Assembly: GCA_015490715.1 (NCBI GenBank)
Contig: WFXH01000041.1
Coordinates: forward strand, 1-33,736
Source: Saprospiraceae bacterium
Lineage (GTDB): Bacteria > Bacteroidota > Bacteroidia > Chitinophagales > Saprospiraceae
Direction: 5' to 3'
DNA: 33,736 nt
The translations under genes and the position numbers were made by a program. Every line of letters starts with the position of its first letter. Position 1 is the first letter of the stretch. This document shows positions 1 through 33,736 of the stretch, piece by piece. The notes beneath the pieces were generated by a model. The model was not told the DNA's origin and searched no databases. It worked only from the letters and a program-made list of their open reading frames with translations.

Positions 1-2
1 CC

Positions 3-3000
3 TGCCCGCCCGACACGGTCATACCGTGTGCACAGTCCTTTGATCCCTCGGTCACGGGTAGGCCGACATTGCTGACCTGTGCGCGCTCGCCGATCTTTAA
101 CTACCACGACGACATCATCGAAAACGATCGCTGCGATTCGTTCCGCGTCGTCATCAAGCGCAAATGGATTGTCACCGACGAGTCTGGTCAGAGCGATACG
201 TGTACGCAATACATCTATATCAAGAGCTTCGATCTCGAGGATATCGTCTTCCCGCCCGATTTCGACGATATCTCCAATCCGGCCTTGTTGTGCGATGAGC
301 GCTTCGACTCCATACTCGATGCCAAAATCGACCCGAGGCAGCAGTTCATTCGTCCGGGCGTCGAAAATCCGCACTTCCCGCCGCATGCCATTGACCCCAA
401 CACGGGATGTGCGATCGGATGCGTAGACGACTATCTACTCGATACGCTGATCTATCAGGCAAGTGGATGTCGCGTCCGCGTGCCGCGAGCGCTCGGATGG
501 AATATCATCAAAGATGGGCCGTACGCTGGTCATCCCAGTCCGTTTACGGAGTTCTATCCCTCACACTGGCAGTGGGTGCGCACGCGAGGACGACGTTGTT
601 TCGGCGGCTTCCCCGTCACCGATCCCAACGCTCCGTCGCCCTATGCCAAGTGGATAGGTACGGGCGTGCCGACCATTGGTGGAAAGTCGATCTACGACAA
701 CCATCGCTACTGCAATTACACCTTCCGTTGGGAAGACGAAGTGTATGAAAGCTGCTGTGGCGAACTCGAAATTCACCGCCACTGGAAAGTAGTCAACAAG
801 TGTTTGCCGCTGATACCAGGCGTCAATCCACGCGAGCACATCCAAGTCATACGCGTGCTCGACAAGAAGGGGCCAACCATCACCTTCCCTGACGAAGTCA
901 CCGTGGGCATGCGCTCCAACAGCTGCTTCGGATACTGGCTGGTACCCGAACCATGGTTGGAGGACAACTGCTGTCCCGATATCACCTACCGTGTATTGAC
1001 GTGGACTGGTACGGCTGCGCAATTGCCCAGTGGGCAATGGATCGTATTCGGCCTTGAAGAAGGTATGCACACGGTCATCATCGAAGCCGAAGACGGATGC
1101 AACAACGTCACGCGTCACGAAGTAAAAGTTACTGTCGTCGACGACATACCACCAGTACCTGTTTGTCAAGGACACAAGGTTGTGAGCCTCACTACTCCAC
1201 TGGGATCCAACAATGCATTTGTCACCGTCAGTGCGAGCGAATTTGACGATGGCTCGTTCGACAACTGTAAGTCGGTGTGGTTTAAGGTCATCCGCATGGA
1301 AGAGCTCCTCGGCACGCCCAACGGCAGCACACGTAACAATCGCGTCGCTTGCGGAGGAGCCAACGGCGATGACGACATCGGACGCAGTGGCAATCAAGTG
1401 TACTTTGACGATTATACCGGCTTCTGCTGCGAAGACGTGGGCAACATCATCACTGTCGTCGTGCGCGTCTTTGACGTCGATCCGGGGCCTGGTCCTGTAA
1501 GTCCCGCGCGCATGGACCGCGGCGACCTCAAGGGGCACTTCACCGACTGTATGGTCACGGTAGAAGTCCAAAACAAATCCGTACCGCTTGTGGTCGCTCC
1601 CGACGATGTCGTCGTCAGCTGTAGCTTCTGGTTTGACGACAGCGAAGAGGCGCTCTCCGATCCCAACAACCCGACATTTGGCCGTATTGTAACCGACCAG
1701 AACTTGCGTCGAAAGATCAAGACCACCGATATCGTCTGTCCGAGATGGTGCGAAGACATCCAGACGCATTACCTGACATGGCAGCCGAGCCTCGGTATCC
1801 CCGCGATTTCCACCCTGGCATGTCAGTACGCTACGGATCTGTACAACGATGCCCATCCCGACCAGCGCTACGACCTCGTATGGGGCTGGGATGGTCTCGT
1901 CACCGGTGCCTGTGGTGTCCAGCCCGTCATACGCGTTACCGACAACAGACAGTGTGGACAAGGGCTTATCACACGTACCATCGAGGTGACCCTCAACGGA
2001 CAAACCTACCGCGATCAGCAAAACATCTGGGTCGTCGGTTGTGACCAGTTCTACATCGATCCCGTCAACTGTACGTCTACCACAGACGACATCGAATGGC
2101 CCAACGGCTGCCGCGAGACGATCGAGCTCGACGGATGTGGTGCCGACCTGGATCCCTCCAATCCGCTGCTGGGCAAGCCCGAGCTCGTACCCGGGGTAGA
2201 CGACCAATGCAACAACATCGCTATAACCCACGATGACGACACCATCTACGTCGTGCCGGATGCATGCTTCAAGGTTATCCGCGACTGGCGTGTCATCGAC
2301 TGGTGTCAGTGGGATCCCGATGTAGATCTGCAATACGGATATCCACATCCGCATCCGGGCGAATGGCACTTCCGCCAGATCATCATCGTCCGCGACCAAA
2401 ACGCTCCTGAGGTGTCGTGTTCGGCAGGAGATTGCGAGCCGCTGACCTATACCGATACCGTCATCAACGGTCAGCGATACTGCATCGGCCACATCAACCT
2501 CACGGTGTCCGCCAACGACGACTGTACGCCTGACGAGCTCCTGACATACGACTATAAGATCGATCTCTTCAACGACGGCACAGGCAAGTACGGCACCTAC
2601 GACGTCTACGTCGGCAAGGCCAAGGCAGGTGAAGAAGCAGCGGACTTCGACAACCCATGGGCGGATAATGAAAAAGATCCGACCAACGCCAGCGGTGTCT
2701 ATCCCGAAGGCGAGCATATGATCCAGTGGTTTGTCGAAGACGGCTGCGGCAATGTAGGTGTCTGTACCATGGTCTTCGAAGTCAGAGACTGCAAAGCACC
2801 CACGCCCAACTGCGAAACCGGCCTCATCACGGCCGTCATGCCCGCGAGCGGTGAAGTCACCATTTGGGCCAACGACTTCGACCTCAAGAGTACGGACAAC
2901 TGTACCGACTCCACCAACCTGAAGTTCTACTTCAACGGTGATCCCAACATGCTCGGCTACACCGTCACTTGCGACACCTTCCGCGCACACAACGCCGTCG

Positions 3001-4355
3001 GCGAAGTGCAACTCAACGTGCAAGTGTGGGTAGAAGACGAGGCCGGCAACACCGATTACTGCGAAGTCGTACTTATCGTTCAAGACAACGTGGGTGTCTG
3101 CGATACGGGCTCGACGATCCTTCACGGTACTGTCACCAATTACGCCGATGAACGCATCGAAAACCATCTAGTACGACTGCTCGACGCCCGTGATCAAGTG
3201 GTGCGCATCATCGAAGCCGATGGCGAATTTGATGTGCGCATACCGCAAGTAGCCGAGAAGATCGATATCTTCAAGAACAACAAGTGGCTCAACGGCGTCT
3301 CCACTCGAGACCTCATCGCCATCCACAACCACATACTCGACAGAAAACCATTCAACCAGGCATGGCAGTATATCGCCGCCGATGCCTCCAACGACGAGTA
3401 CATTTCCGTACGAGATATTCAGATCTTGCGCTCGCTGGTACTTGGCAAAATACGCAACCTCGACCGCTGGAACCAGACCTCCTGGGTCTTCCTACCCAAG
3501 GATTGGACCTTCGACAATATCCGCGAACCGTGGGATTATCCCACAACGCTGGATATCCAAAGTCTCATCGAGGCCCAAAAGGATGCCGACTTCTTTGGTA
3601 TCAAGATAGGCGACGTCACCGGTGATGCCAAGCCAAACCTCGCCACCTCATCGCAGACGCGCGAAGTGGCTACGCTCAACTTCTACGCCGAAGCCGTCAC
3701 AGCCAGTGCAGGCGATGAAGTGAGCATACCCATCTATGGCGAGAAATTTGATGGCATCATGGGCTTCCAGTTTACCTTCCAATACGATCCCGACCAACTG
3801 GAGATCGTAAGTCTACAGCCCGGTGCATTGCCGATCACCATAGACAATTACGCCATCCTCTCCAACGAAGGCGGCATCACCACAGTAAGCTGGAACGATC
3901 CCACGGCTAAGGGCGTAAGCGTCAGCGATGACCAAGTACTCTTCTACATCGTAGCTAAGGCAAAACGCGATATCCGCGGCATACCCGAGCTGTACATCGG
4001 CTCAGCTGTGACGCCATCCGAAGCGTACGATCGCTACGATAGACTCTATCAGGTTCAATTGCGCTGGAATGACACCAACGGTACAGCTGCCAAGCGCTTC
4101 CATCTGTACCAAAACACTCCGAATCCGGTAAGTACCTCGACAGAAATTGCATTCGAGCTGCCGCAAGACATGCCCGTCAAGCTCACCTTCTACAAGGAGA
4201 GCGGAAAAGTGCTGAAGGTCATCTTCCTCGATGGAGAAGAAGGCTTCAATCACGTGATGATCCAAGCACGCGATCTCCAGGCAGAAGGAAGTATCTATTA
4301 CCAGCTCGATGCACAAGACTATACCAGTACGCGTAAGATGATACTGATCAAGTAA
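3..4355 (+). CDS. Giant secreted HYR-like / dockerin / cohesin protein with T9SS sorting tail (5' partial)
   Basis: The reading frame is open from the first full codon (base 3), so the N-terminus and any signal peptide lie upstream. About 1,450 residues are visible. The first ~1,050 are cysteine-rich beta-sandwich modules of the HYR type, joined by linkers such as VVDDIPPVPVC, RDQNAPEVSC and RDCKAPTPNC and carrying EDGCNN or EDGCGN turns, as in very large Saprospiria surface proteins. Bases ~3270-3470 encode a dockerin-like EF-hand pair (STRDLIAIHNHIL and SVRDIQILRSLVLG helices), followed by a DVTGDAKPN loop. Bases ~3660-4070 encode a cohesin-like sandwich (AGDEVSIPIY, FQYDPDQLEIVSL). Bases ~4100-4355 encode a T9SS type A sorting domain (YQNTPNPVSTST, ending KMILIK). 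Expected location is the cell surface or medium; adhesion or matrix assembly is an inference. A terminator follows the stop. Confidence 0.85.
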   Translation, partial: CPPDTVIPCAQSFDPSVTGRPTLLTCARSPIFNYHDDIIENDRCDSFRVVIKRKWIVTDESGQSDTCTQYIYIKSFDLEDIVFPPDFDDISNPALLCDERFDSILDAKIDPRQQFIRPGVENPHFPPHAIDPNTGCAIGCVDDYLLDTLIYQASGCRVRVPRALGWNIIKDGPYAGHPSPFTEFYPSHWQWVRTRGRRCFGGFPVTDPNAPSPYAKWIGTGVPTIGGKSIYDNHRYCNYTFRWEDEVYESCCGELEIHRHWKVVNKCLPLIPGVNPREHIQVIRVLDKKGPTITFPDEVTVGMRSNSCFGYWLVPEPWLEDNCCPDITYRVLTWTGTAAQLPSGQWIVFGLEEGMHTVIIEAEDGCNNVTRHEVKVTVVDDIPPVPVCQGHKVVSLTTPLGSNNAFVTVSASEFDDGSFDNCKSVWFKVIRMEELLGTPNGSTRNNRVACGGANGDDDIGRSGNQVYFDDYTGFCCEDVGNIITVVVRVFDVDPGPGPVSPARMDRGDLKGHFTDCMVTVEVQNKSVPLVVAPDDVVVSCSFWFDDSEEALSDPNNPTFGRIVTDQNLRRKIKTTDIVCPRWCEDIQTHYLTWQPSLGIPAISTLACQYATDLYNDAHPDQRYDLVWGWDGLVTGACGVQPVIRVTDNRQCGQGLITRTIEVTLNGQTYRDQQNIWVVGCDQFYIDPVNCTSTTDDIEWPNGCRETIELDGCGADLDPSNPLLGKPELVPGVDDQCNNIAITHDDDTIYVVPDACFKVIRDWRVIDWCQWDPDVDLQYGYPHPHPGEWHFRQIIIVRDQNAPEVSCSAGDCEPLTYTDTVINGQRYCIGHINLTVSANDDCTPDELLTYDYKIDLFNDGTGKYGTYDVYVGKAKAGEEAADFDNPWADNEKDPTNASGVYPEGEHMIQWFVEDGCGNVGVCTMVFEVRDCKAPTPNCETGLITAVMPASGEVTIWANDFDLKSTDNCTDSTNLKFYFNGDPNMLGYTVTCDTFRAHNAVGEVQLNVQVWVEDEAGNTDYCEVVLIVQDNVGVCDTGSTILHGTVTNYADERIENHLVRLLDARDQVVRIIEADGEFDVRIPQVAEKIDIFKNNKWLNGVSTRDLIAIHNHILDRKPFNQAWQYIAADASNDEYISVRDIQILRSLVLGKIRNLDRWNQTSWVFLPKDWTFDNIREPWDYPTTLDIQSLIEAQKDADFFGIKIGDVTGDAKPNLATSSQTREVATLNFYAEAVTASAGDEVSIPIYGEKFDGIMGFQFTFQYDPDQLEIVSLQPGALPITIDNYAILSNEGGITTVSWNDPTAKGVSVSDDQVLFYIVAKAKRDIRGIPELYIGSAVTPSEAYDRYDRLYQVQLRWNDTNGTAAKRFHLYQNTPNPVSTSTEIAFELPQDMPVKLTFYKESGKVLKVIFLDGEEGFNHVMIQARDLQAEGSIYYQLDAQDYTSTRKMILIK

Positions 4356-4387
4356 GCTCTTTTTGGTCAATCAAGCCTACTTCCATA

Positions 4388-4421
4388 GAGGGGAAGTGCC
4401 TACGCGCTTCCCCTCGTTTTT
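4388..4421 (+). terminator. Rho-independent terminator after the HYR/T9SS gene
   Basis: A perfect 9-bp stem, GAGGGGAAG / CTTCCCCTC, extends inward by a T-G wobble and two more pairs to leave a CTAC loop. It is followed by GTTTTTAT. It lies 33 bases after the stop codon at 4355 and should insulate the upstream gene from the S46 peptidase. Confidence 0.9.
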
Positions 4422-4477
4422 ATATATGCTCATCGACCCTCTGATGTCATGTCTATCTGCAGTACAGCGCTGTGTCG

Positions 4478-4485
4478 TATCTTTG
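4478..4485 (+). promoter_or_regulatory. Candidate Bacteroidota -7 element for the S46 peptidase gene
   Basis: TATCTTTG matches TAnnTTTG exactly. It lies 24 bases before the ATG at 4509 and just downstream of the terminator. No convincing TTG element is seen about 19-20 bases upstream. Its position rules against the in-frame ATG at 4449, which would lie upstream of the promoter. Confidence 0.55.
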
Positions 4486-4508
4486 ATGTGATTTTAATTG
4501 GTTATAAA

Positions 4509-6707
4509 ATGGCACATCTCCTGATCGTACTCCTTCGAATACTCCAACGAGGGCGCTATTGCGCACTTCTCGGGCTTGCCTCCATCCTGCACTTGCCTGC
4601 TCATGCCATCGAAGGCATGTGGCTTCCGCATTTGCTCAAGGCACTCAACGAAGCCGAAATGCAGCAAATGGGATTGAAAATTCCCGCCGAGGCAATCTAC
4701 AGCGTCAACAGTGGAAGCCTAAAAGATGCCATCGTGCGCTTTGGAGGTGGATGTACGGGCTCCATCATCTCTCCGTATGGCCTGCTGCTTACCAATCACC
4801 ACTGCGGCTACAGTTTTATACAATCCCACTCCACCGTCGAAAACAATCGGCTGAAAGACGGCTTTTGGGCGCAAAGCATGTCGGAGGAGCTGCCGAATCC
4901 GGGCCTCACAGCGACCTTTATTCGCCGCATCGTCGATGTGACGGATATCGTCCTATCGGGGGTTTTGCCCGATATGGACGAGCGCACAAAAAACGCCCAA
5001 ATTCAGAAAAATATCCAGCTAGCTCGAGACAACATCCCTTTGGAGCCTCATGAAGATGTACAGGTCAAGGCATTTTTCCACGGGCTTCAATACTTGGCCA
5101 TTGTGACGATGACTTTTCGCGATGTGCGCCTTGTTGCTGCCCCGCCCGAATCGATCGGAAAGTTTGGAGGAGATACCGATAACTGGGTGTGGCCACGGCA
5201 CACCGGCGATTTTAGCCTCTTCCGCATCTATGCCGATTCCAACAATCAGCCCAGCGATTACAGCCCCGATAATCGACCCTATCGCGCCCCCGTACATTTA
5301 AAAATCAACACAAAAGGCATACGCGAAGGGGATTTTACGATGGTCTTTGGCTTTCCGGGGCGCACGCATTCGTACCTGCCCTCCATCGCCATCCAGCAAA
5401 TCATTGAGACAATCGACCCAGCCCGTATCGAAGTACGAGACTCCTCACTGGCCGTCATGCAAAAATACATGCGCAAAAGCGAGGCAATGCGTCTGAAGTA
5501 CGCCTCTCGACATGCGCGAATAGCCAATTATTGGAAAAAGTGGATCGGCGAGCGCGAAGGCCTCATCCGCACCAAGGCCGTGGCCAAAAAACAAGCCCTC
5601 GAACACTCCTGGACTAAAAAAGTACAGAGCAATCCCGCTCTGCGTCAAAAGTACAGCTACATTCTGCCGCGCTTTCAAGCTCTATACGACTCCATTGAAG
5701 CGTATCACTTGGCCCGTGAGCTGTACTACGAGGTATTTGGGTGGAATTCGGAGCTCATGCGTTTTTTGCATTCCCTACGGAGGTTGGTTCAACTTCGCGA
5801 TGATTCGGCTGCATTTCGCCAATACCAAAAGCGCCTGGATACACGCGTGCGCGCATTTTGGAAAAACTACGATCCCTATATCGATATGGAAATCTTTGAG
5901 GCTATCTTCCCCGTCTATCTCAAACACATGCCTCCCGAGCTTCTCTCTCCCCCTGTTCGGATTGTGTATTACGAAGAAAAATGGACGCCCAAAGAAATCT
6001 CCGAAATGTTTTACTACCGTACTATCCTTACCGATTCGATGGCTTTTATGCAGTTGTGGGACACAGATGTCTATGCTTTGGTAGACACTCTGCAAAAAGA
6101 ATTGGCGTATCAACTCTTCGAAGTCAATCGCGACTTTTTCTTCGACGAAGTAGAGCCGCAATACAGGGAGTTGAAGGCCAAAATCGATGAGGTGCAAAAG
6201 GACTACATGCGCAGTCTGATGGAGGTCTTCCCCGAAAAGCGCTTTTATCCCGATGCCAATGGCACACTACGCCTCAGCTACGGCAAGGTCGAGTCTTATC
6301 GGTCCTTAGACTCGGTCGAATATCCGGTCTTTACTTATATCGACGGCGTGATCTCCAAATACATTCCGGGGGATTACGAGTTTGACCTGCCCCATCGCCT
6401 GATCGAACTCTACGAACAGCGCGACTTTGGTCCGTATACGGACGAGCAAGGCAGACTCCCCGTGTGCTTTATCGGAAGCAACCACACGACTGGGGGCAAT
6501 TCGGGCAGTCCCGCACTGGATGGTCATGGGTATCTCGTCGGCCTAAACTTCGACAGGGTATGGGAAGGTACGATGAGCGACTACAATTACGACATTCGAC
6601 TGTGTCGCAACATTATGGTCGACATACGCTACATCTTGTTTTTGATCGACAAATTTGGCCAGTGCCCGCGATTGATTCGTGAAATGACCCTGATCGACAA
6701 TCCATAA
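4509..6707 (+). CDS. S46 family serine dipeptidyl-peptidase, DPP11-like
   Basis: About 732 residues, the usual length for S46 dipeptidyl-peptidases, which remove N-terminal dipeptides from peptides in the periplasm of asaccharolytic and proteolytic Bacteroidota. A signal peptide is visible (hydrophobic stretch LLGLASILHLPAHA), followed by the typical mature start IEGMWLPHLL. The trypsin-like triad is seen as His-98 in TNHHC, Asp-234 in WPRHTGDFS and Ser-665 in GGNSGSP. The residue 18 after the catalytic Ser is Arg-683 (NFDRVWE). In characterised DPP11 this position is Arg and gives specificity for Asp/Glu at P1, whereas DPP7 has Gly. DPP11-type specificity is therefore inferred. The start at 4509 is preferred over 4449 because the candidate -7 element lies between them and because it places the signal peptide at the N-terminus. 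It appears monocistronic. Confidence 0.93.
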   Translation: MAHLLIVLLRILQRGRYCALLGLASILHLPAHAIEGMWLPHLLKALNEAEMQQMGLKIPAEAIYSVNSGSLKDAIVRFGGGCTGSIISPYGLLLTNHHCGYSFIQSHSTVENNRLKDGFWAQSMSEELPNPGLTATFIRRIVDVTDIVLSGVLPDMDERTKNAQIQKNIQLARDNIPLEPHEDVQVKAFFHGLQYLAIVTMTFRDVRLVAAPPESIGKFGGDTDNWVWPRHTGDFSLFRIYADSNNQPSDYSPDNRPYRAPVHLKINTKGIREGDFTMVFGFPGRTHSYLPSIAIQQIIETIDPARIEVRDSSLAVMQKYMRKSEAMRLKYASRHARIANYWKKWIGEREGLIRTKAVAKKQALEHSWTKKVQSNPALRQKYSYILPRFQALYDSIEAYHLARELYYEVFGWNSELMRFLHSLRRLVQLRDDSAAFRQYQKRLDTRVRAFWKNYDPYIDMEIFEAIFPVYLKHMPPELLSPPVRIVYYEEKWTPKEISEMFYYRTILTDSMAFMQLWDTDVYALVDTLQKELAYQLFEVNRDFFFDEVEPQYRELKAKIDEVQKDYMRSLMEVFPEKRFYPDANGTLRLSYGKVESYRSLDSVEYPVFTYIDGVISKYIPGDYEFDLPHRLIELYEQRDFGPYTDEQGRLPVCFIGSNHTTGGNSGSPALDGHGYLVGLNFDRVWEGTMSDYNYDIRLCRNIMVDIRYILFLIDKFGQCPRLIREMTLIDNP

Positions 6708-6805
6708 AGGCTTGTACCTCGTTATATGTTCCATAACTTAAAATGCGTGTTTTCGCTATCGATGTTCACAATGTAAAACCGGGTGTACTGCCATTTCAAC
6801 CAACT

Positions 6806-6813
6806 GACCTTTG
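6806..6813 (+). promoter_or_regulatory. Weak candidate -7 element for the glycan operon
   Basis: GACCTTTG differs from TAnnTTTG only in its first base and lies 20 bases before the ATG at 6834. The 126-base gap after the S46 gene holds only a weak 5-bp hairpin (GTTAT/ATAAC near 6721-6737) and no strong terminator, so read-through from the peptidase gene cannot be excluded. Confidence 0.3.
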
Positions 6814-6833
6814 TAAAATAAAATAGCAATGCT

Positions 6834-9227
6834 ATGCCTAAGTATTTGCACCATTTGATAGCCCTTTTGATGTTTATCGCTGCTGGAATGGTGTTCTTCT
6901 TTCCGCAATTTCAGGGCAGGGTAATTCCTCAAGGGGATATCCTTTCCTACAAGGCGGCATCGAAGGAGCTGAGGGATTGGAAAGAAAAGACGGGCCATCA
7001 GCCCCTATGGACCAACAGCATGTTTAGCGGCATGCCAGCGTACCCGATCAGCATGGATCGATCGCAACACCCATTGAGTTATCTGCGCAGAGCCTTGGGT
7101 TTGTTTTTCGATCGTCCCATGGGTTACTTCCTCGTGGGGATGATCGGCATGTATTTGTTGTTTCTCGTATTGGGAGTAGACTGGCTGCTCGCAGCTTTTG
7201 GGGCGATCACGGTAGCCCTCATGACGAATAACCTCATCCTCTGGGAAGCCGGCCATACCAATAAGATTGCGACGTTGATGTACACGGGTTTTGTGCTCGG
7301 TGGGATTATATTGACCTATACCAGGCGCTACTTTCTCGGAGGGGGGCTCTTCTTAGTAGGTATTGCCTTAGCCCTATTTTCCAACCACCCGCAGATGCTG
7401 TACTATCTCGCCTTGAGTAGCCTGATATACGTATTGCTCACCTTGCGCGAGGCCCTTCGTCATAAGACCATTGCTGATTTCATCAAGGCCAGTGGCATAC
7501 TCCTCATCGGTAGCATCATCGGTATTCTGGGATCGATCGATGCCCTGTATTCCCTATACACTTATAATAAACACACGATGCGGGGCGAGCCCATTCTTCA
7601 TGAAAAGGCGGATCCGACCAGCAGTAGTGGTGTCAAGGGGCTTGCATGGGATTACGCCATGCAGTGGTCGCATGGTTGGTTGGATCAGCTTTCCACCTTT
7701 ATTCCCGGCATGGTGGGGGGAAGCTCCTCCGAAGTGCTCAAGCCAAATTCGACGCTCGACCGCGCCATCCGTCAGCGCACGGGGCAGCGACTCAAGCGCG
7801 CGCCGCTCTATTGGGGAAGCCTTCCCTTTACCAGTGGTCCACCCTACATGGGTGCCGTATTGTGGTTTTTCTTCGTCATGGGACTCTTTTTAGTACGCGG
7901 TACGATAAAATGGTGGATCGCCCTCAGCGTCTTGCTGACCTTCATGATTGCCATGGGGAAAAATCTCGCGTGGTTTAACAAATTGCTCTTCGACTATTTA
8001 CCGCTCTTCAACAACTTCCGAACGCCCAATTCCGTCCTTTCCGTCACTTCGTTTTTGATGCCGATCTTGAGTATCGTAACCTTACACGGCATCGCGACGC
8101 GGCAATACAAGCCAGAAGAGGTGCTTCGCGCATTGAAGTACAGCAGCATCATCCTCGGTGGATTGGCACTGGGCATAGCTCTCCTTGGACCTTCCATTTT
8201 TGATTTTCGATCCGCGGCAGATGAGCAGTTTCGACAGGCTGGTCTGCTCGATGCGCTCATCCAGGAACGCCAATCCCTCCTGCGTAGAGATGCCTTACGC
8301 ACCTTCTTCTTTATTGCACTTGCCGCAGCAGCGGTGTGGGCTCATACCAGAGGTGTGTTGAAAAAGACGCATTTTATACTGGGCATCGGCGCCCTCATGT
8401 TTGTCGACATCGTTGACATAGGCAAGCGCTACCTCCAGCCTGAGGCCTTCGTACCGCGCACCAAAGTGGAAAGACAATTCGAAATGCGTCCCGCCGACAG
8501 AGAAATACTCAAAGACAAAAGCCTGTATTACCGAGTACTCGATCTATCGGTCAACACCTTTAATTCCTCCTTACCCTCCTATTATCATAAAACCGTAGGC
8601 GGTTATTCCGCAGCAAAGCTCCAGCGCTACCAAGACTTGATCGACTACCATATCGCGCGCAACAATCCCAAAGTGCTCAACATGCTCAATACCAAATACA
8701 TCATCACGCGGGACGGATCTGTACGGCTTAATCCCAACGCCCTTGGCAACGCATGGGCGGTCAAAAAACTCATCACGGTCCAATCGCCCGATGAAGAAAT
8801 CAATGCGCTCAACCATTTCAATCCTTCCGAAGAAGCCATCATCGAAGCCAATGAAAAGGCAAAGCTCCCGAAAAGAGATACTTTTAGCGGCAACGCCCAG
8901 ATCCACCTGGTATCTTACGCGCCCGACCGCTTGGAATACCAGTTTGTCTCCGACGAAGATCAGTTTGTCGTCTTTTCGGAAATATGGTATCCCGAAGGAT
9001 GGAAGGCCACGATCGACGGAGCACCTGCGCCATTGGTCAAGGTCAACTATGCGTTGCGTGGCCTCTACGTCCCAGCTGGTAAGCACCAAATCGTCATGGT
9101 CTTTGAGCCCGATCACGTCTTACGCGCCTTTTCCATAGCGCATCTCGTCGGATGGTCGATCATCACGCTTGTAATAGTCAGCTTGCTCTACTACCTATGG
9201 AAACAAAAGACAAAGGAGCAGGTCTGA
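6834..9227 (+). CDS. YfhO-family polytopic membrane protein
   Basis: 797 residues. A first membrane helix (about residues 7-25) is followed by an extracytoplasmic loop with the YfhO-type motif WTNSMFSGMPAYPI. About ten further hydrophobic helices run to around residue 520, and a soluble domain of ~200 residues precedes a final helix (IITLVIVSLLYYLW). This is the layout of the YfhO family (GT-C-like membrane proteins), proposed to act in modification of surface glycans or lipoteichoic acid; the donor and acceptor here are unknown. It is the first gene of a four-gene operon. Only four bases separate it from the glycosyltransferase gene, whose Shine-Dalgarno-like AAAGGAG lies inside the 3' end of this gene. 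The context supports a role in making or exporting a surface polysaccharide. Confidence 0.88.
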   Translation: MPKYLHHLIALLMFIAAGMVFFFPQFQGRVIPQGDILSYKAASKELRDWKEKTGHQPLWTNSMFSGMPAYPISMDRSQHPLSYLRRALGLFFDRPMGYFLVGMIGMYLLFLVLGVDWLLAAFGAITVALMTNNLILWEAGHTNKIATLMYTGFVLGGIILTYTRRYFLGGGLFLVGIALALFSNHPQMLYYLALSSLIYVLLTLREALRHKTIADFIKASGILLIGSIIGILGSIDALYSLYTYNKHTMRGEPILHEKADPTSSSGVKGLAWDYAMQWSHGWLDQLSTFIPGMVGGSSSEVLKPNSTLDRAIRQRTGQRLKRAPLYWGSLPFTSGPPYMGAVLWFFFVMGLFLVRGTIKWWIALSVLLTFMIAMGKNLAWFNKLLFDYLPLFNNFRTPNSVLSVTSFLMPILSIVTLHGIATRQYKPEEVLRALKYSSIILGGLALGIALLGPSIFDFRSAADEQFRQAGLLDALIQERQSLLRRDALRTFFFIALAAAAVWAHTRGVLKKTHFILGIGALMFVDIVDIGKRYLQPEAFVPRTKVERQFEMRPADREILKDKSLYYRVLDLSVNTFNSSLPSYYHKTVGGYSAAKLQRYQDLIDYHIARNNPKVLNMLNTKYIITRDGSVRLNPNALGNAWAVKKLITVQSPDEEINALNHFNPSEEAIIEANEKAKLPKRDTFSGNAQIHLVSYAPDRLEYQFVSDEDQFVVFSEIWYPEGWKATIDGAPAPLVKVNYALRGLYVPAGKHQIVMVFEPDHVLRAFSIAHLVGWSIITLVIVSLLYYLWKQKTKEQV

Positions 9228-9231
9228 GCGT

Positions 9232-10533
9232 ATGCCTACGGAGAGTCAAAAGCGCATACTCGTCCTCACGTATTATTGGCCACCTGCAGGAGGTCCTGGC
9301 GTCCAGCGCATACTCAAATTCATCAAGTATCTACATCAATATGGATGGGATGTCCACGTATTGACCGTGCGTCAAGGCGAATACCCCGCCATCGATCACA
9401 GCTTAGAGCGCGACATCCCTCAAGGGGTACAAGTCTATAAGACACCTTCCTTCGAGCCTTACCGTCTGTACAAATGGCTCTTCCATCGCCGAAAAGGAGG
9501 TATCGACACGTTTGAGCTCTCCAAAGCACCGCGTTCGTTCATCCAACGCCTCTTTTACTGGATTCGGATGAACCTCTTCATCCCCGACGCCCGCATCGGG
9601 TGGTATCCCTGGGCAGTGTGGCATGGGCTGCGCATCATCCGTGCAGTACGCCCAGATGTCATTTTATCCACATCACCACCCCACTCCGTGCAGCTCATCG
9701 CTAAGCGATTGGCCCAACAGAGCAACATCCCTTGGGTGGCAGACTTTCGCGATCCGTGGACCGATGCATTCTGGGAGGAAAAGCTCACCAGACTCAAGCC
9801 CATACAGAGGCTCATCAAGCGATGGGAGCGAGGCATCGTCCTCCGTGCGGATCACCTCACCACCATTAGTCGGGGCATCATGAAAAAACTCGACATACCC
9901 CCGCAAAAAGGCACTGTCATTCCCAACGGCTACGACGAGGACGATTTTATACACTGCAAAAAACATCGGCAGGTGCAAAATCCACGCTTTACCATACGTT
10001 ACATCGGGTATCTCGCATCGAGCCAGGTCCCCACCAACCTATTAAAAGCCCTCCGCCAGCTGCCGCAGACCATGCGAGGTGAGACAGTGGTCGAATTTTA
10101 CGGTCGTCGAGATCCTTCGCTGTATGAAATGGTGGGTGCTCTTCAAGTCGAGGATTGCGTGCAGTATTTTCCCTACATTTCCCACGAAGAGGCTGTTATC
10201 AAGATGTGTCGGGCGGATATGCTGTTGTTGACTATTCCAAGGGGACATCCCGAAGTACTGACGGGCAAATTGTTTGAATACCTCGCGAGCAACAATTTTA
10301 TACTCTGCCTATGCGATCCCGATGCAGAAGTGCGCGGTATCATCGATCGATGCCAGGCTGGTGTCTGTCGAAGCTACGAAGAGCCCCTCGACGAAATCCT
10401 CCAGCGACAATATCGTCGTTGGAAAGAGGGCCTTCGACACACTCCCGACACTGGGGCCATCGCGCAGTACAGTCGTCGACGTCTCACGGAAAAACTCATC
10501 GACATACTCAAGGCATGCAGCTCAAGAAGGTGA
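9232..10533 (+). CDS. GT4-type glycosyltransferase
   Basis: 433 residues, GT-B fold. The N-terminal Rossmann half starts KRILVLTYYWPPAGGPGVQR, the glycine-rich acceptor-side loop typical of Bacteroidota group 1 transferases. It continues with a DVILSTSPPHS strand and ADFRDPWTD. The C-terminal nucleotide-sugar domain shows VIPNGYDEDDF, IRYIGYL and the donor-binding segment TGKLFEYLAS. It should transfer a sugar from a nucleotide donor to a growing glycan at the cytoplasmic face; the sugar cannot be told from sequence. Its stop lies just before the next gene's preferred start, and its 3' end supplies that gene's AGAAGG ribosome-binding site, which suggests coupled translation. Confidence 0.92.
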   Translation: MPTESQKRILVLTYYWPPAGGPGVQRILKFIKYLHQYGWDVHVLTVRQGEYPAIDHSLERDIPQGVQVYKTPSFEPYRLYKWLFHRRKGGIDTFELSKAPRSFIQRLFYWIRMNLFIPDARIGWYPWAVWHGLRIIRAVRPDVILSTSPPHSVQLIAKRLAQQSNIPWVADFRDPWTDAFWEEKLTRLKPIQRLIKRWERGIVLRADHLTTISRGIMKKLDIPPQKGTVIPNGYDEDDFIHCKKHRQVQNPRFTIRYIGYLASSQVPTNLLKALRQLPQTMRGETVVEFYGRRDPSLYEMVGALQVEDCVQYFPYISHEEAVIKMCRADMLLLTIPRGHPEVLTGKLFEYLASNNFILCLCDPDAEVRGIIDRCQAGVCRSYEEPLDEILQRQYRRWKEGLRHTPDTGAIAQYSRRRLTEKLIDILKACSSRR

Positions 10534-10538
10534 CCTTT

Positions 10539-11516
10539 ATGATGGGCAAGCTCGTAGGAGATTTACAGGCACTCCTGCGACCCATACCAGTAGTACTTGG
10601 ACCTTACGAGGAGCAACTCGGGTTGTATTACATCGATTTTGTGCCAGAGTTTTCAAAACTCAACAAGCTCTTACACAGCTTCGACAGCGAGGGCATACCG
10701 CTCAACCGACCTTATGTCGACGTCGAAGGGGTGGGATTGCACTACTACCCCATCAGCATAGGCCAATACGCATTGGCATTGTGGAACAACTACATCCATC
10801 GCGGAGAATCGACCGACGGTTTTATGCGCATCGCGCAGTGGTTTGAAAAGACGGCTGTAGTGGATGAGATACTCGGTGCCTACTGGCTCACCGAAGTACC
10901 CAAGCCCGAATACCGCCTGTATCGACCGTGGAAGTCTGCCTTTGCCCAAAGCCGGGGCATATCGGTACTCCTTCGCACCTGGCAACATACGGGCAGGGAT
11001 GAATATTTCCATCTGGCCAGTTTGGCACTACGACCCTTTTTGTACGACATCTCCGAGGGCGGTGTGAGCGTGGATCGCGCAAGGGGGAAGACCTTTTACG
11101 AAGAGTATGCCGCCGATGTACCCACGCGCGTGTTGGATGGGCATATCTTTAGCCTCTTTGGGCTCTTCGACTATATGCGTGCGACGCGCACCCTCGGTAT
11201 TAGCGAACACGCACAGGCAAGGGATCTCTTTTATGAAGGTGTGGAAGGCTTGCTCATACAGCTCGAAGAGCACTACGATATGGGGTGGTGGCTGCGCTAC
11301 AACCGCTGTGCCCTGGAAGGATATCCCAACGACGATCCCTGTACGGTGGGGTATCTCAAGCTCATCACAGCCCAACTGCGCATATTGCATGCAATGACCG
11401 ATGATGAGCGATTGCTCCGCTGGCATCGCCGTATAAAATCTTATCTGCGACCGCATCATATTTTAAAAATGTACGTTATGAAATACAAAGCATTAAAAGC
11501 GCTCAACCGATTGTGA
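10539..11516 (+). CDS. D-glucuronyl C5-epimerase C-terminal domain protein
   Basis: About 325 residues. The (alpha/alpha) barrel-like sequence matches the C5-epimerase C-terminal family: HYYPISIGQYAL near residue 65, a long helix with SRGISVLLRTW, LDGHIFSLFGLFDYM, and the C-terminal MGWWLRYNRC segment. Family members invert C5 of uronic acids in polymers (glucuronate to iduronate in heparan-type chains; mannuronate to guluronate is a different family). No signal peptide is visible, so action in the cytoplasm before export is possible. The start at 10539 has AGAAGG eight bases upstream. ATG 10515 is in frame and would overlap the glycosyltransferase gene by 19 bases. The next gene begins one base after this stop. 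The exact substrate is not known. Confidence 0.8.
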   Translation: MMGKLVGDLQALLRPIPVVLGPYEEQLGLYYIDFVPEFSKLNKLLHSFDSEGIPLNRPYVDVEGVGLHYYPISIGQYALALWNNYIHRGESTDGFMRIAQWFEKTAVVDEILGAYWLTEVPKPEYRLYRPWKSAFAQSRGISVLLRTWQHTGRDEYFHLASLALRPFLYDISEGGVSVDRARGKTFYEEYAADVPTRVLDGHIFSLFGLFDYMRATRTLGISEHAQARDLFYEGVEGLLIQLEEHYDMGWWLRYNRCALEGYPNDDPCTVGYLKLITAQLRILHAMTDDERLLRWHRRIKSYLRPHHILKMYVMKYKALKALNRL

Positions 11517-11517
11517 G

Positions 11518-13476
11518 ATGTGCGGTATTGCGGGCATAGCGGATTCCACTTGTGTGCCACAAAAAGAGTACATGCGTGCCATGCTCAACCGCATTGCCCA
11601 TCGCGGCCCTGATGGTGAAGGCATTTACTCCTTTGGTGAATTTACACTCGGTCACCGACGGCTCAGCATCATCGACCTCGTCAGCGGGGATCAGCCCATG
11701 TTCAGTGTCGACCGCCGCTATGTCATCGTCTACAACGGAGAGATTTACAACTACAAGGACCTACGTCAACAGCTCCTTGCCCTTGGTGCACGATTTCATA
11801 CCAATTCCGACACCGAAGTCATCCTCAACGGATACATACACTGGGGGGAGGAAGTATTACAGCGACTCAACGGTATTTTTGCCTTTGCTATCATCGATAC
11901 CTTGAGCCATCGTCTGTTTTTAGCCCGAGACCACTTTGGCATCAAGCCGCTCTATTACACTGTCCAAGGCGGGTTATTGATCTTTGCCTCTGAGTACAAG
12001 GCCATTCTCTGTCATCCGAAGGTGCAGCCGAAACCCAATTACGAGGCCCTGCACGATTTGGTCAATCTTCGCTATGTGCTGCATCCCCATACACTGATTG
12101 AGGGCATTCATCATCTACCACCTGCACACTATATGGTGTGGGAAAATGGTCGCTACAGTATAAAAAGATACTGGCAATTGCCCTTCGAAATTCGGCAGGA
12201 CATGTCGGAGTCGGAAGCCATCGAGGGCATCCGACACTTTACAAAGCAGGCCGTCGAGCGGCAGCTCGTCAGCGATGTACCCATTGGAGTATACTTGTCG
12301 GGGGGGCTGGATTCTTCGACCATTGTAGCGCAGATGTATGCCCTTGGAGTCCGCCCCATCAACACGTTTACATTGGGTTTTAACGAACCCACCGACGAAT
12401 TTGACGATGCTGCCCTGGTTGCTGAACACTTTCACACCCAACACCGAACCACTTCCCTTACGCTACGCCCCTTAGAGCAATATCCGCGCGTATTGTGGCA
12501 CTCAGAAGTGCCCAAGATCAACATCCTGCAGGGGTACAATATGTCCCGATTTGTCCATCGCTATGTCAAAGTAGTGCTCGGAGGCCTGGGGGGCGATGAG
12601 ATCTTTGCGGGCTACGACATCCATCGCATCCTCTATCGCATGCTCCGCTGGGATCGCATGCTCAAACTGTTGAGTCCGAGTTTTCGCAACAAGCTGGCCG
12701 ATATCGCTTTTCGCTTACAATCGGCCACAAATACTCTTGCTTGGGACGAATACCGCCGTGGGCTTCAGGCCCTGTTGCGCTTAAAAGAGTTGCCGCGGGC
12801 CTATCTCATCCTGCGCAATGCTTGGGAGTCCGATCGCGCGATGTTTGAAAAGATTTACTCGCCCGCATTTGTCGAGCGGCTTCCTCCCCGTGAGTACTTG
12901 CTCGAGCGCATGCAATCGGTTTTTGACAAGTATGCCTATCTCCCACCCTTAGAGCAAGTGATGGCAGTAGAGATGCACACGAAAATGGTCGATGACTACC
13001 TCCATGTCGAAGATCGCATGTCGATGGCGCATGGCGTGGAGGAGCGCGTGCCCTTTTTGGACATCGACCTCGTCGAGTTTGCCCTCTCTATACCCAATCA
13101 TCTCAAGATGCGCGGCGGCAAGACGAAGTACTTGATGCGCAAGGCCATGCAAGGCATATTGCCCGAGCCGATTTTACGCAAGAAGAAATGGGGCTTTACG
13201 GTCAACCCGTATTTGCAGTTTAAAAAGGATTTGAAATACGTGGCGGAGCACATTTTAACACGTGAGCGAGTGGAGCGTCAGGGTATCTTCAATTATGCGT
13301 ACATCGATCGCATACTCCGAGCACGGCCGCATCCACGCATGCGCTGGCATTACAATCTCTTGTGGCTCATGGTGGGGTATTGCATTTGGGAGGAGCAGTT
13401 TTTAAGCGACAAGGGATGGAAAGAGCCTGAATGGGAGCTCGAAGCCTATTACGGCGAAGGAGTGTCGTTGGCTTAA
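11518..13476 (+). CDS. asnB: AsnB-type glutamine-hydrolysing asparagine synthase / amidotransferase
   Basis: 652 residues. The N-terminal glutaminase domain begins MCGIAGI, giving the nucleophile Cys-2 after Met removal, with HRRLSIIDL, YNGEIYNY and NSDTEVIL. The synthetase domain carries the PPi loop SGGLDSS at residues 261-267 and the later segment EERVPFLDIDLVEFAL. The chemistry is ATP-dependent transfer of ammonia from glutamine to a carboxylate. It may make asparagine, but related enzymes inside polysaccharide clusters amidate uronic acids, and this gene lies one base after a uronate C5-epimerase gene. Amidation of a glycan carboxylate is therefore a reasonable inference. Its stop overlaps the convergent thiolase stop in a shared TTAA. 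Confidence 0.92.
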   Translation: MCGIAGIADSTCVPQKEYMRAMLNRIAHRGPDGEGIYSFGEFTLGHRRLSIIDLVSGDQPMFSVDRRYVIVYNGEIYNYKDLRQQLLALGARFHTNSDTEVILNGYIHWGEEVLQRLNGIFAFAIIDTLSHRLFLARDHFGIKPLYYTVQGGLLIFASEYKAILCHPKVQPKPNYEALHDLVNLRYVLHPHTLIEGIHHLPPAHYMVWENGRYSIKRYWQLPFEIRQDMSESEAIEGIRHFTKQAVERQLVSDVPIGVYLSGGLDSSTIVAQMYALGVRPINTFTLGFNEPTDEFDDAALVAEHFHTQHRTTSLTLRPLEQYPRVLWHSEVPKINILQGYNMSRFVHRYVKVVLGGLGGDEIFAGYDIHRILYRMLRWDRMLKLLSPSFRNKLADIAFRLQSATNTLAWDEYRRGLQALLRLKELPRAYLILRNAWESDRAMFEKIYSPAFVERLPPREYLLERMQSVFDKYAYLPPLEQVMAVEMHTKMVDDYLHVEDRMSMAHGVEERVPFLDIDLVEFALSIPNHLKMRGGKTKYLMRKAMQGILPEPILRKKKWGFTVNPYLQFKKDLKYVAEHILTRERVERQGIFNYAYIDRILRARPHPRMRWHYNLLWLMVGYCIWEEQFLSDKGWKEPEWELEAYYGEGVSLA

Positions 13477-14678
13477 GGTTTTTCGAGGAGGACGGCATAG
13501 CCCTGCCCCACCCCGATACACATGGTCACTAAGGCGCGACGAGCGTTGGGAGTATGTTGGAGTTGTAATGCAGCCGTAAGTGCTAAGCGTGCTCCCGTCA
13601 TGCCGAGGGGATGACCGAGAGCGATGGCACCGCCGTTGGGATTGATGCGCTCATCGTCTGGGGAGAGCTCCAGCTCTTTGAGGCAGGCCAACACCTGGGC
13701 AGCAAAGGCTTCGTTGATTTCGATGATGTCGATGTCATCGAGGGTTAGCCCTGTTTTTTGGAGGAGTTTGCGCGTCGCATAGACGGGACCGATGCCCATG
13801 ATGCGGGGCTCGACGCCCACGACAGCCGATGCAGCGACGCGGGCCAGGGGCCTGAGGTGATATCGCTCTAAGGCGCGTTGGGATACTACCAGCAGGGCAG
13901 CTGCGCCGTCGTTGAGGCCAGAGGCATTGCCGGCTGTCACCGTTCCATTGGGGCGAAAAGCTGGTCGCAAAGTGGCCAATACCTCCAGCGTCGTATGGGG
14001 TTTGATAAATTCGTCGTCTTTGAAGAGGAGGGGTTCTTCTTTTCGGCGTGGGATAGTGATGGGGACGATCTCTTCGGCCAGACGCCCGGATTCTTGGGCG
14101 CGCACAGCTTTCATTTGGGAGTGATAGGCAAAGCGGTCTTGCTCTTGACGGGATATTTCGTAGATATCGACGAGATTTTCGGCCGTCTGTCCCATGGATT
14201 CGGTGCCGTAGAGGGCTTCCATTTTTGGGTTGATAAAACGCCAGCCAAAGCTCGAGTCGTAGAGCTGAGAGTCGTTGCCGAAGGGCTGGCTCGCCTTGGA
14301 GAGCACCCATGGGCCTCGCGTCATGTGTTCGACCCCGCCGGCGATAAACACGTCGCCATCGCCAATGGCAATGGCGCGCGCGGCATGTACCACGCTCGAC
14401 AGTCCTGAAGCACAGAGGCGATTGACCGTCTCGCCCGACACAGTGTAGGGAAGGCCGGCGAGCAACAAGGCCATACGAGCCACATTGCGGTTGTCTTCCC
14501 CCGCCTGATTGGCACAACCGATGACGACATCGTCGACCTCCGAAGGCGGCACAGAGGGGTATCGCTGCAACAGAGCTTTGATGACGTGCGCCAGCAAATC
14601 ATCCGTGCGCACAGGCGCAAGGCTACCCCGAAACTTGCCTATCGCCGTCCGCACCCCCCCAACGATGTATGCATCCAT
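13473..14678 (-). CDS. Thiolase, acetyl-CoA acyltransferase / 3-oxoadipyl-CoA thiolase type
   Basis: 401 residues, normal for thiolases. The acyl-accepting Cys-89 is in NRLCASG, the catalytic His in NPNGGAIALGHPLG, and the second Cys in TMCIGVGQG. The segment CANQAGEDNRNVARMALLLAGLP and later GWRFINP closely resemble PcaF/PaaJ enzymes, which cleave 3-oxoadipyl-CoA, but sequence alone does not separate these from general acetyl-CoA acetyltransferases. The ATG at 14678 is chosen over an upstream in-frame start at 14708 because it begins the conserved MDAYIVGGVRTAIGKF and has AAAGG at proper spacing. The gene stands alone, with a terminator upstream and a convergent neighbour downstream. Confidence 0.92.
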   Translation of the reverse strand: MDAYIVGGVRTAIGKFRGSLAPVRTDDLLAHVIKALLQRYPSVPPSEVDDVVIGCANQAGEDNRNVARMALLLAGLPYTVSGETVNRLCASGLSSVVHAARAIAIGDGDVFIAGGVEHMTRGPWVLSKASQPFGNDSQLYDSSFGWRFINPKMEALYGTESMGQTAENLVDIYEISRQEQDRFAYHSQMKAVRAQESGRLAEEIVPITIPRRKEEPLLFKDDEFIKPHTTLEVLATLRPAFRPNGTVTAGNASGLNDGAAALLVVSQRALERYHLRPLARVAASAVVGVEPRIMGIGPVYATRKLLQKTGLTLDDIDIIEINEAFAAQVLACLKELELSPDDERINPNGGAIALGHPLGMTGARLALTAALQLQHTPNARRALVTMCIGVGQGYAVLLEKP

Positions 14679-14705
14679 AGAGATACCTTTGACTGGTGAA
14701 GTTAG

Positions 14706-14713
14706 CAAATATG
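14706..14713 (-). promoter_or_regulatory. Weak candidate -7 element for the thiolase gene
   Basis: On the minus strand CATATTTG is one base off TAnnTTTG. It lies about 28 bases upstream of the thiolase ATG and just after the terminator of the preceding operon. No -33 element is evident. Confidence 0.25.
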
Positions 14714-14719
14714 CCTGGA

Positions 14720-14748
14720 AACAAAAAAGGGGGCTTATGCCCCCTTTC
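14720..14748 (-). terminator. Terminator of the SusCD operon
   Basis: Read on the minus strand, AAAGGGGGC and GCCCCCTTT form a perfect 9-bp stem around a four-base loop, followed by a run of T (TTTTTTG counting the stem end). It lies 27 bases after the stop of the PKD lipoprotein gene and before the thiolase start. Confidence 0.85.
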
Positions 14749-14774
14749 TACACATTGGCTGTGCACTTTGCTAC

Positions 14775-16391
14775 CTATCGCCGCTTGGGATCAAAAGCGA
14801 TGCCGTAAGCGGCGAGGTCTTTGACGAGATAATCGACCTGACCGTTGCCATCGAGTGGATAGCGCTTGATACCCGTCTGGAGCAATGGGTTGAGCGTCGT
14901 ATCTGGATTTGTCGGGCCGCGATAAGCCCAGTAGACGTAACCGTTGACATAATCGAGGGCAATCCCCGTGATGGATACATTTTCGTCAACGCCTCCTTCG
15001 GGATCAAACTCCGCATCGTCGATAAGTTTGACATTTTCGCCATCCATATCGCATACGTAAAAGCCGGGATTGACCTTGTTGGAGGAGAAGAAGATGCGCT
15101 CATTGACGGAGTCGATCACAAAGGCACGTACAGTATAATCAAAGAGGATGACGCCTTCACCGGGATCGCTGGGGAGCTTGTCGGTCACTCCGATATCGTT
15201 GTCGCTAAAGATATAGAGGCCCTTGTGGTTGGAGTTTTTGCCCCAGTAATAGAGCCCACGGAATTTGACAAAGGTGCCGTTGAGCGCACCCCATCCGTAC
15301 GATGGTCCGCCATCGATCTTATCCCTAAAGGTCTTGTAATACGCCAATTGATTGTTGGTGACCAGCGCTGGAAACTCGGGTGGATTGGCATCGTTGCCGT
15401 TATCTCCCCAGACGGCATCTTTCGTGGTGACGGGTATGGCTGTCACGTCGTTGCGTCGGTCGGTGAAATAGATGGTCCCATTGGAAACGGAACCAAAGAA
15501 TGCATCGTCATAGGGATATGTATGAAACGTGATATGCGTGATGTAGTCGGTACCGTCATAAGCCACGGAGAAGATTTTGCCGGGTTCGTCTTCAGGATCG
15601 GAGGTAAAGCGAATGGCCGAGCCAGCATTGAACACGTAGAGGCGATCGTTGTAGAAGGCAAGCGTCAAAGGATGCGCGCCCGACTCGATGCCCATATCGA
15701 TCACTTCGGGCTCACCGGTTGTGTAAATTTTGATGGCGTAGAGATTGCCGTCTTTTTCGGCTACGTAGAGTGTGGGTGCGAGCTGTTTTTTGACTTCTAC
15801 GCTAAAGGATTTGGTATAATCCTTGCCGCCGAAGCTCGCCGTCACTTCGATCGTTGCTGCGGGATCTTCGCTGATGAAGTATCCGCGGATAGTATCGCCG
15901 GTGGCATTGCCATCGGCATCGATGTCCGACGAGACAAAATTGTCGGCGGGAAACTTCCACGACCACGTGACGGCAGCATTGTCGGGATTGTAGATTTCCG
16001 CCCAAAATGCGACCTCTACTCTCGACTCAATGGGATCGGGCGACCAGTGTAGTACGGGTTCTTGCGGAGCTACGGTGATGTCCTTGCTGGCTTTGAGGTT
16101 GTCGTCGTTGTTGACCTTGAGTGTGACGGTATAGGTACCGGCTTCCTTGTACACGTGCTTGGGATCTTTGTCGGTCGATGTCGTTCCGTCGCCGAAGTCC
16201 CAGTGGTAGGAAGTAGCGCCCTTGGACGCATTGGTAAATTGCACCTCTTCACCTGCCTTGGGGTTCGTCGGATTGTACTTAAACGCCACGGTGATGTCGG
16301 GCTTGTCGTCTTCTTTCTTTTTACGACAAGAAGTGATGAGCAGACCTCCCATGAGGACTACCAATCCAAACAAATACATTCGTCTTTTCAT
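14775..16391 (-). CDS. PKD-domain lipoprotein with beta-propeller-like C-terminal region
   Basis: 538 residues. A lipoprotein signal peptide ends LLITSC, and acidic/lysine residues (RKKKEDDKP) follow the Cys. One PKD domain is clear at about residues 30-105 (FTNASKGATSYHWDFGDGTTSTD, then AGTYTVTLKV). A second Ig-like region follows. The C-terminal ~330 residues carry repeats of the type LYVAEKDGNLYAI, IYFTDRRN, RIFFSSNKV and GYVYWAYRG, like YWTD/LRP-type propellers. It is the last gene of the SusCD operon and probably sits on the cell surface, perhaps as an accessory ligand-binding lipoprotein. A GTG at 16421 overlaps the preceding stop (GTGA) and is in frame, but ATG 16391 gives a proper signal peptide. 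Confidence 0.8.
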   Translation of the reverse strand: MKRRMYLFGLVVLMGGLLITSCRKKKEDDKPDITVAFKYNPTNPKAGEEVQFTNASKGATSYHWDFGDGTTSTDKDPKHVYKEAGTYTVTLKVNNDDNLKASKDITVAPQEPVLHWSPDPIESRVEVAFWAEIYNPDNAAVTWSWKFPADNFVSSDIDADGNATGDTIRGYFISEDPAATIEVTASFGGKDYTKSFSVEVKKQLAPTLYVAEKDGNLYAIKIYTTGEPEVIDMGIESGAHPLTLAFYNDRLYVFNAGSAIRFTSDPEDEPGKIFSVAYDGTDYITHITFHTYPYDDAFFGSVSNGTIYFTDRRNDVTAIPVTTKDAVWGDNGNDANPPEFPALVTNNQLAYYKTFRDKIDGGPSYGWGALNGTFVKFRGLYYWGKNSNHKGLYIFSDNDIGVTDKLPSDPGEGVILFDYTVRAFVIDSVNERIFFSSNKVNPGFYVCDMDGENVKLIDDAEFDPEGGVDENVSITGIALDYVNGYVYWAYRGPTNPDTTLNPLLQTGIKRYPLDGNGQVDYLVKDLAAYGIAFDPKRR

Positions 16392-16417
16392 GATGCAAAG
16401 GTTTTTGATGATTGATT

Positions 16418-17203
16418 TCACAACACTTTTACTGTTCGTATTCTTGAAGTGTTTTCTTCTCCCGATTGAATGCGGATGCGAAAGCGCAGTTGTATGCTGT
16501 ACTTGCGCACCATTTCATACTGACGTCCGAGCCATTGCTCGGTATCGACTTTTTCCCACTTATCATATAGCTGCGGCACGCATTCAGTCTTGATCCGTCC
16601 GTCGTCATCTACGCAATTGTCAAACTCGGTGGCATCGACGGCTTTCCACTTTTCGACCATGAGCCGACGCAATTTTGACGGCCTCTTCACCAAGTATTGA
16701 AACACCTCAAAGCCGACTGTATCGGGCAAGATGGCGCTGAATTCCACTTTATCCACCTTGCGGGACGACCATTTTTTCGATGCTAAATCAGTAGATATTT
16801 CGTAATCGACGTTGCGGACATAAGCGCTGCGTTCCGATACCCAATCGGCCTCATCAAACGCTCCACTATACGCCTCCTGCCAGGAAGATGCCTCTTCCTC
16901 CCATTCCAATGCGACTGAACCAAGGTCATCGACGATATCCAACTCTACCTCATACGACTGGCGCAACCTTTCATCCAGGAATATCGTCTCGATGTCTTCT
17001 TGTATGGACCAGTATTCCAGCTCGCATGAAATGGTTGATCCCGCTCTTGCCACTGGGTCGACGGGCACAAAATACAGATTGGGCAGTACCTCCCCCATCG
17101 TGGCATGATCGCGGAGAGGGTCGTTTTGTCTACAAGATAACGTCATTGCCAGCAACAGGGCAATCGTTATGGAGCTGTGTACTTTTGACATCGCATAGGT
17201 CAT
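16418..17203 (-). CDS. SusCD-associated lipoprotein of unknown family
   Basis: 261 residues. The N-terminus TIALLLAMTLSC is a lipoprotein signal with a lipobox (LSC), so the mature protein should be membrane anchored. The rest is beta-rich and acidic (EWEEEASSWQEAYSGAFDEADW), with a basic C-terminal strand (YSIQLRFRIRIQ). I do not recognise the family. Its ATG overlaps the SusD stop in an ATGA, and the next gene starts in a GTGA overlap, so it is the third gene of a translationally coupled operon. Position suggests a SusE/SusF-like or other surface accessory role, but the sequence does not show it. ATG 17191 (MSKVHSS) is an alternative start. Confidence 0.72.
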   Translation of the reverse strand: MTYAMSKVHSSITIALLLAMTLSCRQNDPLRDHATMGEVLPNLYFVPVDPVARAGSTISCELEYWSIQEDIETIFLDERLRQSYEVELDIVDDLGSVALEWEEEASSWQEAYSGAFDEADWVSERSAYVRNVDYEISTDLASKKWSSRKVDKVEFSAILPDTVGFEVFQYLVKRPSKLRRLMVEKWKAVDATEFDNCVDDDGRIKTECVPQLYDKWEKVDTEQWLGRQYEMVRKYSIQLRFRIRIQSGEENTSRIRTVKVL

Positions 17204-18714
17204 TTAGCCCAGAACATCGGTTTTTTTAGCCATTCGGGATTTTGATAAGCACCGAGGCGTTCGAGCTCGGGCTTGTTGTAGATTTCTTCGGTCTCGGTAT
17301 CGTAGATGATGCGCTCCAACCACTCGTTGGGATCGTCTTTTGACCAGTAGTAAGCCAGATTTTTCGGTCGCTTCAGGCCAGGATAGATGTCTTGATCATA
17401 GTCGTAGCGCCGAAAGTCTACCCAGGTTTCACCCTGGAGCCAGAGGGCGATGTACTTCTGCATCATGATATGCGACAGCGTCAGCTGATCAGTATTGTGC
17501 GGGATCGGTCCGTCTTGTATGAAATCGTTGATGTCTTGTTCGGCTACACCAACGCGCTGCATGTGGCTTCGTATGCCGTCGATGAAGTGCTGAAAGGCCG
17601 TGGTCTTTTGCCCTTGTTGGAAATACGCTTCAGCGAGTATAAAATGGAGCTCTTCACGTGTAAAGAAGGGCAGCGCTGCATCATCGCGTGTCATATACGA
17701 GCCGTAGAGATTGGGGTAATCTTCTCTCGTCCGCGTCGGATCTCTTCCTTCGGAGGTGATGACGTAGAGGTATTCGCCATTGGCGTTGGGTTGCATCAAC
17801 AGGGGCTGACGTGGGTCGCGCACCTGTTGGTTGACCTCATCGTACTGCAATGCAGAGAGAAGGAAGAAGCGCGTAGGAGCGCTATTATCCAATATATTGG
17901 CGCGTATATCCCAGCTCGGTCGCGCTTTGGAGGGGCCCCAAAGATTGGTCTGTGAGCTCGAGCCGTTGCCCAAGCTGTAATCAAATAGGGCATCACTCCA
18001 ATCTTGCAAGGCTTCTTCCGCGACGGCTATGACTTCGGAGTAATCGTCGGTGACATTGGGGCGAAGGTGGAGCAACGCGCGCGCCTTAATGGCTTTGGCG
18101 AGCTGTATCCACCGTCGGATGTCTCCGCCATAGATGATGTCTTCCCGCGAAGTCATCGGACGGCACAGAGTGAGATCGGTATTTTCCAGGAGCTGTATAG
18201 CCTCGTCGAGCGTGAGGAGGATTTGCTCATAGATGAAATCCTGTGGGTCGTACTTTGGTGAGGGATTTCCCTCGAGGGCCTCTGTATAGGGCATATCGCC
18301 AAAGACATCGGTCGTATACAGCGTAGAGAGTGCAAAGATGATTTTCGCCACCCCTTCGTAATTGGTCGAATTTTCGCGTCGGGCGGCCTCCATGACGTGT
18401 TTGGCATTGACAGCTATGTCGTGATAGTGTCGGCGCCATTGCGGGACGCGATGTGCACGCAGGTAGTCCCAGCGATCTTTTTCGAGGTGCGTGCCCGAAA
18501 GTGTGGCCACTTGCTGGGTGTGGTATGCCGCCGTCTCGCCGTGGTCGTAGATGCTCACTGCCATATTGGCGATAACTGGTGGCAGTAAGTAGTTCGGCGT
18601 GCTGGTATAAGGACTGTCCAAATCTTCGTTGACATCGAGAAAGTCCTTACAAGATACACCCAGCAGCAATATCAAGGTCAAACTACATAGATGAGCAAGG
18701 TATCTGCGTTTCAT
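17200..18714 (-). CDS. SusD/RagB-family nutrient-binding lipoprotein
   Basis: 504 residues. A signal peptide with lipobox LLLGVSC is followed by KDFLDVNEDLDSP, the SusD-like N-terminus. The helical TPR-like core is seen in YTTDVFGDMPYTEA, EQILLTLDEAIQLL, WIQLAKAIKARALLHL and FTREELHFILAEAYFQQG. The C-terminus has ALWLQGETWVDFRRY, typical of the SusD-like_2 (RagB-type) branch. SusD proteins form the lid of the SusC transporter on the cell surface. The ATG at 18714 lies one base after the susC stop; the longer frame begins with TTG and would lengthen the signal peptide. It ends in an ATGA overlap with the next gene. Confidence 0.95.
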   Translation of the reverse strand: MKRRYLAHLCSLTLILLLGVSCKDFLDVNEDLDSPYTSTPNYLLPPVIANMAVSIYDHGETAAYHTQQVATLSGTHLEKDRWDYLRAHRVPQWRRHYHDIAVNAKHVMEAARRENSTNYEGVAKIIFALSTLYTTDVFGDMPYTEALEGNPSPKYDPQDFIYEQILLTLDEAIQLLENTDLTLCRPMTSREDIIYGGDIRRWIQLAKAIKARALLHLRPNVTDDYSEVIAVAEEALQDWSDALFDYSLGNGSSSQTNLWGPSKARPSWDIRANILDNSAPTRFFLLSALQYDEVNQQVRDPRQPLLMQPNANGEYLYVITSEGRDPTRTREDYPNLYGSYMTRDDAALPFFTREELHFILAEAYFQQGQKTTAFQHFIDGIRSHMQRVGVAEQDINDFIQDGPIPHNTDQLTLSHIMMQKYIALWLQGETWVDFRRYDYDQDIYPGLKRPKNLAYYWSKDDPNEWLERIIYDTETEEIYNKPELERLGAYQNPEWLKKPMFWAK

Positions 18715-18715
18715 A

Positions 18716-21700
18716 CTACAATCCAAGTTTGATTTTGCATTCCCAACTCTTGACTACAGGTACGTTGAAATAGTCCAGACCGATGGTGCCCGTACCTCCC
18801 AGTCCCGATCCGTAGTAGTTGGTCTCGGGATCACCGCCGGAATAAGCAGTCCAGAGTAGGAAGTTTCGTCCACCTATGGATAGGGTTGCGCTAGAAAGGG
18901 GCAAACGGCGAAGCCAATGTTTGGGGACGTTCCACTCTAAGGTCACAAAACGCAAGCGCAACCATGAGGCATCTTCGACAAAGTTTTCTCCCGCGGCGAG
19001 AAAGCGATTTTGGAAGAAGTACTGATTGAGCACGACGGATTTTGTGTTGGGCTGGAATACGCCATGGGGTTTTTCGACGACGGCATCGAAGGTTACCTTG
19101 CGATTGCGGTATTGTTCGAGGCTGCCATCGGTACCGCGCGAGAGCATAAAGGCACGTGTCAGGTTGAGCACTACACCGCCAATGCGCCATTCCAAGAGGG
19201 TACTCAGTCGAATGCTCTGCCATTGGAGTCGCTGCGTCATGCCGATGATCCAGTCGGGTTCGCGATTGCCGAGGTACACGCTTTGATTGTCGATGACGCG
19301 CATGCCGTTTTCGTCGTAGACGTAGTTGCCGTTTTCGTCTTTTAGATAGGTGCCGATACGCGGATAGCCGTCTTCGTCGACGACGAGCTTGCCCTCTTCA
19401 TTGCGCAAGTATTGAGTACCTTCGATGGCCATGAGAGGATACCCCAACACCGAGCTCGGCCGCGCCTGGTTGAGCAATTGGCCGTAGGTGACGGGATATT
19501 TCGATACAAAACTGGGCAGCTGGACGAGTTTGCTGCGGTTTTTGGCGATGTTGACATCCATTTCCCACCAGCTGGCCTTGGACTTCCACAACCGCTGCGA
19601 CCAGAGCAGTTCGATGCCTTCGTTGCGTATACTACCGCTATTGAACACTAGGATAATCCACCCTGAGGCGGGTGAAATGCGCGATTGGATGATTTGATCA
19701 TAAGATTGCATGCGATAGAGGGTGATGTCCAAGCGCGTCCAACCGCGGAAGAGGCGCACATCGGTGCCGACTTCCCATGAACGGGTCTTTTCGGGTTTTA
19801 AATGGGGGTTGCCGGCATAGTAATCGTAGTTGAATCCGCCTCCGATGGTGTAAGCGGGCTCCAGCACGGGTGTCAGGCGATGTGGGGGTGCATCTTTTCC
19901 GACCTCTGCATAGCTGGCACGTAACTTGGCATAGGGCAAGAAATTGGGCATGTCGATCCACTTGGCCAGGTCGATTCCAATGCTTACCGACGGATAGAAA
20001 AACGAATTGTTGTCGACAGGCAAGGTCGACGACCAGTCGTTGCGCCCGGTGAGATTGAGGTAGACCCTGTCCATCCAGCTCAAGCGCGCATCGGCAAAGA
20101 GTCCCACCAATCGGCGACGTGTCAAATATTGTGCTACCCGCACTTCCTCTAAGTTGTTGACATTGTCGAGCTCGGGATTGCGATAGCGGCGGGCGTCGAT
20201 AGAGGTCAATCGCGCGTTTTCGTCGCGCACATCGCTACCCGCTAAAAGTGTCACATCCCACTGCGAGTCCCACGACTTGTGCCATTCGACGATCAGCTGA
20301 CCGTAGTTTTTTTGGACAAATCGCTCGCGCTCAAAGATCTTACCGCGGTAATTTTCCAGGCTGCCGGCACTTTCGGGACGCACCAGCTTTTTGTAGTGTT
20401 GTTGGATGAAATCCGAGCCAATCTTCGTACGTAGCGACAGCGATTTTATAGGAGACCAGGAAAGGCCCACATAGCCGATTAGGCGATTGACGCGATCGAG
20501 GGCGGGATTATTCTGAGCTTGCCAGAAGGGATTTTCGGGGTTGATGTAGATGCGCTCGGGTGGTCGCTGGACAAACCAGCGCTTCTGTCCATTGGGCAAG
20601 AGGTACCGGCTCATGTCGTCGTTGATGGGCCAGTTGTAGACGTGAAACATGCGCCCGATGCCCACGCGTCGGTTGAAAGAATGCACGTAATTTGCCGAAC
20701 CGGAGATGCGCAGATGGTGATGGAGGTCTGTTTCAGCTTTGACCAGTACGCCGGTGCGCCGGTAGTATTCGCCGGGGATGATACCGCTCTGGCGAAGGTG
20801 ATTGGCCGACAAGTAGGTAGAACTCCGTTGGTTGCCTGCCGAAAAGGAAAGGGCGTGTTTTTGTTTGATCCCAGCCTTGAAAAAGGCAGCGATGTTGTCG
20901 TACACAGTGTCGCCAATTACGACAGGAGGACCCCAGGATGAGTACGACTCTGGGTCGAATACACCGAGATATCCCTGTTTGTAGATGCGCTGGCGCTTCG
21001 GGAGTCGACCGTGGGTCTCATAGGAAAGGGAAGATTGATAGCTTATAAGCGAACGGCCCTTCCTACCCGAGCGCGTGGTGATCAGCACCACGCCGTTGGC
21101 AGCTTCTAAGCCGTATAGCGCTGCTGCCGATGGCCCCTTGAGGACGGTGATCGACTCGATATCGTCGGGATTGATATCCATAATTCGATTGCCGCCATTG
21201 AAGGCCGCGGAATTATCGACCGGTATACCGTCGATGACGAAGAGCGGCTGATTGCCGATCGACTCGTCGACCGAGTTGGCTCCTCTCAACAAAATGGAGC
21301 TGCTCGCTCCAGGCGTACCGCTCGAAGAGACGACAAAAACGCCTGCAATCTGTCCGGCAAGGGCATTGACGACATTGTCTTGCCGCGTCGATTGGATGTC
21401 CTCGCTCTTGATCTGCTGCACGGCGTAGTTGATCGTCTTTTGCTCCTTCGGAATACCGAGGGCCGTCACCACTACTTCGTTTAATCGCATCGCTTGAGGC
21501 AAGAGCGCTACGCGTATGTGCTCGCCCGGATAGACCACGTATCGTTTAGACACGTAGCCGAGATACGACACCATGATGGTGGCCGAGTCTCCTTCGAAAC
21601 GAAGCTCAAACTTGCCCTCTCCATCCGTGACCGTGCCTATTGCACTACCTACTATTGCCACATTTGCACCGACGAGGGGCTCATCGGTTGACGCGTCGAC

Positions 21701-21808
21701 TACCACTCCACTGACCTGAGAAAAGAGTTTTGTCCCCCATAGAGCAAAAAGCACTACCACCAGCAATCTTCGTCTCCAGGCGCCGTAGGCATCCTTATAT
21801 TCCGACAT
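18716..21808 (-). CDS. SusC/RagA-family TonB-dependent outer-membrane transporter
   Basis: 1,030 residues. A signal peptide (RRRLLVVVLFALWGTKLFSQ) precedes a carboxypeptidase-regulatory-like domain (VSGVVVDASTDEPLVGANVAI), the plug domain (LNEVVVTALGIPKEQ, VVNALAGQIAGV, SILLRGANS, PLFVIDGIPVDN, TVLKGPSAAALYG, GVVLITTRSG) and a 22-strand type barrel ending KIKLGL. It imports a ligand across the outer membrane using TonB, with SusD as lid. No glycoside hydrolase, lyase or peptidase lies in the operon, so the substrate is open. The start at 21808 is the first Met before the signal peptide, and the candidate -7 element lies 49-56 bases upstream. Confidence 0.95.
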   Translation of the reverse strand: MSEYKDAYGAWRRRLLVVVLFALWGTKLFSQVSGVVVDASTDEPLVGANVAIVGSAIGTVTDGEGKFELRFEGDSATIMVSYLGYVSKRYVVYPGEHIRVALLPQAMRLNEVVVTALGIPKEQKTINYAVQQIKSEDIQSTRQDNVVNALAGQIAGVFVVSSSGTPGASSSILLRGANSVDESIGNQPLFVIDGIPVDNSAAFNGGNRIMDINPDDIESITVLKGPSAAALYGLEAANGVVLITTRSGRKGRSLISYQSSLSYETHGRLPKRQRIYKQGYLGVFDPESYSSWGPPVVIGDTVYDNIAAFFKAGIKQKHALSFSAGNQRSSTYLSANHLRQSGIIPGEYYRRTGVLVKAETDLHHHLRISGSANYVHSFNRRVGIGRMFHVYNWPINDDMSRYLLPNGQKRWFVQRPPERIYINPENPFWQAQNNPALDRVNRLIGYVGLSWSPIKSLSLRTKIGSDFIQQHYKKLVRPESAGSLENYRGKIFERERFVQKNYGQLIVEWHKSWDSQWDVTLLAGSDVRDENARLTSIDARRYRNPELDNVNNLEEVRVAQYLTRRRLVGLFADARLSWMDRVYLNLTGRNDWSSTLPVDNNSFFYPSVSIGIDLAKWIDMPNFLPYAKLRASYAEVGKDAPPHRLTPVLEPAYTIGGGFNYDYYAGNPHLKPEKTRSWEVGTDVRLFRGWTRLDITLYRMQSYDQIIQSRISPASGWIILVFNSGSIRNEGIELLWSQRLWKSKASWWEMDVNIAKNRSKLVQLPSFVSKYPVTYGQLLNQARPSSVLGYPLMAIEGTQYLRNEEGKLVVDEDGYPRIGTYLKDENGNYVYDENGMRVIDNQSVYLGNREPDWIIGMTQRLQWQSIRLSTLLEWRIGGVVLNLTRAFMLSRGTDGSLEQYRNRKVTFDAVVEKPHGVFQPNTKSVVLNQYFFQNRFLAAGENFVEDASWLRLRFVTLEWNVPKHWLRRLPLSSATLSIGGRNFLLWTAYSGGDPETNYYGSGLGGTGTIGLDYFNVPVVKSWECKIKLGL

Positions 21809-21856
21809 GCTCGCACCTTTTACTTCACTGCCTAAGGGAGCATCCCTTTGGCCCTC

Positions 21857-21864
21857 CAAAATTA
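21857..21864 (-). promoter_or_regulatory. Candidate -7 element of the SusCD operon
   Basis: On the minus strand TAATTTTG matches TAnnTTTG, about 50 bases before the susC ATG. A TTTTC about 20 bases upstream is a poor -33 element and falls inside an inverted repeat (21885-21910). Confidence 0.45.
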
Positions 21865-21884
21865 GAAAATTTTTTCCAAGAATG

Positions 21885-21910
21885 AAAAGTTTTAATACAT
21901 GAAAACTTTT
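21885..21910. repeat. AT-rich inverted repeat upstream of susC
   Basis: The arms AAAAGTTTT and AAAACTTTT are perfect 9-bp inverted copies separated by eight bases. It lies 25 bases after the yihY stop and covers the expected -33 zone of the susC promoter. It may be an operator, an AT-rich promoter element or a weak terminator of the upstream gene; the last is less likely because no U-run extends beyond the stem. Confidence 0.4.
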
Positions 21911-21935
21911 TGATGCTTTTTGGATGGGGAAGGCA

Positions 21936-22847
21936 TCACTTGAGATGGGCCTTGTCTTTGATGATGCGGACGCTGGCGTTGAGTTCATAGCCGATGAGCA
22001 GGACCATGGCTTGCAGCTGTAGCCAAACCATGAAGATGATAATGGCGCTGATGGCTCCGTAGAGCTGATTGTATCGGGCGTAGTGCTGGACAAACCAGGT
22101 AAACAACACTGTAGCAAGGAGGCTCAAAATACTCGCTACCATAGCCCCCGTAGAAAAAAAGGGCACGCGATGGCGAAAGGATGGACCAAAGCGATAGATG
22201 ACCGCAATGCCGAAATAGTAAAGAAAAAATACGACCAGGATCCGAAGCACATGCAATGCAATTTGCGTAAATCGATCGAGTTCAATCTTGTCAAAGATCA
22301 CGGGCAGCCACTCTCGTCCCACCACCGTAATCGTCACCGAAAGGATCACCAAGATCATCAACCACAAAGTCAAAAGGATGGCGATCATGCGCTTTTGTAT
22401 AAAATTGCGCTGCACATACGACTCGGGATAGCGCTTTTCAAAGCCCTTGATGAGCATCAACATGCCATTAGAGCCAAAGTAGAGCGCCAGCAATGCACTA
22501 AAGGAGAGCAAGCCCTCCCGTGGCTTGTTGAGGGAGTCGATAAAATTAAAAATCCAGCGCTCCGTCTCCATGGGGAGTAACCCGCGCAAGGCGTCTTTGA
22601 GCAATACAAAGACATTGTACTCTATGGGCAAATACGGCAATAGCGTCAAAAAAAACAGCAATGCGGGAAAAAGACTCAAAAAGAAGCTGTACGCAATGGC
22701 ATTGGCGCGTAGAAAGATATCCTCTCGCATGAGCTCCCTGTAGATGAAGACGATGATCGCATAAATAGGTATGCCCTGAAAGCCCGGCAAGACGAGATTT
22801 CGCACCCATTGAAGCAAGGACCTATTCAAGCGGTTGATTGCGGACAT
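21936..22847 (-). CDS. YihY/virulence factor BrkB family membrane protein
   Basis: About 303 residues, the usual length. It has the family N-terminal amphipathic part, then LRANAIAYSFFLSLFPALLFFLTLLPYL with its characteristic helix, and further membrane helices (LLSFSALLALYFGSNGMLMLIKGF, LLTLWLMILVILSVTITVV, LVVFFLYYFGIAVIYRFG, ASILSLLATVLFTWFV, LYGAISAIIIFMVWLQLQAMVLLIGYELNA). About six transmembrane helices in the inner membrane. The family was once called RNase BN in error, and its real role is unresolved. ATG 22847 lies one base after the thioesterase stop (TAAAATG); GTG 22856 is in frame but would overlap. It is co-transcribed with the thioesterase. Confidence 0.92.
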   Translation of the reverse strand: MSAINRLNRSLLQWVRNLVLPGFQGIPIYAIIVFIYRELMREDIFLRANAIAYSFFLSLFPALLFFLTLLPYLPIEYNVFVLLKDALRGLLPMETERWIFNFIDSLNKPREGLLSFSALLALYFGSNGMLMLIKGFEKRYPESYVQRNFIQKRMIAILLTLWLMILVILSVTITVVGREWLPVIFDKIELDRFTQIALHVLRILVVFFLYYFGIAVIYRFGPSFRHRVPFFSTGAMVASILSLLATVLFTWFVQHYARYNQLYGAISAIIIFMVWLQLQAMVLLIGYELNASVRIIKDKAHLK

Positions 22848-22848
22848 T

Positions 22849-23268
22849 TTATTCACGCTCCCTAAAATACGGTTCCATTAGTCGGTCAAACGCTTCGGGA
22901 ATACGCACCATACGCTGAGTTTGGACGTGGTAAAAGCACAATGTGACCGCCCCCCTGTTGATCACTTCCCCCGATTCGTTGACGATTTCATGCTCAAAGC
23001 GGATCAACTTCGTCGGGCGTTCTTTAACTACCGTGTGAATGGTCAGTAGTTCGTCGTAAAATGCAGGCTTTAGATAGCGAATCTCGAGCTTCAACACGGG
23101 CATGACGATGCCCAACTCGTTTTCCATGTACTTGTAGGGCATGCCCAATGCGCGTATCGCCTCAGTACGGCCTATTTCATAGAGCAGCGCATACTGTCCG
23201 TAGTAGAGGTATCCCATTTGATCCGTCTGACCATATCGGACGCGCTCCTGACATTGATGTCGATACAT
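22849..23268 (-). CDS. 4HBT-family acyl-CoA thioesterase (YbgC/FadM type)
   Basis: 139 residues, one hotdog domain. The active-site region is RVRYGQTDQMGYLYYGQYALLYEIGRTEAI, where the catalytic Asp of the YbgC type follows the YGQT motif. MPVLKLEIRYLKPAFYDELLTIHTVV and FEHEIVNESGEVINRGAVTLCFY are the central strands. It should hydrolyse acyl-CoA thioesters in the cytoplasm; chain-length preference is not evident. It is the first gene of a two-gene unit with the YihY gene and divergent from the FtsE-like gene, with 85 bases between the starts. No clear TAnnTTTG element is seen for this strand. Confidence 0.92.
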   Translation of the reverse strand: MYRHQCQERVRYGQTDQMGYLYYGQYALLYEIGRTEAIRALGMPYKYMENELGIVMPVLKLEIRYLKPAFYDELLTIHTVVKERPTKLIRFEHEIVNESGEVINRGAVTLCFYHVQTQRMVRIPEAFDRLMEPYFRERE

Positions 23269-23318
23269 AGGCTATTGGGGATAATGCATTTGTAGAGCTG
23301 TAAAAGTTGGTTGTATTG

Positions 23319-23326
23319 TACCTTTG
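23319..23326 (+). promoter_or_regulatory. Candidate -7 element for the FtsE-like gene
   Basis: TACCTTTG is an exact TAnnTTTG match 28 bases before the ATG at 23354. It overlaps an upstream in-frame codon at 23324, so that longer start is unlikely to be used. No convincing -33 element is seen. Confidence 0.5.
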
Positions 23327-23353
23327 TCGCTGTTACCACCACATGGTGCAAAT

Positions 23354-24037
23354 ATGATTCCAATCGTCGAGTATCGCAAAGTCGCCCTCTCCCTGCCCAA
23401 TGGTCAGATGTTGAAGGATATCGACTTTGCGTTGTACCGAGGCGAAATGTGTCTAATCATTGGCGAAAACGGCAGTGGGAAGTCTTCGTTGTTGCGGAGT
23501 TTGTACGTCGATTTGCCCATTACCGGTGGCAGGGCTCGGGTCTTTGAGGTCGACCTCCAAGGCATTTCCGCAAAAGAGGCGATAGCTCTACGCCGTCAGA
23601 TGGGGATCGTCTTCGAATATCCGGAGCTCTTCGAGGATAAGACGGTCTTTACCAATTGTGCCACGGTACTGCGTGCCTTCGGGTGGAAGGATCCCGTCCA
23701 GATCGAAGAGCGCGTCCGAAGTGTGCTGCGCGATTTCCAGCTGGTAGACAAGAGCCATTCACTGGCTGCGGAGCTATCGGCCGGAGAACAACGGCGCCTT
23801 GCCATTGCACGGGCGCTCGTTCATCGGCCCCAACTGCTCATCGCCGATACTCCTTTCGCCTATCTTGATCGATTCTGGAGGCACCGCATACTTCAATACC
23901 TTACTGAGTTGTGCCGTCGAGACAAGATGTCTGCAGTACTTTCTACGCGTGATGCCAATCTCGCCGATATCTTCGAAGGCAAGAAATACCTACTCAAAGC
24001 TGATTCTCTCTTGCCCTATGAGCAGGCAGAGGGATAG
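23354..24037 (+). CDS. ftsE: FtsE-like ABC ATPase with degenerate catalytic motifs
   Basis: 227 residues. It follows Bacteroidota FtsE closely in SLLRSLYVDLPITGG, LRRQMGIVF and VLRAFGWKDPVQIEERV. FtsE binds ATP at the inner membrane and, with FtsX, couples the division machinery to peptidoglycan hydrolysis. Walker A is intact (GENGSGKS, residues 37-44). The signature is LSAGEQ (141-146) rather than LSGGEQ. The Q-loop Gln is Glu-88, the Walker B catalytic Glu is Thr-166 (LLIADTP), and the switch His is Arg-199 (LSTRD). The frame is intact and the fold looks conserved, so a nucleotide-binding but poorly hydrolysing protein is inferred. No ftsX gene lies beside it. The 3' end overlaps the murB 3' end by 44 bases. 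Confidence 0.82.
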   Translation: MIPIVEYRKVALSLPNGQMLKDIDFALYRGEMCLIIGENGSGKSSLLRSLYVDLPITGGRARVFEVDLQGISAKEAIALRRQMGIVFEYPELFEDKTVFTNCATVLRAFGWKDPVQIEERVRSVLRDFQLVDKSHSLAAELSAGEQRRLAIARALVHRPQLLIADTPFAYLDRFWRHRILQYLTELCRRDKMSAVLSTRDANLADIFEGKKYLLKADSLLPYEQAEG

Positions 24038-25067
24038 CGTATTCCCGATAGAGATTGTCGAGATAATGTCGCGGCCAGATTTGCACTTCGGGCTCGAGTA
24101 CGATGCCAAATCGCTCGTACACATCGCGCAGGATTCTGCCGGCCAGATGGTATATATCCCGGCCCTTAGAAGTGCCGTAATTGACGAGAATGAGAGCTTG
24201 GCGTGCAAAGGTCCCCACATCATTGAAGCGCTTGCCCTTCCATCCGCATTTTTCGATGAGCCAACCGCTCGGAATTTTGTATCTGCCATCTTGCTCAAAG
24301 GCAGGTAGCTCGCCGTATTGGCTCTTGAGTTTATGATAGTACTCTTCGGTGACGAAGACGTTTTTAAAAAAGCTCCCGGCGTTAGGCAACACCTCCGGGT
24401 CGGGCAATCGCTGTCGACGTATGTCCACCACAGCGCGAAAGATGGTCTGCACATCAGGCGTAGAGATATCGTGCTGCTCAAGCCACTTTTGCAACGACCA
24501 ATAGCTAACACGCAAGTCGTGGTGATGGCGTGTGAGGCGCAAGGTAATCCCACATACGATAAACTTCTCCTGTAGCTCTTGTTTGAAGATGCTGGTTCGA
24601 TAGCCAAAGCGACATTGATGGCCATCGAGCTGGAGCCACTCCCAACGACTGCCGTTAAAGTACAATCCTCGAACATGTAACAGCACTTCTGCTATTTCCC
24701 TGCCATAGGCACCGATATTTTGGATGGGCGCAGCGCCTGCTGTGCCGGGAATCAGGGCCAGGTTTTCTACCCCACCCCACCCTTGCTCTACCGCCCACTG
24801 CACAAAGCCGTGCCAGGATTCGCCAGCGCCTATTTCGACATCCACAGTGTTGTCGTGCTCCTTGACCACGCCGATGCCCTTGATTCGGTTGATCAAAACG
24901 GGTCGATCGAGGTCGTCGACGAGAAGTATATTACTGCCCTCGCCGAGGACATAGGGCGGAGTATCGAGCTGGTGAAGTACTGAAGTGAACTCTCCAACAC
25001 TATGTATCACACGGACACTTGGAGCTTCTGCCCGTACCCGAAAGGTATTATAGCGCTGTAAGTCCAT
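23994..25067 (-). CDS. murB: UDP-N-acetylenolpyruvoylglucosamine reductase (MurB, type I)
   Basis: 357 residues, the length of E. coli-type (type I) MurB. It reduces UDP-GlcNAc-enolpyruvate to UDP-MurNAc with NADPH and FAD in the cytoplasm, the second committed step of peptidoglycan synthesis. The FAD-binding part shows YVLGEGSNILL and IPGTAGAAPIQNIGAYG. The substrate domain has FGYRTSIFK, PNAGSFFKN with the proton-donor Ser, GWLIEKCGWKG, and the C-terminal LEPEVQIW with the catalytic Glu. ATG 25067 (MDLQRYNTF) is preferred; the longer frame starts with TTG at 25070. It lies 16 bases after the upstream gene's stop and is probably co-transcribed with it. Confidence 0.95.
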   Translation of the reverse strand: MDLQRYNTFRVRAEAPSVRVIHSVGEFTSVLHQLDTPPYVLGEGSNILLVDDLDRPVLINRIKGIGVVKEHDNTVDVEIGAGESWHGFVQWAVEQGWGGVENLALIPGTAGAAPIQNIGAYGREIAEVLLHVRGLYFNGSRWEWLQLDGHQCRFGYRTSIFKQELQEKFIVCGITLRLTRHHHDLRVSYWSLQKWLEQHDISTPDVQTIFRAVVDIRRQRLPDPEVLPNAGSFFKNVFVTEEYYHKLKSQYGELPAFEQDGRYKIPSGWLIEKCGWKGKRFNDVGTFARQALILVNYGTSKGRDIYHLAGRILRDVYERFGIVLEPEVQIWPRHYLDNLYREYAIPLPAHRARENQL

Positions 25068-25083
25068 CAACGCAGGTATTTCA

Positions 25084-25665
25084 TTAGCGGTATGGGGAGG
25101 TATCCTGGGGAATATGGGTGGTATCGAGCGTCATGGGGTGATGAGTATTTTTCAGCCGCTTCTGAAGGAGCACTTTTCTACGGGCTCGTATACGCTTTGC
25201 TATGTTTTCCCATTGGATGGGCTGGTGTTGAACCTTGCGGTACATGGCTGTCAGGAGGAAATCGGCGATATCGATCGGAAAACTCACGCCATAGTGCTCT
25301 TTGATATGATGACTGAGACGTGATCCCTCTTCCAATCCCCAACGCACGATCATCCAACGGCCGACACTGCCGATGAGCCCCTGTACAACGCGTTGCTCCG
25401 GAAGGCGGCGTATGCGTTCGATATTTCGCTCACCCAATACTGCGATCAAGCTGTCGACCGCCTCTTCCTCGGTTGCGGGTATATAGCGCCCGTCGAGATA
25501 CACCTGCTGTATGCGATACTGGTAGATGCTATCCATCCGCTGTTGATACTCGCGATAAGGTCCCGATGGTTTGATGATCCGCTTTTGTCCGTAGAGCTCT
25601 ACGGCTCCCGACATCCACACTACCGCAACGCATACTAACCCTCCTACTATTTTATACAGCACCAT
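25084..25665 (-). CDS. Secreted DUF6794-like protein
   Basis: 193 residues. A signal peptide or N-terminal anchor (VLYKIVGGLVCVAVVWMSGAVELYGQ) precedes a charged segment. A domain resembling DUF6794 follows: TEEEAVDSLIAVLGERNIERIRRLPEQ, then WMIVRWGLEEGSRLSHHIKEHYG and IADFLLTAMYRKVQHQPI. The function of that domain is unknown. The C-terminus is basic then Thr/His rich. The frame remains open upstream to 25776, but a terminator lies there, so ATG 25665 is used. It is followed by murB after 16 bases. Confidence 0.72.
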   Translation of the reverse strand: MVLYKIVGGLVCVAVVWMSGAVELYGQKRIIKPSGPYREYQQRMDSIYQYRIQQVYLDGRYIPATEEEAVDSLIAVLGERNIERIRRLPEQRVVQGLIGSVGRWMIVRWGLEEGSRLSHHIKEHYGVSFPIDIADFLLTAMYRKVQHQPIQWENIAKRIRARRKVLLQKRLKNTHHPMTLDTTHIPQDTSPYR

Positions 25666-25711
25666 GTGTGCGTTTTTTAGCCTAACGATGTCAGCCTCTT
25701 GGCTTGTATCC

Positions 25712-25759
25712 CAATAAAATAAAAAGCCGTGGAGAGCCATACATTTGCCCTCCACGGCT
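25712..25759 (-). terminator. Terminator after the T9SS-sorted protein gene
   Basis: On the minus strand AGCCGTGGAG pairs with CTCCACGGCT (10 bp, extendable by two pairs and a wobble) around a loop of about nine bases, followed by TTTTTATTTTATT. It begins 24 bases after the stop of the upstream gene (25783). Confidence 0.88.
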
Positions 25760-25782
25760 CTGTCGATGCCTCGCACTCCGTA

Positions 25783-27198
25783 TCACTGTTTTACCAAGCG
25801 CAGCGGATAACTCTTATTGTCGCGATAGATAATGACGTTGTACATGCCGGGCGCTAAGCCCAACACATCGATGGAAGTACCCAATCGGTAGGAGGGATTC
25901 GAATAGTAAATATTGCCGTGAGCATCGACGATGTCGACACGCACCGGCATTTCATGTGCATTTGAGGGGTGTATTTGTATGAAATCGTGGGCCAGATTAG
26001 GTGTGAGGAAATAGGAATTGTCGGTCGCAACTGGCTCGTCTACAGCCGTTACAAATTCCATATCTATAGCATCTACCTTTAGCACATTGTTGGTATCCAG
26101 ATTGGTAAGCGAGTTGGATGCTGCAAAGGAAATGAGAATCGAATCGACAGAGGGCAGGCTTGTCTGTGTGAGGTCAATCTGGAGTTGCTTCCAAGCCGAA
26201 TCGGTCAGATGTAGAGGTACAGCTATGGTATCTTTTTGCGCTTCGGGGGTGGCAGGCGCATTGGAATGCAGCACGACCACACAAAGACCGTAATTGGTCG
26301 TATCGGCGGAAGTATACTTGTACATAAATTTCAACTTGGAAGGCCTATTGGAAACGGGGTAAAAACCCTCATCAATATCCGTTCCTCGCGTGCGTAGACC
26401 AAAACCCACACCTCCAGAAAAGAAGTTGAACTGTGTCCGAATACGTGCGGAAAGCTGCCCCGAAACGGCATCGGTATCGGGTACGACATGTGGAGGATCA
26501 CCTACCCATTGAGTGAAGACATTTTGGGAAAACCAGCCCACCGGATCAACCGTTACCACCTCTTCCCAGACTTCAAAACTGTTGTTTTCGACTTGTTCGG
26601 CTACATTGAAGCCCAGCGAATCGATCTCAACCACATTGCCCTCCTTGAAGGGATCACTGGTGAAATAGCCAAACATGCGCACGTAACCGGGATTGGTGTT
26701 GGGATAATACCGGATGGGTAACTTGATCACAACCCATCCGTTGGATTGACCAATTATTTGTCCAAAAGTTCCGCCAATGAGTTGATTCGGATTATTGATG
26801 TCGTAAAATGCACATCCGATGTTGAAAGTATCGCCATCGACGATTTTAAACTGAGCCACGACCGTCAGTGTATCGGGCTTGGAAGTATATGGATAATAGC
26901 CAAGCGTATGGATATAATTGTAATTGGTAAAGCCACCTTCTACCGCTCCTATAAAGGGCACGTTGACGGTGCGCAACCGAATCGCGGTATCGGCCGGTGT
27001 GGGACCTGGTGCCATTTCCACCGGCAAATCCGGTGCCGAGATAGCTCCTACCCCTAATGCAGAAGTGTTCCACCCAACGGGTTCGGAATAGCGAACCAGC
27101 GTATCCCATTGCTCCATATCGCCATTGGGCAGCATCTGGGCAGTGACCACAACTACACTGCATACCAGGACCAATGAAGTGTGTAGCAGTTTTTTCAT
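25783..27198 (-). CDS. T9SS-sorted secreted protein with tandem beta-sandwich domains
   Basis: 471 residues. Signal peptide MKKLLHTSLVLVCSVVVVTA. Two related halves follow, each opening with a similar start: NGDMEQWDT with PVGWNTS near residue 25, and NNSFEVWEEV with PVGWFSQ near residue 205. Each is a jelly-roll-like region (YYPYTSKPDTLTVVAQFKI versus FYPVSNRPSKLKFMYKYT). This duplicated layout suggests carbohydrate-binding-like modules, but no ligand can be named. The last ~80 residues (NSYFLTPNLAHDFIQI to YPLRLVKQ) form a T9SS type A sorting domain, so it should be surface-attached or released. It has its own promoter and terminator. Confidence 0.85.
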   Translation of the reverse strand: MKKLLHTSLVLVCSVVVVTAQMLPNGDMEQWDTLVRYSEPVGWNTSALGVGAISAPDLPVEMAPGPTPADTAIRLRTVNVPFIGAVEGGFTNYNYIHTLGYYPYTSKPDTLTVVAQFKIVDGDTFNIGCAFYDINNPNQLIGGTFGQIIGQSNGWVVIKLPIRYYPNTNPGYVRMFGYFTSDPFKEGNVVEIDSLGFNVAEQVENNSFEVWEEVVTVDPVGWFSQNVFTQWVGDPPHVVPDTDAVSGQLSARIRTQFNFFSGGVGFGLRTRGTDIDEGFYPVSNRPSKLKFMYKYTSADTTNYGLCVVVLHSNAPATPEAQKDTIAVPLHLTDSAWKQLQIDLTQTSLPSVDSILISFAASNSLTNLDTNNVLKVDAIDMEFVTAVDEPVATDNSYFLTPNLAHDFIQIHPSNAHEMPVRVDIVDAHGNIYYSNPSYRLGTSIDVLGLAPGMYNVIIYRDNKSYPLRLVKQ

Positions 27199-27231
27199 CT
27201 CTACGCGTTTTGGTTATTGATTTTCTCTTGA

Positions 27232-27262
27232 CAAAGATAGGGCTTTTACCCCTGGCCGACAA
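27232..27262 (-). promoter_or_regulatory. Promoter of the T9SS-sorted protein gene
   Basis: On the minus strand TATCTTTG (27232-27239) is an exact TAnnTTTG, preceded after 20 bases by TTG (27260-27262). This is the best -33/-7 pair in the window. The -7 element lies 33 bases before the ATG at 27198. Confidence 0.65.
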
Positions 27263-27349
27263 TACGGGTTTTCCCTGATTTTTTGTTGTTTTCTATATGT
27301 TTAAATCTTTCAGTATGAAATTATTACACCTATACCCCATGGTTATCGG

Positions 27350-28621
27350 TCAGGTTTTGCGCTTTTTCTTGCGGGCTGCTGGGAAGAGCACGTTGTTGAG
27401 GATGAGGCGATAGCCCGGCGAGTTGGGGTGAAGGCTCAGATCGGTTTCGGGATCATTGACGTAGTGGCGGTAGTCTTCAGGGTCGTGTCCGCCGTAGAAT
27501 GTCCAAAATCCTTCGCCCAGCACACCGTGGATGTAGCGCGCCTCATCGAGCGCTTTGTTTTCGCCGAGGATCAAGACATTGGATTTGATATAACGCTTCT
27601 TGAAAGCCGTGGTTTGCCCCATAAAGCCCTTGACGAGTCTTGTGTGGTTTTGGGTCAGCATGGTGGGCACGGGATCCCACTTGGCGGAAAAATCAAAGAG
27701 GGTGAAATAATCGTTTTCGGGATTGATGCGTCGCTCGCGATTGTCGATGGTGCTGTACTCGTATTCGAGAGGGTTCATTACAAGGGTGAAATTTTCAAAG
27801 GCCAAGCAATTGGTGTAGTCGAGTTTTTCATTGGCCTGGGGATCCATGGGGTCACCGTCGTAGATTTCGGCGCAAATATCGACACCTTCGGCTGCAAGGG
27901 CAATATCGTAGGTATCGGTCGCCGAACACATGGCGAAGAGAAATCCACCGCCGATGATGTATTCACGCAATCTCTTGACCACGGCCAGCTTGAGTTGGCT
28001 GACTTTTTTAAAGCCCAGTTCGTGAGCCAGTTGTTCCATGCGCCGCTGGTTTTCTTGATACCAGCTGTACATGTGGTAGGCGTTGTAAAACTTACCGTAC
28101 TGACCTGTGAAGTCTTCGTGGTGTAAGTGGATCCAGTCGTATTGCACGATTTTATCCTCCAACACTTCGCGATCGTAGACGATGTCGTAGGGTATTTCGG
28201 CGTAGTTGAGGGCCAACATGACGGCATCATCCCAGGGCTGAATACGTTCGCCGCGCATGGTAAAGGGTGGCGCATAGACGGCTATGCGCGGAGCCTTTTC
28301 GAGCTTGATGGCCTCTTGATTGACTTCGGGGTGGGCGATTTCCTCGAGGATGCCCTGAAATCGCGCGTTGGAAATCACCTCGTATTTGACATTGCGCAGG
28401 ATGCATTCCTTTTCAAAGGCGCGATGGTGGGGAAAGGCAAACGACCCGCCGCGATAATTCAACAGCCACCACGCCTCCACCCCCTCCGACAACACCCAAT
28501 AAGTGATGCCGTAGGCCTTGAGGTGATTGGTCTGCGTTTCATCCATGGGAATCAATATATAGCTGGCGCGCCCCCATGGGACCAACCACAACAAACTCAT
28601 CCATACCAGGATCCATCGCAT
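27350..28621 (-). CDS. Conserved Bacteroidota secreted protein usually called 'asparagine synthetase B'
   Basis: 423 residues. A signal peptide (WILVWMSLLWLVPWGRAS) is followed by the strongly conserved start YILIPMDETQTNHLKAYGITYW. Further conserved segments are PWDDAVMLALNYAEIPYDIVYD, YDWIHLHHEDFTGQYGKF, GGGFLFAMCSATDTYDIALAAEG, NDYFTLFDFSAKWDPVPTM, GFWTFYGGHDPEDYRHYV and LHPNSPGYRLILNNVLFPAA. Homologues are annotated asparagine synthetase B, yet there is no N-terminal Cys-Gly-Ile glutaminase and no SGGxDS loop; both are present in the true AsnB at 11518-13476. GGGFLFAMCSAT resembles the nucleophile elbow of class I glutamine amidotransferase-like/ThuA-like folds. Extracytoplasmic location is implied. 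The true role is unknown. Confidence 0.85.
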   Translation of the reverse strand: MRWILVWMSLLWLVPWGRASYILIPMDETQTNHLKAYGITYWVLSEGVEAWWLLNYRGGSFAFPHHRAFEKECILRNVKYEVISNARFQGILEEIAHPEVNQEAIKLEKAPRIAVYAPPFTMRGERIQPWDDAVMLALNYAEIPYDIVYDREVLEDKIVQYDWIHLHHEDFTGQYGKFYNAYHMYSWYQENQRRMEQLAHELGFKKVSQLKLAVVKRLREYIIGGGFLFAMCSATDTYDIALAAEGVDICAEIYDGDPMDPQANEKLDYTNCLAFENFTLVMNPLEYEYSTIDNRERRINPENDYFTLFDFSAKWDPVPTMLTQNHTRLVKGFMGQTTAFKKRYIKSNVLILGENKALDEARYIHGVLGEGFWTFYGGHDPEDYRHYVNDPETDLSLHPNSPGYRLILNNVLFPAARKKKRKT

Positions 28622-28746
28622 AGCTTCAATGCTTCTCTTTTTTTATGTATGCGTATAACGAAAAGACTGCTCAACGGATTATAATTGCTGCTCAATGGCG
28701 AAAATACTACACTGCGTGCGAGGGGCGTTCAGTGAAGGTATTTTTT

Positions 28747-28754
28747 CATCTTTG
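28747..28754 (+). promoter_or_regulatory. Candidate -7 element for the VWA protein gene
   Basis: CATCTTTG followed by CACC is one base off TAnnTTTG and has the TTTGCA context common in Bacteroidota promoters. It lies 25 bases before ATG 28780 and so argues against the longer in-frame start at 28645. The rest of the 158-base divergent gap shows no other clear signal. Confidence 0.4.
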
Positions 28755-28779
28755 CACCGCGAAGGGCCTTGGCACGTAT

Positions 28780-30873
28780 ATGGAAAGCATTCCACTGACA
28801 TACCTCGTAATTAGTGTCATCGGCGGGCTCCTCATTGCCCTGGCACTGTATTTTCGCAATAGGGATTTTCGCGAACATCCGAGATACGTTCGAGGCATCT
28901 TGTTCGCACTTCGCTTTTTAGCTGCGACACTGTTGATCTTGCTTTTACTCGAGCCGAGCGTACGCCTTGTCCAAACCCAATACAAAAAGCCTCTACTCGT
29001 CGTCGGCGTGGACAATTCGCAATCCATCGGTGCGGGCTTTGCTACCTCAGAGGACAGTGTCAACTTTCTAAAGGAATATCGCGATTTCATACATAGCTTA
29101 AGTAAGGATTACGATGTGCGCACCTACTTATTTGGGGAGGAAATCCGTCCGGAGGACTCCATTGATTTTCGTGACAAGCGCACCAACATAGCCCGGGCGA
29201 TCAGCTATCTCCAAGATCGCTATGCCGACGAAGCCGTGGCTGCGATGGTCTTCATGACGGACGGTCGGTTCAATCGAGGGATCCACCCGCTTTATGCGCT
29301 TACAAGTCACGATATTCCTCATACCATTGTCGCCATGGGGGACACTTCGAAGCCCGTCGACCTCCAAATTGTACGTCTCTTTCACAACAATGTAGCGGTA
29401 CGCGGTGATGATTTCGTGTTGCATGCCGACATCTATGCCAGGGGGCTTAAGGGCAAGGGCGGTACTGCTTCGATCTATACGCGAGATGGAGGGCGCCTCA
29501 GACGCATCGCTTCCAAGCCCTTCCACATCCGTAGTGATGAGGATTTTCAGACCCTTACCTTTGAGCTTCCTACCGTCGGTACGGGCTACAAGCAATACAT
29601 CGTACAGCTCAGCACCTTTGAGGAGGAAAAGTACAAGGCCAACAACCGACGCATCTTTTACATCGACATCATCGACTATCGGGAGCAGGTAAAGATCATC
29701 GCTGCAGCACCGCATCCCGACCTCGGTGCGCTCAAATCGGCCTTAGAGAAGCAGCAAAACATTCAGGTGGACATCAGCTATGCGCGTAACTTGAAGTGGA
29801 ACGTCCGAAACACCGATATCCTCATCTTGCACAATCTTCCCACGCGGCGGTATCCGTTGCGACGCATTTTAAGCGACATTGCACAACACAAAGTGCCGGT
29901 ATGGGTTATCGTGGGTGGGTCCACTGATTACAACGCTCTCAACGCATGGCAATCGCTGCTTCAGATCAAGCCTTCGCGGCCGTTGCGCTTCAACGAAGTG
30001 ACCCCTCATCTCGATCCCAATTTTTCGGAAGTACACCTGACGGAGGAGACCAAGAAAGTCATTGAAGACTTCCCCCCCATCTACAGTCCCTTTGGCGAAT
30101 ATAAAGCCGACCCACGAGCCGCTATTTGGATGTACCAAAAGATTCTCAAGGTCATCACTCCACACCCGCTCATGCTCATCGGTAGCATTCAGGGGCATAA
30201 GATAGCTGTGCTTGCGGGGGAGGGAATATACAGATGGCGCTTGTACGATTTTGCCCGATCGGGCCATCAAGGACACTTCGACGAATGGGTACAGGGGGTC
30301 GTTCGCTATTTGGCCGTCAAAGAGGATAAAAGTCGCTTTCGCGTCCGCACCGCAAAGGGACACATCGATGAAGGGGAGGAAATACGATTTATAGCGGAGC
30401 GGTACAATGCCAGCATGCAACGGGACAATCAAGAGGATGTCTCGCTTACTTTGCGCGATACCGCCGACCATCGATATGAATTTCTCTTTACGCGCATCTC
30501 CGACTACTACGAGATCAATGTCGGTAAGCTCTCTCCCGGACATTACAAATGGACCGCTCAGACCACCTTGGATGGCAAGCGCGTGCAAAAACACGGCGAG
30601 TTTACCGTCGCCCAACTCGATATCGAGCATTTACAACCCACTGTTGATCTCAACCTATTGCACAACTGGGCTGCAGCCACAGGGGGAAGTGTGGTCTTTT
30701 CAGACCAGCTCAGCACTTTTGCAGACACGCTTAAGGCGCAACATCCTCCGCGACCGATCGCCCACAGCAGCATCCGATTCATTCCCCTCATCCATATGAA
30801 ATGGTTGCTCTTTTTGTTATTGGGCTTGCTCTCCCTGGAATGGATCCTCCGACGTTTTTGGGGACGCTATTAA
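28780..30873 (+). CDS. VWA-domain membrane protein with GATase-like region
   Basis: 697 residues. Two N-terminal membrane helices (about residues 5-24 and 38-57) and one C-terminal helix (KWLLFLLLGLLSLEW) place the bulk outside or between the helices. A von Willebrand A domain follows helix 2 with a complete MIDAS: DNSQS at residues 78-82, the Thr in KRTNIARAI and the Asp in MTDGRFN. The middle part (KIIAAAPHPDLGALKSAL, DILILHNLP, VPVWVIVGGST) looks like the class I glutamine amidotransferase-like domain often found in such proteins, and a beta-sandwich segment follows. Related genes are common in Bacteroidota, with unknown function. ATG 28780 starts just before helix 1. It is divergent from the 'asparagine synthetase B' gene. 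Confidence 0.85.
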   Translation: MESIPLTYLVISVIGGLLIALALYFRNRDFREHPRYVRGILFALRFLAATLLILLLLEPSVRLVQTQYKKPLLVVGVDNSQSIGAGFATSEDSVNFLKEYRDFIHSLSKDYDVRTYLFGEEIRPEDSIDFRDKRTNIARAISYLQDRYADEAVAAMVFMTDGRFNRGIHPLYALTSHDIPHTIVAMGDTSKPVDLQIVRLFHNNVAVRGDDFVLHADIYARGLKGKGGTASIYTRDGGRLRRIASKPFHIRSDEDFQTLTFELPTVGTGYKQYIVQLSTFEEEKYKANNRRIFYIDIIDYREQVKIIAAAPHPDLGALKSALEKQQNIQVDISYARNLKWNVRNTDILILHNLPTRRYPLRRILSDIAQHKVPVWVIVGGSTDYNALNAWQSLLQIKPSRPLRFNEVTPHLDPNFSEVHLTEETKKVIEDFPPIYSPFGEYKADPRAAIWMYQKILKVITPHPLMLIGSIQGHKIAVLAGEGIYRWRLYDFARSGHQGHFDEWVQGVVRYLAVKEDKSRFRVRTAKGHIDEGEEIRFIAERYNASMQRDNQEDVSLTLRDTADHRYEFLFTRISDYYEINVGKLSPGHYKWTAQTTLDGKRVQKHGEFTVAQLDIEHLQPTVDLNLLHNWAAATGGSVVFSDQLSTFADTLKAQHPPRPIAHSSIRFIPLIHMKWLLFLLLGLLSLEWILRRFWGRY

Positions 30874-30882
30874 AAACAGGCA

Positions 30883-31167
30883 TTACTGTACATAGATGCG
30901 GCGGATGAGGGGGGAGCCGAGACGTGTGTTCAGCCGATCGATGATATGGGGTTTTTGTAATTGTAATTCGTTCTTCAAGGCTGCGGAATGGAGGGTGAGG
31001 TACAGCGTTCCGTTTTTAAAGCGAAGATCCACGATTTTATGCTCCCAACGCGGGCCGTATTCTTCTATCCAGACCTGACGTATGCGTCTTGACCAGTAAT
31101 CATCCGAGAGCTTCGATCGACGCAAAAAAAGCCGCATGAGATCCGTGATGTGAAATTCGTTGGCCAT
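30883..31167 (-). CDS. DUF721 / DciA-like protein
   Basis: 94 residues, the short Bacteroidota form of DUF721. ITDLMRLFLRRSKLSD is the N-terminal helix, WIEEYGPRWEHKI the central helix, and DLRFKNGTLYLTLHSAALKNELQLQKPHIIDRLNTRLG the beta-beta-alpha KH-like part. In other bacteria the related DciA helps load the replicative DnaB helicase; that role here is inferred from the family. It lies 15 bases after recF, the usual neighbour in this phylum, and ends ten bases from the convergent VWA gene. No terminator is visible in that gap. Confidence 0.85.
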   Translation of the reverse strand: MANEFHITDLMRLFLRRSKLSDDYWSRRIRQVWIEEYGPRWEHKIVDLRFKNGTLYLTLHSAALKNELQLQKPHIIDRLNTRLGSPLIRRIYVQ

Positions 31168-31182
31168 GTAGATCCAGTGTTT

Positions 31183-32298
31183 TTACAATGCCACCGGGGT
31201 CAAAGCCCCCATCGTCATATCGTATCCCTCTAAATTGGAAGCACCGAAGTCTTTGAGGAGTTCTCGCATGCGTTCTTTATCGGTATCGGTAATAAACACC
31301 TGCCCAAAGCTGTCGGACAGAAGTATTTCAAAAAGGGCGTGCACGCGGTTTCTGTCGAGCTTGGCAAAGATGTCGTCGATGAGTAGTAAAGGCAGATGAC
31401 CAACCGAGTGGGCCATGTAGCGGTACTGTGCCATTTTAAACGCTAAAATAAAACTCTTCCATTGTCCCTGGGAGGCATGGCCCTTCATGGGGCGACTATC
31501 GATGGTGCAGTAGATGTCGTCGCGATGGATGCCGTAGCTGGTACGTTGAAATCGTAGATCTTCTTCGCGTCGTTGGGACATGTTCAGCAGGTAGTCATCG
31601 ACAGCGACTTCCGATTGGTAGTGTACCTCGACTCGCTCTGCTTGACTGCTAATACGCCGATAATACGACTGTATGTGGGGAATGAGGGCGTGGAGATATC
31701 GTTGGCGTTGTTGATAGAGATAGCGCACCAAAGGCCACAGTTGCATGTCGTAGGCGTCGAGGAGGCGATAGACTTCTTCCGAAGCGTGTTCTGCGCGCCT
31801 GAGCAGGGCATTTCGCTGACGGAGCAATCGGTTGTGCTGACGCAATTTGGTCAAGTACTCCACATCCATCATGGAGAGGGCGGCATCGATCCATCTACGG
31901 CGCTCCGAAGCACTGTGTTTGAAATTGTAGATGTCATCGGGGGCTATCAGTACGACGGGATGCATGCCGACGTAATCGACGCGGCGTTCAAAGGGCTTGC
32001 CGTATCGCTCAATGCTCAGCGATTGACCCCGCGTCAATTTGATGACAAATGGCACCCATTGTGCCTCGAAATAGCTTTGCCACTGGATGCGCATAAAATC
32101 GCTGTCGTAGTGAATGACATCGTACAGGGATTTTGGTGTGAAATAGCTCTTGCCTGTGGCCAGGAAATACAGGCTATCGAGCAAATTGGTCTTACCGATG
32201 CCGTTTGGACCCGTAATGTAATGTATGCCTTCGGCGAGGGGCCAACGAATGTCTTTGAGATTTTTGTAAAATCGGATATGGAGGTCTTTGATACGCAT
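31183..32298 (-). CDS. recF: DNA replication and repair protein RecF
   Basis: 371 residues, normal for RecF. It is an SMC/Rad50-like ATPase that binds gapped DNA and helps RecO and RecR load RecA. Walker A is GPNGIGKT (residues 30-37), followed by LLDSLYFLATGKSYF. The arm domain contains VLIAPDDIYNFKHSASERRRWIDAALS. The signature region is ASQGQWKSFILAFKMAQY, a family variant of LSxGQ. Walker B and D-loop are PLLLIDDIFAKLDRNR, and FITDTDKERM follows. It starts five bases after the ABC transporter stop and is followed by the DUF721 gene, so all three are probably one transcript. Confidence 0.96.
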   Translation of the reverse strand: MRIKDLHIRFYKNLKDIRWPLAEGIHYITGPNGIGKTNLLDSLYFLATGKSYFTPKSLYDVIHYDSDFMRIQWQSYFEAQWVPFVIKLTRGQSLSIERYGKPFERRVDYVGMHPVVLIAPDDIYNFKHSASERRRWIDAALSMMDVEYLTKLRQHNRLLRQRNALLRRAEHASEEVYRLLDAYDMQLWPLVRYLYQQRQRYLHALIPHIQSYYRRISSQAERVEVHYQSEVAVDDYLLNMSQRREEDLRFQRTSYGIHRDDIYCTIDSRPMKGHASQGQWKSFILAFKMAQYRYMAHSVGHLPLLLIDDIFAKLDRNRVHALFEILLSDSFGQVFITDTDKERMRELLKDFGASNLEGYDMTMGALTPVAL

Positions 32299-32303
32299 AG
32301 CAT

Positions 32304-33736
32304 TTACATGGGCACGCCTGTGGCCTGTATTTTGTAGAGATTGTAATACAACCCATCGGTATCGCTGAGCAATTGGGCATGGGTGCCCTGTTGGACGATG
32401 CGTCCGTTTTGGAGCACGATGATCTTGTCGGCATCGAGAATGGTCGACAGCCGATGTGCAATGATGATGGAGGTGCGTCCCTGCATGAGCCGCTCGAGTG
32501 CTTCCTGGACGAAGTGTTCGGATTGGGCATCGAGGGAGGAAGTCGCTTCGTCGAGGATGAGTAGTCGCGGATTTTTGAGGATGGCACGGGCAATGGCTAT
32601 GCGTTGACGCTGGCCGGCCGAGAGCTGAAAGCCCTTATCTCCCACATACGTGCGCAGGCCATCGGGGAGTCGCTCGATAAATTCCATGGCATTGGCGAGT
32701 TCGGCGGCACGTCGTACCTCTTCGATGCTTGCTTGAGGATTGCCATACCGGATATTGTCTTCGATGGTTCCGCTAAAGAGCATGACCTCTTGGGGTACCA
32801 CTGCGAGTTGTGCGCGATATTCCGTCAAGGGAAAATCCTCGATGGGACGCCCGTTAATGCATATCGTTCCTTTTGTGGGGCGATAAAAACGCAGTATCAA
32901 CTGGGTGAGCGTGGTCTTGCCTGCCCCGCTTGGACCGACGAGAGCTACCTTTTGCCCTTCTTCAATGGTAAAGCGCACTCCCTTGAGCACTTCGACATCA
33001 GGACGAGAGGGATAGGCAAAGTAGACGTCTTCAAAATGCAGGTCTCCCCGAAGGTAATTTTTGGGACGGACTTCAACCCGCGCGATCGGCGTTTCAGAGG
33101 GGTATTCGAGTATTTCCAGCACGCGCGCTGCAGCCCCGACACTTTCGCTGAGCTGTGTAAAGAGATTGCCCAGCCCCGCAATAGCTCCTCCCATGATCGC
33201 CGTATACATCACAAAGGCAAACAAATCGCCCACATCCATCATGCCCTTGCTGACATACCATGCGCCCAACCAGAGGATGAGAAACAATGCCCCAAACAAA
33301 AACGTCACAATAAAGATGAAAAAGAGCCCTTTGACGCGAGCAAATTTTAACGAGATCTGCACCACGCTATCGATAGCATTGCGATACTTGCGCATCTCCA
33401 TCCACTCCGCTACAAAGGCCTTGACGGTGCGAATGTGTTGGATGGCTTCTTCGACGATGTGGTTGGCCGTAGCGAGACTGTCTTGCCGACGCCGCGAGAA
33501 GCGCTTGATATACCGCCCAAAGACCATGGCTAAGATGACGACTACGGGAAAAGTCAACAACATCCATAGGGTCAGCCTCGGCGCTATCCAAATGAGGACC
33601 GCCAAACCAACCATCATGATGATAATCTGGCGCAAAAATTCCGCAAGAGTCACACTAAAAGCACTTTGCAAACGCTCAACATCGGTGGTAATGTAGCTGG
33701 TGAGCTCACCGGTCTTTTTGTCGTCAAAATATTGTA
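32304..33736 (-). CDS. ABC exporter, fused membrane and ATPase domains (MsbA/ABCB type, 5' partial)
   Basis: The frame is open to the window edge, beginning in the membrane domain at QYFDDKKTGELTSYITTDVERLQ, so the start lies outside; a codon at 33671 is an internal TTG. About 477 residues are visible. The membrane helices IIIMMVGLAVLIWIAP, MLLTFPVVVILAMVF, FFIFIVTFLFGALFLILWLGAWYV and LFAFVMYTAIMGGAIAGL are seen. The ATPase part has Walker A GPSGAGKTT, Q-loop VVPQEVMLFSGTI, signature LSAGQRQR, Walker B LLILDEATSSLD and switch His in IIIAHRLST, all intact. It is a homodimeric or heterodimeric exporter in the inner membrane, probably for lipids, lipid-linked glycans or drugs. It ends five bases before recF. 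Confidence 0.93.
   Translation of the reverse strand, partial: QYFDDKKTGELTSYITTDVERLQSAFSVTLAEFLRQIIIMMVGLAVLIWIAPRLTLWMLLTFPVVVILAMVFGRYIKRFSRRRQDSLATANHIVEEAIQHIRTVKAFVAEWMEMRKYRNAIDSVVQISLKFARVKGLFFIFIVTFLFGALFLILWLGAWYVSKGMMDVGDLFAFVMYTAIMGGAIAGLGNLFTQLSESVGAAARVLEILEYPSETPIARVEVRPKNYLRGDLHFEDVYFAYPSRPDVEVLKGVRFTIEEGQKVALVGPSGAGKTTLTQLILRFYRPTKGTICINGRPIEDFPLTEYRAQLAVVPQEVMLFSGTIEDNIRYGNPQASIEEVRRAAELANAMEFIERLPDGLRTYVGDKGFQLSAGQRQRIAIARAILKNPRLLILDEATSSLDAQSEHFVQEALERLMQGRTSIIIAHRLSTILDADKIIVLQNGRIVQQGTHAQLLSDTDGLYYNLYKIQATGVPM

Follow-up and report, generated by a model that had tools for sequence, protein, structure and literature searches.

The nucleotide requirement of the cell-division complex FtsEX is reported to differ between species. 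Passages of PMC11139282 attribute its activation to ATP binding in Pseudomonas aeruginosa and Escherichia coli, to ATP hydrolysis in Mycobacterium tuberculosis, and to no nucleotide in Vibrio cholerae. For E. coli, PMC7343993 describes an FtsA-mediated block of septal wall synthesis by the hydrolysis-dead FtsE(D162N)X, which nonetheless promotes cell separation once this block is avoided; the effect of hydrolysis on separation is described there as hard to disentangle from the block of septal synthesis. Another E. coli hydrolysis mutant, E163Q, was reported in a section of PMC12505981 to mimic the loss of ftsEX, which counts against the adaptor reading favored below. These two E. coli proteins and P. 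aeruginosa FtsE E163Q have the same expected state as the naturally degenerate FtsE described here, in that ATP may be bound without being hydrolysed (portions of PMC7343993 and PMC12505981). However, the engineered proteins carry single changes that are reported to be harmful in E. coli, whereas the present protein carries three or more changes and is natural and maintained. In ABC exporters, a degenerate site has a live partner site within the same transporter. Such degenerate sites (e.g., that of ABCB11) also lack the catalytic Glu, and their hydrolysis was described in a passage of PMC7544095 (cf. PMC7756269) as too low to sustain transport. Unlike in these exporters, the only FtsE found in the present genome is degenerate and no live site is expected. 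In the same pathway as FtsE, the degenerate LytM domains of EnvC and DipM represent an enzyme fold turned into a non-catalytic regulator, according to an excerpt of PMC11627006; these domains lie on the periplasmic side, whereas FtsE is a cytoplasmic ATPase.

The window, i.e., the whole stretch of 33,736 nucleotides that was analysed, is contig 41 of the Saprospiraceae genome G000 (2.45 Mb, 115 contigs, 98.58% complete). The ftsE-type gene on its forward strand (23354-24037) is an undisrupted ORF of 227 amino acids, and its frame and three altered codons agreed with the initial annotation, whose description of an FtsE-like ATPase with an intact Walker A motif, Glu88, Thr166, Arg199, and an LSAGEQ signature was confirmed position by position. 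The Walker A motif or P-loop (GENGSGKS, residues 37-44, 23462-23485, forward strand, as are all the following motifs) is intact. At the Q-loop position, Gln is replaced by Glu88 (codon GAA, 23615-23617). The ABC signature LSAGEQ (residues 141-146, 23774-23791) has Ala instead of Gly143; at the end of Walker B (23846-23851), Asp165 is retained and the catalytic Glu is replaced by Thr166 (codon ACT, 23849-23851). The D-loop reads AYLD (residues 169-172, 23858-23869) rather than the usual GNLD, with Gly169 changed to Ala and Asp172 retained, and His at the switch position is replaced by Arg199 (codon CGT, 23948-23950). Upstream of the gene, an TACCTTTG element (23319-23326, forward strand), which we take to be a possible Bacteroidota-type -7 box, lies 27 bases from the start codon and is conserved in the genus mate. 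The divergent neighbor on the reverse strand (22849-23268) is a thioesterase superfamily gene, presumably YbgC-like. The convergent neighbor is murB (23994-25070, reverse strand), which shares 44 bases with the 3' end of ftsE; the ftsE coding part of this overlap (23994-24037) showed no nucleotide differences between the two species of the genus. At 57 other FtsE loci, flanks of up to 1.5 kb contained no YihY-like, thioesterase, or MurB neighbor. The gene neighborhood therefore says little, and its use as a proof of orthology was dropped.

The family of the protein was assigned from profiles and fold. The best NCBIfam model was FtsE (TIGR02673, 152.8 bits), followed by LolD (115.7 bits). The score is below the equivalog cut-off of TIGR02673 (264.85 bits), as are the scores of trimmed stretches of five canonical FtsE of the same family (184-228 bits). 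The best six sequence matches in PDB were all FtsE chains. An AlphaFold2 model built from a six-row alignment (pLDDT 84.5, residues 1-18 poor) showed a single-domain type VII NBD fold; Foldseek and VIA placed FtsE structures at the top (Z 26.5 for 8hd0), with LolD and MetN tied to within 1 Z unit and MacB trailing by about 2. Identity as LolD, MacB, or MlaF was ruled out by the profile scores, and the protein is FtsE by descent. It resembles FtsE of FtsEX (TIGR02673; PDB 8i6r, 6z63, and 8hd0) in length, fold, Walker A, Walker B Asp, and the presence of FtsX in the genome, but differs at the Q-loop Gln, Walker B Glu, switch His, signature Gly, and D-loop Gly. Among the canonical features of ABC ATPases, Walker A Lys43 and Walker B Asp165 are present, whereas the Q-loop Gln, Walker B Glu, switch His, and the LSGGE signature (LSAGE instead) are absent. 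In Streptococcus pneumoniae FtsE, the corresponding residues are given as Lys43, Gln88, Glu165, and His197 in a portion of PMC7468199.

Subsequently, the genome was searched for a second FtsE and for the FtsX partner. A protein search of the genome gave 18 matches, with no second FtsE among them. When an FtsE profile was applied to these matches, the window protein scored 286 bits, followed by the proteins L002 and L003 (LolD) with 153 bits each. The NCBIfam matches of L002 were mixed (GlcV, PhnT2, ECF, and MlaF), with FtsE in ninth place, and look-alikes (274-352 bits) occur in at least eight other genomes of the family among the matches read, which together indicate a separate gene. A second FtsE was found neither in G000 (98.6% complete) nor in its genus mate G001 (95% complete). 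FtsX of G000 (L068, 1263-2135, on contig 57), encoded on a different contig from ftsE, is an intact protein of 291 amino acids with FtsX_ECD (PF18075, 37.9 bits) and FtsX (PF02687, 29.6 bits) domains, both above the Pfam cut-offs; downstream of the gene are a DUF3098 gene and then a BacA/UppP-family gene. With no second FtsE found and FtsX present, the window gene is taken as the sole FtsE of the genome. Of the two possibilities raised in the initial annotation, that of a paralogue with a changed role was thus not supported; a paralogue beside a canonical ftsE was rejected, no such ftsE having been found in G000 or G001.

The selection acting on the gene was examined by comparison with one other genome of the genus (G001, a metagenome-assembled genome; FtsE contig JALWKB010000015.1). 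The two FtsE proteins are 85% identical and share Glu, Thr, Arg, and LSAGEQ; none of the 34 amino-acid differences falls at the three catalytic sites, and the codons of Glu88 and Arg199 differ synonymously. An assembly or frame error was ruled out by the agreement of the two assemblies. The shared Thr/Glu/Arg was dropped as a proof of function, since a probability of about 0.6 is expected by chance at 85% identity (0.85 cubed) and the two species of genus g98, described below, differ from each other at these positions. The pair gave dN 0.076, dS 0.433, and dN/dS 0.176 (about 0.18), with 27, 9, and 55 differences at codon positions 1, 2, and 3, respectively. For the same genome pair, dN/dS was 0.18 for MurB, 0.18 for the gene at 25084-25776, 0.22 for that at 25783-27198, 0.09 for FtsX, 0.066 for the YihY-like protein, 0.034 for the YbgC-like protein, 0.012 for the gene at 27350-28621, and 0.007 for RpoB. 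Among 55 canonical FtsE pairs, dS was saturated in 35; the other 20 gave dN/dS of 0.019-0.155, all exceeded by the window pair, whose ratio is about 3 to 6 times higher than those of the three canonical pairs with dS below 1 (0.032-0.054). These results indicate an intact gene, as had been claimed, under purifying selection that is milder than usual for FtsE. The genus of G000 and G001 also has a very long RpoB branch (0.59; L220 and L222) and a small genome for the family (approximately 2.4 Mb).

Next, 199 genomes of the same family were searched with an FtsE alignment, with a follow-up on 30 low scorers; an alignment that included degenerate sequences was then applied to the 36 genomes in which FtsE had not been clear, reading the best match in all of them and further listed matches in eight. 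FtsE was found in 166 of the 199 genomes, one of which has two copies, and all 167 loci were read: 155 carry Gln, Glu, and His, three are cut by contig ends and are canonical where visible, and nine, from six genera, are degenerate. Two or three of these residues are lost in seven of the degenerate copies, the replacements at Gln/Glu/His reading E/T/R in G000 and G001, L/E/N in G091, H/A/V in G142, G/N/S in G098, P/A/A in G187, and D/D/H in G158. The copies of G091 and G142 also lack most of the signature, and the two g98 species, G098 and G187, carry unlike replacements. The remaining two copies, those of genus g73 (L393, G073:C1:184106-184762; L406, G167:C2:3782577-3783233), retain Glu and His but lack Gln, the D-loop Asp, and the entire signature; in their P-loops, which are eroded to GPLSNAKS and GPLSSAKS, the second Gly is lost. 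Thus, the switch His persists in G158 and g73, and the Walker B Glu in G091 and g73. For the other eight degenerate FtsE, the best-matching family was likewise FtsE, although the g73 copies score under LolD against the FtsE profile and surfaced only when more matches were read; G073 and G167 had been taken for genomes with FtsX alone, an assignment that was overturned. The statement that no FtsE loses just one of the three residues holds for 165 loci where readable, the exceptions being the two g73 copies, which lost Gln alone of the three. Separately, L291 (G121:C526:6820-7398) is an otherwise canonical FtsE with Ala for the Walker B Asp, which may be a sequence error.

If the three sites had changed independently at rates close to those observed, 0.009 triple losses would be expected among approximately 162 sequences; five were seen, not all of them independent. 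The degeneracy of the window protein is thus more than chance or assembly error, and it is unusual, though not unique to G000. The initial annotation had called it unusual, which stands but has to be qualified by the seven further degenerate FtsE of the family beyond the genus pair. As to whether Thr, Glu, and Arg are conserved together in relatives, a check proposed in the initial annotation, they are shared by the genus mate; the residues differ in the other degenerate copies, and most relatives are canonical. In the same order but beyond this family, all 12 FtsE examined were canonical. Across the phylum, residues were read in 30 of the lower-scoring genomes among 392 of Bacteroidota, in a survey that would miss an FtsE so degenerate as to score below LolD: the best matches carried Gln, Glu, and His in 30 of 30, at least 19 of them being FtsE by score and most others LolD- or MacB-like. 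In families f40, f48, f53, and others of the phylum, the best match to the FtsE profile was only at the level of LolD (about 1e-41 to 1e-46), and these families may lack FtsE or carry a highly divergent one. Among the matches listed from the open-licence PMC literature, there was no earlier report of such a degenerate FtsE.

Retention and loss were then compared over columns 19-207 of the alignment, of which 31 are at least 97% conserved among the 155 canonical loci (themselves selected by the presence of Gln, Glu, and His). All of the first seven degenerate copies keep G37, G42, K43, R80, R81, G84, N101, R153, P159, D165, L171, and D172, whereas Q88, G143, and G169 are kept in none of the seven, E166 and H199 in one, and F87, Q147, and T168 in two; the nine degenerate copies are not all independent, so that such counts overstate the evidence somewhat. 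Gly143 and Gly169 are near-invariant in canonical relatives, Gly143 being Gly in 155 of 155 canonical loci. Of the twelve columns kept by the first seven, the g73 pair retains G37, K43, R80, R81, R153, P159, D165, and L171 and has changed G42, G84, N101, and D172. Overall, the P-loop Lys43, the Walker B Asp, and both Arg80 and Arg81, which precede the Q-loop, are kept in nine of nine degenerate copies, and Gly42 in seven of nine. The Q-loop region of the window protein itself is rewritten (FEYPELFEDKT). The A-loop aromatic residue was considered as a fourth sign of degeneracy and dropped, as it varies in canonical FtsE (21 Tyr and 6 Phe among 50 readable non-degenerate rows). These patterns suggest that residues for hydrolysis and coupling go first and that the nucleotide site is not sacrosanct; ATP binding should not be assumed for every degenerate FtsE, because the P-loop, signature, and D-loop Asp of g73 are eroded. 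The two g73 FtsE, which are 97% identical, nevertheless gave dS 0.38, dN 0.018, and dN/dS 0.047, as low as canonical pairs (0.062 for their FtsX). This ratio argues that a degenerate FtsE can be functional, even one more altered than that of the window.

To place these copies on the phylogeny, an RpoB tree was built from 46 of 48 genomes sought, leaving out G085 (no match) and G020 (a fragment). The degenerate genomes were scattered on the tree, and a constraint to one clade was rejected with AU p values of 1e-47 for seven rows, in which G073 was coded as having FtsX alone, and 5e-7 for eight rows, in which it was coded as degenerate. Parsimony gave four changes between the canonical and degenerate states. 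G158 grouped with the canonical G058 of the same genus (SH-aLRT 98); a grouping of G158 with G098 and G187 was compatible with the RpoB data (AU p 0.31), so that two separate origins for G158 and for G098/G187 are not secured and three origins is the cautious count. G091, G142, and G073 fell in one clade (SH-aLRT 100) together with G022 and G072, both of which have FtsX but no FtsE that was found. The tree suggests that degenerate FtsE arose recurrently, although rejection of a single clade leaves regain or an old transfer formally possible. Relative to RpoB, the FtsE-to-outgroup distance was 3.6-5.4 for degenerate copies (n = 7) and 1.8-4.0 for canonical ones (n = 20), ranges that touch, and the corresponding FtsX distances overlapped widely between degenerate and canonical genomes.

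A dedicated alignment was used to search 64 genomes for FtsX, which was present in 9 of 9 genomes with degenerate FtsE and 22 of 22 with canonical FtsE. Among the matches listed, FtsE was not found in 33 of the 199 family genomes, where copies like those of g73 could hide below LolD; 12 of the 33 have FtsX (G072 weakly) and 21 do not, numbers that become 6 and 18 at a completeness of at least 90%. The six are G022, G060, G160, G126, G072 (weak FtsX), and G146. Genomes with FtsX alone are therefore likely in the family but unproven, as the g73 FtsE had hidden below LolD. The 18 genomes in which neither protein was found include G005, G007, G018, G040, and G048; two congeners of G007, namely G131 and G207, carry both proteins. 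The C-terminal acidic-Leu-Tyr tail of FtsX, defined by a loose pattern, was seen in 13 canonical genomes out of 20 (17 from the family and 3 from the order), in none of 8 degenerate genomes (G073 included), and in 1 of 5 in which FtsE was not found; the pattern was written after seeing the data, and Fisher's p of 0.0014 ignores relatedness. The sole match among the latter five, G060, looks like chance. The canonical genomes G042 and G058 lack the tail, and their genus mates have no FtsE that was found and a degenerate FtsE, respectively. In two species of genus g8 with canonical FtsE, the FtsX match contains one internal stop (L166 in G008, and G132:C62:53010-53864).

Taken together, these findings favor, with a probability of roughly 0.6, the reading that the window FtsE is a recurrently evolved pseudo-ATPase, a non-hydrolysing adaptor for FtsX, in a family in which the need for hydrolysis by FtsE has been relaxed. 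The protein would still bind FtsX and would probably hold ATP or ADP, and cycling by hydrolysis would be impossible for it. As a static adaptor, it would keep FtsX and the wall-hydrolase activator at the division site, and control would rest on nucleotide binding, assembly, or another pathway. The E. coli-type check, in which a hydrolysis-dead FtsE blocks septal synthesis via FtsA, would be absent or uncoupled in these lineages. As for the nucleotide-binding scaffold proposed in the initial annotation, the kept and lost residues are those expected of a nucleotide-binding, non-hydrolysing protein, which appears to be the likeliest reading.

The main rival is relaxed decay, according to which the role of FtsEX is fading in the Saprospiraceae and the degenerate FtsE represents an advanced stage of loss, in which the protein still folds but has little or no function left. 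The 33 genomes in which FtsE was not found among the matches listed (12 with FtsX, 21 without) point in this direction, as do the clade that joins G091, G142, and G073 with G022 and G072 (FtsX, no FtsE found), the greater divergence of degenerate FtsE relative to RpoB than that of most canonical copies, the unlike replacements in the two g98 species, and the dN/dS of the window pair above those of all 20 unsaturated canonical pairs. However, that ratio is still 0.18 with the frame undamaged in two assemblies, the even more degenerate g73 FtsE has a ratio of 0.047, and in the first seven degenerate copies the structural and nucleotide-site columns are kept while the catalytic ones are lost. Decay as the explanation of the window gene is accordingly regarded as unlikely, though it is to be taken seriously. 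The initial statement that the gene is not a decayed one is upheld in part by the g73 ratio and by a window ratio like that of MurB (0.18), and weakened by the excess over canonical FtsE and by the relatives without a findable FtsE. Decay and the adaptor reading are not exclusive, since an adaptor may be a stage toward loss. A broader scenario, which we hold tentatively and at somewhat less than even odds, is that FtsEX has repeatedly stopped running on ATP hydrolysis in the Saprospiraceae: FtsE would become a pseudo-ATPase as FtsX, its C-terminal tail lost, is freed from the septal synthesis machinery, after which, in some lineages, nucleotide binding (g73) or FtsE itself would be lost, and finally FtsX.

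It is also conceivable, but improbable, that the window FtsE hydrolyses ATP, perhaps slowly, via non-canonical residues, e.g., with the water placed by other side chains. The window protein retains its P-loop, both Asp residues (Walker B and D-loop), and a signature, LSAGEQ, that departs little from the norm, the switch His is kept in G158 and g73 and the Walker B Glu in G091 and g73, and a passage of PMC10211241 mentions that some proteins without catalytic motifs may have relocated residues. On the other hand, the window protein is altered at Gln, Glu, and His simultaneously, and the replacements are unrelated among the degenerate lineages, which argues that there is no shared new active site. 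Furthermore, FtsE is described as dimeric in a part of PMC11627006, so that both sites would be degenerate where no second FtsE was found. A departure of the protein from FtsX to take up a different function elsewhere, as scaffold or regulator, to which the separate contigs of ftsE and ftsX and the rewriting of a Q-loop region that faces FtsX in other FtsE (an excerpt of PMC7468199) might point, is still less probable than non-canonical hydrolysis, with FtsX in 9 of 9 genomes with degenerate FtsE, Arg80 and Arg81 kept in all nine, and uninformative neighbors, none of which was found near 57 other FtsE loci.

Under the adaptor reading, the finding bears on whether FtsEX needs hydrolysis, binding, or neither, which is unsettled, with species reported to differ (a section of PMC11139282). 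Lineages that have FtsX and a selected FtsE without hydrolysis residues, and that fall in more than one clade, offer natural experiments on the need for hydrolysis, and matched close relatives are available in one genus, with a canonical FtsE in G058 and a degenerate one in G158. The series from canonical FtsE through pseudo-ATPase and FtsX without detectable FtsE to neither protein suggests a possible route by which a division checkpoint could be taken apart. If the broader scenario of a repeated abandonment of hydrolysis is true, the degenerate lineages of the Saprospiraceae would represent viable counterparts, occurring in nature, of the hydrolysis-dead FtsEX by which division is blocked in E. 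coli.
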